Source: Fluviicola taffensis DSM 16823
Lineage (GTDB): Bacteria > Bacteroidota > Bacteroidia > Flavobacteriales_D > Crocinitomicaceae
DNA: 64,000 nucleotides
Reading direction: 5' to 3'
Assembly: GCF_000194605.1 (NCBI RefSeq)
Contig: NC_015321.1
Span: forward strand, 3,844,001 to 3,908,000
A program made the translations under genes and the position numbers. This document shows, piece after piece, positions 1 through 64,000 of the stretch (position 1 is the stretch's first letter; each line of letters starts with the position of its first letter). The notes beneath the pieces are model-generated. The model did no database searches. It was not told the origin of the DNA and saw nothing but the letters and a program-made list of their open reading frames with translations.

Positions 1-1664
1 CGGTTGAGAAGCAAAAACAGATTGAAGAACTGGAAATCAAATACCAAAGCGAGAAGAAGGAAAAAGAAATTCAGCAGAACAAGCAGGAATTGGAACGCAA
101 GAACAATCAGCAAAACATCCTTGTTTTTTGTGCTGTTTCATTGTTTCTTGTTGCAGGATTTATTACCTACCTCATTTTCCAGCGAAAACGAATCGAACGC
201 CAATTTGAGAAGGAGAAATTACGTTTGTTTGAGAATATTTTCCACGAGATCCGTACTCCTTTGACTTTAATCGATGGGCCAATCCAAGTAATGAAGTTAG
301 ATACTGCTTATCCAGAGGAATTGGTGTTGATGGAACGCAATTCGAAAAAACTCATTAATCTAGTGAATGAGTTGTTGGATGCATCGAAACTCGGAAAAGG
401 AAGTTATCAATTGGATTATACGAATGGAAATTTGATCGAATTCATCGAAAATGTGATTGAGACCTTTTCTGGTGAAGCAAAAATCAAAGCAATTCAAATC
501 AATTATCAGCCTAATGAGTTAGAAGCACATTATTCTTTTCCTTCCAATGCATTGGAGAAAATACTTTCAAACCTGATTGGCAATGCGGTGAAATATTGCC
601 CTGCGAAATCAGTGATCTCAGTTAGTTCGGAAATCAAAGGAAACAAATTACAGCTGAAAGTAGCAGATGATGGTCCTGGAATTCCAAAAAAAGATCAGAA
701 AAAGGTATTCCGTCGTTTTTTTAGAGGAAAACACACGAGTGACCTCACGGGAACAGGAATTGGTTTGTCATTAGTGAAAGAACTGATTGAGCTGACCGGA
801 GGAATGATTGAGTTGCAGAGTAGCGGAGTTGGTACGGAGTTCAGGATGGAGATTCCCGTTGGCAAGAAACAAAATGAAGAAGTCTCACACTCACTCTCCA
901 CCTTGGCAAAAAATGAAGATCTTCCAGTATTGCTGCTGGTCGAAGATGACGCTGACATGGCGGCATTCAGTATGTCAGTATTGAAAGAGGAGTTTAATAT
1001 TATTCATGCTAAAAATGGAAGTGAGGGCTTGGATCTAATCCGTGAAAATTTGCCAGATATTGTGCTTTCGGATGTGATGATGCCCGAGAAGGATGGAATT
1101 GAACTGTTACATGACATTCGTTCGGATGAATTGACAAATCACCTTCCGTTTGTCTTGTTCTCTGCAAAAGCTTCATTGGAAAGTCGTTTAGAAGGATTAC
1201 AGCATGGTGCAGACGCCTATGTTTCCAAGCCCTTTTCGCCAGAGGAGCTAAAACTCACAATACTTAACCTATTCAGTACTGTTCAGCGCAACAAAGAAGC
1301 TTACAACGCATCGATTCTTTCTGAAAAAACTTTTGAAGAGCGGGTGAGGAGTCGGAATTCCTATGTGAATAAAGTCATTGAATGTATTGTCCGTCACATG
1401 GATGATTCTGACTATTCTGTGAATGAACTTTCAAATGATATGGCTGTCAGTAGGAGTCAGCTTCATCGAAAATTATCCGCTTTGACAGGTTTTTCGACGA
1501 CCAATTTTATCCGCATGATCCGTTTGGAAAAAGCCAAAGATCTGTTGTTGAATGGAGACGGGAATATCACTGAAATTGCCTACAAATGTGGTTTCAGTAG
1601 CCAGTCATATTTCACTAAATCCTTTACGGAACACTTTGGGAAAAGTCCTAGTCAAATCCTTTGA
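1..1664 (+). CDS. Hybrid histidine kinase / response regulator with AraC output domain (5' end outside window)
   Basis: This is the 3' part of a hybrid two-component regulator that joins sensor kinase, receiver and DNA-binding output in one chain. The frame is open from base 3, so the N-terminal sensor is missing. What remains starts with a charged coiled coil and one membrane segment (about bases 120-180). Next comes a HisKA phosphoacceptor box (FHEIRTPLTL), then a HATPase with an N box (NLIGNAVKY), G1 (DDGPGIP) and G2 (GTGIGLSLV). A receiver domain follows with the acid pair EDD, the phosphorylatable Asp in LSDVMMPEKDG and a late Lys in SKPF. It ends with an AraC-type helix-turn-helix (ITEIAYKCGFSSQSYFTKSF). 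The architecture is typical of Bacteroidota hybrid regulators, which usually control nearby uptake or surface genes. The ligand cannot be told from this part. It could regulate the large secreted protein downstream. Confidence 0.92.
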   Translation, partial: VEKQKQIEELEIKYQSEKKEKEIQQNKQELERKNNQQNILVFCAVSLFLVAGFITYLIFQRKRIERQFEKEKLRLFENIFHEIRTPLTLIDGPIQVMKLDTAYPEELVLMERNSKKLINLVNELLDASKLGKGSYQLDYTNGNLIEFIENVIETFSGEAKIKAIQINYQPNELEAHYSFPSNALEKILSNLIGNAVKYCPAKSVISVSSEIKGNKLQLKVADDGPGIPKKDQKKVFRRFFRGKHTSDLTGTGIGLSLVKELIELTGGMIELQSSGVGTEFRMEIPVGKKQNEEVSHSLSTLAKNEDLPVLLLVEDDADMAAFSMSVLKEEFNIIHAKNGSEGLDLIRENLPDIVLSDVMMPEKDGIELLHDIRSDELTNHLPFVLFSAKASLESRLEGLQHGADAYVSKPFSPEELKLTILNLFSTVQRNKEAYNASILSEKTFEERVRSRNSYVNKVIECIVRHMDDSDYSVNELSNDMAVSRSQLHRKLSALTGFSTTNFIRMIRLEKAKDLLLNGDGNITEIAYKCGFSSQSYFTKSFTEHFGKSPSQIL

Positions 1665-1770
1665 AAGTATTCATTTTACTAGAGATGCAACAATAGTACA
1701 TGGATATACAACATCCGTGCACGTCATTGGAATATGCACACATTACCTTTGCGAAGTAATCAATATCAAT

Positions 1771-4700
1771 ATGACAAGATTCTCTCTCTCTTTTATTTTT
1801 ATCGCATCAATCTTTACTGCTTTTGGTCAGAATGAATGTGTGAATGCGGTGTCTTTAACGCCGAACACCACGTGTATAAATACTACGGGCTCATTCAGCG
1901 GAATGACGATTAGTAGTACAGCCCCGTTTTGTGCGGCTTCTGCAACTCAGGATGTGTGGTATACATTTATCGCGACAGATGCGACTATGAGTATCACACT
2001 TGGTTCTGTTTCCGGTCTGAACCATGGATTTGAATTGATTCAGGGTGGTTGTGGCGGAACAAGTTTGCAATGTATCAATGCTTCTAGCAGTAGTTTTGGT
2101 GAAAATTATTTCAATAACAATTTTGTTCCTGGACAGCTGTATACTATTCGTGTTTTCAATGCTGGTGTTGTAAGTAATGCTTCTTTTAGTATCTGTGTAA
2201 GAAAATACCCAAGTCCAGCGAACGATTTGTGTGCAAATGCCACAATTTTAACACCAAATACTAATTGCGTTACTACAACTGGTACTTTCAGTGGTGCAAT
2301 GTTTGATGGAGGTACGCCTTCCTGTGCATCGGGCGCGAGCCAAGATGTATGGTACCGTTTTACCGCAACAGATTCTACCATGAGTATTTCACTAACCGCA
2401 GAATCAGGATTAAATCATGGTTTTGAAGTAATCCAAGCTAGCTGTGGCGGAAGCGTCTTATTATGTGTGAATAGTTCAAGCAGTGGTTTCGGAGAAAGCT
2501 ACTTTAACAATAACTTTATTCCGGGACAGGTTTATTACGTTCGCGTTTTCAATGTGTCAGGTTCATTAACTACCTCTTCTTTCGATATTTGCGTGCGGAA
2601 ATTTCCAGTGCCTGTCAATGACCAATGTGTGAATGCAACAGTTTTGACACCGAATACAACTTGTATTATTACAACTGGAACATTCAGCGGAGCAATGATG
2701 AATGGAGGAGCACCTTCTTGCGCACCAGGAAGTACTCAGGATCTTTGGTACCGCTTCACTGCAACTGATTCAACGATGAGTATTTCACTAACCGCAGAAT
2801 CAGGATTAAACCATGGTTTTGAATTGCTCCAAGGTTCGTGTAACGGTCCAGTTTTACAATGTGTAAATAGTTCAAGTAGTGGGTTTGGCGAAAGTTACTT
2901 CAACAATAATTTTATTCCTGGACAGGTTTATTATGTACGCGTATTCAATGTACTAAGTTTAAATACTGCTTCTTTTGGGATTTGCGTGCGGAAATTTCCA
3001 GTGCCTGTCAATGACCAATGTGTGAATGCAACAGTTTTGACTCCAAATACAACTTGTATTATTACAACTGGAACATTCAGCGGAGCAATGATGAATGGAG
3101 GAGCACCTTCTTGCGCACCAGGAAGTACTCAGGATCTTTGGTACCGCTTCACTGCAACTGATTCAACGATGAGTATTTCACTAACCGCAGAATCAGGATT
3201 AAACCATGGTTTTGAATTGCTCCAAGGTTCGTGTAACGGTCCAGTTTTACAGTGTGTGAATAGTTCAAGCAGTGGGTTTGGCGAAAGCTACTTCAACAAT
3301 GATTTTATCCCTGGACAGGTTTATTATGTGCGCGTATTCAATGTGCTAAGTTTAAATACTGCTTCTTTTGGGATTTGCGTGCGGAAATTTCCAGTGCCTG
3401 TCAATGACCAATGTGTGAATGCAACAGTTTTGACACCGAATACAACTTGTATTATTACAACTGGAACATTCAGCGGAGCAATGATGAATGGAGGAGCACC
3501 TTCTTGCGCGCCAGGAAGTACTCAGGATCTTTGGTACCGCTTCACTGCGACTGATTCAACGATGAGTATTTCATTAACCGCAGAATCAGGATTAAACCAT
3601 GGTTTTGAATTGCTCCAAGGTTCGTGTAACGGTCCAGTTTTACAATGTGTGAATAGTTCAAGTAGTGGTTTTGGAGAAAGTTACTTCAACAATAATTTTA
3701 TTCCTGGACAAGTTTATTATGTACGCGTATTCAATGTGCTAAGTTTAAATACTGCTTCTTTTGGGATTTGTATTAGAAAGTACCCATCTCCTGTCAATGA
3801 CCAATGTGTGAATGCAACAGTTTTGACACCGAATACAACTTGTATTATTACAACTGGAACATTCAGCGGAGCAATGATGAATGGAGGAGCACCTTCTTGC
3901 GCACCAGGAAGTACTCAGGATCTTTGGTACCGCTTCACTGCGACTGATTCAACGATGAGTATTTCACTAACCGCGGAATCAGGATTAAACCATGGTTTTG
4001 AATTGCTCCAAGGTTCGTGTAACGGTCCAGTTTTACAATGTGTAAATAGTTCAAGCAGTGGGTTTGGCGAAAGTTACTTCAACAATAATTTTATTCCTGG
4101 ACAGGTTTATTATGTACGCGTATTCAATGTTTTTAGCTTAAGTACGACCTCTTTCGGAATTTGTATCAGAAAATATCCCTCTCCTGTAAATGATCAATGT
4201 GCCAATGCAACAGAATTGACTCCAAATAATACCTGCAGCAATATTTCAGGAACATTCAGTGGGGCTATGATGAATGGAAATACTCCTTCTTGTGGATCAG
4301 CAACTTTCCAGGATATTTGGTACCGTTTTACAGCGACGGCTGCAAGCATGACGGTTCAGTTGAGTGCTGTTTCTGGATTGAATCATGGTTTTCAGGTGTT
4401 TGAAGGAAGCTGCACCGGAACAGAAATTCTTTGCCGTAACCAAAACGGATCAGGATTCGCAGAATCTTATACATTCACTACTTTAACTATCGGTCAAACG
4501 TATTACATCCGAGTGCTTAATGTTGGTGCTGCTTTGAATACGAGCAGTTTCAGTATTTGTCTGGTCGGTCCGCCTCCAAGTGCATGTACCCCGACAGTAG
4601 CAATTCATACAACGACAACTACTATTTGTCAGGGAGAAAGCGTGACTTTCAGCGCAACACCGACTTATGGAGGAACAGCGCCTTCTTACCAGTGGAAGAT

Positions 4701-6078
4701 TAACGGATCAAATGTGGGTACAAATAATCCGTCTTATACGAGTACAACACTTGCAAATGGAAACAGCATAACATGTGTAATGGTCAGTAATGCAACTTGT
4801 GCTTCTCCAACGACAGCAACGAGTAATGCGATTGTGATGTCAGTAACACCGGCTGTATCACCTACGTTTACTGTAATTCCTGCAATTTGTTCAGGAGGTT
4901 CATTTACACTTCCTACAACTTCGAATAATGCAATTACAGGTTTTTGGACTCCAGCAATAAACAATACAGCAACAACAACCTATACGTTTATACCTGACGG
5001 TGGACAATGTGCAAATACTGCAACGATGAGTGTTCTGGTGAACAATAACACGATCCCTGTATTCAATCAAGTTGGTACAATTTGTTCAGGGGACTTATTT
5101 ACACTTTTCACAACTTCTGATAATGGAATCACTGGAACATGGAGTCCAGCGATTAATAATATGGCAACAACAACCTATACTTTTACCCCGAATGCAGGAC
5201 AATGCGCAACGACAACTACGATGACTGTGACTGTAAATAGTAGTTCGACAATACCAGTATTTAATCAAATTCCAGCTATTTGTGCAGGAGAACTAGTTAT
5301 TCTTCCGACCACTTCAACTAATGGAATCACTGGAACATGGAGTCCAGCGATTAATAATATGGTAACAACAACCTATACCTTTACCCCGAATGTTGGTCAA
5401 TGTGCAACAACTATCTCAATGACGGTAATAGTAAATAATAATGTGACGCCAGCCTTTACAGCCATTTCTCCAATTTGTTCTGGAGGAGCAATAGCGCTTC
5501 CAGCGATATCCAACAATGGAATCAGTGGGACATGGAGCCCATCTGTCAACAATACCGCAACGACAATTTATACGTTCACACCGACTTCCGGACAATGTGT
5601 TCAAAGCGTAACCATGACAGTTGTTGTTAACTCTGTCAATACATCTGTTACAAACCAAGGGAATACGATTACAGCATTAGCAACAGCAGCAACTTATCAT
5701 TGGATTGATTGTGCAACGAATCAAACAATTAACGGGGCAACAAATGTATCATTCACTCCAACTCAAAATGGTTCTTACGCAGTAATTGTGACTCAAAATG
5801 GCTGTTCGGACACATCGAATTGCATTGCAATCACTACTTTGGGATTAGAAGCACTTACTCAATCCAGTTGGAGGATTTACCCCAATCCAGCAAGCGAGCA
5901 GTTGTTTATTGATGTGAATGAAGTAACAGAAATTATTCTTGTAGATTTGACAGGAAAAACAATACAGAGAGTAACTTTAAACTCAGGTCATAATTTGATC
6001 TCATTGATTGGATTAAGTTCAGGAGTTTATTTTATTCGATCTGAATCAGGGGCAATTGAGAAATTTGTAAAGGAATAG
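1771..6078 (+). CDS. Large secreted repeat protein with T9SS type A sorting domain
   Basis: A 1435-residue secreted protein. I chose the ATG at 1771 because it gives a clean signal peptide ending in FGQ; the frame is open further upstream into the preceding gene. Residues 21 to about 930 are seven tandem units of about 131 residues with the pattern NDxCxNA..LTPN..C, DxWYRFTAT and GQxYYVRVFN. These resemble the beta-sandwich PPC-like domains common in Bacteroidota surface proteins. Units 3 to 6 are almost identical. An Ig-like segment follows, then four units of about 65 residues (AICSGG...TW.PAINN..TTTYTFTP). The last 70 residues (WRIYPNPASEQ ... GVYFIRS) are a type A T9SS sorting domain, so the product should be exported through the outer membrane and held at the surface or released. 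No catalytic motif is visible, and adhesion or matrix binding is the likely role. Confidence 0.88.
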   Translation: MTRFSLSFIFIASIFTAFGQNECVNAVSLTPNTTCINTTGSFSGMTISSTAPFCAASATQDVWYTFIATDATMSITLGSVSGLNHGFELIQGGCGGTSLQCINASSSSFGENYFNNNFVPGQLYTIRVFNAGVVSNASFSICVRKYPSPANDLCANATILTPNTNCVTTTGTFSGAMFDGGTPSCASGASQDVWYRFTATDSTMSISLTAESGLNHGFEVIQASCGGSVLLCVNSSSSGFGESYFNNNFIPGQVYYVRVFNVSGSLTTSSFDICVRKFPVPVNDQCVNATVLTPNTTCIITTGTFSGAMMNGGAPSCAPGSTQDLWYRFTATDSTMSISLTAESGLNHGFELLQGSCNGPVLQCVNSSSSGFGESYFNNNFIPGQVYYVRVFNVLSLNTASFGICVRKFPVPVNDQCVNATVLTPNTTCIITTGTFSGAMMNGGAPSCAPGSTQDLWYRFTATDSTMSISLTAESGLNHGFELLQGSCNGPVLQCVNSSSSGFGESYFNNDFIPGQVYYVRVFNVLSLNTASFGICVRKFPVPVNDQCVNATVLTPNTTCIITTGTFSGAMMNGGAPSCAPGSTQDLWYRFTATDSTMSISLTAESGLNHGFELLQGSCNGPVLQCVNSSSSGFGESYFNNNFIPGQVYYVRVFNVLSLNTASFGICIRKYPSPVNDQCVNATVLTPNTTCIITTGTFSGAMMNGGAPSCAPGSTQDLWYRFTATDSTMSISLTAESGLNHGFELLQGSCNGPVLQCVNSSSSGFGESYFNNNFIPGQVYYVRVFNVFSLSTTSFGICIRKYPSPVNDQCANATELTPNNTCSNISGTFSGAMMNGNTPSCGSATFQDIWYRFTATAASMTVQLSAVSGLNHGFQVFEGSCTGTEILCRNQNGSGFAESYTFTTLTIGQTYYIRVLNVGAALNTSSFSICLVGPPPSACTPTVAIHTTTTTICQGESVTFSATPTYGGTAPSYQWKINGSNVGTNNPSYTSTTLANGNSITCVMVSNATCASPTTATSNAIVMSVTPAVSPTFTVIPAICSGGSFTLPTTSNNAITGFWTPAINNTATTTYTFIPDGGQCANTATMSVLVNNNTIPVFNQVGTICSGDLFTLFTTSDNGITGTWSPAINNMATTTYTFTPNAGQCATTTTMTVTVNSSSTIPVFNQIPAICAGELVILPTTSTNGITGTWSPAINNMVTTTYTFTPNVGQCATTISMTVIVNNNVTPAFTAISPICSGGAIALPAISNNGISGTWSPSVNNTATTIYTFTPTSGQCVQSVTMTVVVNSVNTSVTNQGNTITALATAATYHWIDCATNQTINGATNVSFTPTQNGSYAVIVTQNGCSDTSNCIAITTLGLEALTQSSWRIYPNPASEQLFIDVNEVTEIILVDLTGKTIQRVTLNSGHNLISLIGLSSGVYFIRSESGAIEKFVKE
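2617..4188 (+). repeat. Four near-identical 393-bp in-frame tandem repeats
   Basis: Units begin at 2617, 3010, 3403 and 3796, exactly 393 bp apart (131 codons). They differ by only a few, mostly silent, bases. Diverged units of 390 and 396 bp precede them at 1831 and 2221, and another follows at 4189. Such close identity between neighbours points to recent duplication or gene conversion. Confidence 0.95.
4882..5665 (+). repeat. Four diverged 195-198-bp in-frame tandem repeats
   Basis: Equivalent codons of the AICSG / TICSG / AICAG / PICSG motif fall at 4882, 5077, 5275 and 5470, giving units of 65-66 residues with a shared GTWSPAINN..TTTYTFTP pattern. They look like small Ig-like stalk modules in the C-terminal part of the secreted protein. 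Confidence 0.8.
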
Positions 6079-6099
6079 GAGAGTTGGTTTTATTTGAAG

Positions 6100-6136
6100 A
6101 GCCTCAATCCCTTAACTAAAGGATTGGGGCTTTTTT
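6100..6136 (+). terminator. Rho-independent terminator
   Basis: An 11-bp stem (AGCCTCAATCC with GGATTGGGGCT, one G-U pair) with a 10-nt loop is followed by a run of T. It lies 22 bp after the stop codon of the large repeat protein. Confidence 0.88.
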
Positions 6137-6244
6137 GTAGAGAAAAAAGGACTTACATCGAACAAAATAAAAATAGGATTCAATTGTAATCCCTATGATT
6201 TTTGATTAAGCTAAATAGCTTAACACTTAATAGGGAGTTTTTGC

Positions 6245-6252
6245 TAATTTTG
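6245..6252 (+). promoter_or_regulatory. Candidate Bacteroidota -7 box (TAATTTTG)
   Basis: This matches TAnnTTTG and sits 50 bp upstream of the ATG of the TPR/AraC regulator, after a terminator. No clear TTG -33 element is seen at the usual spacing, so the assignment is tentative. Confidence 0.4.
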
Positions 6253-6302
6253 TTTCCCCAAAAACACTAAGCTAATTGTGTCATTTATTGTTTGAAAAAA
6301 TC

Positions 6303-7874
6303 ATGAAATTTATTAAAACACTTCTATTTAGTTGTTTGTCAATAAGCAGTGTGATTGCTCAAAAAGACACCGATATCAATCGTAAATTTGATAGTATTTA
6401 TTTTGCAACAGCAGTAAATACTGCTGCGGGAGACATCAATAAGGCGATCAGGATTGCAGATTCATTGCATAAGCATTCAAAATTGGCTATTCATCAATTG
6501 AAAGCTTTAATGCTTTCTTCCTCTTTATTTCAGCAAAAAGGAGATATTAAAAAATCGGTTCAATATGCAGTAAAGGCAGATTCTATTGCTGTCAAGCACA
6601 AGAATTATGATTGGGAAGCAAGGATAGCTGGCTTCTTATCTACGCAATACCGAATAATGGGATTGTATGAAGAAGGCGAGGAATACCTTGAAAAAGGTAA
6701 AAATGTCAGTCATAAAATTGAAAATGAGCAGATGAAGAAGCTTTATCTTGGAATGATTTATCAGGAAACAGCTTATTATGAGATTGAATACGAGCAGTAT
6801 AAAAAGGCATATAAAGCAGCCAAGAGTGCAGATGATTATTTTAATCAATTGGTTTACAGTGAACAAGACCGGGATTACTTTTTGGCTACCAATGAGCAGC
6901 TTCTCGGACGTGTTTGTATCGGCTTAAATAAATGGGATGAAGCTTCCGAACATTATAACAAAGCGCTCGGTAAACTGACAAAAGTGACTCAGGAAAATGC
7001 CATGCTAAGTGGATTCATTTACAGTGGATTGGGAAGAGTTCATCTGGAGAAGAAGGAGATGACCATTGCATTTGAAAATTTACTGAAAGCAGAGGAAATT
7101 GTTGAAAACTCAGATTATTTGGAACTAAAAATTGAAGTATACAAAACATTGGCCGATTATTATCAGCTTTCAAAAGACATTGTAAAGTATGCGAAATATA
7201 ATGACAAGTATGTTGAAGCGCTTGCTCTAAGCGAAAAAAAGAAGAAAGAATCGATTACCGATTTTGTTAATACTACCAAATCAAAAGGAAAAATACTTGC
7301 ACAGAATCGAAATGTGTTGTTGATTGTATCCATTGTACTGAGTATTTTAATTGTTCTTACTTTTATCTGGCAAAGAAGAAGTCGGAAACATGAGCGCGAA
7401 CGTTTCAGAGAAGTGATGAGTAGAATGAGACAAGCTCAATTCGAAAAAGAGCAGGAGCAAACCGTAATTGCTGTTTCAGAAAGGAAAGATCCCAATCGAA
7501 AAATCATGTCAGATGCTATTGAAGCAAAGATTTTAAAGGACTTGAAAGATTTTGAAAGAGGAAATAAATATACTGATAAACAGATTTCACTTCCAATTCT
7601 TGCAGGAATGCTCAAGACCAATACGAAATATCTTTCCCATGTATTGAACACCTATTTGAATAAGGATTTTAATACCTATATCAATGAGCTCCGTATCAAA
7701 TACATTATTGAAAAAATTGAGCAGGACGAAAGGTTCAAAAATTATAAACTAAGTGTTCTTGCAGAAGAATGTGGCTTCTCATCCCATAGTAAATTCTCAG
7801 CTGTTTTTAAAGCTATAACAGGTTTTTCACCATCTACTTTTTTAGCATACCTGGAAGAAAGTAAATCAGCTTAG
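6303..7874 (+). CDS. TPR-repeat membrane regulator with C-terminal AraC-type HTH
   Basis: A 523-residue one-piece regulator. A GTG nine codons upstream is also possible, but the ATG at 6303 starts directly with a signal-like helix (MKFIKTLLFSCLSISSVIAQ). Residues about 40-330 are helical TPR-like repeats, predicted periplasmic. One membrane segment follows (VLLIVSIVLSILIVLTFIW, about 345-365), then a charged linker and a cytoplasmic AraC helix-turn-helix in the last 100 residues (SVLAEECGFSSHSKFSAVFKA). There is no kinase or receiver domain, so signalling must be by conformational change rather than phosphotransfer. Proteins of this layout are frequent in Flavobacteria. It lies between two T9SS cargo genes and may regulate them, which is inference from position. 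Confidence 0.85.
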   Translation: MKFIKTLLFSCLSISSVIAQKDTDINRKFDSIYFATAVNTAAGDINKAIRIADSLHKHSKLAIHQLKALMLSSSLFQQKGDIKKSVQYAVKADSIAVKHKNYDWEARIAGFLSTQYRIMGLYEEGEEYLEKGKNVSHKIENEQMKKLYLGMIYQETAYYEIEYEQYKKAYKAAKSADDYFNQLVYSEQDRDYFLATNEQLLGRVCIGLNKWDEASEHYNKALGKLTKVTQENAMLSGFIYSGLGRVHLEKKEMTIAFENLLKAEEIVENSDYLELKIEVYKTLADYYQLSKDIVKYAKYNDKYVEALALSEKKKKESITDFVNTTKSKGKILAQNRNVLLIVSIVLSILIVLTFIWQRRSRKHERERFREVMSRMRQAQFEKEQEQTVIAVSERKDPNRKIMSDAIEAKILKDLKDFERGNKYTDKQISLPILAGMLKTNTKYLSHVLNTYLNKDFNTYINELRIKYIIEKIEQDERFKNYKLSVLAEECGFSSHSKFSAVFKAITGFSPSTFLAYLEESKSA

Positions 7875-7933
7875 TAAGATTTCGCAGGAACTATTATCAG
7901 ACATTTCGGATAATTTATTAATTAATATACAGG

Positions 7934-7965
7934 AAGACTGTTCACTCTCATGAATGGTCTTTTTT
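7934..7965 (+). terminator. Rho-independent terminator after the TPR/AraC regulator
   Basis: An 11-bp stem (AAGACTGTTCA with TGAATGGTCTT, two G-U pairs) and a CTCTCA loop are followed by five further T residues, 60 bp past the stop codon. Confidence 0.8.
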
Positions 7966-8248
7966 GTTATGTGAAATTTTTTTGACTACTATTTTTAGAT
8001 TAGTTCAGGCTATTATTTGTACCAGTTAGTATAAAGACAATACACATTCCTAAGCAACTTAAGGTTAGATTTTAAATGCGATTTATTAGCAAGTTAAGTC
8101 ATTCTTTTTGAAGGATTAAGAATTTTTTACAGGGAGTTTTACGCTGTTTAAATTCCCGAATACGAACATACATCTATCAGTAATGAGCATATCTTGAGAT
8201 CTATCTTCGCACCCTATTTTAAAACAATAACTAAAAATAATTTTTTTA
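7966..8248 (+). other. AT-rich intergenic region upstream of the adhesin operon
   Basis: No coding potential is seen. The region must hold the promoter of the 8.2-17.5 kb operon. A near match to the -7 box with one extra spacer base lies around 8011-8019, but no exact TAnnTTTG with a proper -33 TTG was found. Confidence 0.45.
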
Positions 8249-8920
8249 ATGATGAAAAAACTATTCACCGTGCTGGGGTTCTTCTGGATATGCTTATTTG
8301 CATCTGGAAATGATACCCAGACTACTTTTTTGTGTGAAGATGATGTAAGTATCCTTCAAAGCCACTACTCAATTTCTTTTGGTGATGCAATAGAAGCGGG
8401 AGTTACTACGGATCTTTCTTTATCCATTTCATGGAGAGTTGCTCCGCAATCGGGGGTAAGTAAAGTATCAGGAACGGGAAAAATTACGGGAAAGCTGGTT
8501 TTCGCTCAACCTGGAAAATACCAGATTACATTCGACATTCCTGCTCATGGAAATCATCCAGGTAAAACGGAAACAGTTACTGTAGAAGTAAGCAGTGCCC
8601 GAATGACCTTTGACCTGGAGCACATCGCATTCTCAAAGCAGCTCAAAACAGGAGATGCATCGGGGATTGTAATGAAGGTTCCTGTAACGGTGAAAACCTA
8701 TGATGGAAAAGCATACGACTATTCCATGCGTGAAGTACAGACAACAGGCATTGCCAATGTTTCTTCCCGCATGACAAACGACAAAGCTGTATTGAAAGAT
8801 GGTCTGAATGAACTTTCATTCGAATTATCGGGAGCAGTTCCCACAAAAGGGAACATCCAGTTTCGTGTTTACGATGCGAAGGGAGAAGCCGTCTTTTTTA
8901 CCTACTCAATTACGAACTAA
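8249..8920 (+). CDS. Secreted protein of unknown function, first gene of the T9SS adhesin operon
   Basis: A 223-residue protein with an N-terminal signal peptide (LFTVLGFFWICLFASG). The first two codons are both ATG (8249 and 8252) and either could start it. The mature part alternates short hydrophobic and polar stretches, as expected of two beta-sandwich domains of about 95 residues each (break near residue 110). No sorting domain, catalytic motif or lipobox is present. I do not recognise the family. The stop codon lies 2 bp before the ATG of the 1793-residue adhesin, so the two are almost certainly translated from one message. It could be a periplasmic or surface accessory of that adhesin. 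Confidence 0.75.
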   Translation: MMKKLFTVLGFFWICLFASGNDTQTTFLCEDDVSILQSHYSISFGDAIEAGVTTDLSLSISWRVAPQSGVSKVSGTGKITGKLVFAQPGKYQITFDIPAHGNHPGKTETVTVEVSSARMTFDLEHIAFSKQLKTGDASGIVMKVPVTVKTYDGKAYDYSMREVQTTGIANVSSRMTNDKAVLKDGLNELSFELSGAVPTKGNIQFRVYDAKGEAVFFTYSITN

Positions 8921-8922
8921 AA

Positions 8923-11900
8923 ATGAGAAAGAAAATCCTTTTCAATAAAACCAGGCTTTACTCTGCACTGATTGGTGCCGGGTATCTTACTTTTTTTGCG
9001 GCTGACGTCCTGGCACAATCTTCGGGTTGTAATCCGCTTCAGCCTTACGATCAAATCCAATCTGGTTTTCATACCACGATCGCTTCCCGTCCTGATGGGA
9101 CTTTCCTTATTTGGGGTGCGGGTTCAACAGCAAATGGAAACGGAGCTGCCGCAGCAAGGCATTTAACACCTGTGGTCATCGAACCGAATGCGGGAATTCC
9201 GGCACAACATTACAACTATACGGGAGCTCCGCTTTTTGCAACCTTAGCTACTCAGTCCTCAACTACAACACAAGTTTTCGTGATGTCAACAGACGGACTT
9301 TACTCATGGGGAGCTAATAACGTTGCTATAGGAACAGGATTGGATAATGTTGCGGGATTTGCACAAATCTCCATGCCGGTCGGAATTGTTCCGGGTGATA
9401 TTAAAAATATGATTGCTTCTTGGGGAGCATTGGTATTACTTACACATTCTGGAGAAGTATATGTAAGTGGTCGTAATGATGCTATTCATGGAAACGGAGG
9501 AGTATTACCAGGAGCTGCAGAGAATTATTGGGCAAGAGTAACCAGAGATATAACAGGAAACCCTCCGCTTACGGGAGTGGTTGATATCCGGGTTACTCCT
9601 GCGGGGGCTTTTGCTATCACTTCTACTGGACAGTGGTACACTTGGGGACCTAGATGTTATCGAGGAGATGGTTCAGCTGTTACTACTTACAATCGTGCTG
9701 TTGCTATGACGACGCCGTTTTCAAGTCTTCCTGTTATGATTGCAATGACTGCTGATTTTGGCAACAATACTTGGAACGATGCCAGTAATAGAGCTACTTA
9801 TTACGCTATCAACCCTGCAGATAACAAACTATATGCAATGGGAAGTAACGGAAACGGACAGCTCGGACAAGGAAATACAACAAACTCTACAGGATGGGTA
9901 CCTGTAAGGAACTCAACCAATACGGCAGATCTTGTAAACGTTATTTTTGTTTCTGCAAATGACAACGACGGATCACCGGGAACACCCAATGCTTCGGTGT
10001 CGGTGATTCTCTCCAATGGCGAATTGTGGTCTTGGGGTTCAAACAACAACGAAATGATTGGGGTACCTGGAGGAACAGGTAATCATACATTGCCAAAAGT
10101 TCCCAACGGATTTATACAAGGAACAGACCACGCAACTTATGTGGAAATCGGTGGGCATACTACGGCTATTATGAAATTATGTGCCGAAAGATATTGCTAC
10201 ATGGGACATAAAATAGACGGTTCAATGGGAGATGGTGTATCTGCAACGAGCACTGTGGCAACATTTGACTGTGCAAATACACCAGTAGGTTTGATTTGTG
10301 GTTCCAGTACTTACGATGCAGGAGATGTACCTTTTTCTTATGAAAGCGGGAATCCTGCGGCACACTATTACATGTGTGGAGATGATATCTACCTGGGAGC
10401 AACGCAGCCGGATCCGGATAACGGATTAAGTAATAAAGTTGCACCTGGCGCAAATAATACAGGTACAAATGGTGACGGAGCGGATGAAGATGGATTAGTA
10501 ACGCCTTTGTCACATGCAACTGTGAATCCGAACTTCTCAACGACACTCACATTTACAAATAATTCGGGAACCAGCGCCAATATTTATGCCTGGGTTGACT
10601 GGAATAACGATGGTGTATTCTCTGCCAATGAGGTTTTTACTACCTCAGCTCCTTCAGCTGCTAGTTCTCAGACAACCAATATTTTGTGGAACAGTATTTC
10701 AACTTCTTGTGGAAATAAATATGCACGTGTCAGAATAACAACTGAAACACTAACCGACAATCCTGCAACTGCAGCAATCGATGAAAGAAGTTTTGGACCG
10801 GTTATTCACGGTGAAGTAGAAGATTTCTTAGTGGATGTAGATATTCTGACAGACCTTGCAGGCGACTGTGACGGAGATGGAGTAACAAATGGCCAGGAGA
10901 TCACAGACGGAACCGATCCGGGAAATGCGTGTAATTTTACCTTGGCAAGCCAGGGTACACCGAGCGCGGCATGGAACACTGCAGATTGCGATGGTGATGG
11001 TGTAACGAATGAACAGGAAGTTACAGACGGAACGGATCCATTGGACCCATGTGAATTGCAAGTTGCAAGCATTACACTTTCTCAAAGCGGATCGTGGTTG
11101 AGCGGAGATTGTGATGGCGACGGAGTAACAAACGGAGAGGAGGTTTCAGACGGAACTGATCCGAATAACCCGTGTGATTTTGTTTTGGCAAGCCAAAGCG
11201 TAATGCCTGACATTTCCTGGAATAACGGTGATTGTGATGGTGACGGAGTAGCAAACAGTACGGAAGTTACGGACGGCACGAACCCTTTAAATGCATGTGA
11301 ATACAATACAACGCATATTACATTGCCAGTAACAGGAACCAATTGTCCTCCGGTAGCAAACGGGAATGCAGGAACTACCAATGAAGATACGCCAATTACA
11401 ATAAATGTACCTTCAAACGATACGGACGATAACGGCAATTTGGATAACACCAGTGTAACAGTTGTTAATCAGCCATCAAACGGTACGGTTACAGTGAATC
11501 CGGTTACAGGTGAGATCACTTATACGCCGAATCCGAACTTTAACGGGATCGATACCCTAATCTACTCGATTTGTGATACTGGAATGCCGGTTTTATGCGA
11601 CACAGCATTGGTGATTATTACGGTAACTCCGGTGAATGATGCTCCTGTAGCAAATGGAGATACAGCAACGACTAGTGAGGACACTCCGGTTGTGATCAAT
11701 GTTCCTTCCAATGATACAGATGTTGACGGGAATTTGAATAACACCAGTGTAACAGTTGTAACTCCTCCTTCAAACGGTACGGTAACAATTGATCCAGTAA
11801 CAGGCGAAGTGACTTACACTCCGGATTCTGGCTTCAGCGGAACAGATACGTTGATTTACTCGATTTGTGATACGGGAATGCCAGTATTGTGTGATACAGC

Positions 11901-14304
11901 GATTGTTGTTATTACCGTAAATGCGGTGAATCATCCTCCGGTAGCTAATGAAGATACAGCGACAACCAATGAGGATACTCCGGTTGTGATTGATGTTCCT
12001 TCAAACGATACAGATGTTGACGGGAATTTGGATAACACCAGCGTAACAGTTGTAAATCCTCCGTCAAACGGTACGGTGACGATTGACCCTGTAACAGGTG
12101 AGATTACTTATACTCCGGATGCGAACTTTAACGGGAACGATACCTTGATCTATTCAATCTGTGATACCGGAATGCCGGTGGTATGTGATACAGCATTGGT
12201 GATTATCACCGTAACTCCGGTGAATGATGGTCCTGTGGCAAATGAAGATGCAGCAACGACTAATGAGGACACCCCGGTGGTAATCGATGTTCCTTCAAAT
12301 GATACGGATGTTGACGGAAACCTGGATAATACCAGTGTAACGGTAGTAACTCCTCCGTCAAACGGTACGGTAACAATTGATCCGGTAACGGGTGAAGTGA
12401 CTTACACTCCGGATTCCGGGTTCAGCGGGAATGATACCTTGATTTATTCTATATGTGATACGGGAATGCCGGTAATCTGTGATACGACATTCGTTATTAT
12501 TACGGTAACTCCGGTCAATGACGCTCCGGTAGCGAACGAAGATACAGCAACGACTGATGAGAATACTCCGGTGGTAATCGATGTTCCTTCAAACGATACA
12601 GATTCGGATGGAAACCTGGATAATACCAGTGTAACGGTTGTAACTCCGCCGTCAAACGGTACGGTAACAATTGACCCTGTAACAGGCGAAGTGACTTACA
12701 CTCCAAATCCCGGGTTCAACGGAAACGATACCTTGATCTACTCGATTTGTGATACAGGAATGCCGGTATTATGCGATACTGCAATGATTATTATTACAGT
12801 GACACCATGTTTATCTGATCCTTCAAAAGATTGTGACGGCGATGGAGTTACGAACGGAAATGAATTAACAGACGGTACTGACCCGAGCGATCCATGTGAT
12901 TTCACATTGGCGAGCCAAACCCTAACACCAGCTACTGCTTGGAATAATGCAGATTGTGATGGAGACGGCGTAACAAATGGTACGGAAGTAACAGATGGTA
13001 CAGATCCGAACAATCCGTGTGACCTGACATTAGCAAATCAGACTGTAACGCCAAATACTGCGTGGAATAATGCAGATTGTGACGGAGACGGTGTAACAAA
13101 TGGCACGGAAGTAACAGATGGTACAGATCCGAACAATCCATGTGACTTAACAGTAGCAAATCAGACCGTAACACCAACTACTGCCTGGAATAACGGCGAT
13201 TGTGACGGTGACGGAGTAACCAATGGTACGGAAGTAACAGACGGTACTGATCCGAATAACCCTTGTGACTTGACAGTAGCCAATCAGACAGTAACACCAG
13301 GAACAATTTGGAACAACGCAGATTGTGACGGTGACGGAGTAACCAATGGTACAGAAGTAACAGACGGCACTGATCCTAATAATCCTTGTGATTTCACATT
13401 GGCAAGTCAGACTGTAACACCAAATATTGCTTGGAATAGCGCAGATTGTGACGGTGACGGAGTAACCAATGGTACGGAAGTAACAGATGGCACTGATCCG
13501 AACAATCCATGTGACTTAACAGTAGCAAGTCAAACGGTAACACCAGGTACGGCTTGGAATAACGGAGATTGTGACGGAGATGGAGTAATCAATGGTACGG
13601 AAGTAACAGATGGTACTGATCCGAACAATCCATGTGACTTTACATCAGCAAGTCAAACAGTGACACCAGGAACAATTTGGAGTAATGCAGATTGTGACGG
13701 AGACGGAGTTACAAACGGACAAGAAGTAACGGATGGAACGAATCCTGATAATCCTTGTGATTACACAGGAACAAACGTTACGCTCACACAAGGAGGAGAT
13801 TGGAATACAGTTGACTGTGACGGCGATGGTGTCATTAACGGCACTGAAGTAACAAACGGTACGAATCCAAACAATCCGTGTGATTTTATCCTGGCAAATC
13901 AAACGGTAACGCCTGGAACAGCATGGAACAATGCAGACTGTGATGGTGACGGAATTACGAACGGGGAAGAAGTATCCGCAGGTTCCAATCCGCTTGATTC
14001 ATGTGATCCGAAAAGCTGTGGTATTACCGTACCGAATGCGTTTACTCCGGATGGAGACGGGATCAATGAAGTATGGGTAATTGAAGGAATTGAAAAATAC
14101 CCGGAAAACCAATTGATGATTTATAACCGCTGGGGGAACCTGGTATACTCAGCAGACAAGTATTTGAATACTTGGGGCGGTACATCTGACAGTAAGCTGA
14201 ATGTAGGCGGAGAAGAACTGCCAACAGGAACCTACTTCTATGTATTGGATACAAAAGATGCAGCTGCAGGAGTATTAAAAGGGTATGTATATATCCAGCG
14301 TTAA
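8923..14304 (+). CDS. Giant surface adhesin: RCC1-like propeller, Ca-binding TSP3-like arrays, Ig-like repeats, T9SS type B sorting domain
   Basis: A 1793-residue protein. A long signal peptide ends in DVLAQ near residue 32. Residues about 45-440 hold RCC1-like propeller blades (LYSWGANN, LYAMGSNGNGQLGQG, LWSWGSNNNEMIG). Residues about 470-640 look like a GEVED-type beta domain (WVDWNNDGVFSANEVF, GEVEDFLVDVD). Four Asp-rich Ca loops (DCDGDGVTNG) follow at 647-800, five 98-residue Ig/cadherin-like units (NEDTPVVIDVPSNDTD ... DTLIYSICDTGMP) at 811-1300, and ten more Ca-loop units at 1303-1700. The last 90 residues (VPNAFTPDGDGINEVW ... IYNRWGNLVY ... GTYFYVL) are a CHU_C/gliding-type T9SS type B sorting domain. 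The downstream PorP and PorE-like genes suggest a dedicated secretion or anchoring pair. Adhesion or gliding is the likely role; no enzyme motif is visible. Confidence 0.9.
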   Translation: MRKKILFNKTRLYSALIGAGYLTFFAADVLAQSSGCNPLQPYDQIQSGFHTTIASRPDGTFLIWGAGSTANGNGAAAARHLTPVVIEPNAGIPAQHYNYTGAPLFATLATQSSTTTQVFVMSTDGLYSWGANNVAIGTGLDNVAGFAQISMPVGIVPGDIKNMIASWGALVLLTHSGEVYVSGRNDAIHGNGGVLPGAAENYWARVTRDITGNPPLTGVVDIRVTPAGAFAITSTGQWYTWGPRCYRGDGSAVTTYNRAVAMTTPFSSLPVMIAMTADFGNNTWNDASNRATYYAINPADNKLYAMGSNGNGQLGQGNTTNSTGWVPVRNSTNTADLVNVIFVSANDNDGSPGTPNASVSVILSNGELWSWGSNNNEMIGVPGGTGNHTLPKVPNGFIQGTDHATYVEIGGHTTAIMKLCAERYCYMGHKIDGSMGDGVSATSTVATFDCANTPVGLICGSSTYDAGDVPFSYESGNPAAHYYMCGDDIYLGATQPDPDNGLSNKVAPGANNTGTNGDGADEDGLVTPLSHATVNPNFSTTLTFTNNSGTSANIYAWVDWNNDGVFSANEVFTTSAPSAASSQTTNILWNSISTSCGNKYARVRITTETLTDNPATAAIDERSFGPVIHGEVEDFLVDVDILTDLAGDCDGDGVTNGQEITDGTDPGNACNFTLASQGTPSAAWNTADCDGDGVTNEQEVTDGTDPLDPCELQVASITLSQSGSWLSGDCDGDGVTNGEEVSDGTDPNNPCDFVLASQSVMPDISWNNGDCDGDGVANSTEVTDGTNPLNACEYNTTHITLPVTGTNCPPVANGNAGTTNEDTPITINVPSNDTDDNGNLDNTSVTVVNQPSNGTVTVNPVTGEITYTPNPNFNGIDTLIYSICDTGMPVLCDTALVIITVTPVNDAPVANGDTATTSEDTPVVINVPSNDTDVDGNLNNTSVTVVTPPSNGTVTIDPVTGEVTYTPDSGFSGTDTLIYSICDTGMPVLCDTAIVVITVNAVNHPPVANEDTATTNEDTPVVIDVPSNDTDVDGNLDNTSVTVVNPPSNGTVTIDPVTGEITYTPDANFNGNDTLIYSICDTGMPVVCDTALVIITVTPVNDGPVANEDAATTNEDTPVVIDVPSNDTDVDGNLDNTSVTVVTPPSNGTVTIDPVTGEVTYTPDSGFSGNDTLIYSICDTGMPVICDTTFVIITVTPVNDAPVANEDTATTDENTPVVIDVPSNDTDSDGNLDNTSVTVVTPPSNGTVTIDPVTGEVTYTPNPGFNGNDTLIYSICDTGMPVLCDTAMIIITVTPCLSDPSKDCDGDGVTNGNELTDGTDPSDPCDFTLASQTLTPATAWNNADCDGDGVTNGTEVTDGTDPNNPCDLTLANQTVTPNTAWNNADCDGDGVTNGTEVTDGTDPNNPCDLTVANQTVTPTTAWNNGDCDGDGVTNGTEVTDGTDPNNPCDLTVANQTVTPGTIWNNADCDGDGVTNGTEVTDGTDPNNPCDFTLASQTVTPNIAWNSADCDGDGVTNGTEVTDGTDPNNPCDLTVASQTVTPGTAWNNGDCDGDGVINGTEVTDGTDPNNPCDFTSASQTVTPGTIWSNADCDGDGVTNGQEVTDGTNPDNPCDYTGTNVTLTQGGDWNTVDCDGDGVINGTEVTNGTNPNNPCDFILANQTVTPGTAWNNADCDGDGITNGEEVSAGSNPLDSCDPKSCGITVPNAFTPDGDGINEVWVIEGIEKYPENQLMIYNRWGNLVYSADKYLNTWGGTSDSKLNVGGEELPTGTYFYVLDTKDAAAGVLKGYVYIQR
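11353..12822 (+). repeat. Five 294-bp in-frame repeats (Ig/cadherin-like)
   Basis: Equivalent VAN codons lie at 11353, 11647, 11941, 12235 and 12529, exactly 294 bp apart (98 codons). Protein identity between units is high, but many third positions differ, so these are older than the 393-bp repeats at 2617-4188. Confidence 0.92.
12829..14015 (+). repeat. Ten 123-bp in-frame repeats encoding Asp-rich Ca-binding loops
   Basis: Each unit starts with DCDGDG and is 41 residues long. Starts checked at 12829, 12952, 13075 and 13936 all fit an exact 123-bp period. A shorter array of four similar units (120-123 bp) lies at 10864-11330, on the other side of the Ig-like repeats. Confidence 0.92.
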
Positions 14305-14331
14305 GAATAGAAATTTTTCAAAATTGAAAAA

Positions 14332-15255
14332 ATGAAAACAATAAAGTTTTTAGTAGCTTGTTTCACACTGGTACTTCTTGGAAGTACCAGTGCAAGTGCA
14401 CAGCAGGATCCTCATTATACACAGTATTTTGACAACATGCTGTTTATTAATCCTGCCTATGCAGGTAGCCGCGGAATGTTAAACCTTACCGGGATTCACA
14501 GGGAGCAATGGGTCGGATTTGACGGAAGACCACGCTCTTCTACATTCAGTATGCATTCGCCTTTGTCCTATGAATCGGTAGGATTGGGTTTGACAGCCGT
14601 AAACGACAACGTTGGGCCGATGAACCAAACCATGATTTATGCGGATGCTTCTTACACGATTAAATTCAAAAAACACAAGGGAAAACTTGCATTTGGAGTC
14701 AAAGGAGGAATTAACCTGATCAATATCGGAAGAGACGGATTAAATTCGGGTAACCCGGATGATCCCAAATTACTGCAAAACATCCGGAACAACGTGAATC
14801 CGAACTTTGGAGTGGGGATTTACTACCATACTCCCAAATTTTTCATTGGAATAAGTACGCCGAAAATCCTGGAGAAGAGTTACGATGAGGTCAGTAAGAC
14901 CAACTTAGAGCGTCGTCACTATTTCGGAACGATAGGAGGAGTTATCGGCCTGGCAAACAAATGGAAACTGAGACCATCCTCATTGGTGAAGATCACGGAG
15001 GGTTCTCCTTTGAGTCTCGATTTGACTTTGGCTGCAATCTACAATGAAAAAGTGTGGTTTGGAGCAAATTACCGCTTAATGGCTGCTTTCGGAGCTTTTG
15101 TTCAAGTACAGCTTTCTCCCCAGTTTAAAGTTGGAATAGCCAGCGATTTCGGAACTCAGAAATTGAGAAACTACAATGACGGATCATTTGAACTCATGGT
15201 ATCTTACGATTTCGTCTTCAAAAAAGAAGGTATTCGTTCACCTCGTTATTTCTAA
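14332..15255 (+). CDS. PorP/SprF-family type IX secretion membrane protein
   Basis: A 307-residue outer-membrane barrel protein with a signal peptide ending in SASAQ. Family hallmarks are the N-terminal DPHYTQYFDNMLFINPAYAGSRG, then HREQWVGFDGRP and a barrel-like alternation to the end. Members of the PorP/SprF family work with the T9SS, and many are paired with one particular large cargo protein, as SprF is with SprB in gliding Flavobacteria. Here the gene begins 27 bp after a type B cargo gene and 17 bp before a PorE-like gene, which supports a cargo-specific role. This is probably a paralogue rather than the core PorP, so no symbol is given. Confidence 0.9.
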   Translation: MKTIKFLVACFTLVLLGSTSASAQQDPHYTQYFDNMLFINPAYAGSRGMLNLTGIHREQWVGFDGRPRSSTFSMHSPLSYESVGLGLTAVNDNVGPMNQTMIYADASYTIKFKKHKGKLAFGVKGGINLINIGRDGLNSGNPDDPKLLQNIRNNVNPNFGVGIYYHTPKFFIGISTPKILEKSYDEVSKTNLERRHYFGTIGGVIGLANKWKLRPSSLVKITEGSPLSLDLTLAAIYNEKVWFGANYRLMAAFGAFVQVQLSPQFKVGIASDFGTQKLRNYNDGSFELMVSYDFVFKKEGIRSPRYF

Positions 15256-15272
15256 TCAACTAAAACACAAAC

Positions 15273-17531
15273 ATGAAAACAATCATATTAGCAATTATTT
15301 GCAGTGTTTCATTGTCAGTATTTGGGCAATCAGGGAAACTGAAAAAGGCGGACAATTATTTCAACAGGTTATCTTATGCTTATGCTGCCGAATTATACGA
15401 AGAATTAATCGGTTCCGAGGTTGACAGCCCCAAACTGAAAAGTAAATTGGCTTACAGTTACCTGAAAATGGATAATTATACCAAATCGGTTGATTATTAC
15501 AGTAAGATGATCGAATCTTCCGAAGCGAAGCAGGACGATTATTACAATTATGCCTACGTTTTAAAGCAGACAGGAAATTATCCGGAAAGTGATAAGTGGA
15601 TGAATAAATACAGCCAGTCTGTCACTGCCGACGTAAGAAGCCAATTGTTCCTGTCGAATACAAGCTACAAATCAAAAATCGAGAAAAATCAAGCCTTCTT
15701 TTCATTGGAGAACCTGGCTTTGAATACTGCATCAGCTGATTTCGGAGGATATTACAATCCGGCGCAAAACCAGGTGTATTTTATTACAGCAAGAAAGAAA
15801 AGAGCATTTGTCAAAAATGAGTGGTCATGGGATTCAAGAAGATTCCTGGATTTATACCACGTTTCCGTTAGTCCTGAAAATAAATTGGGAGATCCGAAAC
15901 GTGTTTCCAAAGTAAATACCAAATTCCACGAAGGTCCGCTTGCGTTTGCACCCGACGGGAAAACCGTTTATTTCACACGAAATAACATTTCTTCAGGAAG
16001 TAAGCGTCGTGACGGACAAAAGATCCAAAACCTGAAGTTATATATTGCAGACCTTGACAGTGAGGGAAAACTGGTAAACGAACAAGAATTTCCTTACAAC
16101 TCGAAGGATTATTCCGTGGGACATCCCACCATTACTGCTGACGGAAAAACGATGTATCTGGTATCTGATAAACCCGGCGGAATTGGCGGCGCTGATATTT
16201 ACAAAGTAGCCATTTTAGACAACGGAACATTCGGGGAAATGATCAATTTGGGGAATAAAATCAATACGGAAGGACAGGAAATGTTCCCTTTCATTGATTC
16301 CGAAGGACGCTTGTTTTTTTCAACCAATGGTCATCCCGGATTGGGAGGATTAGACGTATTCGCTGCTTTCTTTGATGGAGAAACTATTGGGAAAATCCAT
16401 AACCTTGGATTACCCATTAACAGCCAGTACGATGATTTTGCATTCAACATGTCAAAGGATTTCAAAACAGGATTTCTTTCTTCCAACCGGGAAGGCGGGA
16501 AAGGAGGTGATGATATTTATGCCGTGCAGTTGATTCGCCCGTTCGTGTTTGGAGTAACCATCAAAGGAACTGCGAAAGATAAGAAAGAGGGAATTGTACC
16601 TTTTGCAAAAGTGGATCTGAAAGACGATAAAGGAAACGTCCTTGAAACAATCACGGCTGATGAGAACGGAGCTTATGCTTTTGAAGCGGAATATGAGAAA
16701 AAGTACGCGTTAGGCGGATCAAAAGCAGATTATTTTGACGGGAAGAATACCGCAAGTACATTTACAGATGAACAAGTAGTCATCGCAGATGTGGTTTTGG
16801 AAAAAGATCCCGGACTATCACTTTATGCTTTGATCACAGACAAGAAAACAGGAACGCCTTTGGATAAAGTTCAGGTTTACCTGGTTGACAACATGACGGG
16901 ACAATCGAAACAAATTGAAACACCTGCGACAGGAGATTTCAGAGAAGCTTTATTTGGTAAGAAATTGAATGACCGCGGAAGTTATAACCTGGTTCTTAAA
17001 AAAGAAGGGTATTTCTCCAAAACGGTTACCTATAATACGGTTTTTGACAGACCCGGACAATACGATGTTCAAGGCGTTCTTGACCTGGGAATGGACCCGG
17101 AAGTGAAAGACCTTTCTGAAATGATCCAGATTAACCCGATCAATTTCGATTTGAACAAGTTCACAATCCGCCCCGATGCAGCCAAAGAATTGGATAAGAT
17201 CGTTGAAGTCATGAACAAATATCCTTATTTGGTAGTAGAATTGGGAGCACATACCGATTGTCGTGCTTCAAAAGCTTACAACATGAAGTTATCCGATAAC
17301 CGTGCAAAAGCGTCCGCTGAGTACATCAAAAAACGAATTACCAATCCTGCGCGCATCTACGGTAAAGGATACGGAGAATCCCGTTTATTGAACGGCTGCG
17401 AATGCGAAGGAACAGTCAAATCCGATTGTTCGGAAGAAGAACATCAGAAAAACCGCAGAACAGAATTCAAAGTAATCTCTACTGGAGATGACAAATTAAA
17501 AGTAACCAACACCAGTACCGATAGTTTCTGA
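15273..17531 (+). CDS. PorE-like protein: TPR, PD40 propeller, carboxypeptidase-regulatory-like and OmpA domains
   Basis: A 752-residue envelope protein. A signal peptide (to about residue 18) precedes TPR-like helices (20-130) and a PD40/WD40-like propeller (about 140-420; GPLAFAPDGKTVYFTRN, GHPTITADGKTMYLVSD, GGADIY, GGDDIYAV). One or two carboxypeptidase-regulatory-like beta domains (430-600) come next, then a C-terminal OmpA-like peptidoglycan-binding domain (about 620-740; INFDLNKFTIRPDA, LGAHTDCRAS, NRRTEFKV). This is the layout of T9SS PorE, which links the PorP-containing complex to peptidoglycan. It follows the PorP/SprF-family gene by 17 bp and ends the operon before a strong terminator. 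It could be an operon-specific paralogue rather than the core PorE. No lipobox is obvious. Confidence 0.85.
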   Translation: MKTIILAIICSVSLSVFGQSGKLKKADNYFNRLSYAYAAELYEELIGSEVDSPKLKSKLAYSYLKMDNYTKSVDYYSKMIESSEAKQDDYYNYAYVLKQTGNYPESDKWMNKYSQSVTADVRSQLFLSNTSYKSKIEKNQAFFSLENLALNTASADFGGYYNPAQNQVYFITARKKRAFVKNEWSWDSRRFLDLYHVSVSPENKLGDPKRVSKVNTKFHEGPLAFAPDGKTVYFTRNNISSGSKRRDGQKIQNLKLYIADLDSEGKLVNEQEFPYNSKDYSVGHPTITADGKTMYLVSDKPGGIGGADIYKVAILDNGTFGEMINLGNKINTEGQEMFPFIDSEGRLFFSTNGHPGLGGLDVFAAFFDGETIGKIHNLGLPINSQYDDFAFNMSKDFKTGFLSSNREGGKGGDDIYAVQLIRPFVFGVTIKGTAKDKKEGIVPFAKVDLKDDKGNVLETITADENGAYAFEAEYEKKYALGGSKADYFDGKNTASTFTDEQVVIADVVLEKDPGLSLYALITDKKTGTPLDKVQVYLVDNMTGQSKQIETPATGDFREALFGKKLNDRGSYNLVLKKEGYFSKTVTYNTVFDRPGQYDVQGVLDLGMDPEVKDLSEMIQINPINFDLNKFTIRPDAAKELDKIVEVMNKYPYLVVELGAHTDCRASKAYNMKLSDNRAKASAEYIKKRITNPARIYGKGYGESRLLNGCECEGTVKSDCSEEEHQKNRRTEFKVISTGDDKLKVTNTSTDSF

Positions 17532-17573
17532 TAATTGACCAACTTTTTTCATAACCAGTGAAAGGGTTAAAAG

Positions 17574-17609
17574 GAGTGTAACTGTGTAGTACAGTTGCGC
17601 TCTTTTTTT
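17574..17609 (+). terminator. Rho-independent terminator of the adhesin/PorP/PorE-like operon
   Basis: A 12-bp stem (GAGTGTAACTGT with ACAGTTGCGCTC, two G-U pairs) with a 5-nt loop is followed by seven T, 42 bp after the stop codon. Confidence 0.88.
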
Positions 17610-17822
17610 GTTGGTAAATTCTAGTTATAACTTTCTCTGTTTACTGATTGATACTGATTTTTTGTGTTGCCGACTAGTGGGATGTTTAAAATGTTAAAAC
17701 ATAGACGCCTTCTGAATCAAGGTTCTCTACTTTAAGTTGATACGTGATTTCTCCAACAAATCACCTTGTTGTAATTTTAAGACATATTATCGTATATTGG
17801 CACTGAAAAAGAAAGCATCTAA

Positions 17823-20800
17823 ATGAAAAAACTATTCTTATTTATTTTATTCTCATTGACAACTTTAATAGGGTTTTCGGGAGTTTTTACGGTACAAAAC
17901 ACGAATGATTCCGGAATAGGGTCCCTTAGGCAGGCTGTTATGGATGCAAATAGTGGAGACTCTATTACTTTCAATCCAAACTTAATATCAGGAGGTAATA
18001 ACAGTATTGTATTAACATCAGGAGAAATCAGCTATAATAAGAATTTAACCATCATCGGCCTGATAACTGCTACAGACACACTTTTCGTTAGCGGGAATAA
18101 TAGTTCACGCATTTTCAATATCACAGGAGGCACTACTATTCTAGATAAAATGGCAATTGTTAATGGATTTAACTCTTCTCAGGGTGGAGGGATTAAAGCC
18201 TATCTATTGACGATAAGAAATTCCATTATTAGAAACAATTCTGCATCAGGCGCTTCCAATACTGCTGGGGGAGGAATTTTCGCTTTTAACGTGACAATAA
18301 AAAATTCTCTTATCATTGACAATACATCTATTTCTTCAGCTTCCACTGCGGTTGGGGGTGGAATATTCTCGACTTATTTGACCGTTAGTAATTCAACTAT
18401 TACCGAAAATATAGCCAAGTCTAATGCCACTGGTGATTTGTCTTATGGTGGTGGAATTAGCACTTCTAATTTGACTATTGACCATTCAATTGTGAGTGAA
18501 AATTTAGCACAGGGTAATCTTTCATACGGAGGGGGAGTATATGTGAGCGGAACCATGACAATAACTAATTCAACTTTCACTAACAATAAAGTATCTTCGG
18601 GTACTGCAGCGGCCACTGGAGGGGGAGTTTATGCCTATGCTTCTTCTGGCTTAACTACTTTAATAATAGATAATTCTACTTTTAGTGGAAATACCGCTCA
18701 ATCTTCTAATTCTTCAGCTTCTGGGGGAGCAATTTATACCAGATCAAATACAGTATCTTCCAGTGCTTTCTCTACATTGGAAATAACGTATTCTACTTTT
18801 GTTTCTAATACAATTTCAAATACTTCAATCAATGCTACCTTTGGTGCTGGAGCTGCTATCTATGCGGATAATATTTATTTGACAATAGATCATTCCTCCT
18901 TTACTGAAAATCTAACTTCTTCTAAAACGGCGGCTTATGGTGGTGCCATTTACGCAACCACTGATAACTCTCCTTCTCCGGCTCTTTCAGGTTTAACTTT
19001 AAAGAATTCCATTCTGAAAGGAAATTCCGCAGCTTCAACAACCACAGCACAGGGAGGAGGAATTTATATTATTTCTAATTCTATTTCATATACCTCTTCT
19101 GCATCTAATTTTAATTTGACAATAGACAATTCAATTATACAGGGAAATTCAGCTTCATCAATTTCAGGAACTACTTATGGTGGTGGAATTTATTCTCTTG
19201 CTACGGCTGCGCAATCTTCTTACAATTCTAAGATTATTGCAACAATCACTAATTCAACCATAAGTGAAAATATGGCCACTTCTACATCTTCTACTTGTTT
19301 AGGGGGAGGTATTTATGCTAGAAGCGCTTCCAATTCCAATACCTCTTCTTCCAATTTTACAATAAAGAATACAACGATTAGCGGAAATGCGGCAGTTTCT
19401 TCAACTTCAGGAGCAGCAGGTGGGGGTCTTTATACCCTTACAGGAAATAATGCTTCAATTTTTAATCTATCTCTTAATCATTGTACGATTTATGGCAATA
19501 CTGCTTCCACGAATTCATTAACTTCAGGAACTTATGGCGGAGGAATTGTTTGTGCAGGTGTTGCCAATAGTGCTTTAACACTAATTAATTCAACCGTTCA
19601 TGGAAATACGGCCTCATCCAATAATACAGAAGATGGTGGCGGAATTTATATTTCCCCTAATACAAACTTTACAATAGGTAGTAGTATCCTAGCAGGAAAT
19701 GTTGGAGACAATACTATTTTTGGTTCAATTTCTACCAGCAACGGATATAACATTTTTGATGATGCACCAGTAGGAACCGTTATCTCTGATCAAACGAATG
19801 TAAGTAGTGTTGCATTAAATTTAGGACCTTTACAGAACAATGGTGGCAGTACTTTTACGATGGCGCCAGGTATTGGCAGTGTGGCAATAGGAATGGGGAA
19901 TCCAGCAGATATTTCTGATGCACAAAATGGTGCCATAGTTGGAATAAGAGATGTAGGTGCAGCAGAAAATGGAATCACAGCTTGTCAAACAGTTTATGAT
20001 TCTATTGTACAGACCATTTGTTACGGAGCTACTTTCAATTTTGGAGGAAATCTTTTGACGAGTTCAGGAATGTATAAGGATACTATGACTAGTATCAATG
20101 GCTGCGACAGTGTTGTTACATTGAACCTCACTGTGAGTGAGCAATTAACGGGTGTAGATACTCAAACTGCTTGCGAAAGTTATACATGGATGGATGGTAC
20201 TAATTATACTGAAAACAATACATTAGCCACCTATACCTTATCAAGTGTAAATGGCTGTGATAGTATAGTAACCTTATACTTGATAATCAAAACGCAGAGA
20301 CAACGATTGATACTAAAACTGCCTGTGGAAGTTATACATGGATTGATGGGAACACATATATTGCAAATAATAGTACAGCATCGCATACGCTTTCAAATTC
20401 AAATGGTTGTGATAGTATAGTTACTTTAAACTTAACAATTACTAGTTCGGAATCAATAACTGATTTTGTCACAGCGTGTGATAGTTACATTTGGATTGAT
20501 GGGAATACTTACGCTACTGATAATAACACAGCAATACATACTTATACAAATGGTAATGGGTGCCTAGTTACGGCAACATTAAATTTGACACTAAATACTG
20601 CAGTAACGGGAACAGATACAAAAACTGCGTGTGGAAGTTATACATGGATTGATGGGAATACATATAACGCAAGCAACAATTCAGCAATTTTCAATATTGT
20701 TGGTGGTGCTGCCACTGGTTGTGATTCGTTGGTAACTCTTGATTTAACGATAAATAATGTTTCGGATATCACTACATCAGTGAGCGGAATTGTTATTTCA

Positions 20801-21229
20801 TCTAATAATACTGCTGCAAGCTATCAGTGGCTGAATTGCGACAATAACTATATTCCCATTGTAGGAGAAACAAATCAGAACTTCACGGCAACTGCCAACG
20901 GAAACTATGCTGTAAAGCTGACGGAGAACGGCTGTGTAGACACATCTTTCTGTGTTTCCATTGCAACTGTTAGTCTTATGGAGAACGATTTTGGAGATGC
21001 ACTTGTAGTTTCCCCAAACCCAACTGAGGGCAATTTTTCAGTTAATCTTGGTGAAAAATATTACGCTCTAAAAATCGACATTACCGATTTGAATGGCAAA
21101 ATCATTCAAACAAAAGAATTCGATAATTCTCAAGTCTTGAACCTGAATATACAAGAACCTGCGGGTGTATATTTCGTGACCATAACATCTGCAGAATTGA
21201 GAGCTGTAATTCGACTAATAAAGAAATAA
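17823..21229 (+). pseudogene. Beta-helix surface protein with T9SS type A sorting domain, interrupted by a one-base frameshift
   Basis: The gene opens with a signal peptide (MKKLFLFILFSLTTLIGFSG) and VQNTNDSGIGSLRQAV, which marks Pmp-like right-handed beta-helix proteins. About 600 residues of GGGI(Y/F) / NSTI...GNTA coils follow. Then come five 45-residue units (TACGSYTWIDGNTY ... NGCDSIVTLNLTI) and a type A sorting domain (VVSPNPTEGNFSVN ... GVYFVTI). Near 20280-20285, inside the second short unit, the frame changes: the first frame runs into unrelated sequence and stops at 20420, while the repeat continues in another frame from 20282 to 21229. The total of 3407 bp is one short of a multiple of three, so a single lost base explains it. 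As read, the product would lack its sorting signal. A sequencing error in the stretch is possible. Confidence 0.85.
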
Positions 21230-21259
21230 AGACGATTGCTAACAATGTATAAGTAGCAT

Positions 21260-21300
21260 AAAATGGAGTATCTAACTTAATTCTTATTTCTCCATTTTTT
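21260..21300 (+). terminator. Possible bidirectional terminator between convergent genes
   Basis: A 9-bp stem (AAAATGGAG with CTCCATTTT), a loop of about 20 nt and T-rich ends on both strands lie between the beta-helix gene and the DoxX-like gene. The long loop makes it only moderately convincing. Confidence 0.5.
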
Positions 21301-21693
21301 GATCACTCCAGTCGACCAGAGAGCCCAACAAATTAATACGGGTTGGAAAAATAATCGGATCAATCGTTTTTGGTCTGTATCTAATCCAAAAGCGTCAATT
21401 TCATTGGTGTATTGGGATATATTTCCCGGAAATACCAGTATGTAGAAAATAGCCAATATTATTCCAACCTTAATCTTTTGTTTTACCCAAAATATCATTG
21501 CTAAACCAAGGATAATTTCCACAATTCCAGAAGACAAAACAACAAAGTCCATAAAACGTGAGTCATTAGGCAGCCATCTAGGAACTTGGGCTAAGAATTC
21601 AGTTCGTTGAAAGGTTAAGTGACCGATTCCGGCCAATAGCATAAATGAGCCCAGTAAGATTCTCATTGCATTTTGAAAGAATGATGTCTTCAT
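21277..21693 (-). CDS. DoxX-like small integral membrane protein
   Basis: A 138-residue protein with four hydrophobic segments (about 8-26, 47-66, 70-88 and 113-130). RILLGSFMLLAGIGHLTF at the N-terminus and the short loop FPGNISQY are typical of the DoxX/DoxD-like superfamily. Members are membrane proteins with poorly defined roles, some linked to oxidative stress or quinone chemistry. It is a single gene, convergent with the beta-helix gene. The exact subfamily is uncertain. Confidence 0.75.
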   Translation of the reverse strand: MKTSFFQNAMRILLGSFMLLAGIGHLTFQRTEFLAQVPRWLPNDSRFMDFVVLSSGIVEIILGLAMIFWVKQKIKVGIILAIFYILVFPGNISQYTNEIDAFGLDTDQKRLIRLFFQPVLICWALWSTGVIKKWRNKN

Positions 21694-21990
21694 GTTTGAC
21701 TTTGTCTTAAAAGAGATTGCGTTATTAAGTTACCGTTTTTTTGGTTATATATAGGAATAAAATTCAGTTTTGAATACTGGAGGAAAATTATGATACCTTA
21801 CTTACGTAAAGATTACTTCTTAGTTTTTAAACTGTTTTGTGAAATAGGTAGGAGGGAAAGAGTCTTTTTGTGAGTGAGATTTAGATGTGAAAGGAAAAAG
21901 TCCTCAGTCCCCAAGCTTTTGAATTGCCAAGGAATTTTTTCCGTTTTGTGATTAACTTTCGTCATTGAAAAAATCTAGGGATAAGCTATA
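21694..21990. other. Intergenic region with no recognised feature
   Basis: This AT-rich stretch lies between two - strand genes. I see no open frame with coding character, no exact -7 box and no convincing hairpin. Confidence 0.5.
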
Positions 21991-22884
21991 TTAATGTTGC
22001 AACGTTGGATACAAAAACTGAAACGAATTCATAACTGCTTGATGCATAATTGTAGCGTGATTTTCCAACGGCAAATAATCGAAAAACACATTTACGCTTT
22101 TACTTTTTGATTTCTTCAATTTATCCGCCAATAAATTAGCATCTACTTCCATTACTCGGGGAATTTTGGTGGGTGTTATACCTTCTTTTCCAACAGCAAT
22201 ATAGATATCTGTTTGTTGAGTTGAACTCTCAGATAGTATTGTTGAATTAAATTCCAAAAGCGAACCATTATCCCACCACAAACTAGGGCTAATGATAATG
22301 TATTTGTTGAAGAGTGTCGGTTTTTTCAAAAGTACTTCCGTAGCAAGTAATCCGCCTAAGGATTGCCCAATGATGGTTTTATCGGTATTTGTATGGTATT
22401 TATTTTCAATAAATGGCTGCAACTCTTTTTCAATAAATGAGATGAATTTATCAGAATGCCCTGAATTTGGAGTTGGAATGGTTGGTTTTACATCAGATGC
22501 AAATGTAAAATCTCTTTTTCGGTCAACATTTGCAACACCCACTACAATAGACTTCGGCAGCTGGTTGATCCATTCGAAACTAAAGAACTGAACAAGTCCA
22601 ACGATGTGAATAAAATCTTCATCTGCAGAACCGTCGAGTAGGTAAATTACTGGGTACTTTATTGAATCGTTTGGATTATAACCTTCTGGGAGATAAATGT
22701 TCAACGTTCTTTTTTCTGAAAGCTCTTTTGATTGGATTTCTTCGATTGTACCTAGCACAAAAGGCTTGGAATTAGAAGTTTCAGTTATTGAAACTGATTC
22801 CTTCCCATTTTTAGACTTCCCTTTTTGGGCCACTGAAATCAATACAGAAAAAGAGAATAGTGTGAGTAGCGCTAAATGTTTCAT
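21991..22884 (-). CDS. Secreted alpha/beta-hydrolase, putative esterase (IroE/Fes-like family)
   Basis: A 297-residue protein with a signal peptide ending in ISVAQ. It has the fold markers of the esterase D/enterochelin-esterase-like family: YPVIYLLDGSADEDF, the nucleophile elbow TIIGQSLGGLLATEVL (Ser in GQSLGG) and a C-terminal His in ENHATIMHQA. The length suits the family. The substrate cannot be read from sequence; relatives cleave siderophore esters, acyl esters or are of unknown use. No iron-uptake gene is next to it. A periplasmic location is likely. Confidence 0.85.
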   Translation of the reverse strand: MKHLALLTLFSFSVLISVAQKGKSKNGKESVSITETSNSKPFVLGTIEEIQSKELSEKRTLNIYLPEGYNPNDSIKYPVIYLLDGSADEDFIHIVGLVQFFSFEWINQLPKSIVVGVANVDRKRDFTFASDVKPTIPTPNSGHSDKFISFIEKELQPFIENKYHTNTDKTIIGQSLGGLLATEVLLKKPTLFNKYIIISPSLWWDNGSLLEFNSTILSESSTQQTDIYIAVGKEGITPTKIPRVMEVDANLLADKLKKSKSKSVNVFFDYLPLENHATIMHQAVMNSFQFLYPTLQH

Positions 22885-22993
22885 CGGTTATTCTTTAATT
22901 GGCGATTGTTACCTGTTTGTTTAAAATCAATTATAATGATAAAAAGTGGGTTTTGAACGTTCGAAGTACTGATATGAATCAAATTTAAAAGCT

Positions 22994-23155
22994 TCAAGTC
23001 TCATTTTGGTCACCCCTTCGCAATTTATTGGCCAACTGATTCAATTCCCGAAGTCGTTGTTTATTCAACTCTTTCGCGGCCTGTTTATTGTTTTTCTTCT
23101 GTCCCATTAATTTGGAATGAAGCTTTTTATTCTCCGTATTTTTCTGTTTCGCCAC
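22994..23155 (-). CDS. Small basic protein with GTG start
   Basis: A 53-residue open frame with no ATG start: GTG, then AKQKNTENKKLHSKLMGQ, ending RRGDQNET. It is rich in Lys, Arg, Asn and Gln, and looks helical. The only upstream ATG lies in another frame that stops after 16 codons. A TAACTTTG box (TAnnTTTG) ends 4 bp before the GTG, which would make the message nearly leaderless. An internal ATG at residue 17 is the alternative start. I do not recognise the family. Its composition suggests an RNA- or ribosome-associated peptide, but that is a guess. Confidence 0.5.
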   Translation of the reverse strand: MAKQKNTENKKLHSKLMGQKKNNKQAAKELNKQRLRELNQLANKLRRGDQNET

Positions 23156-23296
23156 ATTACAAAGTTAGAATTCATTGGGGAATAATGATATCGGCTTGTA
23201 AAAATCAATAGAATCGAACGAGTAACAAAATCTTCACAATCTATCCCAAAAAACCGAGTATCACCATTCCATTCAACTATCTTTAAGAAAAACAGT

Positions 23297-23674
23297 ATGT
23301 CAGGAAAACAGAAAAAACAATTTGGGGTGTGGATGGATGCTCATCACGCAACGATAGCTGGTCGTAAAGAAGAAGATGACACCGAATTTGTGATTCTTGG
23401 AAGAGTCGACAATCCAGGTGCTGATCGGAACACGAATGAAAATGCCGAAAATAATCAGGAACAGGCGCTCACGCATAAGTTTTTCAAAGAAATTGCCGCG
23501 AAAATGGTCAATATTGAGGAAATTCATGTTACAGGCACTGGTCAGGCTCAGGAACAATTCATTCACTTTCTTTCCGACACGCCGCAGTATAAGCATGCAG
23601 TGGCTACAGAAAGCACTTCGATCCGAATGAGTGACGAAGCCCTTGTGACGATGATAACGGATCATTTTCGTTAA
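23297..23674 (+). CDS. Conserved small cytoplasmic protein, possibly eRF1/Pelota domain-like
   Basis: A 125-residue protein without signal or membrane segments. The pattern GVWMDAHHATIAG at the start, a variable acidic middle, HKFFKEIAAKM, then IEEIHVTGTGQAQEQFIHFL and a short C-terminal helix resembles a conserved Bacteroidota family of unknown function. The alternation of strand and helix, and the GTGQA turn, recall the middle domain of eRF1/Pelota-like factors, but I cannot confirm this by eye. It is a single gene between two - strand genes. Confidence 0.65.
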   Translation: MSGKQKKQFGVWMDAHHATIAGRKEEDDTEFVILGRVDNPGADRNTNENAENNQEQALTHKFFKEIAAKMVNIEEIHVTGTGQAQEQFIHFLSDTPQYKHAVATESTSIRMSDEALVTMITDHFR

Positions 23675-23702
23675 GTTGCAGCTCCAAAAGCTTATTAAAT
23701 CC

Positions 23703-23735
23703 AAATCCCTGGAGCATCGCTTTGGGGATTTTTTC
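23703..23735 (+). terminator. Terminator-like hairpin after the small conserved protein
   Basis: AAATCCC pairs with GGGATTT across a loop of about 14 nt and is followed by a T run, 29 bp after the stop codon. Confidence 0.6.
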
Positions 23736-23793
23736 TTTCTGAAAGTCCCAAAACAGCATATGTTGATCGAAGTTTATTAGCTATTCGTACTTT

Positions 23794-25101
23794 TTACTGA
23801 ATAGTTCTCTTTATTATTTCTTTCACTCCACCTTTTGTTAGAATTAAAGAACTATAGCTGCCTGATTTGTCCTGAATAAATTCAATCGTCCTGTCGTTAT
23901 TGTCTGCTCTGAAAAATTTTAATTTGGATTCAGGCAAGAGTTCCATTTCGGAACTATTATAGTACAGTTTTCCATCCGTTTTTATGATCTCGATTTCACC
24001 ATACTTCCCTGTAAATTGATCATATAGTAAAGTATCTATTTTGATCTGAGAATGTTTGTAAGGAAGTTCAACGTCTTTTTGAAAAGAAATTGCGGAAAGT
24101 CCGTAAGCAATAATATAAGATTGAGATTCATTATTAGATAAAACCGTTACAAAGAGTTTGTCATCTGTAAATCGATTAAAAGAAGTCATTGTGCCAAAAA
24201 AACCTCCGTCATGCGCAATTAGTTGATGTCCGTGATTATAAAATGGATTAATTATAAATCCATACCCCCAATTTTCAGAATTATGGGGTGTAAACATTCG
24301 TTTTTTCATTTCTGCTGAGAGGATAGTTGTTCCGTACAAAGCATTGTCCCATAATGCCAAATCTTCGACGGTAGAATAAACGCCATCGTGGCCTATATTA
24401 AATCCCCAATTGATATAGGGATTCTGGATGAATCCTTTTTCTGTTCGACAGTATACCTTGGCTTTTTCTGATACTATTGAATCGTTATTACTGACGCCTG
24501 TATTATTCATTCCTACTTTTTCAAATATATTTTCCTTTAAAAAAGCGGCATAGGTTTGACCTGAAACCTTTTCTATAATCTTAGCTAACAGGTAATAGCC
24601 AATATTGCTATACTCACTTTTAGTTCCTGGTGAAAAATCGTAAGGTATTTTCTTTATTTCAGAATAAGCAGAATCAACACTAATGGTAGTTAATGCCAGA
24701 TCTTTAAACCCTAATGCAAGTCCTGAAGAATGAGCTAATAACATATGAATAGTAACGCTATCGGATTTCGGATAATCTGGAAAAAAATCACTTAGATGAT
24801 CATTCAGTGACAGTTTCCCTTTTTCTACTAACAGGAGAATAGCAGCAGCTGTAAATTGTTTTGTCACCGAAGCTAACTGAAATTTAGTATTTACGGTATT
24901 TTTGATATTCCACTCGTAATCCGCTAAACCGTATGATTTTTTCAATAAAACCGAACCGTTTTTTGTGACAAGAACTGTTCCACTAAAATTGTTTACATCA
25001 ACCTGTGCTTGCATGTATTTTGCAAGATTGGTTGAGATGTCTTTTTGTCCAAAAATCAGTATTGGAAATAGCATTATTATTGTCAAACACAACTTCATCA
25101 T
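23794..25101 (-). CDS. Serine hydrolase of the class C beta-lactamase/esterase family
   Basis: A 435-residue protein with a signal peptide (LCLTIIMLFPILIFGQ). It carries the penicillin-binding/beta-lactamase signatures in order: SxxK as SVTK (FQLASVTKQF), YxN as YSN (SEYSNIGYYLL), and HDGG in the third motif position (LIAHDGGFFG). About 100 C-terminal residues form an extra beta domain, common in Bacteroidota paralogues. Such proteins are usually esterases or D-aminopeptidases rather than resistance enzymes, so no resistance should be inferred. Two ATGs (25101, 25098) are possible starts. An AraC regulator gene lies 71 bp upstream on the same strand. Confidence 0.9.
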   Translation of the reverse strand: MMKLCLTIIMLFPILIFGQKDISTNLAKYMQAQVDVNNFSGTVLVTKNGSVLLKKSYGLADYEWNIKNTVNTKFQLASVTKQFTAAAILLLVEKGKLSLNDHLSDFFPDYPKSDSVTIHMLLAHSSGLALGFKDLALTTISVDSAYSEIKKIPYDFSPGTKSEYSNIGYYLLAKIIEKVSGQTYAAFLKENIFEKVGMNNTGVSNNDSIVSEKAKVYCRTEKGFIQNPYINWGFNIGHDGVYSTVEDLALWDNALYGTTILSAEMKKRMFTPHNSENWGYGFIINPFYNHGHQLIAHDGGFFGTMTSFNRFTDDKLFVTVLSNNESQSYIIAYGLSAISFQKDVELPYKHSQIKIDTLLYDQFTGKYGEIEIIKTDGKLYYNSSEMELLPESKLKFFRADNNDRTIEFIQDKSGSYSSLILTKGGVKEIIKRTIQ

Positions 25102-25172
25102 TATTTAAGAATAGAATTAAGATGCAATGTTATCACTTAATAAAATGTTGGAATTGTATTTTTGTAAACCCA

Positions 25173-25997
25173 TTAAACAAATACCCATTTTATTTGATTC
25201 TCTTCAAGTTCTGCTATTTTTGAAAAAAATGCTTTGGGTGTAAAACCAGTTAATTTTCTAAAATCTCGAATCATATGTGACTGGTCAAAATAATCTAGAT
25301 TATAAGATAGCCCCATTTCATTTTTATTTTCAAGATGACTTTGGATAGCTGCCCGAAATCTGATTATTTTTTTGAATTGAGAAGGTGTTTTACAAATATG
25401 TTTATCAAAATGTTTGTTTATGGTTGTTCGCGACCGACCGGTTTTAAGAGACAATTTCGTCATCGACTGATTTAAATTGCTTGCATCCATCATTTCGGCG
25501 AGTACATTCTCTAACAAAACATCTTCAAACGGCTTCAATTTTGAAATCCAATAACATTCTAGTTTCTCGATTTTTTCATCCGGATTTTTTATTGAAAGAA
25601 TGGACGCCATAGTGGCCTTATAATCATCGTATGGATTAAAATCGGGAAAAGTTCCTTCTGAATAATTTTTCAAATCATTTCTTATAAAAGGATTTATTCC
25701 AAGAGGTTTGAAGTACGTAGTAATTTCATTGATTTTGCCTTCATATTTCACAAGGACTGGTTCATTGAAATTGCATACTAAATTGGTTTCAATCGGATTA
25801 GATGGACAATGGGTTGTTATTATTTTATTTTCAGTAACCAACGTTTTTGTTTGCTCACTAATAGTAGCAATTGTATAAATACTGGGAAATGTGAAATAAG
25901 TAGCGGGGTTTTCTTCAGAGGTTCTTTCAAGGATGTAAAAGCATTCAATGTGTTTTTTTAATAAAGGGTTTGTAGGTTTAAATATTTTTATTGTCAT
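25173..25997 (-). CDS. AraC-family transcriptional regulator
   Basis: A 274-residue protein. The N-terminal half (about 1-155) is a beta-rich effector or oligomerisation domain (YFTFPSIYTIATIS, NPFIRNDLKNYS). The C-terminal 110 residues hold two helix-turn-helix units, with SLKTGRSRTTINKHFDKHI as the first and LGLSYNLDYFDQSHMIRDFRKLTGFTP-like residues as the second, the family signature. The effector is unknown. It lies between the RiPP operon (110-bp gap) and the serine hydrolase gene on the same strand and could regulate either. A palindrome at 26033-26050 lies 35 bp upstream of its start. Confidence 0.85.
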   Translation of the reverse strand: MTIKIFKPTNPLLKKHIECFYILERTSEENPATYFTFPSIYTIATISEQTKTLVTENKIITTHCPSNPIETNLVCNFNEPVLVKYEGKINEITTYFKPLGINPFIRNDLKNYSEGTFPDFNPYDDYKATMASILSIKNPDEKIEKLECYWISKLKPFEDVLLENVLAEMMDASNLNQSMTKLSLKTGRSRTTINKHFDKHICKTPSQFKKIIRFRAAIQSHLENKNEMGLSYNLDYFDQSHMIRDFRKLTGFTPKAFFSKIAELEENQIKWVFV

Positions 25998-26032
25998 TTT
26001 TTAGTTCTTTATTTATTAAAGCATCATTCATT

Positions 26033-26050
26033 TAATTGATATATCAATTA
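26033..26050. promoter_or_regulatory. Perfect 18-bp AT-rich palindrome upstream of the AraC gene
   Basis: TAATTGATATATCAATTA is fully self-complementary. It sits in the gap between the SPASM maturase gene and the AraC regulator and may be an operator. AT-rich palindromes also occur by chance, so this is tentative. Confidence 0.35.
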
Positions 26051-26107
26051 TTAAAGTAGTTAATTAAGATGATTAAATCTTTGAAAATAACGAAAGGTAT
26101 TGATTTG

Positions 26108-27169
26108 TTAAATGATATGCTTTAGTGCATAAAAACCGATAGCATCTTTTTTTATTGGATTTGTGCTCCATTCCTCCCAGATTCCAGTTTTTGGGTTATA
26201 TCCGCATTTTAAAGGCTTGGAATACATGTCGGAAGGTTTTTCAAGATATGCCCTGCAGTCAGTACAAACCATTCTAAATTCACACTCCCGGCAAACTTCT
26301 ATTTCGGACTTTTTAATTTGAGTTACTTCATGATTCAAAGCCTGAAGGATCTTTTCTTTTAGATTTCCAGTCTGAACACGTCCATAATCCCAATTCATCG
26401 AAGGGCAGTTTTTTACATTTCCATCTTTATCAATGCTGATTTTTCTATTCAGGCAATTATTGTGAAAATGTGATTCCATAAATAAATGCAAACCAGTAGA
26501 TAAGTGCTCTTTCGTGATGAGTCCGCATGATTTTTCATTTGAAATTTTACGATTTAGATAAGAGATCAAAAAAGGTAAATTCCCGACTATTTGATCTTCT
26601 TTCGCATTAAAAATAGTGACAGAATTAATTTTGCTGGTGACTAGATACAACTTTTTCAGTTCAAATAAAGGTATATCATCATTGAATATTAAATCGATGG
26701 ACAATACGTCAGATTCTTTGAATACTGACAAAACATCATGGAGTATTTGGAGTGGAATTACCTCAAAAAATCGTAACTGAATATGTTTACATCTAAAATA
26801 ATCCAGCTCATCTAGAATACTTTTAACGGAATAATCTGTTTCTATTCCAAAGTCTAAAATAGCATTCGTTACTTTGCTGGGATGATCCCACTGGATGGGT
26901 AATCGAGGAAAGGATTCAACTTCATTGGTGTACATCCCGATTCCTTTTTCATAAAAATAATGGAGAAAATTGGCAAGTCCATCTTTCTCTTCAATATACC
27001 TGTTTTCTAATTGCTTCAAGGATATTCGTGAATCAATTAACTGAATTAACTCTTTCAAATTAGAATCAAAGTGATGGATTTTGCCATTTTGAAAATCGCA
27101 AATTGCCGTGTATTCTACACCATAAACAGGAATGCAGTTACTAAAAAAAATAAAATAGTTCTCTTTCAT
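26108..27169 (-). CDS. SPASM-domain peptide maturase (grasp-with-spasm type)
   Basis: A 353-residue protein. The C-terminal third has the cysteine pattern of a SPASM auxiliary iron-sulfur domain: CLNRKISIDKDGNVKNCPS, then CRECEFRMVCTDC and LKCGYNP. No CxxxCxxC motif of a radical SAM core is present in the N-terminal part, which contains only scattered cysteines (positions about 12 and 25). This fits the peptide maturases found next to ATP-grasp maturases in the grasp-with-spasm class of Bacteroidota RiPP systems. The start is 3 bp after a 60-residue peptide gene, and the ATP-grasp gene lies just upstream. It probably binds or modifies the precursor peptide; the chemistry is unknown to me. Confidence 0.82.
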   Translation of the reverse strand: MKENYFIFFSNCIPVYGVEYTAICDFQNGKIHHFDSNLKELIQLIDSRISLKQLENRYIEEKDGLANFLHYFYEKGIGMYTNEVESFPRLPIQWDHPSKVTNAILDFGIETDYSVKSILDELDYFRCKHIQLRFFEVIPLQILHDVLSVFKESDVLSIDLIFNDDIPLFELKKLYLVTSKINSVTIFNAKEDQIVGNLPFLISYLNRKISNEKSCGLITKEHLSTGLHLFMESHFHNNCLNRKISIDKDGNVKNCPSMNWDYGRVQTGNLKEKILQALNHEVTQIKKSEIEVCRECEFRMVCTDCRAYLEKPSDMYSKPLKCGYNPKTGIWEEWSTNPIKKDAIGFYALKHII

Positions 27170-27172
27170 GTT

Positions 27173-27355
27173 TTACAGCTTGCTGATTGGCTTATAAAAA
27201 TTCACTACTCTGACTTGGCTTGATTCATAAAGACTAACTTGAAACAGCGTTTTATACTGCATTTTAGGAGTTGCATTTTTACTCTTTTTCATCTTCTTTA
27301 ATGTCAAAGGAGAGGACTTGTCATCTTTAATAATTTGACTAATTGATTTTTTCAT
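27173..27355 (-). CDS. 60-residue basic peptide between the two maturase genes
   Basis: The frame overlaps the end of the ATP-grasp gene by 17 bp and stops 3 bp before the SPASM gene, as expected of a translationally coupled operon member. The product is Lys- and Ser-rich (MKKSISQIIKDDKSSPLTLK) with a more hydrophobic, aromatic C-terminal third (LFQVSLYESSQVRVV). It has no signal peptide, Gly-Gly site or cysteine. It could be a second substrate, a leader-binding helper, or a chance frame held open by the tight spacing. I do not recognise it. Confidence 0.5.
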   Translation of the reverse strand: MKKSISQIIKDDKSSPLTLKKMKKSKNATPKMQYKTLFQVSLYESSQVRVVNFYKPISKL

Positions 27356-28322
27356 TTGATACTAAATTAGTAACTACTTCTCGCTCTAAATAATAATTAC
27401 ACGGACCAGAAACCATTCCAAACTGTCCCACAGGATTAACTTCCAAGAAATATAATTCTCCTGTTTCACTTTTGAGAAAGTCGATTGAACCAGAATTAAG
27501 ATTGAGCGACTTCATCAGTTTTTTTAATTTTAGCAAATCCTCTTTTTTTAATTCAAATGGAACTGTTCTGTTAGGATGCACTGTATTGTATCTCCTAAAA
27601 TCTTCTGAAGTTTGTTTATCTTCTTGTGAAAAAATAGCCATACTAAAGGCCTTTTCATTTAGAAAAAAGGTGCGTATCTCAAAACTCTTTTCTATGCGTT
27701 CTTGCAACAAAAATGGGAAAACCTCACTTTCTTTATTGAAATGCTTAGATTTCACCTCTGTGGTATACTGCATGTAATGGTTTGAATTATGTCTTAACAT
27801 AACCATATTATAAATGGGCTTGGTAATGTATCTTTTACCTGTTTTTTTGATGATTTTTATTGCTTCTTCATTCGATGTCAAAAGGTGTGAATCAGGAATT
27901 TTAAAACCACTTTCCTGTGCAAGAAAAAGAGTTTCCAGTTTATCGTTGATTGCGGTGTTCAAATTGTTTACACCTTTCATGTATTTAAAAAGCGCATGAA
28001 AAAAACCCGAATTAAATGAAATGATTTCTTGTTGTGCAAATTCCTCGAGCTCTGGAGTTAATGTACTAAACTTATAATTACTCAATGTACTAGCATTCGA
28101 TCTTCTATAAATATATCCCACGACATCCTTTTCTGTAACAATACTTCGTTTATGCTTTATCTGAAAAGAAAAAATGTTATTCGCAATGGAATAATTTAGC
28201 AAAACTTTCGACAAATTACGAGTGTCAATAATGATCGGTGTAACATTCAGGCTTATACACCAATCGACCATTCTATGAGTAGTAATGTCATCCTCAATTG
28301 AGAAAAATAGTAAGTATTTCAT
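27339..28322 (-). CDS. ATP-grasp peptide maturase (grasp-with-spasm / graspetide type)
   Basis: A 327-residue ATP-grasp enzyme. The middle part has nucleotide-contact elements (ESGFKIPDSHLLTSN, KRYITKP, LLQERIEKSFEIRTFF). The C-terminal LYFLEVNPVGQFGMV is the Mg/ATP-binding motif shared with microviridin-type ligases such as MvdC/MvdD. Enzymes of this kind join acidic side chains of a precursor peptide to Ser, Thr or Lys, making esters or amides. The ATG overlaps the stop of the upstream lipoprotein-like gene by 4 bp, and the SPASM maturase lies downstream. The cytoplasmic substrate is probably the 77-residue peptide encoded at 29290-29523. Confidence 0.87.
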   Translation of the reverse strand: MKYLLFFSIEDDITTHRMVDWCISLNVTPIIIDTRNLSKVLLNYSIANNIFSFQIKHKRSIVTEKDVVGYIYRRSNASTLSNYKFSTLTPELEEFAQQEIISFNSGFFHALFKYMKGVNNLNTAINDKLETLFLAQESGFKIPDSHLLTSNEEAIKIIKKTGKRYITKPIYNMVMLRHNSNHYMQYTTEVKSKHFNKESEVFPFLLQERIEKSFEIRTFFLNEKAFSMAIFSQEDKQTSEDFRRYNTVHPNRTVPFELKKEDLLKLKKLMKSLNLNSGSIDFLKSETGELYFLEVNPVGQFGMVSGPCNYYLEREVVTNLVSNEKIN

Positions 28323-29257
28323 AATGTAAATGGCTTTAAACCAAATAATAATCTATTTATATTAATTTGTTTTAATTCTTTTTTTGAAAGACTATTAATT
28401 GGGTTACCGCTTTGTGCTTTGGTTGTCATTAAAAATTGTAAAGGCAGATTATTTGATTCCAAATAACGGTCAACAATTTGGACATAGTACTCACTGGGTA
28501 AATTATTTTTTTTTACCTGATTTAAGTAATCTTCAATCAGTCTTTTTTTCTTTTCGTTGTTGTCCAAATGTTGGATAATAGTAAACATCATGTGTATATA
28601 TTCTAAATTTAACTCTCGATAGCCAGGGACATATCCAATAGTATCCATACTTCGATAGAATAATTCACTGCTGATTTCATCTAAGGGGTTTTGCAATCGA
28701 AATATGCTGTCTGAAAATTTCTCAAATTCATTTCGTGTAATTTCATTTTTTCTGTATTTCAGATAAACACTTCCAATCTTTATTCGGTGTTTTTGCTCAA
28801 GAGAATAGCACGAATCTAATATATTCAGAATCTTTGAATCAGATGATTTAGAACTGGTTGTGATTTGTTTCATAAAATCAGTCATTTCATTTTGAAAATG
28901 AGTGTATTTTCTGGAAGTTAAATTTTTTAATGAAAAACTGTCTTGAAGATTTACTCCTAAAAGAAGCTTTTCAAATAACGGTTGGTCATTGTTTTTATCC
29001 GCATGGTAAATTGCAAGGTTTCTGTAATATCCTTTATTGATGGCTTTATTTTCAATTAGAAGAATACAATTAATTGATTTTAAGTAGTTTGTTTCTTTTT
29101 CTTTATCATATCTGGAATAATTTCGAATCATATTCTTTTGACAAGAAAATAGTATTGAAAATACGATAATGATTACCAATACATGAAATGAATAATACTT
29201 AAACACCGGATAAAAAAAAGTTTTTATCCGGTGTTTTTTAAAAAAATCAGTTCTCAT
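28319..29257 (-). CDS. RiPP-operon lipoprotein or membrane-anchored protein, DUF6624-like C-terminus
   Basis: A 312-residue product if started at the ATG at 29257. An ATG 25 codons upstream would overlap the precursor gene. A basic N-terminus (MRTDFFKKHRIKTFF) precedes a hydrophobic helix ending in FSILFSC, a possible lipobox. The rest is helical and hydrophilic. The final 100 residues (FTIIQHLDNNEKKK ... YYVQIVDRYL ... INRLLFGLKPF) recall DUF6624 proteins, a low-confidence match. It overlaps the ATP-grasp gene by 4 bp, so it belongs to the RiPP operon. An immunity or export-related role is possible, but nothing in the sequence proves it. The first codons overlie a strong hairpin. Confidence 0.7.
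   Translation of the reverse strand: MRTDFFKKHRIKTFFYPVFKYYSFHVLVIIIVFSILFSCQKNMIRNYSRYDKEKETNYLKSINCILLIENKAINKGYYRNLAIYHADKNNDQPLFEKLLLGVNLQDSFSLKNLTSRKYTHFQNEMTDFMKQITTSSKSSDSKILNILDSCYSLEQKHRIKIGSVYLKYRKNEITRNEFEKFSDSIFRLQNPLDEISSELFYRSMDTIGYVPGYRELNLEYIHMMFTIIQHLDNNEKKKRLIEDYLNQVKKNNLPSEYYVQIVDRYLESNNLPLQFLMTTKAQSGNPINSLSKKELKQININRLLFGLKPFTL
29201..29236. other. Perfect 16-bp inverted repeat between precursor and maturase genes
   Basis: AAACACCGGATAAAAA and its exact reverse complement are separated by AAAG. It lies 54 bp after the precursor gene, inside codons 8-19 of the next gene. On the - strand RNA no T run follows, so it is more likely an attenuator, processing site or translation block than a plain terminator. 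On the + strand six T follow, as in a terminator for transcripts from the other side. Confidence 0.85.
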
Positions 29258-29289
29258 ACTAGAGTTGATTTCACCAAATTTCGGGTTGT

Positions 29290-29523
29290 TTATCTTTCTA
29301 AAGCAGAAATACTTCTTGCCAATGCATCGCACTTATCTGGATCAATTGTACACTGAGTTTCTGTTTCTATAAAGGTATTCGGATCACCTGCACTATCAAC
29401 GAATCCTGATTCACATGGTCCTGCGCCAGTTTCTCCTCCTGTTGCCATTCCTGCAAAGATTTTGTTCGTTTCAATTACATTTTCCTGAAAACGCTTAAAA
29501 GTGTCATTTAGATTTGATTTCAT
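29290..29523 (-). CDS. Candidate RiPP precursor peptide
   Basis: A 77-residue peptide. Residues 1-27 are a helical leader (MKSNLNDTFKRFQENVIETN) ending in GMATGG, which resembles the Gly-Gly leader ends of Bacteroidota natural-product precursors. The remainder (31-77) is rich in Glu/Asp (10), Thr/Ser and Gly, with cysteines at 37, 58 and 65. These acid and hydroxyl side chains are the type used by ATP-grasp ligases for ester or amide links. It is the first gene of an operon that encodes an ATP-grasp and a SPASM maturase. Family and cleavage site are inferred, not proven. Confidence 0.75.
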   Translation of the reverse strand: MKSNLNDTFKRFQENVIETNKIFAGMATGGETGAGPCESGFVDSAGDPNTFIETETQCTIDPDKCDALARSISALER

Positions 29524-30113
29524 TTTGATGGTCTTTTATTTTTTCCTACTCTAAATATGGTTTTCGGATTCCCCATTTTAATTTTTGTTAACGTTTGAAA
29601 GATATAAATATTTTAATAAAAATGTTGTCTGAGGTTTATTTTTTTTTTCAACAATGATCTCTAAACCATGTTTTTAGGATATATTCTGATTTGAAATTCC
29701 TCTAATTTTAGTTGGTTTTTTATCAAGTCAAAATATTTTTCTTTTTATTTTTCTGACTCCAGATGTATTCCGCTTTCTAGGATGGAATACAACAATCTAA
29801 TTAATAGTAATCTGGATTTTATTTAATGGATTAAATGCTTTTATAGAGCATAGCTTGTTAAGTTTCAGTATTATAAAAAGCACTGAAATACAACTCCTTT
29901 TGAGTAAACCGGAATTGAACCGCTATGAATTTTCGGAAACCGAATGAAAATGGCTAGTTGCGGAAGATTTGGGTTTGCCACGCTCCTCGGCCTTCCTTCA
30001 AAGGAGGAGACTAAATTCGTTCTTCGAACCGGGATTTCATACTCAGTTCTCACACTTACTCTGAAAAGAAAAAAGCCCGGAAAGTGTGAGAGCGAGTACA
30101 GAGTGACAAAAAT
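29524..30113. other. Gene-poor region upstream of the RiPP locus, possible element scar
   Basis: Very AT-rich DNA (29524-29870) must hold the RiPP promoter, but I see only a one-mismatch -7 box (TATCTTTC on the - strand). From about 29890 to 30110 the base composition rises and short inverted repeats appear, such as CTCACACTT with AAGTGTGAG around 30040-30090. The short open frames here have no coding character. CTTTTGAGT at 29897 repeats the bases at the ssrA 3' end. Confidence 0.45.
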
Positions 30114-30143
30114 AAAAAAGCATCACTCACGTAATGCTTTTTT
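30114..30143 (-). terminator. Terminator of the accessory operon
   Basis: AAAAAAGCAT pairs with ATGCTTTTTT across a 10-nt loop. It lies 57 bp beyond the stop of the nuclease-like gene on the - strand and is symmetrical, so it may act on both strands. Confidence 0.8.
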
Positions 30144-30200
30144 ATTTTTGTGGAGAAGAGCGAACGGAAATGGAACCAGAAACAATAATTATTTGATGTA

Positions 30201-31025
30201 TTAATGATGAAATTTTGGATTCACGGTTTCTAGTTTTGACTCAGCTAAAATGAAGTTGGATTCTAAAAATGAAATCAAATTGCTGTCAGCGATTTTCGTA
30301 GGTGAGTAATGTGCAATATTGCAAGGGTATTTCCATTCACCATCTTTATCTTCATAGTAATCAAAAGATATAAAAACTATTGCTCCCAAAGATTTCAAAT
30401 TCTTTGGTGAGTTCTTTTTAAAACCTTCATTTATATTTTCTAGTATCGAAAATAAATATTGCTTGGATATTTCCAAATCGAGTTTCTTAGCATGAAAAAT
30501 CGGATTAGTAATATCTACAAATAAAACAGTGGATGAATTCATATAATTTACCACCAATTTTTCTCTTACAGAATTTCTTATCTTTTGAAAAATTTGCTTT
30601 TCAGAAGGTATAGCTGTAAAACTAAATAACGCGCTAGTACATTCTACAAATATTTCACCATTGTAATCAATTGAAAAATCAGGCTTCTCTCGATTTTTAA
30701 AAGTGATATTTTTCTGAACTAAAGTCCAATGAAAGTATAATTCAAATAGATCTCCGTAAAATGAGACATTTTTAGTATTCTTAATGAGACGATTTTTCCA
30801 TAATTCAAAAGCTGAATTGTCTATCAGGTTTAGCTCATATAAATAGTCTATTGGTCCAAATAGGCTATTATATAGAAGATAATTAAATTCTTCAGATAAA
30901 GGATCAAGAGCTAGCAATTCATTATAGCTATTGAAAAAAGGGTGGTCCGAGTGTTTTGAATCTGATAGATCAAAACCTAATTGTTCAACATAGATTTTTT
31001 TTATGTGATCTAAACTCTGGCTCAT
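30201..31025 (-). CDS. PD-(D/E)XK nuclease-like protein of unknown function
   Basis: A 274-residue cytoplasmic protein. I chose the ATG at 31025; a TTG at 31046 is an alternative. The core (GDLFELYFHWTLVQ, KPDFSIDYNGEIFVECTSA) has the order Glu, Pro-Asp, Glu-x-x expected of a PD-(D/E)XK restriction-endonuclease-like fold. The usual final Lys is replaced by Thr (ECT), so it may be a variant or inactive nuclease. A longer helical region follows. The gene lies 28 bp downstream of the HEPN-like gene and ends the three-gene set. No named family is recognised; a nucleic-acid-targeting role is inferred from motif and context. Confidence 0.62.
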   Translation of the reverse strand: MSQSLDHIKKIYVEQLGFDLSDSKHSDHPFFNSYNELLALDPLSEEFNYLLYNSLFGPIDYLYELNLIDNSAFELWKNRLIKNTKNVSFYGDLFELYFHWTLVQKNITFKNREKPDFSIDYNGEIFVECTSALFSFTAIPSEKQIFQKIRNSVREKLVVNYMNSSTVLFVDITNPIFHAKKLDLEISKQYLFSILENINEGFKKNSPKNLKSLGAIVFISFDYYEDKDGEWKYPCNIAHYSPTKIADSNLISFLESNFILAESKLETVNPKFHH

Positions 31026-31053
31026 TTTCTTCGTTTTACTTTTCAAAAAAGTC

Positions 31054-31947
31054 TTACAGTTTTTTTAATTGATCTTCGATGTTATCAATAAATAACTGAA
31101 TATCTACTATAAGATCAGTAATGATATCATTGTCAACCATTATCTGATCTTTTTCTTTAGTCCAGCCATTACGATGTACTAAATCATGACGCTTAGTAAC
31201 TGCCTTAGAAGGAACAGCAATACTACCAAAATCAACTCCTAATGTATCGAGATACATTCCCTTCACCTTAGCTAAATTGTGAAATATGATTTCTAACATT
31301 GATTGTCGACATCGGAGTTTAATTTTTTCAAATTCATCATATAATTTATTTAACGAGATTGTTTCATTTTTGAAATCTTTGAATGTAGCAACAAATCTTT
31401 TGAGGAAGATATCCGAATTTAATGTGGTATTGATGAATGCATCTGATAAATAGGTTTCCATGGATGAAATTACACCGATATAAATTTGTCGTCTTAATGC
31501 TTTATCAGCTCGATTATTGGCCAGTTTGATAGCATTTAGCTCCCTTAAGCTTCTAATTTCTGCACAAAAGGTTTCATAGAATTCGGTATTAGATACTATA
31601 GCATCATATTGATCATCAATAAGTGCTTCGTATTGTTGTTCATTAAAAGAACCGTCTGTCCCTAATTTAGTAATGCGATAATCGGATCCGATTCCATCTA
31701 TATAGCCATAACCTTGATAAGGTGTGATAAAAATTTTACAATAATACTCTTCACCACATTTACAAAACATCATTCCTTCGGATGTCAATTCGTCACCTAC
31801 AATATTTTCTTGATCAGGAATATCTAATTCAATTTGTTGGCGTTCGAAACATTTAATACAATCAAAGCTTAAAAATAAATTTTCTAATGCCGGGTCGAAA
31901 TCAAACTCTCTCATAGGGAATAAAATATAATCAGAAACATAAGACAA
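31054..31947 (-). CDS. HEPN-like protein with zinc-finger-like N-terminus
   Basis: A 297-residue protein. The listed start is a TTG 4 bp after the previous stop; the ATG at 31914 is an alternative. The N-terminal part has CIKC and MFCKCGEEYYC, a possible zinc ribbon. The remaining 200 residues are helical and contain RHDLVHRNGW near residue 255, an R-x4-H motif followed by RNG, as in RiboL-PSP-HEPN-type RNases. HEPN domains of this kind cut RNA in toxin and phage-defence systems. Its neighbours are a membrane protein and a nuclease-like protein in a tight operon. It may equally be a non-catalytic HEPN sensor. The assignment rests on a short motif. Confidence 0.62.
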   Translation of the reverse strand: MSYVSDYILFPMREFDFDPALENLFLSFDCIKCFERQQIELDIPDQENIVGDELTSEGMMFCKCGEEYYCKIFITPYQGYGYIDGIGSDYRITKLGTDGSFNEQQYEALIDDQYDAIVSNTEFYETFCAEIRSLRELNAIKLANNRADKALRRQIYIGVISSMETYLSDAFINTTLNSDIFLKRFVATFKDFKNETISLNKLYDEFEKIKLRCRQSMLEIIFHNLAKVKGMYLDTLGVDFGSIAVPSKAVTKRHDLVHRNGWTKEKDQIMVDNDIITDLIVDIQLFIDNIEDQLKKL

Positions 31948-31951
31948 GAAT

Positions 31952-32590
31952 TTAACGACTCTTACCCGACAATAAATAAATTGACTTTTCTAATAATGCG
32001 TAAAATTTATACCCAACTTCCGATGTTTGATACTTAATATCCATAACATCAATTTGTAGGTTCTTTGTCTCAATCTTTTCCAAAAGACCATAACCAACTA
32101 ATTTTGGAGCGAGAACTCCATATAAATACCCGCCATCGTTCAGCTCATCATTCAAGGTAACACCTTTATTAAAAAAAGGAGAATACACATGAAACATATT
32201 CAATAAATCTTCCTGCGGAGGTTCTTGCCCTGACCAATTCATTCCATTTGTACCAAATGGAAGATTCTGATTTAATAAAATATGATATAATTCTCCGAAC
32301 TTGTAATTGCCAACTTGTTCATCCCAAATAGGATGTTTATTTCTCTTAAAAAATCTAATCAACCACTTTGTTAAAAAAAACAGACCTATAATTGACAAAA
32401 AAACAAAGACAGGTAGTTCGTACTTTAGGCATGAGACGATGAAAGTATAAACCTCCTGTGCTGAGTAATTACTATATTTAGTCCATAATGTAGCTACTAA
32501 CAATATTATACCAGCTGAAATAACTTTACTCCAAACTGGATCTTTCCATACTTTAACAATTACGTTCCAAATTCTTTCTGTTTTGCTCAT
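31952..32590 (-). CDS. Two-TM membrane protein with winged-helix-like tail, first gene of accessory operon
   Basis: A 212-residue protein. Two membrane segments (about 23-41 and 58-76: SAGIILLVATLW and LPVFVFLSIIGLFFL) are followed by a cytoplasmic domain of about 130 residues. Its end (LAPKLVGYGLLEKIE ... YQTSEVGYKFYALLEK) has the helix-wing alternation of a degenerate winged helix. It is translated just ahead of the HEPN-like gene (4-bp gap). Membrane proteins paired with HEPN or nuclease partners occur in phage-defence systems as effectors or anchors. I do not recognise this family. Confidence 0.65.
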   Translation of the reverse strand: MSKTERIWNVIVKVWKDPVWSKVISAGIILLVATLWTKYSNYSAQEVYTFIVSCLKYELPVFVFLSIIGLFFLTKWLIRFFKRNKHPIWDEQVGNYKFGELYHILLNQNLPFGTNGMNWSGQEPPQEDLLNMFHVYSPFFNKGVTLNDELNDGGYLYGVLAPKLVGYGLLEKIETKNLQIDVMDIKYQTSEVGYKFYALLEKSIYLLSGKSR

Positions 32591-32710
32591 TATAAGATTC
32601 TTTGATAGCGATTATTTATGGGTATATCTACTATTGATAAATAGTCTATTAAACACCATCTCAATATGGACTAAATTTAAGCAAATAGTTTTGTTGCCGT
32701 AAATTTAGAA

Positions 32711-33247
32711 TTATTTTACAGTGTCGGGGCTTAAAATATCAGGATGATGTTGAATATGTATTTCTTGTACTTTCTTAACATTGGGATGAATATCAGGTGC
32801 TGAAACAGGGGAATTAAACATCATTAGAATATGCCAGACAGCGAAAAAGATAACCCCAGAAAAGAAAGTAAAAATGCAATCATTAAAAGCACGGTCAATT
32901 TTCTTCGAGATTCCATTTAATATTTCAGAATATTTATCATTGACAAATTTCAAGTCTTCACTATTTTCTAAAAGATTATATTCTTTTACCAGATCATATT
33001 GAGCGTTACTAGTTGAAAGTTGTGTGAATGTGTGAATGTTAAATCTGAATCCAGAATAGATACAAAGACTCCATAAAATAACTGCACCCATTAACCAGAA
33101 ATCACTTCCTTCTGGTTTTTTTCCAAAGGATTTATTAACTGCAAATCCAATTGCTGCAACGGCTAAAGCAATAATATAATAGATAAATTTACTTGTACCA
33201 TCATTCAAACGTCTTTGTACATCTAATTGTAAGTCATTGTCTTTCAT
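32711..33247 (-). CDS. Small membrane protein of unknown function
   Basis: A 178-residue protein with three hydrophobic segments (about 23-39, 49-67 and 120-142: IYYIIALAVAAIGFAV, WLMGAVILWSLCIYSGF, CIFTFFSGVIFFAVWHILMMF). A soluble, charged stretch of about 50 residues separates the second and third. The C-terminus (IHPNVKKVQEIHIQHHPDIL) is His-rich. It resembles SLATT-type membrane modules only in general layout. It is separated from the three-gene set by 120 bp, so it may be transcribed separately. Confidence 0.6.
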   Translation of the reverse strand: MKDNDLQLDVQRRLNDGTSKFIYYIIALAVAAIGFAVNKSFGKKPEGSDFWLMGAVILWSLCIYSGFRFNIHTFTQLSTSNAQYDLVKEYNLLENSEDLKFVNDKYSEILNGISKKIDRAFNDCIFTFFSGVIFFAVWHILMMFNSPVSAPDIHPNVKKVQEIHIQHHPDILSPDTVK

Positions 33248-33377
33248 ATCATAAAAATATTCAATTTTCTTCTTTACAGCCTTAAATTATCCCGAACAAA
33301 CCAAATCATTATAAAAACAGAAGAGCTATAACTGTGCAACTTTATTAAGGTCTACCAACTCTTAGAATAGACTCATA

Positions 33378-34184
33378 TTAATCAACCCACGAAAATTCTT
33401 TAGCTTCTTTTTTACATCGTTCTAGGCTTTTGTTATAAATAGTGTCTTCCACCCAATACGATACACCACCATGGTGGGAACATGCGCCTGAACCAGTTGC
33501 AAAGCTACCTGTTCCATCGCTACAAACTGCACCTACTCTATAGGTTGTTATCGATTCGTGATAATATTTTTTTGCTAAAACATCAGGATTGGTAAACTTA
33601 TCATTTACCCAATTCATAAATAACTGACCTGAAAAAATCCAACTGAAAATCGTAACAAGAATAGTTATTGATAAGAATTGAGTAAATGAGCTGCTCTCCC
33701 AAATCCTCCACTTTGATATTGAAAAAAAAATCTTTTTATCTTTTTGAAATCTTCGAGAGATGTAAGAGAATGCCTTAGTAAATAAGTATATTTCTATTGC
33801 TAAGAACCCAAATAGAAACAAGCTTAGAAGTAGAAAAACTGAATATTCGCAATCCAGCATTACTCCACAGAGCTTGACCAAGGCTACAATTAGAATTAAG
33901 AATACTAAAATCAATAAAATACACCTAAGAATTTTCTTTTTAGAGAAAAAATGCCTTTTAACTAATTGCTCACCGTCTTTATCATTTACTCCAATGTTCT
34001 TTTTTCGTTGAGTTTTGTTTATAAGGATAATTAGAAACGTCGGAAGTAAGATCAATAGAGCATAGCGAATCCAGTCAATCACGATTATCTTTTTTATCAA
34101 ATCAGAAAATAGCATCGACATTAAAATGATACAAGCGACTACATAGAACCAAGTGTCGTTAGATTCAAAACGATTTTTTTTCAT
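33378..34184 (-). CDS. Membrane protein with DUF3761-like C-terminal domain
   Basis: A 268-residue protein with five or so hydrophobic segments in the first 200 residues, with Lys-rich loops between them. The end (VGAVCSDGTGSFATGSGACSHHGG) matches the cysteine- and His-rich signature of DUF3761 (C...DGT.S.......CS.HGG), a small extracytoplasmic module of unknown function, usually found alone after a signal peptide. The fusion with several membrane helices is unusual. It lies between ssrA and the accessory genes, 130 bp upstream of the 178-residue membrane protein. Confidence 0.65.
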   Translation of the reverse strand: MKKNRFESNDTWFYVVACIILMSMLFSDLIKKIIVIDWIRYALLILLPTFLIILINKTQRKKNIGVNDKDGEQLVKRHFFSKKKILRCILLILVFLILIVALVKLCGVMLDCEYSVFLLLSLFLFGFLAIEIYLFTKAFSYISRRFQKDKKIFFSISKWRIWESSSFTQFLSITILVTIFSWIFSGQLFMNWVNDKFTNPDVLAKKYYHESITTYRVGAVCSDGTGSFATGSGACSHHGGVSYWVEDTIYNKSLERCKKEAKEFSWVD

Positions 34185-34310
34185 AATGTTTACTTAACCT
34201 AGAGACTAAGAGCCTTAAAATAGAAGAAATATTTTAAGGTCTTCTAATTTTTGGTGAAAAACTCTGGTCATTACTGGGGTTTCTGACAGTAAAACTGACA
34301 GTTTAAAATA

Positions 34311-34344
34311 AAAAAGCCTGTAAATCAAATACTTACAGGCTTTT
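34311..34344 (-). terminator. Terminator of ssrA
   Basis: On the - strand, AAAAGCCTGTAA pairs with TTACAGGCTTTT and a T run follows, directly after the tRNA-like end of the tmRNA. Confidence 0.88.
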
Positions 34345-34347
34345 GAG

Positions 34348-34748
34348 TGGAGTCGGAGGGGTTCGAACCCTCGTCCAAACAATGGTTCCGAATGTCTTCT
34401 ACATGCTTATTTTTTGATTAGTTTTCGAGTTGAATTCGGACAAAAACACCCAAGATCCAACCTTAGCTTCTGAGATCTCACACCTTGCGCGAAGCTCGCT
34501 CAGTGCCAGATTTTCTAAAATGATTCCCCTTGGCCTGCTGATCGAAAATCAGAATCGTGCAGAGGAGAAACTTGTCCGTGTACTAAACTTCCACTGGATT
34601 AAGCCTTATTTACCTAGTAAATTAAGCAGCAAGTGCGTATGACGTATTGTCAATTATGGTTCGCAGCAAGATATTAAAGAGCTTCACTACAACGCTCTGC
34701 ATGCTTCCCACCGAAATCTCGATCGCTGTCAAATCCAATGTCGACCCC
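34348..34748 (-). ncRNA. ssrA: tmRNA
   Basis: A 401-nt transfer-messenger RNA on the - strand. The 5' end GGGGTCG pairs with CGACTCC near the 3' end to make the acceptor stem. The next bases (ACATTGGATTTGACAGCG) are the conserved 5' tRNA-like sequence. The 3' half ends GGACGAGGGTTCGAACCCC, a T arm and loop. The reading frame in the middle ends with NTSYALAA and TAA, matching the usual ALAA degradation tag; its first codon is not certain. No CCA is encoded after the discriminator A at 34348. It works with SmpB, encoded about 3 kb away, to release stalled ribosomes. Confidence 0.95.
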
Positions 34749-34756
34749 AGTTGTAA

Positions 34757-34785
34757 CAAAAGTAAGAAAAAATATGGATTTACAA
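34757..34785 (-). promoter_or_regulatory. ssrA promoter (TTG - 18 bp - TACTTTTG)
   Basis: The -7 box TACTTTTG (34757-34764) fits TAnnTTTG and is 8 bp ahead of the tmRNA 5' end. A TTG at 34783-34785 lies 18 bp further upstream, within the Bacteroidota range. Confidence 0.75.
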
Positions 34786-34943
34786 TTGGCTCTTGTGTTT
34801 TGTTAACCAAAAGGAGGGGGAGTCTGAGGAATAAATTGTTAAAAAGAGACTATCAAACCCTTGGAGTTTTTACTGAAAGTTGCAAGTTCGCGATATTGCG
34901 AACAACTCAATGTTTAAAAGGAATTCGAGTGGTTTCAAAGAAA

Positions 34944-34971
34944 AAAATCCTGACTTGTAAGTCAGGATTTT
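34944..34971 (-). terminator. Terminator of the RRM protein gene
   Basis: AAAATCCTGACTT pairs with AAGTCAGGATTTT, and on the - strand a run of seven T follows. It begins 10 bp past the stop codon of the RRM gene. Confidence 0.88.
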
Positions 34972-34980
34972 CATTAATTT

Positions 34981-35655
34981 TTATTCGTTATCATCTTCTT
35001 CGTCATCCCATTCGTCCTCATCGTCGTAGTCTTCCTCAGAATCATCATCGCTATTTACTAGGTATTTACGATAATCTTCTTCTTCGTCTTCTTCTCCGTT
35101 TCTTCCGAATAAATCCAATTCTTCATCCGATAAATCATCGTCGTTCAAAAATTGGTTGTCTTTACCACTTTTACGGTAAGCTTCCATTTTTGGTTTCTTA
35201 GGGGCATCTTTTCCTCCTCCGCGCGGAACATCTTTTTCCTTTTTACGCTCAACCTTGGAAGGAGAAATGTCATCAGGACTAGTGAAAACTGGTTTACTTG
35301 GTCGTCCTTCATCTGGTTTTGAATCCGATCCAGGACCACGATCTTCTCTTGGTCGAAAAGCAGGTCTATCACCAGAGCGATTGTTATCACCTGATGGTTT
35401 TCCTCCCGAAGCACGGTCGTCAGCTTTCTTTACAGCGATATTTCTACCGTTTACAGAAGAGTCGTCTAATGCCTCGATTGCTTTATCAGCCTCAGATTCA
35501 TCTGCCATTTCAACAAAAGCAAACCCTCGAGGCTTGCCAGTTTCACGGTCTTTTGCAATGGTAACGCGGTTCACTTTACCATAATCTTCAAAAAGGGATT
35601 TCAACTGTTCCTCTGTTGTGTTGAAATCTAGTTTTGCAACAAAAATACTTGTCAT
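34981..35655 (-). CDS. RRM-type RNA-binding protein with acidic tail
   Basis: A 224-residue protein. Residues 1-82 form one RNA recognition motif with RNP2 (IFVAKL) and RNP1 (KPRGFAFVEM). Residues 90-160 are Arg/Gly/Ser/Pro-rich and disordered (GGKPSGDNNRSGDRPAF). The last 45 residues are almost entirely Asp and Glu, ending DEEDDNE. Single-RRM proteins of this kind are common in Bacteroidota, where they may stand in for cold-shock-type RNA chaperones. The acidic tail could restrain the RRM or bind basic partners. The gene is alone, with its own terminator. Confidence 0.88.
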   Translation of the reverse strand: MTSIFVAKLDFNTTEEQLKSLFEDYGKVNRVTIAKDRETGKPRGFAFVEMADESEADKAIEALDDSSVNGRNIAVKKADDRASGGKPSGDNNRSGDRPAFRPREDRGPGSDSKPDEGRPSKPVFTSPDDISPSKVERKKEKDVPRGGGKDAPKKPKMEAYRKSGKDNQFLNDDDLSDEELDLFGRNGEEDEEEDYRKYLVNSDDDSEEDYDDEDEWDDEEDDNE

Positions 35656-35816
35656 TGGTATTTAAATATTCACTTTTTATGCCCTGAAATGGACAATTGT
35701 TTCGAACGAAGATATATAAATTTTCAAATCCACAAAAGTTTGAATGATAATTCTATCAAATCAATTAGTGAATGGGTGTAAAAACGGTTTTATCTACATC
35801 GTTTTTAAACTCCTAG

Positions 35817-36203
35817 TTACTTATTTTTCAGTAAGTCCCGAATTTCCATCAAAAGCTTTTCTTCATTGGAAGGTTCAGCTGGAGCAGCAGGTGTTTCTTC
35901 TTCTTTTTTCTTGCGTAAAGACATTGCTCGGTTCATCAATTTAACAATCATGAAGATACAAAATGCTACCACAAAAAAGTTAATAACAGCTGCTAGGAAT
36001 TTTCCGTATAAAACGCCATTCCAACTAACTTCTGCCAAATTTGCAACACCAGCTTTCTCAATAACTGGTTGTAAAATTAATGGTGTAATAATATCAGCAA
36101 CTAAAGATGTTACAATTGCACCGAATGCTGCACCAATAATAACTGCAACGGCTAGGTCCACAACATTTCCACGAGAGATAAAGTCTTTAAATTCTTTTAA
36201 CAT
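35817..36203 (-). CDS. mscL: Large-conductance mechanosensitive channel MscL
   Basis: A 128-residue inner-membrane channel that opens under membrane tension to release solutes after osmotic downshock. The N-terminal FKDFISRGNVVDLAVAVIIG is the family signature covering the amphipathic helix and the gating part of TM1. TM2 lies at about 73-92 (FLAAVINFFVVAFCIFMIV). A charged helix that bundles in the cytoplasm closes the protein (LLMEIRDLLKNK). The length is normal and it stands alone between recR and the RRM gene. Confidence 0.95.
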   Translation of the reverse strand: MLKEFKDFISRGNVVDLAVAVIIGAAFGAIVTSLVADIITPLILQPVIEKAGVANLAEVSWNGVLYGKFLAAVINFFVVAFCIFMIVKLMNRAMSLRKKKEEETPAAPAEPSNEEKLLMEIRDLLKNK

Positions 36204-36276
36204 AGTTCTTAGTTTGAAGTATATTCAAATATACTATTTATCTATTTCTGAGCAAGAAAATAATGGACTAATTGTA

Positions 36277-36882
36277 TTATGATTGAAACGGAATGCGTTG
36301 CTGAATTGATCGCGACAAGGTAATTTCATCCGCGTATTGAATTTCTGAACCTACTGCAATTCCGCGAGAAAGGGTCGTGATTTGAACGTTTGTTGCATGA
36401 ATTTTTTTGTACAAGAAGAAGTTTGTGGTATCGCCTTCCATGGTTGGACTAAGTGCTAAGATGATTTCATCCACAGAACCTTGCGAACATTTATCTACCA
36501 ATGGTTGAATAAATAAATCATTCGGACCAATTCCATCCATCGGTGAAATAATGCCTCCTAAGACATGATAAATCCCCAAGTAAGTTCCAGTGCTTTCAAT
36601 CGCCATTACATCACGAATATCCTCTACAACACAAATTAAGCGATGATTTCGCTTCTCATTAGCACAGATAGAGCAAATAGCGGTATCGGAAATGTTTCCG
36701 CAAGAAGAACAACTTTGTACATGAGTCTTTAATTGTTGTAAAACATCCCCAAAGCGCTCCAATTCTTCCGGATTCCTTTTTAATAAATTCAAAACCAAGC
36801 GCAATGCAGTACGTTTTCCAATTCCTGGTAATGAGCTGAATTGTTCAACTGCTTCTTCTACATATTTTGAAGGAATATTCAT
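36277..36882 (-). CDS. recR: Recombination protein RecR
   Basis: A 201-residue recombination mediator that works with RecO (and RecF) to load RecA on gapped DNA. It has, in order, a helix-hairpin-helix (SLPGIGKRTALRLVL), a four-Cys zinc finger (CSSCGNISDTAICSIC), a Toprim domain beginning CVVEDIRDVMAIE, and the short C-terminal Walker-B-like region (ALSPTMEGDTT). The length is normal. It is divergent from the membrane protein gene at 36985. Confidence 0.95.
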   Translation of the reverse strand: MNIPSKYVEEAVEQFSSLPGIGKRTALRLVLNLLKRNPEELERFGDVLQQLKTHVQSCSSCGNISDTAICSICANEKRNHRLICVVEDIRDVMAIESTGTYLGIYHVLGGIISPMDGIGPNDLFIQPLVDKCSQGSVDEIILALSPTMEGDTTNFFLYKKIHATNVQITTLSRGIAVGSEIQYADEITLSRSIQQRIPFQS

Positions 36883-36970
36883 CGCCTCAAATGTACGTAT
36901 TTTGACTTGCTTTGAAGACTGGAAAAATCCAATCTAATTGAAAGTTTTAGACATCAAACATGAAATGAAT

Positions 36971-37001
36971 TTGTGTTTTCCTGCATGAAACAGTACTTTT
37001 G
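36971..37001 (+). promoter_or_regulatory. Promoter (TTG - 20 bp - TACTTTTG) overlapping a start region
   Basis: TTG at 36971-36973 and TACTTTTG at 36994-37001 match the Bacteroidota -33/-7 pattern. The -7 box ends 4 bp before an in-frame GTG (37006) of the membrane protein gene, so the true start may be that GTG. Confidence 0.6.
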
Positions 37002-37671
37002 CACCGTGGAAAAAATACAATTTGAATTTTTAGGATTACATCTGCAAGAACCAATGGCATTGCTTTTTAATTGGATAATTGCTGGTTTTTGCTTTTTTGC
37101 CTTCTCTAAATTGGGGAAATTTAAAAATGAAGCTAATTTTTACTGGAGAGCTTTTTACCTATTCTTCGGAATATCTACCGTTTTTGGTGGATTGGGGCAT
37201 CTATTTTTCAACTATACAGGCTTTTTCGGAAAGTATCCGTGTTGGATTTTGGGATGTGTTGCTAATTCCTTTTCAGCAACGGGAATGCTTAAAATTAAAG
37301 GAGTATCCAATCCGAAAAAATATGCATTTCCAATTATTTGGATCAAGAGTATCGGACTTTGCGTAGCTGCAATACTGACTCAAAAGTTCATATTTGTTGC
37401 AATTGATGCGATTTTGACCTACATTATTTATACTGGGGTTTATGCCTTTATCCTAATGAAACGCAGTGAGCAGGCAAAATTCTTGAAAAACATGATTATC
37501 GGGGTGATTATTTTAACACCTTCCGCTTTTATTTTCATTTTCAAGCTAGATGTACATAAGTGGTTAAACAAAGATGATTTGAGTCATATCCTTATGTTCT
37601 GTACGATTTACTATTTTTACAGAGGATTAAAAGAATGGGGGCAAAAAGAGGCTCAATTAAATCATGTCTAA
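36985..37671 (+). CDS. Multi-pass membrane protein (DUF6962-like)
   Basis: A 228-residue protein with about seven hydrophobic segments; examples are LLFNWIIAGFCFFAFSKLG and VIILTPSAFIFIFKL. The pattern FYLFFGISTVFGGLGHLFF resembles a small Bacteroidota membrane family (DUF6962-like). The function is unknown. I give the ATG at 36985, but the promoter overlapping it favours the in-frame GTG at 37006, which yields MEKIQFEF. The gene overlaps the start of smpB by 8 bp, so the two are probably co-transcribed. Confidence 0.7.
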   Translation: MKQYFCTVEKIQFEFLGLHLQEPMALLFNWIIAGFCFFAFSKLGKFKNEANFYWRAFYLFFGISTVFGGLGHLFFNYTGFFGKYPCWILGCVANSFSATGMLKIKGVSNPKKYAFPIIWIKSIGLCVAAILTQKFIFVAIDAILTYIIYTGVYAFILMKRSEQAKFLKNMIIGVIILTPSAFIFIFKLDVHKWLNKDDLSHILMFCTIYYFYRGLKEWGQKEAQLNHV

Positions 37672-38116
37672 GAACGAAGTAAATATTAAGAACAAACGTG
37701 CGCGGTTTGAATATCAGTTAGATGAAGTTTTCACCGCTGGAATGGTTTTGTCAGGTACGGAAATAAAAAGTATTCGTAACGGGAAAGCGAGTATCCTTGA
37801 AGCATATTGTATTGTTGAAAGCGGACAGGTTTTTATCCGGAATATGCACGTTTCACCTTATGAAAACGGATCATTTTACAACCACATGGCTCGTTCAGAT
37901 AGAAAACTCTTGCTGAATAAAAAAGAAATCAAGAAACTTGAAAAATGGCTAAAAACAAAAGGGAATACGATTGTTCCTTTGAAATTGTTTTTATCTGAAA
38001 AAGGTTGGCTGAAATTGGAAATGGCTACTGGAGTGGGTAAAAAATTACACGATAAACGTCATGATTTGAAGGCGAAAGACGATAGACGTGAAATGGATCG
38101 CGCTATGAAGAAATAA
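37664..38116 (+). CDS. smpB: SsrA-binding protein SmpB
   Basis: A 150-residue protein that binds the tRNA-like end of tmRNA and delivers it to stalled ribosomes. Family features are NKRARFEYQL, GMVLSGTEIKSIRNGKA, IRNMHVSPYENG, LLLNKKEIKKL and VPLKLFLSEKGWLKLEMATGVGKK, followed by a basic tail (DKRHDLKAKDDRREMDRAMKK). The length is normal. It overlaps the preceding membrane gene by 8 bp and ends 1 bp from the convergent J-domain gene. Confidence 0.96.
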   Translation: MSKNEVNIKNKRARFEYQLDEVFTAGMVLSGTEIKSIRNGKASILEAYCIVESGQVFIRNMHVSPYENGSFYNHMARSDRKLLLNKKEIKKLEKWLKTKGNTIVPLKLFLSEKGWLKLEMATGVGKKLHDKRHDLKAKDDRREMDRAMKK

Positions 38117-38117
38117 T

Positions 38118-38975
38118 TCATAGAAAGCCAAAGCTGATTAAATGGATCAATCTTCCTTGGGTCAATAAAATATAGGTTATCACGAATCCAATTCCCCAAA
38201 AGGAAAACTGATACAGAAAAGAAAAGCTAACCCTTTTTTTGCGGATCAAATAGGGGTGAAGTGGGATTAGAAAGAAGATGATCAACCCAAATCGAATACT
38301 TCCAAGGTGAAAATCGAAATGTGTTCTATATCGTTTCACATCATCTGTAGTAATCATTTTTAGCGGAGTGTGCAGAAACCAAGTCGTTTCGATAATGACT
38401 TCAGGATAACAATTCATCCAAGCGTAAGGTGTGTTTTGAACAAAGTAATTCCCTCTGTTTTCCAATTCAATTCGGGTGATATTACTCTTCAAAATTCCGC
38501 TATTCAAGGATTTTGAACTTCCTTTTAAAACGTCTGTCTCATAGTGAACAGGAAGAAAGAATTCCAAAGTCATTGCCAATGAAAGGGCTACTGAAATACG
38601 CATGATGTATTTGTAAATACTCCAACGCATCCCTGAAGTCAGTGATTTGAAGTAGACATCATTATCCTTTGCCTGCTGCATCTTTTGCTGTTCGTAACGC
38701 ATTTTGGCGACGCGCATGCGCTCCAAACGATCTTCGTCTGATTCATTAGTTGATGCCTTTCGAGAACTTCTGGAAGTAATAATTTCTTCTTTGTAATCGG
38801 GATTAAGTATAATCTCAACTGCTTTGGTAAGTTTGATGAATGCTTCGTGAGCCAATGGATCTGGATTCACATCAGGATGAAGACGCAAAGCCATTTTTTT
38901 ATACTGCTTGCGTATTTCTGCTTCACTTGCTGATGAGGGCAATCCCAATAATCGAAAGCATTCAGCTTTAGTCAT
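38118..38975 (-). CDS. Membrane-anchored J-domain (DnaJ-like) protein
   Basis: A 285-residue protein. Residues 1-60 are a J domain (FRLLGLPSSASEAEIRKQYKKMALRLHPDVNPDP) with the HPD motif that stimulates Hsp70 ATPase. Then come a basic coiled linker (about 70-115), a membrane segment near 125-145, a soluble stretch, and two more hydrophobic segments at the C-terminus. There is no Gly/Phe region or zinc-finger domain, so it is a specialised co-chaperone rather than DnaJ. It starts 8 bp inside the end of menE. Confidence 0.85.
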   Translation of the reverse strand: MTKAECFRLLGLPSSASEAEIRKQYKKMALRLHPDVNPDPLAHEAFIKLTKAVEIILNPDYKEEIITSRSSRKASTNESDEDRLERMRVAKMRYEQQKMQQAKDNDVYFKSLTSGMRWSIYKYIMRISVALSLAMTLEFFLPVHYETDVLKGSSKSLNSGILKSNITRIELENRGNYFVQNTPYAWMNCYPEVIIETTWFLHTPLKMITTDDVKRYRTHFDFHLGSIRFGLIIFFLIPLHPYLIRKKRVSFSFLYQFSFWGIGFVITYILLTQGRLIHLISFGFL

Positions 38976-39975
38976 TCAAAAGTAGATTTAGCATTTCTTT
39001 CCGACGAATTTTTCCGTTTTCGGTTTTTAGTATCGCTCGTTCAATTTGACGTTTTGGAGCTGCATATTTACCAAACTTTTCCTGAATGATAGTCTGAATT
39101 TTCAAAAAGTCTGCCTCCTGAAGCATTTTTTCGCTGATTAAGATACATTCTTCGCCAAAAGATTCATGTGGCAAACCAGCAATGATGAAGGGTGTCGAAA
39201 TCAGTGGCTCTAGTTCTTGTTCCAGTTTCTCGGGGTGAATTTTTATTCCTCCGCTATTAATCACAAAATCCGCTCTTCCAAGCCAATTAAAATGTGTTGA
39301 ATCAATGAGTTCAATTTCATCATTCGTTTGCATTTGATGAATTCCAAGTTCCGTATCTGTGATGACTAAACAATCGTTCGAAGTTTCAACCTCCACACCA
39401 TTTAGAGCTTCATAAACAGGACTTCCAAGTTTACGTAAAGCAATATGGGAAACAGTTTCAGTCATACCGAAACCAATATAGATAGCTGGTTTGAAATTGA
39501 GAAGTGTGGTTTCAAGTTCAACTGAAAGCCCCATTCCCCCTAATAAAATCTGATCAAACTGATTCAATCTAGCTGGATTTTCTTCTAGAATACATTTTAC
39601 TTGATAGGGAACAAGGGAAATAAACGAATAATGTTTGTTTTGCTCCAATTCAACTAGAGGATTTGCACGCACTTCAATCACATCAAGTGCATAATCTCCA
39701 ACGAGTGCTCTGATTATAAGCATTTTTCCACCAATAGTATCGGGAGACATGCACATAAAAACATGTGATTTCTCGTCTAAATGAAAGAAGGTATTACTTC
39801 GTTTTGCGGAAGATTCCAGTTGTTTTCTAGTGAGGGAAATGGATTTTGGAATTCCAGTTGATCCACTTGTTTTAACGTCGTAAAATGGTGATTGATTGTT
39901 CCATAATTGCACAATTGAATGAATCTTATTTTGTATTTCCGCAGAACAATTGATATAATTTATTTCGAAGGCCAT
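38968..39975 (-). CDS. menE: AMP-binding ligase, probably o-succinylbenzoate-CoA ligase MenE
   Basis: A 335-residue acyl-AMP/CoA ligase. The adenylate-forming motifs are clear: TSGSTGIPKSISLT (P-loop), YIGFGMTETVSHIALR (adenine-site Thr-Glu), and the hinge and C-terminal lysine region (WLGRADFVINSGGIKIHPE ... KTENGKIRRKEM). It is short for MenE of other phyla because the N-terminal part is reduced, which I believe is common in Bacteroidota. MenE makes OSB-CoA for menaquinone synthesis. No other men gene lies in the window, so the assignment rests on motifs and length. Confidence 0.75.
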   Translation of the reverse strand: MAFEINYINCSAEIQNKIHSIVQLWNNQSPFYDVKTSGSTGIPKSISLTRKQLESSAKRSNTFFHLDEKSHVFMCMSPDTIGGKMLIIRALVGDYALDVIEVRANPLVELEQNKHYSFISLVPYQVKCILEENPARLNQFDQILLGGMGLSVELETTLLNFKPAIYIGFGMTETVSHIALRKLGSPVYEALNGVEVETSNDCLVITDTELGIHQMQTNDEIELIDSTHFNWLGRADFVINSGGIKIHPEKLEQELEPLISTPFIIAGLPHESFGEECILISEKMLQEADFLKIQTIIQEKFGKYAAPKRQIERAILKTENGKIRRKEMLNLLLND

Positions 39976-40064
39976 CCGTTTGGAACAAAAATTGAGCGAT
40001 TCATGCTAATTCAAAATTAGGAATCGCAATTAGGAATTATAATTGCTAAATTTAACCAAAGATT

Positions 40065-40538
40065 ATGACTCATAATAAATCACAGATGAAATTTACTTTA
40101 TTGTTTTTAATTGGGCTTGCATTTATTGGACTTTCATTCAAATCAATTGAAAATTCAGTATCAACAAGCTCTGTTACTAGTTTTGGTTCATCAGGAATCA
40201 AGTTTGATAAAATGACACTTTCAAAGGCAATCAAGAAAGCCAAATCTACTGGAAAATTGATTTTTATTGATGTATACACCACTTGGTGTGGACCGTGCAA
40301 AGAAATGGCTGCAACAACGTTTCAAGACTCTGAAGTTGGAAATTTATTCAACAATAAGTTTATCAATTTAAAGATTGACGCTGAAAATGATGCGGATGGC
40401 CCAACTATTTCTAGAGTATATACTATTTCAGGTTATCCAACTTTGCTATTTATCAATGGTGAAGGGAAATTGGTAAAGAAATTAGTAGGTAAGCAGAGCA
40501 AGGAGAAATTATTGGCTGCTGTGGCGGCAATGAAATAA
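40065..40538 (+). CDS. Exported thioredoxin-fold protein
   Basis: A 157-residue protein. A hydrophobic N-terminal segment (FTLLFLIGLAFIGL) acts as signal or anchor; an ATG at 40086 is an alternative start. The thioredoxin domain (about 45-155) contains YTTWCGPCKEMAATTF, with a CGPC active site, and cis-Pro in SGYPTLLF. The long insertion before cis-Pro (DAENDADGPTISRVY) fits the thioredoxin_7/DsbD-gamma-like type. It probably reduces or folds disulfide proteins in the periplasm. Confidence 0.86.
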   Translation: MTHNKSQMKFTLLFLIGLAFIGLSFKSIENSVSTSSVTSFGSSGIKFDKMTLSKAIKKAKSTGKLIFIDVYTTWCGPCKEMAATTFQDSEVGNLFNNKFINLKIDAENDADGPTISRVYTISGYPTLLFINGEGKLVKKLVGKQSKEKLLAAVAAMK

Positions 40539-40581
40539 AATGTAGGCACGCGATGCTTCGCGTGCCTACATTTTATTTCAT
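40530..40581. terminator. Bidirectional terminator, 24-bp perfect stem holding both stop codons
   Basis: ATGAAATAAAATGTAGGC and further bases to the CGA at 40553 are repeated exactly in reverse after a TGCT loop. Both arms contain ATG AAA TAA, so the + and - strand genes both end with Met-Lys-stop inside the palindrome. Confidence 0.9.
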
Positions 40582-41565
40582 CTGCATTTTTATTTTTAAA
40601 CAATATCCTTTATTCGTTGTTGCGTATAAGGTATTCTCCTCCAAAAGCAATGCGCAAAAATTCCCTTTCATCAAAAATTTCCAGTTTTTCCCGCCATCAA
40701 TAGAATAATCAATTCCGTTTGTGCCACAGGCAAAGAGTATTTTTGTATTTCCAGTAACGCAAGAACGATAACCGTTTGGTTGTTTTTCAGAAAGAAGCCA
40801 GGTTTTTCCACCATCAGAAGTGTAACATGCCGTAGAATCAGATGTGTCTGGTTTTGTATAGTTTCCACCTACAATTGAACCATTTTGTTCGTCAATCATG
40901 AAAATGGAGAACGGCCCAGCACCTTCGGCTTTGGGTAGCGGTAATTGAGAGGTTATGTTTTCACGATATTCAAAAGTACTTCTGCGATAGAAAGTGGCAT
41001 TATTCGGCCCACCTGAGACATGATAATACCAGTGTTCAATTAACTGTGCAGTTGTGCCACTGGCTGCATAATAGGCTTCTCCCTGAATGGTTTTGAAAGG
41101 ACCGTATTGGTAAAAATATCCTTTTTGAGTATGAATGGTTTTGATGTATAATTCTTTGTCAACTGGATCGCTGAGCAGAATCAATTCACGATTTTTAAGA
41201 ACGATATCGTCAATAAAACAAGCTTCCCGGTAAAGTTCGGAGACTTTTTTTCCATTCACTTTGTAAATAATCCCAGAATCGCCACTTACACAAGTATAGA
41301 TTTTCTTCTCATCAACGATTACATCTCTGAACTCTCCAGAATTGACTGGTTTTATGAGTGTTTTTGTTTTCTTAGTTTTTTCATTATACAGGATTACTCC
41401 GGTCTTGGAAGTTCCAAATACCAATTCGTTTTTGGAGTAGCGAGCAAGTGCACGGGAGTATGATTTTTCACTTGTAAAATGCAGTGTGTCAATAGATTTT
41501 ATTTCCTGACTAAAACTAGTGCTATAAATTAGTATTGCTCCTAAAATGACGATTAAATTTCTCAC
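40573..41565 (-). CDS. Secreted beta-propeller protein with BNR/sialidase-like motifs
   Basis: A 330-residue protein with a signal peptide ending in TSFSQ. The body is beta-rich with repeating blades; two Asp-box-like motifs (TSDGGKTW, SIDGGKNWK) near residues 245 and 290 are typical of BNR or HCF136/YCF48-like propellers. No catalytic sialidase residues are apparent, so a binding or assembly role is more likely. The 5' end overlaps the acyltransferase gene by 44 bp. The ATG at 41565 is kept because it gives a good signal peptide. Confidence 0.72.
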   Translation of the reverse strand: MRNLIVILGAILIYSTSFSQEIKSIDTLHFTSEKSYSRALARYSKNELVFGTSKTGVILYNEKTKKTKTLIKPVNSGEFRDVIVDEKKIYTCVSGDSGIIYKVNGKKVSELYREACFIDDIVLKNRELILLSDPVDKELYIKTIHTQKGYFYQYGPFKTIQGEAYYAASGTTAQLIEHWYYHVSGGPNNATFYRRSTFEYRENITSQLPLPKAEGAGPFSIFMIDEQNGSIVGGNYTKPDTSDSTACYTSDGGKTWLLSEKQPNGYRSCVTGNTKILFACGTNGIDYSIDGGKNWKFLMKGNFCALLLEENTLYATTNKGYCLKIKMQMK

Positions 41566-42460
41566 GTTGTTCTTCTTTTAATTTTGGGATATTATCAGGA
41601 ACACTTCTTTTCCAGCGTTTGTGCGACCACAACCAAGGACCAGGCTCAGTCATAATTCGTTGTTCCAATAAACGAGCATGAGTTTCCGTAATTTCACCCC
41701 AAGCTAAGCTTCTCGGTTCAGCTGTGAGTAGTTGTAATTCCACTTCGTAGTAGCCACGTTTAATCTTCTTTGGTAGGTAAAAAACCACGGCCTGATTATA
41801 GGTGTTTGCTAGCTGTTCAGCTCCAAAAAGTACTCCTGTTTGTTGATGCAAGAACGTCATCCAGTAGCATTTTAGAGAATCTGCTGGACTTTGATCGCTA
41901 AGCGTTAATGTTGCAGTGGGAATTCCTTTTTCTAAATAGGAGTTGAAGGCGTCTTTGACATTTTTTGCATGAATAACATGCATTCCAAAGCGTGATCGAA
42001 GTGTATTGATTTTCTTGTCCCAATAACCGCTTGTTAACGGCATTCCAATTCCAACGGCTTTGTGCGGAAAGAATAAATCTTGACCAGTAATCATCCATTC
42101 CCAATTCATATAGTGAGCCGAAACTAGCAATACACTTTTATTTTGATTGTATAATTCCTGCATCATTTCAGGATTATTGATTACGAAACGTTTACGCAAT
42201 TCTTTTTCTGAAATTCCTAAATTTTTCACTCCTTCCAGAAGCATATCTGCGAAATGTCTGTAAAAGGAGCGTTTGATGCGTTTTTGTTCCTGAATGGATA
42301 GATTTGGAAAAGAACGAGAAATATTTCCTTCAATTACTTTTTTGCGGTAGGGAAATACGGTTATTAAAAGGAGAAAAAAGAAGTCTGAAAAGCGATAAGT
42401 AAACCACAATGGAAGCTTTGAAAGCGGGTAAACGAATAAATAATAAGCTACTCGACTCAT
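41522..42460 (-). CDS. Lipid A biosynthesis-type lysophospholipid acyltransferase (LpxL family)
   Basis: A 312-residue inner-membrane-associated acyltransferase. An N-terminal hydrophobic anchor (about 20-38) is followed by the acyltransferase motif SAHYMNWEW, an H-x4-E form of HX4D/E, and QSPADSLKCYWMTFL. Such enzymes add secondary acyl chains to lipid A or related lipids. The length suits the family. It overlaps rarA by 4 bp and the propeller gene by 44 bp, so the three may share a transcript. Confidence 0.86.
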   Translation of the reverse strand: MSRVAYYLFVYPLSKLPLWFTYRFSDFFFLLLITVFPYRKKVIEGNISRSFPNLSIQEQKRIKRSFYRHFADMLLEGVKNLGISEKELRKRFVINNPEMMQELYNQNKSVLLVSAHYMNWEWMITGQDLFFPHKAVGIGMPLTSGYWDKKINTLRSRFGMHVIHAKNVKDAFNSYLEKGIPTATLTLSDQSPADSLKCYWMTFLHQQTGVLFGAEQLANTYNQAVVFYLPKKIKRGYYEVELQLLTAEPRSLAWGEITETHARLLEQRIMTEPGPWLWSHKRWKRSVPDNIPKLKEEQREKFNRHFRSNTNL

Positions 42461-43731
42461 TTTTTAAATTTATTAGGCCAAAGCGTTTGTAGTTGCTTAT
42501 TAATTTCTTGTTCACGAGCACTGCTTCCTGCATGGAAAAATGTTCTGTTTTTCAAGGAATCTGGAAGGTATTGTTGAAAGACAAAGTTTCCAGGAAAATC
42601 ATGTGCGTATTGGTATTCTGCTCCATAACCCAAGTCTTTCATCAATTTGGTGGGTGCATTTCTCAAATGAAGTGGAACAGGAGCGTTTGGATCTTGTTTC
42701 ACCGTTGAAATGGCTTCATCAATAGCAATATAAGCAGCGTTTCCTTTGGGAGATGTTGCCAGATAAATAGCACATTGAGACAATATAATTCGGGCTTCTG
42801 GCCATCCAATCACTTGAATTGCTTGAAATGTATTGTTCGCCATGATTAATGCTGTTGGATTTGCTAAGCCAACGTCTTCGGCGGCTGAAATGAGTAATCT
42901 TCGTGCGATAAATTTCGGATCTTCTCCACCTTCAATCATTCGTGCAAGCCAATATACTGCACCGTCTGGATCACTTCCGCGAATGGATTTGATGAATGCT
43001 GAGATGATATCATAATGCTGTTCTCCGTCTTTGTCATAACGAACACGTTGCTGCGCCAGTTGATTCACCAATTCATCAGTAATAATTGCTGTTTCGCTGG
43101 GTGAAAAGGTGTTTACAACAAGTTCTAGTAAGTTGAGCATTTTACGGGCGTCACCGCCAGCAACTGCAATCAGTGATTTGTATTCGCGTAACTCAATTTT
43201 CCGTTTGGAAAGAAGGATATCTTGTTTGATTGCGCGGTTGATGAGCTCTAAAAGATCTTCTAGGGTGTGGCTTTCCAAGGTGTAAACCTGACAACGGGAA
43301 AGGAGTGCTGAAATAACTTCAAATGAAGGGTTCTCTGTTGTTGCACCGATTAACGTAATTGTTCCTTTTTCCACAGCTCCAAGTAAGGAATCTTGCTGTG
43401 ATTTAGAAAAACGGTGAATTTCATCGATGAATAGAACAGCTCCGCTTGTTTGAAACATTCCTTGACTTTCAGCCTTTTGAATGATTTCGCGAATATCTTT
43501 TACTCCCGAAGAAATAGCCGAAAGTGTATAAAATGGTCTGTTTAATTGCTTTGCAAGAAGATTGGCTAAAGTGGTTTTACCAACTCCTGGAGGTCCCCAA
43601 AAGATAATAGACGGCAATATTTTCGATTCTATAGCCTTTTTCAATGCTCCATTTTCCTCCAATAAATGACGTTGTCCAATATATTCAGACAATTCATTTG
43701 GTCGCATACGTTCTGCAAGAGGAGTACTCAT
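42457..43731 (-). CDS. rarA: Replication-associated recombination protein RarA (MgsA)
   Basis: A 424-residue AAA+ ATPase that acts at stalled replication forks. Walker A (GPPGVGKTTLANLLAKQ), Walker B (VLFIDEIHRFSKSQQD) and sensor 1 (TLIGATTENPSF) lie in residues 45-150. The C-terminal half has the MgsA tetramerisation region (IRGSDPDGAVYWLARMIEGGEDPKFIARRLLI). The normal length and high conservation make this confident. It overlaps the acyltransferase gene by 4 bp. Confidence 0.95.
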   Translation of the reverse strand: MSTPLAERMRPNELSEYIGQRHLLEENGALKKAIESKILPSIIFWGPPGVGKTTLANLLAKQLNRPFYTLSAISSGVKDIREIIQKAESQGMFQTSGAVLFIDEIHRFSKSQQDSLLGAVEKGTITLIGATTENPSFEVISALLSRCQVYTLESHTLEDLLELINRAIKQDILLSKRKIELREYKSLIAVAGGDARKMLNLLELVVNTFSPSETAIITDELVNQLAQQRVRYDKDGEQHYDIISAFIKSIRGSDPDGAVYWLARMIEGGEDPKFIARRLLISAAEDVGLANPTALIMANNTFQAIQVIGWPEARIILSQCAIYLATSPKGNAAYIAIDEAISTVKQDPNAPVPLHLRNAPTKLMKDLGYGAEYQYAHDFPGNFVFQQYLPDSLKNRTFFHAGSSAREQEINKQLQTLWPNKFKK

Positions 43732-43874
43732 CTTATTCTATATTGTTCAAAGGGTTTAAATGTTCAAAGAGTTCAATTCAGAGTAGCCATTGGTTCCAAG
43801 GTTTGAACTTTTTCAACCTTTGGAACTTATTGAACCTGTTTTTGAACCTTGCTCCAAAAATAAGATAATTCTCC

Positions 43875-44450
43875 CTAGTTGTCTGCTGGATTTAATGGAT
43901 AATCAGCCATTATTTTATACTTCCCGCCTAATTGTAGAATTAAATCTCTCCACAATTCATCTTCAAAGGCATTGAAAACATTCAAATCATCGGGTGCTTT
44001 CATTACAACCCAACTTAATTCATCGATTTCCTCCTGAAGTTGTCCTTTGCCCCAACCAGTATATCCAATAAAGAAACGCAAGTTGGAAGCAGTCATCTCG
44101 TCTTTTTTTATCCGATCTTTTATTTCTAAATAATCGCCTCCGAGATATAGGTTTTTTCCAATTTTCGTGCAGCCTTCAATTTGCTCATTTTGATGCATGT
44201 AGAAGAGTTGACTCCGTTCAACGGGGCCTCCAAATCCTACAGGAATTTTCACCTCTGGGAAATCAGTAACGATAGAATTTACGTCTATTTCAAGCGTGTT
44301 ATTGAGGATTAATCCAAAGCTGCCTTCTTCATTGTGTTCGCACAATAAAATAACAACTCTCGAAAAATTACTATCCATGAGGAAAGGCTCTGAAAGTAGT
44401 AAATCCCCTTTTTTTGGACTGGGTTGTTTATTTATTTGCAGTGGAATCAA
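43875..44450 (-). CDS. UPF0301 (YqgE/AlgH) family protein
   Basis: A 191-residue protein of unknown biochemical function. The core KGDLLLSEPFLMDSNFSRVVILLCEHNEEGSFGLILNN, read in pieces of that pattern, with GGPVERSQLFYMH and FIGYTGWGKGQLQEEI, marks the AlgH family. No ATG fits ahead of the core, so translation probably begins at the TTG at 44450. It follows rarA on the same strand after a 143-bp gap that contains an imperfect inverted repeat (GGTTCCAAGGTT ... AACCTTTGGAAC). Confidence 0.85.
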   Translation of the reverse strand: MIPLQINKQPSPKKGDLLLSEPFLMDSNFSRVVILLCEHNEEGSFGLILNNTLEIDVNSIVTDFPEVKIPVGFGGPVERSQLFYMHQNEQIEGCTKIGKNLYLGGDYLEIKDRIKKDEMTASNLRFFIGYTGWGKGQLQEEIDELSWVVMKAPDDLNVFNAFEDELWRDLILQLGGKYKIMADYPLNPADN

Positions 44451-44521
44451 AGTAGTTTGTTTTGATTGAAAAATACAAACTATTTTTAGTTGACGTCACA
44501 ATTTTTAGGAAATTTAAATAA

Positions 44522-47092
44522 TTAGTTGAGTACGATAGGTGGTTTACGGATATTGATGTTTGCATTTTGCAACATGGAAGCATTTCCTCTAATTCCGACT
44601 GTGAAACTTTTGTTTGTTCCGATGGGTGTCCAATTGAAAACGACATTCCAACAATGGATATTTCGGTATAAATTAATGTTGAAGTTACTTATTGATCGCG
44701 TTTGAATATCGTACATCAGTCGGGCTGCAACTTTCCAATTTGGAGTCAGATTCACATCTCCACTTACATTGATTGTGTTGGTAGGGAGGTAGTGTTTCCC
44801 TCGGTAGGTTAGAACGTCTGTATTCAAATTCAACCCAAAAATATGATCAATGGTTAGTTTCCATGGAATATCAAAATGAACCATTTGATTGGGATTCAGC
44901 ATCCATTGTTGGTACTGAGGGTTCCAAATATTAGCCATTTCATTAGAGATGTTTTGGAGCTTGTCTCTGTTCTTTTTAGTTGTTAGTATCAAAGATGTTG
45001 CAAACGAAGCAGAAGTTATCCGACCAATACCTTGATTTTCTTTGATTGCAAATTGTCTTTTAGTGACACCAGTTGTATCATTCCAAGAATACCAGCTGTG
45101 ATTTGCTGTAATGGTAAGATTGATGAATTCGTTGGGATTAATGACCATTCTCATGTTTAAGTTACCCCAATTCATCGAATCTTTAAAAATATCATAATCT
45201 GTATTCAAGAAGAAATTATCAATTAAGCGTAGCTTTTTGAAGCCCGTTACTGTGTCTTTTGCACTCTTTTGTTTTAACTCGAAGGTGTTATTTACTCCGA
45301 AAATAATTCTTCCTGACGATTTTGTGAGGTATTCAGAATACAAACTTCCTTCGTATCTGCTGTATTTAATTTCTCTTCCTGAGGTGTCCTGATAACTAGT
45401 AATTCCTTGTTGAATAGCTGGTGCGTAATTGAAGGATACGGTCGGTGTCATAACGTGACGGAGTATCGTTTTACGCTTACCAATGAATCGGTAGTATGAA
45501 TACAAATTTGAAGTTACAGAAACACTTGAATTAAAAGAATGGCTAAATCCTCCTTTTCCAATAGTATCAATGATTGCAAAATTTGTAACAGTATCCACTG
45601 TTTTTTGAATGGACTGGAAATTGTAAATCTGTTTGTAAGTTACTGAAGGAGTGATACGAAGAGTGTTTTTTAATGCGCTGAATGTTGCTTGAACATTGAA
45701 GTTTTGAGTGAACCCATTCCTGAAATTTTGTCCAATACTATCAAAATTTCCATTTTTCAAATAACGATCTTTGAATGAGGATCTATTTTGAAACTCATTT
45801 GCATAACTAAAACCGACGACTTTATTGACTCGCTTAAATGGAAAAATCCGATTGGTTGTTTGAAAGTTGAAAATTGGAGAGGTTAAATCAATGATACGTG
45901 TTTGTGAATTTTGTCTCAAACTCAGTTTTAAATCAGCAGAAATGGGCAAGGAGCCGAATCGTTTTCCTAAACGAATATCCGAATTTAAGGTGTTGTTGAA
46001 GTATTGCGGATTATTTTGGGTGTTTAATGTTTGTTTGTTGGTGGAGTTAGAGTTGTAATTCACATTTGCAGTAAACGACCAGTTTGGATTCAATTTCGCG
46101 TCTTGGTTGTGTGTCCAACGAACAGTTGTGGTACTGAAAACAGTTGAATCGGGATATCCAAATCTAAATCGGGTATATCCTAAGTCGAAGTTCCCATTGT
46201 ATTTATAACGAGTAGCGTATTCTGAATAATTTCTAAATCCAAAACTTCCGCGTGTAAATCCAGTAGCGTAGACAATTGTTTGCAAACGTTCAGAAATAGG
46301 GAAGTAGTACCCTAAATCTTGAAGCCCCATTCCATAAGCAGAAATTAAGGAATATTGCGGCATGATAAAACCATTTGTGCGCTCTTTTTTCTTTTTTAGT
46401 GGAATGATTGCAAAAGGAAGTCCAAGTGGAGTAGGAACGCCCATTACCCAAAGATTCATTGGTCCAGAAACAATCCGCTCATCTGGAACCATGACAGCTT
46501 TTGACAGTCCAAAATGATAATGTGGCTCTTCTAAATTACAGGTTGTAAATTTTCCTTTCACAAAATGAACTTCATCATTCGCGTGTCTTTTGGCTTTTTC
46601 CATCGTCAAGTAATATTCATCTTGCTTGATGGCTGCTTCTTGAATATATCCCTTTTTGGTATCGAAATTATAGCGAATAGAGGCTGCTTTTAACGTATCT
46701 CCATTATCTATAAACAAGGGTTTTCCAACTCTTCGTCCCAAAGAATCAACAGTGAATGTTGCCAGCACTTCATTTTTCTCTAAATCGATTAATAAATAGT
46801 CAGCCGACATGTCAACTCCTTCATAATTCAACTTAGCATCACCATATAAATGAACTTGTTGCTTTCTCAAATCAGAATAAATGGAATCTCTAGCGGAATA
46901 AGTAATAATGGATTCAAAGTCAGTGTCATTCAAGTAGATTTTACGCAGTTTAGTAGAGTCTTCTGGTATTGGCTGGCTCAATGCGTAAACTGGGGAAATA
47001 CAAATGAGCAAGAAGAAACAAATTCTAATTGCAGCAGAAAAAAACAGGAAAGTGTCCTTTTTTGTTTTCAATACTTGTATTAACGTTTGCAA
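44522..47092 (-). CDS. lptD: LPS-assembly protein LptD-like outer-membrane protein
   Basis: An 856-residue outer-membrane protein with an N-terminal signal-like segment (ICFFLLICISPVYALSQ). Residues 50-190 form the OstA/LptD periplasmic domain (QVHLYGDAKLNYEGVDMSADYLLID, GKFTTCNLEEPHYHF). The remainder is a large barrel with aromatic strand ends (FGFRNYSEYATRYKYNGNF). Two Cys, in TTCN and near the C-terminus, are far fewer than in E. coli LptD. It places lipopolysaccharide in the outer leaflet. It is divergent from the amidase gene. Confidence 0.88.
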   Translation of the reverse strand: MQTLIQVLKTKKDTFLFFSAAIRICFFLLICISPVYALSQPIPEDSTKLRKIYLNDTDFESIITYSARDSIYSDLRKQQVHLYGDAKLNYEGVDMSADYLLIDLEKNEVLATFTVDSLGRRVGKPLFIDNGDTLKAASIRYNFDTKKGYIQEAAIKQDEYYLTMEKAKRHANDEVHFVKGKFTTCNLEEPHYHFGLSKAVMVPDERIVSGPMNLWVMGVPTPLGLPFAIIPLKKKKERTNGFIMPQYSLISAYGMGLQDLGYYFPISERLQTIVYATGFTRGSFGFRNYSEYATRYKYNGNFDLGYTRFRFGYPDSTVFSTTTVRWTHNQDAKLNPNWSFTANVNYNSNSTNKQTLNTQNNPQYFNNTLNSDIRLGKRFGSLPISADLKLSLRQNSQTRIIDLTSPIFNFQTTNRIFPFKRVNKVVGFSYANEFQNRSSFKDRYLKNGNFDSIGQNFRNGFTQNFNVQATFSALKNTLRITPSVTYKQIYNFQSIQKTVDTVTNFAIIDTIGKGGFSHSFNSSVSVTSNLYSYYRFIGKRKTILRHVMTPTVSFNYAPAIQQGITSYQDTSGREIKYSRYEGSLYSEYLTKSSGRIIFGVNNTFELKQKSAKDTVTGFKKLRLIDNFFLNTDYDIFKDSMNWGNLNMRMVINPNEFINLTITANHSWYSWNDTTGVTKRQFAIKENQGIGRITSASFATSLILTTKKNRDKLQNISNEMANIWNPQYQQWMLNPNQMVHFDIPWKLTIDHIFGLNLNTDVLTYRGKHYLPTNTINVSGDVNLTPNWKVAARLMYDIQTRSISNFNINLYRNIHCWNVVFNWTPIGTNKSFTVGIRGNASMLQNANINIRKPPIVLN

Positions 47093-47324
47093 CGCTTGTG
47101 CTAAAGCTACAGCGAAGGCACAAAGCTACGAAATTACACACGTTTACTTGATTATAAATAACAGTTTGTGCAACTTCTTTGCTAAAAAAGAAAGCGAGTT
47201 AACAAAAGTCGTGCTAAAAACTGCATTTTTCGGATTTAAATTGATTTTTCAACATTTAACTATAGATAAGTTTCCTAATTGGTCTAAAGATTGCTACAGA
47301 AAGGGTTGTAATTTTAGATTGGAA

Positions 47325-48476
47325 ATGATATATCTTGAAATGAACCGGTTAGAAAATAGTTTGAAATGGTTAAGGTGGCTAGTGATTCTAGTACCCTTCG
47401 CGATGCTTTTTGGATTTCAAGGAGCAAAAAAAACGACCGTTATTAAGCCTCAGGGAACAATTAGAACAGTTGTGATTGATGCTGGTCATGGTGGAAAAGA
47501 TCCTGGTTGTCATGGTTCTTCAGCTCACGAAAAGAATGTGTGTCTATCAATGGCATTAGAACTAGGTCGGAAAATAAAAGAAGGATATCCTGAAATAAAA
47601 GTGGTTTTCACCAGAGATAAAGATGTTTTTGTGGAATTAGATGATCGCGCTAAAATTGCCAACAAAGCAAATGCAGATTTATTTATTTGTATTCACGCGA
47701 ATTCTGCTTCACCCAGCGCTTCTGGAACCGAAACGTATGTACTAGGACTTCACAAAACAGATGCGCAAGCTAAAATTGCTGATCGAGAGAATAGTACGAT
47801 TTATTTAGAAGCTGATAAAGGAGAAAAATATAAGGATTTCGATATGTCACCAGATGCGATTATTGCACGTCAGCTCCAACTTTCTCTTTTTTTAGATCAG
47901 TCTATTGTATTTGCGGACAAGTTACAAGGAGAATTTAAGGCAATTGGTCGCTATGATCGGGGAGTGAAACAAGCTGGATTTCTGGTTTTGTACAAAACAA
48001 CAATGCCAAGTGTATTGATTGAAACGGGATTTTTGACCAATAAGGAAGAGGAGAAATTTTTAGCCGATTCTACTGGTCAGAAAAAAATGGCGGGAGCAAT
48101 GTTTACAGCATTTGAAAAATACAAAGCAGAATTAGAAGGAGTAGACTATAAAACAAGAGGACCACAACCGAATAATAATATTCCTTTGGTTGAAAAAAAT
48201 GAAGGTAAAGATCAAATTGTGTTTCGGGTACAAATTGAAACGTCTGAGAGCAAAATAAATTCGAATTCTGCGCGATTTAAAAAACATAATGTATTTGAAT
48301 ATCAGCAAGATAAACTATATAAATATACTGTAGGAGAGTTTGTGAATGACTTTGCTGCAGCGAATAGTTATAAAAATGAAATCCGACAAAAGGATTTTCC
48401 TCACGCATTTGTTGTAGCTTTTCAAAATGGAGAGCGTATTAGTTTGGAAAAAGCTATTAAATTAGCAGAAAAATAA
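47325..48476 (+). CDS. N-acetylmuramoyl-L-alanine amidase with SPOR-like C-terminus
   Basis: A peptidoglycan amidase of about 383 residues. The frame is open upstream to 47004, overlapping lptD, but the ATG at 47325 (or 47340) directly precedes a membrane anchor (WLRWLVILVPFAMLFGF). The amidase_3 domain has VVIDAGHGGKDPGCHG with the Zn-binding His, a following Glu in SAHEKNV, LFICIHANSA with the second Zn His, and VLIETGFLTNKEE with the catalytic Glu. The last 80 residues resemble a SPOR-like domain (VFRVQIETSESKI ... FPHAFVVAFQNGERI). It cleaves stem peptides from glycan strands during division. It starts a same-strand run up to 52163. Confidence 0.88.
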   Translation: MIYLEMNRLENSLKWLRWLVILVPFAMLFGFQGAKKTTVIKPQGTIRTVVIDAGHGGKDPGCHGSSAHEKNVCLSMALELGRKIKEGYPEIKVVFTRDKDVFVELDDRAKIANKANADLFICIHANSASPSASGTETYVLGLHKTDAQAKIADRENSTIYLEADKGEKYKDFDMSPDAIIARQLQLSLFLDQSIVFADKLQGEFKAIGRYDRGVKQAGFLVLYKTTMPSVLIETGFLTNKEEEKFLADSTGQKKMAGAMFTAFEKYKAELEGVDYKTRGPQPNNNIPLVEKNEGKDQIVFRVQIETSESKINSNSARFKKHNVFEYQQDKLYKYTVGEFVNDFAAANSYKNEIRQKDFPHAFVVAFQNGERISLEKAIKLAEK

Positions 48477-48481
48477 ATATT

Positions 48482-49519
48482 TTGAAGATCAAAAAAGAAG
48501 TGAAAGCGGGACTTATTGCAATTCTAGCAATTGGATTACTCGTAACAGGTATTAATTTTTTGAAAGGCTATTCTTTTTTTGGAGGAGATGCGAAGTATAC
48601 TGCTTATTTCCCAAATGCTGGAGGATTAGGAGCTTCAACTTCTGTTTATCTAAACGGAGTAGTAATTGGTAAAATCATCTCTGTAGATTACAATCCAAGT
48701 GGAGATTCATTATCAAAAGTGAAAATGGTTTTTACAGTACAGGAAGATGGATTGAAAATTCCAAAATCATCTGTGGTAGAAACTGGTTCGGTCGATCTTT
48801 TAAATAAAGGATTGTTCCTTTTTATGGGTGATGATTTATCCAAAGGGTATTACAAAGAAGGTGAAGCTATTCAAGGTAGGGTTCAATTGGATATGTTCGG
48901 ACAGTTGAAATCGTATGCAAATCCTGTTATGCAAAAAGTTTCTGCATTGGTTGTGAATGTTGATAAAACAATTACTTCTTTGAAAGGATTTTGGGATACA
49001 ACAGCAACTTCGGAATTGAAAACTTCTTTGGAAGAATTGAAATATGCGTTTAAAAAGTTTGGAAACATTGCTGATGATGTTGAAGGACTCGTAGCGACTG
49101 AAAAAGTGAAGTTGAGCCGGATTATGAGCAATGTAGAGTCAATTACTGGAAACTTGAAGGCTTCCAATGAGAAAATTTCGAAGATTGTTGGAAATTTTGA
49201 AAAGGTTTCGGATGATTTAGTAACAGCAGATTTCAAAAAAGTAATCAATAATGCGAATACGACCATTGAAAAGCTGAATGCAACCTTTGCTGAAATTGAA
49301 TCTGGAAAAGGAACTTTAGGTAAGTTGTTGAAAGATGAGAAATTGTACAATGAATTGGTTGTAACCAATAAGAGTTTACAAAACTTGGTGAATGATATTG
49401 AATTACATCCTGAAAGATACATTCACTTCTCTGTTTTTGGTGCTAAAACAAAAGGTGTTCCGATTACTGGAAACGAAGAGAAAAAATTGCGTAACTTGTT
49501 AGATTCAATCCCTGATTAA
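48482..49519 (+). CDS. MlaD/MCE family protein
   Basis: A 345-residue protein with a single N-terminal membrane anchor (AGLIAILAIGLLVTGINFL), then an MCE domain (about 38-115; YFPNAGGLGASTSVYLNGVVIGKI, SVDLLNKGLFLFMG), then a long helical region. MCE proteins carry lipids across the periplasm as part of ABC import or export systems. No MlaE/MlaF permease or ATPase gene is in the window. The frame starts with TTG at 48482, 5 bp after the amidase stop, and there is no near ATG. Confidence 0.85.
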   Translation: MKIKKEVKAGLIAILAIGLLVTGINFLKGYSFFGGDAKYTAYFPNAGGLGASTSVYLNGVVIGKIISVDYNPSGDSLSKVKMVFTVQEDGLKIPKSSVVETGSVDLLNKGLFLFMGDDLSKGYYKEGEAIQGRVQLDMFGQLKSYANPVMQKVSALVVNVDKTITSLKGFWDTTATSELKTSLEELKYAFKKFGNIADDVEGLVATEKVKLSRIMSNVESITGNLKASNEKISKIVGNFEKVSDDLVTADFKKVINNANTTIEKLNATFAEIESGKGTLGKLLKDEKLYNELVVTNKSLQNLVNDIELHPERYIHFSVFGAKTKGVPITGNEEKKLRNLLDSIPD

Positions 49520-49537
49520 TAATTAAGAAGAGAACTT

Positions 49538-50866
49538 ATGGTAGCTGCAATTATATTTAGTGTAATGCTAATTGCTGGATTCGGGTGGTTTGGAATAAAC
49601 ATCTTGAAAATCCGTTCAAATATTTTATTAGGAAGAGACATTGACAGAAAAGACAAACCTGGACAGCGTTGGAAAACAATGGCATTGGTTGCGTTGGGTC
49701 AAAAGAAAATGTTTGCTCGACCAATTCCTGCCTTATTACACCTTGGAATTTATGTAGCCTTTGTAATTACTCAAGTTGAATTAATTGAGATCATCACAGA
49801 TGGTATTCGAGGATCACACCGCATTTTCATGTCGTCTCTTGGTGGATTATACACCTTAGCAATTTCAATTATTGAAGTGCTTTCCGTTGCGGCCTTAATT
49901 GCTACGATTGCTTTTTTAACTCGAAGAAATATATTGAAGCTTCCACGTTTCAAAAAGCCAGAAATGAAAGGGTTTCCAACATTTGATGCAAATCTTATTT
50001 TGGTGATGGAACTTATTTTGGTGACTTGTATTTTCACCATGAATGGAGCAGATGAGGCCTTGTATTTGAAAGGAGCTTCGCACGCATCTCATGAAGCTGG
50101 ATCTTTCGGATTTGCAATTTCATCTTGGGTTGGACCACACCTTTTTGGTGGATTTAGTGTAGAGACTTTACATATTTTAGAACGAATTGGCTGGTGGGGA
50201 CACTGGGTAATGGTTCTTGCTTTCTTGAATTATTTGCCTTACTCCAAGCATTTCCATATCCTTTTAGCTTTCCCAAATACCTATTATTCCAATTTGGAGA
50301 AAAAAGGAAAGTTCACCAATATGGAAGCTGTTACCAATGAGGTGAAATTGATGCTTGATCCAACAGCAGATCCATATGCCGCACCAGTTGCAGACGCAAC
50401 TCCTCAGCGTTTTGGAGCAAAAGATGTGAATGACTTGACTTGGAAGAATTTGATGGATGCATACACCTGCACTGAATGTGGGCGTTGTACATCTTCTTGT
50501 CCTGCAAATATTACGGGTAAAAAACTTTCTCCACGTAAAATCATGATGGATACACGTGATCGACTGGTAGAATATGCGGATGGAAAACGCAAAAACGGAA
50601 AAGATTACGAAGATGGAAAATCCTTGCTGGGAGATTACATCACTGAAGAAGAAGTTTGGGCATGTACATCTTGTAATGCATGTGTGCAGGAATGTCCAGT
50701 AAACATTGATCCTTTAGCAATTATTGTTGATTTGAGAAGGTATTTAGTAATGGAAGAATCCAAAATGCCAACTGAATTAACTGGAATGCTAACAAATATC
50801 GAAAACAACGGAGCTCCTTGGCAATTTTCTCCAGCAGATAGAGGAAATTGGATTCACGAGGATTAA
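49538..50866 (+). CDS. Membrane-bound Fe-S oxidoreductase, heterodisulfide reductase-like
   Basis: A 442-residue protein. The N-terminal 240 residues hold about six membrane segments with His residues placed as in b-type cytochrome subunits (LLHLGIYVAFVITQVE, GWWGHWVMVLAFLNYLPYSKHFH). Two 4Fe-4S motifs follow: CTECGRCTSSCP and CTSCNACVQECP. The layout resembles HdrE/HdrC-type subunits joined together. The protein probably takes electrons from quinol or passes them to the CCG protein encoded 46 bp downstream. The physiological partner is unknown. This gene pair is common in Bacteroidota. Confidence 0.85.
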   Translation: MVAAIIFSVMLIAGFGWFGINILKIRSNILLGRDIDRKDKPGQRWKTMALVALGQKKMFARPIPALLHLGIYVAFVITQVELIEIITDGIRGSHRIFMSSLGGLYTLAISIIEVLSVAALIATIAFLTRRNILKLPRFKKPEMKGFPTFDANLILVMELILVTCIFTMNGADEALYLKGASHASHEAGSFGFAISSWVGPHLFGGFSVETLHILERIGWWGHWVMVLAFLNYLPYSKHFHILLAFPNTYYSNLEKKGKFTNMEAVTNEVKLMLDPTADPYAAPVADATPQRFGAKDVNDLTWKNLMDAYTCTECGRCTSSCPANITGKKLSPRKIMMDTRDRLVEYADGKRKNGKDYEDGKSLLGDYITEEEVWACTSCNACVQECPVNIDPLAIIVDLRRYLVMEESKMPTELTGMLTNIENNGAPWQFSPADRGNWIHED

Positions 50867-50912
50867 TACTCCAAATAGAAAAGCTATTTCAAGATTGAAA
50901 TTCTAGATAATT

Positions 50913-51704
50913 ATGAGCACGTTACATGTACCAACAATGGCCGAAATGATGGCGCAAGGACAAACTCCAGATATTTTATTTTGGGTAGGTTGTTCGGGTA
51001 GTTTTGATGATAGAGCAAAAAAAATCACGAAGGCTTTGGTTCGTATCTTGAACGAATGTCAAGTCAATTTTGCCGTACTAGGTGCAGAAGAATCGTGTAC
51101 AGGAGATCCCGCAAAGCGTGCTGGAAATGAATTTACGTTCCAAATGCAAGCAATGATGAATATTCAAGTGCTTGATGGATACGAAGTAAAGAAGATTGTA
51201 ACGGCTTGTCCTCATTGTTTCAACACTTTAAAGAATGAATATCCTGAGTTAGGAGGGAAATATGAAGTTATTCATCACACCCAATTGATTCAAGAATTGA
51301 TTAATTCTGGAAAACTAAAAATCAAAGAAGGTGGTGTTTTTAAAGGAAAGAAAATCACTTTTCATGATCCGTGTTATTTAGGAAGAGCGAATGATGTGTA
51401 TGAAGCACCAAGAGCGTTGATTGAAAAGTTAGATGCTGAATTGGTTGAAATGAAGCGCTGTAAAACAACTGGTTTGTGTTGTGGAGCAGGTGGAGCTCAA
51501 ATGTTTAAAGAAGCTGAAAAAGGAAATAAAGAAGTGAACGTTGAACGTACGGAAGATGCCTTGGAAACAGAAGCAACAATTATTGCTACTGGTTGTCCTT
51601 TCTGTAATACAATGATGACTGATGGAGTGAAAAACTTCAATAAAGAACATGAAATCCAAGTATTGGATGTAGCAGAGTTAATTGCTAATGCTGCAGAATT
51701 ATAA
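50913..51704 (+). CDS. CCG-domain Fe-S protein, heterodisulfide reductase subunit B-like
   Basis: A 263-residue soluble protein with two cysteine-rich CCG-type domains: VGCSGSFDDRA with CTGDP and CPHCF in the first, and HDPCYLGR, CKTTGLCCGAGG and CPFCNTM in the second. These bind non-cubane clusters in HdrB-like proteins and reduce disulfides or pass electrons. It follows the membrane Fe-S protein by 46 bp and precedes the conserved 151-residue protein by 3 bp. The enzyme reaction in Bacteroidota is not established. Confidence 0.88.
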   Translation: MSTLHVPTMAEMMAQGQTPDILFWVGCSGSFDDRAKKITKALVRILNECQVNFAVLGAEESCTGDPAKRAGNEFTFQMQAMMNIQVLDGYEVKKIVTACPHCFNTLKNEYPELGGKYEVIHHTQLIQELINSGKLKIKEGGVFKGKKITFHDPCYLGRANDVYEAPRALIEKLDAELVEMKRCKTTGLCCGAGGAQMFKEAEKGNKEVNVERTEDALETEATIIATGCPFCNTMMTDGVKNFNKEHEIQVLDVAELIANAAEL

Positions 51705-51707
51705 GAT

Positions 51708-52163
51708 ATGATACCTTTCGAAGAACTTCCAGATAATGCTCGTTTATGGAGCTATCAGTCAGATCGTAAATTAACGGCGACTGAAAAATCGTGGATTGAA
51801 GAAATTCTACCTCCTTTTTTGGCTGAATGGGCTGCTCACGGCGCGAAGCTGAATGCATACGGCGCAGTTTTGGGAGATTATCATGTCGTATTGGCTGTAA
51901 ATGAGGATCAAGCAAACGCTTCTGGTTGCTCGATTGATAGTTCTGTTCGATTTATCAAACAATTGGAAAAGGAATTGAATGTTTCATTTTTCAACCGTTT
52001 AAAAATGTTGGTTGATAATGGACAAGATGTGTTTTTTACTTCCTATTCTGAATTAGATCAATTGCCCCCAGATACTTTAGTCTATAATAATATGGTGATG
52101 TCAGTAGGTGAGTGGAAAAACTCTTGGAAAGTACCTGTTTCCAGTTTACTCAATAATCATTAG
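51708..52163 (+). CDS. Conserved Bacteroidota protein (often mislabelled ABC transporter ATPase)
   Basis: A 151-residue soluble protein, starting 3 bp after the CCG protein stop. The signature is FEELPDNARLWSYQSDRKLT, EEILPPFLAEWAAHGAKLNA and ASGCSIDSSVRFIKQLE. There is no Walker A or ABC signature, so the common database label ABC transporter ATPase is not supported by the sequence. The single Cys in ASGCSID is conserved in relatives I remember. The function is unknown; the operon context suggests a link to the Fe-S pair. Confidence 0.8.
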   Translation: MIPFEELPDNARLWSYQSDRKLTATEKSWIEEILPPFLAEWAAHGAKLNAYGAVLGDYHVVLAVNEDQANASGCSIDSSVRFIKQLEKELNVSFFNRLKMLVDNGQDVFFTSYSELDQLPPDTLVYNNMVMSVGEWKNSWKVPVSSLLNNH

Positions 52164-52171
52164 AAAGTATA

Positions 52172-52212
52172 GTAATTCGTAATTCGTAATTCGTAATTCG
52201 TAATTCGTAATT
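52172..52212. repeat. 7-bp tandem repeat (GTAATTC, five complete copies and a partial)
   Basis: GTAATTC repeats at 52172, 52179, 52186, 52193 and 52200, followed by GTAATT. It lies between the 151-residue protein gene and the frameshifted gene, and the last copy overlaps that gene's stop codon. Confidence 0.95.
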
Positions 52213-53240
52213 ATTTTTTACGTTCCTTCTCTGCCGCTTTTTTCTCAGCAGCTTCTCGTGCTTCCTTCTTTTTAGTGACATTCAAGCGAACACCTCCCAC
52301 TATTTTTAAGTTGTAGAAGGTTTGTTTGTAGCTTAAATTATTAAAAGCAATTGATTTATTGTCAAATTCACTCACAAACATAATGAAGTACTTCGGTTTA
52401 TTAATTCCTCCAATAATCCGCAAATCTACGCGAGGTGCAAGCCCTAAAAATGATCTCGTTGTTGCATCAAACGTATACAGTTTAGACTGAAGAACTAAAC
52501 CAAGTCCACCCATAATTCCGAATTGAAAAATACGCCATCTTCGAACATAAGCATACCCTGGAACAACTCCAATATCAAATGCTGCAATAATGTTAGCGGA
52601 AGTTTTACTTTCCGTTGTATCGTGTAATTCAATAGGTAATAAGGGTTGATTTGAAGAAATTCCGTGATAATTCGTAGTGTATTTTAAATAGAAAGTTTTT
52701 ACATCTCGTTGATAAGAGGCTGTTTTCCCTCTGAAAGCTGCCATTTTAAAATGATTGTTCCAGAATTGCCAAGCGCTAATGGAAAAACTGCTTGCATTCA
52801 CATCTTGTCTAATTAAATTTTGATTTGAACTACTAATGGTATCATTCCAACGATTGGCATTTTTCATTGCGTAACCATTGTATAGATGTAAACTCGCATC
52901 AAAGAACATATTTTTGAAACCAAAATCAACTCCAAAATCGTAGTATTTTGTTTTTCCGAATTTGTTCTTGGACCGCACAGAATTTGGTAGAGTAACTCCA
53001 AAACGTAATGACATCCATTTGTAGGAAAAACCAAACCCAAGTACTATTTCGATACTTAGCGCTTTTCATTCCATTATTGAATGGATAAGAGATCGACATT
53101 GGAGCTGTACTCCAACCAAAATCGGCATATAAAACAAGTCTGGTTCGATATTTTGCATAAGGCAACGAATCATTGTCCTGAGCAATCGAAATCGAACTGA
53201 AGTAGGCAAGAAAGATTATTATGAAATAAAATCTACTCAT
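52211..53240 (-). pseudogene. DUF4421-like outer-membrane protein gene with a frameshift
   Basis: The gene starts at the ATG at 53240 with a signal peptide (FYFIIIFLAYFSSISIAQ) and reads LYADFGWSTAPMSISY and KYRNST in one frame. The matching continuation LGFGFSYKWMSLRFGV is in another frame, which ends at 52211. The switch lies at about 53040-53045, at the bases AGTACT. The length of 1030 bp is one more than a multiple of three, consistent with one inserted base. The C-terminal part is barrel-like and ends in a Lys/Glu-rich tail (EAAEKKAAEKERKK). The family is probably DUF4421. A sequencing error cannot be ruled out. The start overlaps the prolyl oligopeptidase stop by 8 bp. Confidence 0.8.
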
Positions 53241-55335
53241 TAATCCCCTGAATGTGGCACAAAAATGCAAATTCTTTTGCAACTTCCAATCTTTCGGTTG
53301 TTCTTCCCGATCCGCCACCATGGCCTGCAGTCATTGTACAATCAAATAAAATGGGCTGATTTCCCAAGTTGTTTTTACGCAATTTCGCCACCCATTTCAA
53401 TGGTTCCCAATATTGAACTTGTGAATCGTGATAGCCTGTCGTAATCAACATAGCTGGATAATTTATTTTCCGGATATGATCGTACGGAGAATAACTCAAC
53501 ATGTACCAATAATCAGCTTCAATATTTGGATTTCCCCATTCTTCGTATTCACCTACAGTTAATGGAATACTCTCGTCCAACATGGTCGATACCACATCAA
53601 CAAACGGAACTTGAGCAATAATTCCTTTGAACAAATGAGGTGCCATATTGGTTACCGCACCCATTAACAATCCTCCGGCGCTTCCGCCTTGTGCATAAAT
53701 AGCATTTGGATCGCAATATCCAGCCATAGCAAGCCATTCCGCTGCGTTGATGAAATCGGTAAATGTATTTCGTTTGTGATTTAACTTGCCATCTTGGTAC
53801 CAGTTTTCACCTAAGAATTTTCCACCTCTAATATGGGCAATTGCATAAACGAAACCTCTGTCCAATAAGCTAATTCTAGTTGCAGAAAAGGTAGTAGGAA
53901 TAGTAACTCCATAACTTCCGTATCCGTAAAGTAGAAGTGGGGCTTTTGATAAATCTGTTCCTTTTTTGTACACGATAGAAACTGGAATTTTCTCGCCATC
54001 ATTGGCTATGGCCCAAATTCGCTTAGAAATATAATCTTCCGAATGGAATTTAGGATCAATTAATTTTTTTTGAAAAACGAGTTGAGAGTTTTTGGATGCC
54101 AAGTCGTATTGATAGATAGAACTTGGACTTGTGAAAGAGGCATAGTAATAGTTTATTTTTTTAGCGAAGTAATTTTCATTGTAACTGAATCCTAGTTCAT
54201 AAACTTCTTCTGGCATAGAGATGACCGAGAAGTTTGTAGCGTCGATATTTCCGATTGAAATTTCTGTACGTCCCATTTTGCGTGACTGTAGCGCTAAAAA
54301 TGTACTAAAGACTTCAAGTCCTTCTAGATAGGTTTCTGAATCATGTGCAATGAGTGTTTTGCACGATTCAATGGATGTTGGAATCGATTCTGTGAATACC
54401 AATTTGCGATTGGGACTGTTTTTATTTGAAAGAACGAAGAATCCAGTTTCGTGATGATCAATTTCATACAAATGGTCTTGCTCACGCTTCAAAAAACAAA
54501 GGGCTTTTTCGGAAGGATTGTCTGATTTAATCAACGAAATCTCTGAAGTTGTAGAACTTTCTGTATGAATGAGTATGAATGATTTGTCTAATGTTTTTGA
54601 GATGTAAACCGTAAAACGCTCGTCCTTTTCTTCAAAGACTAATTCGTCTTTTGATTGACTGGTTCCTAGAATGTGCTTGTAAACTTGATACTCCCGAAGG
54701 GTTGTTGGATCTTTTTTTACGTAGAAAACAGTTTTGTTATCATTCGCCCAAATAACACTTCCATCTGTTTTCTTGAGTTCGTCTTTAAGTATTTTATCCG
54801 ATTGATTATCGCGAAATAGAATCGTGTAATTTCTTCTCCCAATTTTATCTTCTGAAAACGCAACTAGTTGATTGTTAGGAGATATTGATAAGTCACCTAA
54901 GCTGTAATATTCGGTTCCTTTAGCTCGTTCATTTTCATCAAAATAGATAGATTCTTTGCCTTTTTCAATTAAAATTAATTGTTTGTAATCCTTGTCTTTT
55001 ATTTGACGCCATTGATAGGTATTTCCTTGAATTTCTATCGGAGCACTTGTTTCTTCTGGATTAATTCTATTTTCAAATTCAGCCAAAAAAGTATTGATTA
55101 ACGGTTTTTTCTGCTCAAAAAAAGCGTTTGAATAAGTGTTTTCTTCAGCAATGTAATCCAATACTGGCTTAGAATCCCGTTGATTCATCCAAAAATAAGG
55201 ATCAATGCGTATGTGATTGTGTTTCGTTAATTCTGTTGGAATTTCTTTCGCAACTGGAGTATGTGTTTGGACTTGAGCAATCACTGTATTTTGTGTAAAT
55301 GAATATAAACTAAGTAATAGGAGTAGATTCTTCAT
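53233..55335 (-). CDS. Prolyl oligopeptidase family serine peptidase (S9, protease II-like)
   Basis: A 700-residue exported peptidase with a signal peptide ending in VIAQ. Residues 30-430 form the propeller (LTKHNHIRIDPYFWMNQRDSKPVLDYI at the start). The C-terminal alpha/beta-hydrolase part has the nucleophile GGSAGGLLMGA, the acid in YHDSQVQYWEP and the His in TAGHGGGSGR. Members cut short peptides after Pro or basic residues. The length is normal. It lies directly upstream of the frameshifted gene (8-bp overlap). Confidence 0.92.
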   Translation of the reverse strand: MKNLLLLLSLYSFTQNTVIAQVQTHTPVAKEIPTELTKHNHIRIDPYFWMNQRDSKPVLDYIAEENTYSNAFFEQKKPLINTFLAEFENRINPEETSAPIEIQGNTYQWRQIKDKDYKQLILIEKGKESIYFDENERAKGTEYYSLGDLSISPNNQLVAFSEDKIGRRNYTILFRDNQSDKILKDELKKTDGSVIWANDNKTVFYVKKDPTTLREYQVYKHILGTSQSKDELVFEEKDERFTVYISKTLDKSFILIHTESSTTSEISLIKSDNPSEKALCFLKREQDHLYEIDHHETGFFVLSNKNSPNRKLVFTESIPTSIESCKTLIAHDSETYLEGLEVFSTFLALQSRKMGRTEISIGNIDATNFSVISMPEEVYELGFSYNENYFAKKINYYYASFTSPSSIYQYDLASKNSQLVFQKKLIDPKFHSEDYISKRIWAIANDGEKIPVSIVYKKGTDLSKAPLLLYGYGSYGVTIPTTFSATRISLLDRGFVYAIAHIRGGKFLGENWYQDGKLNHKRNTFTDFINAAEWLAMAGYCDPNAIYAQGGSAGGLLMGAVTNMAPHLFKGIIAQVPFVDVVSTMLDESIPLTVGEYEEWGNPNIEADYWYMLSYSPYDHIRKINYPAMLITTGYHDSQVQYWEPLKWVAKLRKNNLGNQPILFDCTMTAGHGGGSGRTTERLEVAKEFAFLCHIQGINE

Positions 55336-55364
55336 GGTGCAAATTTAAAAGAAGTCTTTAAAGA

Positions 55365-55397
55365 TTGTCGTTAGGATGTTCTAGATTATTAACTTTG
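55365..55397 (+). promoter_or_regulatory. Promoter (TTG - 22 bp - TAACTTTG) close to a start codon
   Basis: TTG at 55365-55367 and TAACTTTG at 55390-55397 fit the Bacteroidota consensus. The ATG of the methyltransferase gene is only 5 bp after the -7 box, so the transcript would be leaderless or nearly so. Confidence 0.6.
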
Positions 55398-55402
55398 TTC
55401 GT

Positions 55403-56176
55403 ATGAAAAAAGCGTATAAATTTCTTCTGAATAAATTACCAAGACCACTTTTGATTCGTTTAAGCTACGTTTTTAAAGTGTTTGCGCCTGTCATTTACAA
55501 AGGAAACAATGTCGAATGTCCTGTGTGTAATCGGAAATTTAGAAAATTTTTATCCTACGGATCTGAAGTTGCGCATCGCGATAATGTACTTTGCCCTTAT
55601 GATTTAACTTTAGAACGCCATCGTTTAATGTGGTTGTACTTGAAAAGAGAAAGTAATTTCTTTTCTGCTCCCAAATTGAAAGTACTTCATATTGCTCCAG
55701 AACAGTGTTTCCATAAAAAATTCAAGAATCAGCAGAACTTGGATTACTTAACGGGAGATTTACTTTCTCCCATTGCGGATATGCATTTCGATTTACATGA
55801 GATTCCTTTGGAAGATAACCGATTCGATGTTGTTTTTTGTAATCACGTGATGGAACATGTGGATGATGCATTAAAATGTATGAAAGAATTGTATCGAGTG
55901 ATGGCTCCAGGTGCTTGGGGAATTCTTCAGGTTCCACAAGATATTTCAAGATCTGAAACGTATGAAGATTGGAATATTACTTCACCTGAAGAGCGCGAGA
56001 AACATTTTTGGCAAAAAGATCACGTGCGTCTTTTCGGAATGGATTATCCTGATTGGTTGAGAAAAGCAGGCTTTGAGGTAGAAATCGCTTTTGAGAAAAA
56101 TCCGATATCAATCGAAGAAATTGAGCGTTTCAGGCTTTCAAAACAAGAGATTCTTTATATTGTCCGTAAAAAGTAA
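55403..56176 (+). CDS. SAM-dependent methyltransferase with N-terminal zinc-ribbon-like segment
   Basis: A 257-residue protein. An N-terminal basic helix is followed by CPVCNRKFRKF and a further Cys in NVLCPYD, a zinc-ribbon-like set. Then comes a class I methyltransferase domain: motif I LKVLHIAPEQCF, which lacks the usual Gly-rich loop, LDYLTGDLL, and motif IV RFDVVFCNHVMEHVDD. The lack of the GxGxG loop and the layout suit type 11/type 12-like methyltransferases of cell-surface pathways. The substrate is unknown. A promoter abuts its start. Confidence 0.78.
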   Translation: MKKAYKFLLNKLPRPLLIRLSYVFKVFAPVIYKGNNVECPVCNRKFRKFLSYGSEVAHRDNVLCPYDLTLERHRLMWLYLKRESNFFSAPKLKVLHIAPEQCFHKKFKNQQNLDYLTGDLLSPIADMHFDLHEIPLEDNRFDVVFCNHVMEHVDDALKCMKELYRVMAPGAWGILQVPQDISRSETYEDWNITSPEEREKHFWQKDHVRLFGMDYPDWLRKAGFEVEIAFEKNPISIEEIERFRLSKQEILYIVRKK

Positions 56177-56219
56177 GTGTTTTTTGATTGGAATCCAGTA
56201 AATTAGATTTCAATGAGTC

Positions 56220-57194
56220 ATGAAATTCAATAAGCAAGGCATTTTAATCTGTTTCCTATTGATTCTATTAGGATCAATGTGTACTTTCCGCAAGAAAAAC
56301 ACCTTGATTTTGGGTGAAATTCCCTCTCCAATTGACAATCTAAATTCAAGTGAGAAAATTGCTTTTGGGAAAATGCTCTTCTTTGATAAGAGACTCTCCA
56401 AAAACAATGAAATAGCTTGTTCCAACTGTCATCAGCCTGAGAAAGCTTTTACAGATGGTTTACCCAAGAGTATTGGTATTGAAGGAAGAGTTGCGATGCG
56501 CAATGCTCCAAGTTTATTGAACAGCGCTTATTTTAAAAGCTACATGTATGATGGCGAAGTAAAAACGTTAGAGCTCCAAGCATTGGTCCCTATGCAAGAT
56601 CATCAGGAAATGGGGAGTTCGATGAAGGAAATTCTTCAAAAGCTTTCTAATGATGAGCAATACAGCCAATTAGCAAAATCTATTTTTAAACGAGAGTTAG
56701 ATGCATTTGTCATTACACGTGCATTAAGTTCTTACGAAAGATCTTTAATCAGCCAGAATAGTAAATTTGACCGCTATCGAGCAGGGGAGAATGCGGTTTT
56801 AAATTCAGATGAACTAGCAGGTTGGCTTTTGTTTTCTGAAAAGCTGTATTGTACGAAATGTCATTCAGCTCCTCATTTCACCAATTACAAAGTACTCAGC
56901 AATGGGTTGTATTCTGATTATGTATTGGATAATGGTCGTTTTCGAATAAATGGCTTGCAAACTGATAATGGAAAATTTAAAGTTCCTAGTTTGCGAAATG
57001 TAGCCTTAACAGCTCCTTATATGCACGATGGAAGTATTGAGACTTTGCGAGGTGTTATTTTGCATTATTCCAAGGGAGGTGAGGTATTTGAAAATAAATC
57101 CCCTATTATTCGACCATTTTCGATTACTGAACATGAAATCAGTCAATTGGAACAGTTTTTAAGAACTCTAACTGACACTTCTGGAATCAATTAG
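56220..57194 (+). CDS. Di-heme cytochrome c peroxidase (MauG-like)
   Basis: A 324-residue periplasmic protein with an N-terminal signal-like segment (LICFLLILLGSMC). The first heme site is CSNCHQPEKAFTDG and the second YCTKCHSAPHF. Other family features are GEIPSPIDNLN, the RNAPSLLNSAYF segment and APYMHDGSIETL. It probably reduces hydrogen peroxide with electrons from cytochrome c, or oxidises a protein partner as MauG does. It stands as a single gene 43 bp after the methyltransferase. Confidence 0.9.
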   Translation: MKFNKQGILICFLLILLGSMCTFRKKNTLILGEIPSPIDNLNSSEKIAFGKMLFFDKRLSKNNEIACSNCHQPEKAFTDGLPKSIGIEGRVAMRNAPSLLNSAYFKSYMYDGEVKTLELQALVPMQDHQEMGSSMKEILQKLSNDEQYSQLAKSIFKRELDAFVITRALSSYERSLISQNSKFDRYRAGENAVLNSDELAGWLLFSEKLYCTKCHSAPHFTNYKVLSNGLYSDYVLDNGRFRINGLQTDNGKFKVPSLRNVALTAPYMHDGSIETLRGVILHYSKGGEVFENKSPIIRPFSITEHEISQLEQFLRTLTDTSGIN

Positions 57195-57356
57195 ATCTAA
57201 AATCTACTAAATTGATAGGATAAATAGCTTAGTTCGTCGAATTTTTGTTAAAAATCCACTATATATTTCAGAATTCGATAATAATTTCAAAAAAAATCAG
57301 TTAAGTTAGATATACCCAATGCAAAAAATTATGCAAACCCAAAATCCAAATATACC

Positions 57357-57938
57357 ATGGCAATTAATGTCTATTTCCACCAATCATCGGAACTACTCCA
57401 AGAGGAGCAAGTATGGGTGATACAAGCAAAGGCAGATCCGGCAAGATTTGAACCTTTGTACCGTAAGTATTATGATGCAATACTTCGTTATTTGAAACAG
57501 CGGATGGAAGATCCAGAGCTAGCTTATGATGTAGCTTCTCAGGTTTTCATCAAGGCAATTAAGAATATATCGAAGTATGAAGACCGAGGAGTGCCTTTTG
57601 GCTCTTGGCTTTATCGAATAGCTAAGAGTGAATTGTACCAATCTTACAGAGAGTTACAAGCTTCTAGAACTGTTTCTATGGAGAATGTTCAAATTCCATC
57701 CTTTGACACTCTGTTTTTTGAAAACCAAGAGTTTGAGTACAACCAATCGTTACTTCTTGCAGCAATGCAACGACTAAAAGAAGAACAACTGAAATTGATT
57801 GAGATGCGTTTCTTCGAGCAATTAAGCTTTAAAGAAATTGGAGAATCAATTGGAATTACTGAAAATAATGCGAAGGTGAAAACATTTCGAGCATTGGAAA
57901 AATTAAGAGAATATTTTTTAGGTAAATATGCCGCTTAA
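57357..57938 (+). CDS. ECF-type RNA polymerase sigma factor
   Basis: A 193-residue sigma-70 family protein. Region 2 spans about 30-95 (FEPLYRKYYDAILRYLKQRM ... AYDVASQVFIKAI ... GSWLYRIAKSELYQSYRE). Region 4 spans about 130-185 (LKLIEMRFFEQLSFKEIGESIGITENNAKVKTFRALEKLR). Regions 1 and 3 are absent, as in ECF factors. No anti-sigma gene is adjacent, which is unusual for ECF sigma factors but seen in Bacteroidota. ATG at 57357 is the only start in this frame. A terminator follows. Confidence 0.9.
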   Translation: MAINVYFHQSSELLQEEQVWVIQAKADPARFEPLYRKYYDAILRYLKQRMEDPELAYDVASQVFIKAIKNISKYEDRGVPFGSWLYRIAKSELYQSYRELQASRTVSMENVQIPSFDTLFFENQEFEYNQSLLLAAMQRLKEEQLKLIEMRFFEQLSFKEIGESIGITENNAKVKTFRALEKLREYFLGKYAA

Positions 57939-57944
57939 TTGAAT

Positions 57945-57972
57945 GAAAGCCCTCTAGAAATGGAGGGCTTTC
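57945..57972 (+). terminator. Terminator of the sigma factor gene
   Basis: GAAAGCCCTC pairs with GAGGGCTTTC across an 8-nt loop, 7 bp after the stop codon. The T run after it is short (TATTTG). Confidence 0.75.
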
Positions 57973-58124
57973 TATTTGAACTAATTTTCTAAGATAAATT
58001 CAATGGATACGGTAAATTATTCAATAAAACTAGCAATTTGAATAAATCCGACTTTTTTTTTGATTGCGTAAATAGAAAACCTTAATTTAGCGCTGTGAAA
58101 ACTACTACAACATAAATTTTTAGA

Positions 58125-59069
58125 ATGAGATACATAAGTCTAACTATTTTATCCATAGTTTCAACAGTTACATTTGGTCAAGGTTCGAACTTCAATACTC
58201 AGCGTAATTGGGCAATGAATAAGAAAGAAATTTCAATTGGAATTGGCGCTACTAGTTTCCTTGGAGATCTAGGTGGAGCTAACCAAATTGGAACAGATTA
58301 CAGTTTGAAAGACATCGATTTTAATTCGACGCATTTTGGAGGTTCTGTATCATACAGATATCGCTTTCATCCTTATTTTGCAACATCCACAATGGTAAAC
58401 TTGGGGATGATTCGAGGTAATGATGCATTGACAAAAGAGCCTATTCGGAATATGCGAAATCTTCATTTCCGTTCATTCTTTGTAAGTTTAAGTCAACGAA
58501 TTGAATTTATTCTACTTGCGAATGAAAAAATTGGACGTAGATATAATATTCCTGGTTTAAGAGGATTTACAGATCACAACGAGCAATTGTATTTAATTGC
58601 AGGAATTGGAGCGATGTATTATAATCCGAAAGCTCAATATCAAGGGAGCTGGGTTGCGTTACATGACATGCATACAGAAGGTCAAGGATTGCCTGGAGGA
58701 CCAGCAAATTACAAGAGAATTACCGCAATGGTTCCTCTTGGAGTTGGTTTCAGAATGGGAATTAATCGTATGTGGAGAATAGGACTAGAAGTCACTTATG
58801 TGAAAACGTTCTCTGATTATATTGATGATGTACATGGTGTTTATTACGATGCATCAGCTATTGGAGCAACTTATGGAGCACAAGCAGCTTATTTATCTAA
58901 TCCGTCTACAAACCCATCGGCATTTAATGCAGGTAGTCAAAGAGGTGATAAACAAAAAGATGCTATGATTTTTGTAAATATTATGGTTACAAGAAATATT
59001 ACTTATAAATCATCTACAGGTAATAGGCCAATGAAATTCGGAAAACGAAGATATAAAGCGAAGTTCTAG
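58125..59069 (+). CDS. Outer-membrane beta-barrel protein, possibly DUF6089/PorG-like
   Basis: A 314-residue protein with a signal peptide ending in TVTFGQ. The body is barrel-like. EISIGIGATSFLGDLGG at the start of the mature part and FSDYIDDVHGVYYD toward the end resemble DUF6089/PorG-type T9SS barrels. A basic tail (GKRRYKAKF) is unusual for a barrel end. If the family is right it could be linked to the T9SS used by the cargo genes in the first 21 kb, but many other small barrels look alike, so I hold this loosely. Confidence 0.6.
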   Translation: MRYISLTILSIVSTVTFGQGSNFNTQRNWAMNKKEISIGIGATSFLGDLGGANQIGTDYSLKDIDFNSTHFGGSVSYRYRFHPYFATSTMVNLGMIRGNDALTKEPIRNMRNLHFRSFFVSLSQRIEFILLANEKIGRRYNIPGLRGFTDHNEQLYLIAGIGAMYYNPKAQYQGSWVALHDMHTEGQGLPGGPANYKRITAMVPLGVGFRMGINRMWRIGLEVTYVKTFSDYIDDVHGVYYDASAIGATYGAQAAYLSNPSTNPSAFNAGSQRGDKQKDAMIFVNIMVTRNITYKSSTGNRPMKFGKRRYKAKF

Positions 59070-59091
59070 AACCAATTTTAAAATTCTTTTA

Positions 59092-59127
59092 ACAAAACGA
59101 GCTTATCTATTGATAAGCTCGTTTTGT
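59092..59127 (+). terminator. Terminator of the outer-membrane barrel gene
   Basis: A perfect 16-bp stem (ACAAAACGAGCTTATC with GATAAGCTCGTTTTGT) and a TATT loop lie 22 bp after the stop codon. It overlaps the -33 region of the pyrD promoter. Confidence 0.85.
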
Positions 59128-59140
59128 GTTTCTACCTTTG
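59110..59140 (+). promoter_or_regulatory. pyrD promoter (TTG - 20 bp - TACCTTTG)
   Basis: TTG at 59110-59112 and TACCTTTG at 59133-59140 fit the Bacteroidota consensus. The -33 part sits in the stem of the preceding terminator. The box ends 15 bp before the pyrD ATG. Confidence 0.55.
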
Positions 59141-59155
59141 GTACAAATTGATAGA

Positions 59156-60205
59156 ATGTATCCTTTGCTACGCTGGTTTCTCTTTAAATATGATCCTGAA
59201 AAGGTTCATTACTTCACGTTTAAATTACTTGGGTTTTGGCTAAAGGTTCCTTTAGTTAGGCCTATTTGGAAATCCATTTATTGTGTAAAGAATCAACTCT
59301 TAGAAACAGAAGTTGCAGGGATAAAATTCCCTAATCCAGTTGGGCTAGCTGCTGGATTTGATAAAAATGCGCTTCGAATTAATGAATTGGCAGCTTGTGG
59401 ATTTGGTTTTGTTGAAATTGGAACCGTAACACCTGTTGGACAAGATGGTAATCCGAAACCACGCTTGTTTCGATTGATTGAAGATCAGGCAATCATTAAT
59501 CGCATGGGATTCAATAATGATGGAGCAGCTGAAATTGTTGAAAGACTTAAAAAATTGCAACCAGCTTGTATCATCGGAGGAAATATTGGCAAAAACAAAG
59601 TGACTCCGAATGAGGATGCAATTTCCGACTATCTTATTTGCTACAATGCTTTAGAACAATATGTAGATTATTTTGTGGTCAATGTTTCTTCTCCGAACAC
59701 TCCAAATTTGAGAGAATTACAAGATAAAGAACCGCTTACTAAACTATTGCAAACCTTGATGGATAAACGCTCTGAAATAAACTCATCTAAACCCATCTTT
59801 TTAAAAATAGCTCCAGACTTAACAGATTCTCAATTAGATGACATAATTGCTATTGTTAAGGAAACCGAAATTGCAGGAATTATTGCTACAAATACGACTA
59901 TTGAACGAGGTAATTTAGTAACTTCAAGTGCCCAAGTTGAAGCGATTGGAATGGGTGGTGTTTCAGGAAAACCACTTAAAAATAGATCAACAGAAGTTGT
60001 TCGGTATTTGTACAAAAATTCGAATGGTTCTTTTCCTATAATTGGTGTCGGTGGGATATATTCTGCTGAAGATGCCCTTGAAAAATTGGAGGCTGGAGCA
60101 AGTTTAATCCAGTTGTATTCTGGATTTATTTATGAAGGTCCGGGTTTGGTGAAAAAGATAAATAAAGCAGTTCTAAAAAAACGAAAGAAAATAGCACATG
60201 AATGA
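59156..60205 (+). CDS. pyrD: Dihydroorotate dehydrogenase (quinone), class 2
   Basis: A 349-residue flavoenzyme that oxidises dihydroorotate to orotate in UMP synthesis, using quinone. A membrane-associated N-terminal helix (about 1-40) marks class 2. The fold motifs are [64 protein letters not shown] with the catalytic Ser, [20 protein letters not shown] and [12 protein letters not shown] at 59126 would also be in frame, but the ATG at 59156 fits the promoter and the family. The end overlaps the next gene by 8 bp. Confidence 0.95.
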
Positions 60206-61052
60206 CCGTGTTTTTATAACAGAATGTCCACGTGATGCCATGCAAGGTATTAAAGAATGGATTGAGACAAATGATAAGATTACTTATTTGAACAGTCTTT
60301 TGGAATGTGGGTTTGATACTTTAGATTTTGGAAGTTTCGTTTCGCCCAAAGCCATTCCTCAAATGCAAGACACTGCAAGGGTTTTAGAAGGTTTGAATGA
60401 AAGTGACACGAAATTATTAGCAATAATACCAAATGAACGCGGGGCGGAAGATGCTGCGAAATTTGAACGTATTGATTTTCTAGGATACCCGTTCAGTATT
60501 TCAGAGACTTTTCAGGTGCGAAATACCAATGCAACCATTCAAGAATCTTTGAAAAGAGTGGAAGCTATTGCAAATATCTGTCACAAAGAGAATAAAGAAT
60601 TGGTATTGTACCTTTCAATGGGATTCGGAAATCCTTATGGAGATGCATGGTCACCAGATTTAATAGTAACTTGGGCGGAACGTTTAACACAGTTATTTGA
60701 AGTTTCTCGACTTTCCCTTTCAGATACAATTGGAGTGGCAACACCAGCATTAATTCAGCAAGTTTTCTCAACAATTTTATCGGAATCTAAATCCATTCAG
60801 ATTAGTGCGCATTTGCACACTTTACCAGAAAATGCTGCTATTTTGACGGAAGCGGCATATACTGCTGGTTGTCGCTATTTTGAAGGCGCTATAAAAGGTT
60901 TTGGTGGTTGTCCAATGGCGAAAGATGAATTAACTGGGAATATGCCTACTGAGCGTATGTTGGATTGGTTTAAAGTGAAAAATATCGAGACAGGAGTAGA
61001 TCCAAAGAAATTCACGGAGTCCTTTGTAACTTCTTCCAAAATATTTCATTAA
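60198..61052 (+). CDS. Hydroxymethylglutaryl-CoA lyase-like protein
   Basis: A 284-residue TIM-barrel enzyme of the HMGL-like family. Family markers are [12 protein letters not shown] at the start, [23 protein letters not shown], the metal-binding HLH in [12 protein letters not shown], and a late [17 protein letters not shown] containing the reactive Cys. HMG-CoA lyase splits HMG-CoA to acetoacetate and acetyl-CoA in leucine breakdown. The usual GPRDGLQ motif reads CPRDAMQ here, so a related substrate is possible. Its start overlaps the pyrD stop. Confidence 0.82.
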
Positions 61053-61068
61053 AAACAAAAATAACGGT

Positions 61069-61719
61069 ATGAAAATCAAATTCGGATTGTTTTTACTCCT
61101 TTCAATTGTTTTCACTTCTTGTAGCGATGAAGCGGATGATACTATTACAATCGAGAAAAGACATTCAAGTAAAGAAGCCTTGACGGATAATACCATCAGT
61201 ACTAATTTTAATGAAAATAGCTTTAAATCGAAAGTAGAAGCTGAATTATTGGTTGAATTACATCTTTGTGATCCGAAAGCAACAAAAAATGATGATCCAG
61301 CTCATCCATCTTGTTCTCCAAATTTCTTTCGCTTTTTTAAGTTGAATAAAAACACTCCTTTGAAGGATGGATTCAAATTGTTGATAAAAGCTGGTGTTAA
61401 TGGCTTTCCGATAAGAAGAATGTTGATTTTTGAAAGAGAAGGAGGGAATTTGGTAAAACTAAATGGCTTTAACGGGAATTTAATTGAAGAGCGTAAAACT
61501 TCTTCGGGATACGATGATTTGGTGATTCGCTTTCCAGATAACATCAATAATAATATCACCTACTACAATTGTTTGTTCCGTTGGAAAGATGGAAGATACG
61601 ATTACGTCAATTGTGAAGTAATTGATGAAGATGTTCCTCGAAAAGTGAAAGCTGAATTTATCGATTCAATGGGAGTTGAGATTAAGAAAATTCTTGATAG
61701 AAACAATATGCTATTTTGA
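61069..61719 (+). CDS. Lipoprotein of unknown function
   Basis: A 216-residue protein starting with a lipoprotein signal (MKIKFGLFLLLSIVFTSC, lipobox FTSC). The mature part begins with an acidic linker (SDEADDT), then a mixed alpha/beta domain with several Cys (LHLCDPKAT, PSCSPNFFRFF, YYNCLFRW, YVNCEVID). The four Cys may pair as two disulfides. I do not recognise the family. It overlaps the next lipoprotein gene by 1 bp, so the two are probably made together. Confidence 0.75.
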   Translation: MKIKFGLFLLLSIVFTSCSDEADDTITIEKRHSSKEALTDNTISTNFNENSFKSKVEAELLVELHLCDPKATKNDDPAHPSCSPNFFRFFKLNKNTPLKDGFKLLIKAGVNGFPIRRMLIFEREGGNLVKLNGFNGNLIEERKTSSGYDDLVIRFPDNINNNITYYNCLFRWKDGRYDYVNCEVIDEDVPRKVKAEFIDSMGVEIKKILDRNNMLF

Positions 61720-62138
61720 TGAAATTTAGTTGTCATCTAATTCTTTCTATTCTATTACTTTCTTCCTGTGGAGATACTGGTATTGAGCCCATTGATAATT
61801 ACATTTTATTACATGATAATTCCTCCAAAGTTTGGTTGATAGATAAGCAATTGGATGGAGATAAAGATTACACACCTTTGCAATTTGAGTACAAGGATTT
61901 GATTGTTTTCCACGAATCACAGAATGCTTATTTCCACCGACTGAAAGACTTAGGAACGAAACCAGGTATCAAAATGGGCTTTTGGTTGGATCAATCAAAA
62001 AATGAAATCGGTTTTAAGGGTACAAAGAAAGATTTGATTTTCGAAATTATTTCCCTTACACGTACAAAAATTGTCTTAAAGCCCAAACACAAATCGTTTA
62101 AGTACACGATTGTCTTGATACCTTTTCCTGAATATTAG
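61719..62138 (+). CDS. Small lipoprotein of unknown function
   Basis: A 139-residue product from the ATG at 61719. A lipoprotein signal ends in LLLSSCG. The mature part has short strands (VWLIDKQLDGD, FEYKDLIVFHES, DLIFEIISLTRTKIVLKPK) and looks like a small beta barrel or lipocalin-like domain, but no family can be named. It is translationally coupled to the 216-residue lipoprotein ahead of it. Confidence 0.7.
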   Translation: MKFSCHLILSILLLSSCGDTGIEPIDNYILLHDNSSKVWLIDKQLDGDKDYTPLQFEYKDLIVFHESQNAYFHRLKDLGTKPGIKMGFWLDQSKNEIGFKGTKKDLIFEIISLTRTKIVLKPKHKSFKYTIVLIPFPEY

Positions 62139-62225
62139 TTCTGAATGGGTGAGGTGTTAAATTGAGCAAATAGTTTTCAATTCAATTTCCATCATTATTT
62201 ATACATTTGTCTGTAATTCAGCCTT

Positions 62226-62672
62226 ATGAAAAAAAGTTCGTTTCTATTGTTTTTATCTCTTAGTCTACTAATCATTTCTTGCAGCTCCAATGAAGAATGT
62301 AAGGAATGTGAAATAGAATCTAATATAGATACTGTTGCTAAAGCAGATGATTTGACAACTGCTTTGAAGGATACTGCTACAGAAAAGAAATCAGTTGCGG
62401 TAGAAAATAAGGAAAATCACGAAAAGATTGTTAAAAAGTACGGTGAACAATGGGATTTTTGTACCTGTGTAGTTGCCAATGATTCCATTAATGATGCCTT
62501 TGAAAAAGGGACAACTAGCGCAAAACAAGAAGAAAAATTAATGGCTCGATGGGAAGTTGTCGATAACAAGTGCAAAGAACTTTTGACCACTCCGAATACA
62601 ACTCCAGAAGAAAGAGCGAAACACGATAAGAAAGTGATGAAGTGTTTGAAGCAAAACGGATTGAAAAAATAA
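62226..62672 (+). CDS. Small acidic lipoprotein with helical body
   Basis: A 148-residue lipoprotein (signal LLFLSLSLLIISC). The mature part opens with an acidic, Cys-containing segment (SSNEECKECEIES), is Lys/Glu-rich in the middle, and ends in a helix-rich region with CTCVVANDSI and CKELLTTPN, four Cys in total. A TACATTTG box lies 17 bp before the ATG. The family is unknown. It is convergent with the 69-residue lipoprotein gene, which has a similar Cys motif near its start. Confidence 0.7.
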   Translation: MKKSSFLLFLSLSLLIISCSSNEECKECEIESNIDTVAKADDLTTALKDTATEKKSVAVENKENHEKIVKKYGEQWDFCTCVVANDSINDAFEKGTTSAKQEEKLMARWEVVDNKCKELLTTPNTTPEERAKHDKKVMKCLKQNGLKK

Positions 62673-62693
62673 GGGAACCCTCAGGCTCCCTTA
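62670..62693 (-). terminator. Shared terminator between convergent lipoprotein genes
   Basis: TAAGGGA pairs with TCCCTTA, with CC and GG extending the stem across one mismatch. A T-rich stretch follows on the - strand. Confidence 0.65.
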
Positions 62694-62697
62694 CTAT

Positions 62698-62907
62698 TTA
62701 ATGTTCGTGACAATGAACTTCGTATGTTTGAGTTCCGTCAGAATATCCGTTTTTTTCTAGGTTTTCTAAATCGTCACCACACTTGTTTCCTAACTCCACT
62801 TCTTCATTCTGAACGTTTTCATAATGACAGTCATGACATTCTTTTTTCTTACAAGATACGGCACCCAAGAATAGTGCGATTCCAACTAGTAATGTTGCTT
62901 TTTTCAT
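62698..62907 (-). CDS. Small Cys/His-rich lipoprotein next to a TonB receptor
   Basis: A 69-residue lipoprotein (signal LLVGIALFLGAVSC). The mature part has KKECHDCHYE, a single later Cys in GNKCGDD and a His-rich end (HCHEH). The Cys and His count suggests metal binding. It starts right after the TonB-receptor stop codon at 62908, so it is probably a partner of that receptor. The metal is unknown. Confidence 0.7.
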   Translation of the reverse strand: MKKATLLVGIALFLGAVSCKKKECHDCHYENVQNEEVELGNKCGDDLENLEKNGYSDGTQTYEVHCHEH

Positions 62908-64000
62908 TTACTTTAAATTATATGTGATTACTATATATCCATTAATTCCAGGGGAAGGAATATCAAATGTTTTTAATCTAGAAATATGTGGGACATAACG
63001 TGTATTCAGACAATTTTTCACTCCAGCCTGTAGTCCCCAAACAGATTTACTTTGTGTGAATGAAAACTTCAGTCCTGCATCAAGAACATGATAATCGACC
63101 GTTCTAGTTTCGTAGTTAAATACGTTGTTTTGAGGGAAATAATATGCGTGTTGAATAATGATTTCATCAAATTTAAACGCTCTTTTCGAGTTAAATGCAA
63201 AACGTAAATTCGTTTGAATTCTTCCAGGAGGAACTAGCGGCATGGAATAATTGTTATTGATAATTCCATAGACCAAAGAGTAGGTCGATTCTAAATGAAG
63301 TCCGTGAGCGAAATGTGGATGAAGGTGGATTCCAGCATCAATTCCATAAAGCTGTGCAGAAGTGGCGCTTTTGTAATAATAAACAGGAAGTGATTCTGCA
63401 AAGCTGTCGGATGGCTCGATGTAAATGAAGTGTTGAATATAGCTATAGAACGGATTAACGATGAAACTAATGTGTTCGTTGTCATATTCATAAGTCAAAT
63501 CAATCTGATTCGCCTGCTCTGTTTTTAAGTCTCTGTTGCCAATTTCAAATCGCATGGTTCCGTGATGTACACCGTTTGCCAGTAATTCTGAACTGTGTGG
63601 CGCTCGGAAGCCAGATGAAAGATTGATGCGTAATTTGCTGTTCTTGAAACGTTGAACAATTCCAGCCGAATAAGTAAATCCCGGATACCAGTTATTGAAT
63701 TGAATACTATCATCCTGAACTTTTAAATGCCGCACATCCATGCGCAATCCCAATTGAAAGGTTGTTTTTTTGACAGTACCATTTAAGACTGTGTAAATTC
63801 CATTATCCATCGTTGTTGCATTTGGAATCAAGATTTCCTCTGCGTCGGGATTGTTTTTATTTAATTGCACCATTCCCTGAACTCCACTGATCAATTCTAG
63901 TTGATTTCTTAAAGTAACTTTGTGCTTGACTTGATAAGAAGTGGTGTTCAATTGAAGAAACATCCCTGGAATAGTTACTTTTTCTTCGTATTCTTGAAGT
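62908..64000 (-). CDS. TonB-dependent outer-membrane receptor, C-terminal part (5' end outside window)
   Basis: The frame is open to the window edge at 64000. About 364 residues of the C-terminal barrel are present, with typical TonB-receptor features: GFRAPHSSELLANGVHHGTMRFEIGN and LDAGLKFSF, and the end IVITYNLK with terminal hydrophobic residues suited to BAM recognition. The plug domain and TonB box are not in the window. Ligand identity cannot be read from this part. The SSGFRAPHSSEL motif is shared by receptors for siderophores, cobalamin and metals, and the adjacent Cys/His-rich lipoprotein leans toward metals. Confidence 0.85.
   Translation of the reverse strand, partial: LQEYEEKVTIPGMFLQLNTTSYQVKHKVTLRNQLELISGVQGMVQLNKNNPDAEEILIPNATTMDNGIYTVLNGTVKKTTFQLGLRMDVRHLKVQDDSIQFNNWYPGFTYSAGIVQRFKNSKLRINLSSGFRAPHSSELLANGVHHGTMRFEIGNRDLKTEQANQIDLTYEYDNEHISFIVNPFYSYIQHFIYIEPSDSFAESLPVYYYKSATSAQLYGIDAGIHLHPHFAHGLHLESTYSLVYGIINNNYSMPLVPPGRIQTNLRFAFNSKRAFKFDEIIIQHAYYFPQNNVFNYETRTVDYHVLDAGLKFSFTQSKSVWGLQAGVKNCLNTRYVPHISRLKTFDIPSPGINGYIVITYNLK

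Follow-up and report, generated by a model that had tools for sequence, protein, structure and literature searches.

Do three closely packed genes beside ssrA in Fluviicola taffensis make up a dedicated defense system, or did they reach this place as part of something else? The genes lie in a window of 64,000 nucleotides, the whole stretch of DNA that was analyzed (contig positions 3,844,001–3,908,000 of the 4,633,577-bp genome, G000; coordinates below are those of the window). A first-pass annotation had proposed them as an undescribed defense-type operon encoding a membrane protein, a HEPN-like RNase, and a nuclease-like protein. The three ORFs (P1, P2, and P3) are present on the minus strand, separated by gaps of 4 nt (P1–P2) and 7 nt (P2–P3), and the proposed neighbor, the tmRNA gene, is called on the same strand by ARAGORN and Rfam. 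The extent of the set is another matter: the three genes stand, but their end at 32590 does not, as two further ORFs on the same strand (P0a and P0b) reach up to the tmRNA. The features of the locus are as follows.

34347–34748, minus strand: tmRNA gene (ssrA), the anchor; the apparently inserted stretch is bounded proximally by its 3′ end ...GACTCCAC (ARAGORN; Rfam RF00023)
30150–34346, minus strand: apparently inserted stretch of 4,197 bp with five ORFs, from junctions compared with 12 other genomes of the genus
33378–34184, minus strand: ORF P0b, 268 aa, with several hydrophobic stretches
32711–33247, minus strand: ORF P0a, 178 aa, a membrane protein
31952–32590, minus strand: ORF P1, 212 aa, a 2TM module (W.DPVWSKVI) and a soluble tail
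31054–31947, minus strand: ORF P2, 297 aa as listed, a zinc-ribbon-like beta domain (12–95) and a helical HEPN part (103–296)
30201–31046, minus strand: ORF P3, 281 aa, with a PD...VECT motif, an orphan in the collections searched
30152–30177, minus strand: 26-nt boundary motif GGTTCCATTTCCGTTCGCTCTTCTCC, then AC, the distal boundary of the apparently inserted stretch, resembling a tRNA T-arm and 3′ end
29875–30153, minus strand: copy of a tRNA-associated repeat, with a terminator-like hairpin, a second hairpin, and T-arm-like segments
29866–29893, minus strand: putative promoter-like sequence (TTG...TAATACTG) in which the repeat ends on its 3′ side, directed toward RiPP genes

The first-pass annotation could match the genes to no named system, and each of the five ORFs of the stretch matched none of the PADLOC 2.0.0 families at E ≤ 1. 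Likewise, none of the five (P0b, P0a, P1, P2, P3) exceeded a Pfam cut-off; the end of P0b is DUF3761-like at 25.8 bits, under the cut-off of 29 bits. A relative of P0a (27% identity, E 1e-8) was found in the genome G007 (locus L258), upstream of another copy of the repeat. The G+C content of the stretch is 30.9%, compared with 36.7% for the window, and 6% of equal-sized windows are equally low.

The description of P2 as a zinc-ribbon and HEPN protein is borne out by motif and homologues: the cysteines (Cys30/33 and Cys62/64) all fall within the beta domain of the structure model, and the R-x4-H motif is intact (RHDLVH at 253). The first relatives comprised 62 plasmid records (E ≤ 0.01), seven phage records (E ≤ 0.1, two of which represent one phage), and a protein with 78% identity in the congener G004. 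A scan of genome contigs with the pattern [IKV]RHD[CL]VHR[NA] then contributed 80 loci that were kept. The R-x4-H motif is invariant in the resulting 56-row family alignment, most rows of which were found by using this motif as the search pattern. Because the G004 relative starts at the position of residue 12, the ATG of that residue (window 31914) is probably the true start of P2. AlphaFold predicted the structure with a mean pLDDT of 90.1, giving a helical region at residues 103–296 behind the beta domain of residues 12–95.

P2 itself matched no Pfam model at E ≤ 0.01, but PF18735 (HEPN_RiboL-PSP) was matched by 24 of the 51 family members in an alignment that leaves out the plasmid and phage rows (E ≤ 0.01; best 1.6e-10). 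Other heads also occur among these 51, namely HNH in two, Mrr_N in two, and HEPN_RES_NTD1 in four. A Foldseek search of the P2 model found no match in the PDB at E ≤ 0.001 and a single uncharacterized phage protein in BFVD (6.5e-4), while the family profile gave chance-level matches only against PDB sequences. Anantharaman et al. (2013; PMC3710099) describe the RiboL-PSP-HEPN proteins as having kept the motif, place them in operon with ParB, and list AbiF and AbiD as distant relatives. P2 shares with PF18735 proteins the C-terminal helical domain with R-x4-H, from which it differs in scoring below the threshold and in carrying a zinc-ribbon-like beta head. By motif and homologues, P2 can be placed in the known RiboL-PSP type of HEPN proteins as a new member, one that has a zinc-ribbon head and is probably an RNA-cutting enzyme. 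The same survey places HEPN effectors in conflict loci, often near Fic/Doc-like genes (PrrC/RloC and others; PMC3710099). P2 resembles PrrC/RloC as a HEPN protein in such a setting, and is unlike them in that no ATPase domain was matched in it by Pfam. Most likely, it would act as a stand-alone or loosely partnered RNase of the abortive-infection or toxin-like kind, with phage defense as its presumed role.

The two partners are less readily placed. In P1, hydrophobic stretches at about 19–37 and 47–78 agree with the two-TM protein that had been proposed, a 2TM module being followed by a soluble tail. Its sole credible relative is encoded on the Emticicia plasmid pEMTOL01, where the gene overlaps by 8 nt a HEPN-like gene of 182 aa that contains RNYLAH and matches PF18735 weakly (E 4.7e-4, short of the curated cut-off); an AbiLi-like ATPase gene and an RloB gene are neighbors, and kwaB lies farther on. 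The P1 peptide was also found in four viral-contig proteins whose remainders are unrelated. Its codon pattern was matched by eight viral stretches: three encode N-terminal 2TM modules (L295–L297), in one the peptide lies in a C-terminal hydrophobic end (L301), and the other four look like chance and were discarded. A match in G118, inside a long polytopic membrane ORF, was judged to be chance as well. P1 probably tethers or regulates P2 at the membrane.

P3 had been described as PD-(D/E)XK-like, with Thr replacing the last Lys. The motif is there (PDF at 122, VECT at 134), but the nuclease type is unproven: the catalytic residues D...(D/E)XK are not complete, as Thr occupies the Lys position of VECT. 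Single-sequence structure prediction gave an unusable pLDDT of 40.6, Pfam gave no match, and no homologues were found for an alignment, so the assignment as a nuclease by structure was dropped. Apart from the window's own copy, no homologue was found in 299 genomes of the order, nor in plasmids, viral contigs, genome contigs, phages, or PDB sequences, by profile-free scans that reach close relatives only. Thirteen others of 395 genomes of the phylum gave weak partial matches (E 0.006–0.09) that are likely chance. P3 may be a cargo-specific accessory protein of putative nuclease type.

Do these proteins form one system? In a dedicated three-component system, P1 would be a membrane sensor or anchor, P2 would cut RNA, and P3 would be a nuclease-derived partner. 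The short gaps between the genes suggest joint expression, and the P1 relative of Emticicia, overlapping a HEPN-like gene beside AbiLi-like and RloB genes, is a point in favor of a link between P1 and P2 and against a purely modular view. Against this stands the company that the HEPN gene keeps elsewhere. HEPN matches were found at 87 loci, of which L007 and L008 are the window itself, and L003 and L013 are apparently one contig. Among the ORFs of these loci, P1 and P3 matched none outside the window's own; the flanks of the fetched loci extended for about 6 kb or less, and several loci were short. P1 matched one further locus, L010, which had been fetched for P1. Furthermore, 79 genome-contig HEPN loci were scored, five of them with the gene at an edge, and in 54 of the 74 scorable cases the HEPN gene had no same-strand neighbor (≥100 aa) within 30 nt. 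In G004, the closest relative of P2 follows a Fic gene and ends 9 nt ahead of the boundary motif. Between this locus and the window, DNA identity extends over the HEPN gene and, as a separate block, over the motif; P3, located between the two in the window, is not included. Naming the three genes as one system was rejected, since neither P1 nor P3 goes with HEPN at the other fetched loci, and a dedicated three-component machinery appears improbable.

A different unit emerges when the junctions of the stretch are compared within the genus. The 3′ ends of tRNA and tmRNA genes are classic integration sites, and the first-pass annotation had named ssrA as a common one. In five of the 12 other genomes (G008, G001, G013, G009, and G005), the repeat begins directly at the CCAC of the tmRNA, while in the window 4,197 bp separate this CCAC from the next one, behind which the repeat follows. 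In the other seven genomes, no repeat match comes directly after the tmRNA; in G003, a similar but different hairpin takes this position. Since the repeat abuts the tmRNA in five of the 12, the state of the window appears to be an insertion rather than the result of losses elsewhere, and the stretch seems to have been inserted exactly at the tmRNA 3′ end.

The tmRNA end GACTCCAC and the T-arm-like motif, which ends in TCTCCAC, share only about CTCCAC exactly, and the case for a classical tRNA direct repeat is therefore weak. The left end of the stretch carries no copy of the repeat and, the window itself apart, yielded only a weak match of about 31 nt; no integrase domain was found in the five ORFs (Pfam, E ≤ 1). 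In comparison with tRNA/tmRNA-site islands as generally understood, the stretch is alike in lying exactly at the ssrA 3′ end and unlike in having no integrase and in being bounded by one motif that recurs across tRNA types instead of a copy of each tRNA's end.

Both boundary elements recur well beyond this locus. The repeat, about 280 bp long, matched 13 of 14 Fluviicola genomes (the exception is G011), with as many as 22 matches in a single genome. A consensus query matched 20 of 120 genomes of the family at E ≤ 1e-6, 11 within the genus and nine outside it, in a count that scored few candidates per genome; the repeat is found mainly in Fluviicola. An alignment of 17 copies shows the terminator-like hairpin, the second hairpin, the T-arm-like segments, and the promoter-like end, and similar promoter-like ends are found upstream of several cargo ORFs. 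Two copies fold better than shuffled sequences (z −4.43 and −2.86), and no Rfam family reached its gathering score for the repeat in the stretches searched. The position of the repeat was assessed from 46 distinct forward starts in stretches picked by repeat matches, a few of them from other genera of the family, after removal of matches that spanned fewer than 56 columns or fell short of the repeat start. For more than half (25/46), the 3′ end of a tRNA or tmRNA called on the same strand is no more than 8 nt away, against a share of about 0.0007 expected by chance. The genes concerned are those of tRNA-Arg (seven), Met (five), tmRNA (five), Leu (three), Ala (two), Phe, Val, and Lys (one each). 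Six more starts come after the motif. The remaining 15 are preceded neither by the motif nor by a called tRNA, several of them looking like decayed tRNA ends.

The 26-nt motif, exact in the window, occurs in 19 copies in 10 of the 14 genomes when up to three mismatches are allowed, compared with none for the reversed control. For 17 copies, a same-strand ORF ends no more than 200 nt upstream, and one copy overlaps an ORF end; neither is true of the remaining copy, which has three mismatches. The repeat starts at once after nine of the 19. A same-strand tRNA or tmRNA is located within about 5 kb upstream of 10 copies, two of which share one tRNA-Met, and for an eleventh, in G009, the tmRNA lies just beyond this distance. 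The other eight have no same-strand tRNA within about 5 kb, and L148, a locus with an exact copy, has none in 18 kb.

What is enclosed by these elements varies. Of the 19 motif sites, 17 contributed to a cargo list of 23 ORFs, which includes some that lie one or two units higher in the same array and have repeats rather than the motif as their boundaries; Pfam was run on 20 of the 23 and PADLOC on 10 of those 20. Motif-closed cargo includes Mrr_cat, AAA_13, AAA_14 with DUF4143, DUF2971, nSTAND1, HARE-HTH, DUF6000, DUF1963, and 8xMP genes, the Fic and then HEPN genes of G004, a secreted beta-propeller, and several ORFs without a match. Between repeats are a TIR_2 gene (in the array of G008), a guanylate cyclase, and an ORF with a weak GldB-like match. 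Seven of the 10 ORFs run against PADLOC gave matches at E < 1e-6. Some cargo, such as the beta-propeller and the cyclase, is not defense-like. Behind a tRNA-Met that follows the same 345-aa gene, the cargo differs among G003, G013, and G007. A DUF6000 gene is present at two sites: in G013 it follows tRNA-Val, and in G009 it belongs to the tmRNA array. These sites share 80% DNA identity, which sets in within the repeat and breaks off immediately beyond the motif.

The mixed content of the arrays bears on a further explanation, namely that the genes beside ssrA are hitchhikers with no defense role, kept by chance in a variable locus. The non-defense genes of the arrays and the orphan status of P3 would fit such a history, but the HEPN motif is intact and its relatives are found on plasmids and in phages, which makes this explanation very improbable.

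Taken as cargo, the three genes would be the distal part of a five-gene unit lying precisely between the ssrA 3′ end and the tRNA-associated repeat, and we judge it an even call that the HEPN cargo came as a cassette. Such a cassette would have a far end that mimics a tRNA 3′ end (GGTTC...CCAC). More broadly, and only tentatively, we propose that Fluviicola possesses a cassette-capture system at tRNA and tmRNA genes, integron-like without being an integron, that collects defense genes among others, the P2 HEPN gene included. In each unit, one to a few cargo genes would be combined with a repeat, parts of which are terminator-like or promoter-like, and with a motif that closes the unit and imitates the 3′ end of a tRNA. 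Recombination at tRNA or tmRNA 3′ ends, with insertion behind CCAC, would depend on a recombinase supplied in trans, for which an integron-integrase-like tyrosine recombinase of some genomes is a candidate. The points in favor of capture as cassettes are that repeat and motif recur at tRNA ends and cargo ends, that a single tRNA is followed by different cargo, and that one cargo type occupies two tRNA sites.

The search for such an enzyme also bears on the main rival of the cassette system, in which the stretches are decayed tRNA-site islands: integrase-bearing elements would have entered at ssrA and tRNA genes and lost their integrases, and the repeats, terminator-associated or MITE-like, would have spread and recombined by homology in the absence of any dedicated system. 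This agrees with the standing of tRNA and tmRNA ends as integration sites. In G012, a copy of the repeat and T-arm-like sequence are followed by a 42-residue tyrosine-recombinase end, with 71% identity (42 residues) to an enzyme of G013, 84% (37 residues) to one of G000, and 86% (37 residues) to one of G005. In the fetched stretches, the related genes are not beside a tRNA or the repeat, and the G011 stretch alone contains a 17-nt repeat match. The G012 end and its relatives are a lead, not proof. As the repeat takes in a terminator-like hairpin behind the tRNA, part of its association with tRNA genes may also reflect a shared terminator. On the other side, the repeat reaches well past the hairpin, a single motif closes unrelated cargo in many genomes, and one cargo type is shared by two kinds of tRNA site, the identity between them stopping at the motif. 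Decayed islands are a somewhat less likely explanation than a cassette.

An integron in the strict sense was rejected, as no genome of the 14 contained an integron integrase (TIGR02249) over the curated cut-off; weaker tyrosine-recombinase matches occur in 14/14 genomes and equally in 14/14 control genomes. The proposed cassettes nevertheless resemble those of integrons: cargo units are short and form arrays, the 3′ end of the cargo has a recurring site, and a promoter-like end precedes the cargo. Unlike integron cassettes, the Fluviicola candidates come with no integrase over the cut-off, are often anchored at tRNA or tmRNA genes, and end in a T-arm-like motif. A HEPN protein from an integron cassette (PDB 3jrt) is recorded in the HEPN survey cited above (PMC3710099). 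No published account of a cassette system such as the one proposed here was recognized among the matches listed (titles and abstract openings). If the cassette reading is true, the 26-nt motif and the repeat would mark recently acquired, often defense-type genes across the genus, and there would be a second route, beside integrons, to gene-cassette arrays. It would also explain how a plausible defense operon can have no conserved partners, as the inherited unit would be the cassette and not the operon.

The region behind the tmRNA is variable in general: the genes 3′ of it differ among the 13 genomes listed, the first ones being common to G003 and G008. At the same place in G006, an Mrr-like nuclease gene is found together with ORFs that we read as Cas9–Cas1–Cas2.

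Beyond the window's copy of the tRNA-associated repeat of about 280 bp lies a RiPP locus of the grasp-with-spasm type (window 27339-29523, minus strand), in which 27339-28322 matched TIGR04192 above the cut-off in the profile search. The small peptide ORF of this locus has an RNA motif immediately upstream:

29290-29523, minus strand, small peptide ORF of the RiPP locus
29543-29577, minus strand, DUF805b RNA motif (RF02914), scoring above the gathering score

Further features were seen in other genomes of the genus. On the stretch from G006 (L177), the tmRNA gene is followed on its 3' side by a GIY-YIG-like ORF, an Mrr-like nuclease with a match to Mrr_cat, and a Cas9-Cas1-Cas2-like set, the GIY-YIG and Cas names being assigned by reading the translations. 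The stretch from G012 (L303) holds a C-terminal remnant of a tyrosine recombinase at about 6600-6750, immediately after a repeat copy and a T-arm-like sequence. An ORF in G007 (L258, 602-1111), read by eye rather than by profile as four-helix-bundle-like, is flanked by a relative of the membrane-protein ORF P0a and by a repeat copy.

In the relatives of P2 (the window's zinc-ribbon and HEPN protein) on L031 and L033, the N-terminus appears by eye to be HNH endonuclease-like, replacing the zinc ribbon; the Pfam search matched HNH in two of the 51 family members. On the Emticicia plasmid pEMTOL01 (L010, 4463-5519), a gene for a P1-like two-TM protein is overlapped by a small HEPN-like gene, and AbiLi-like and RloB genes adjoin this pair.
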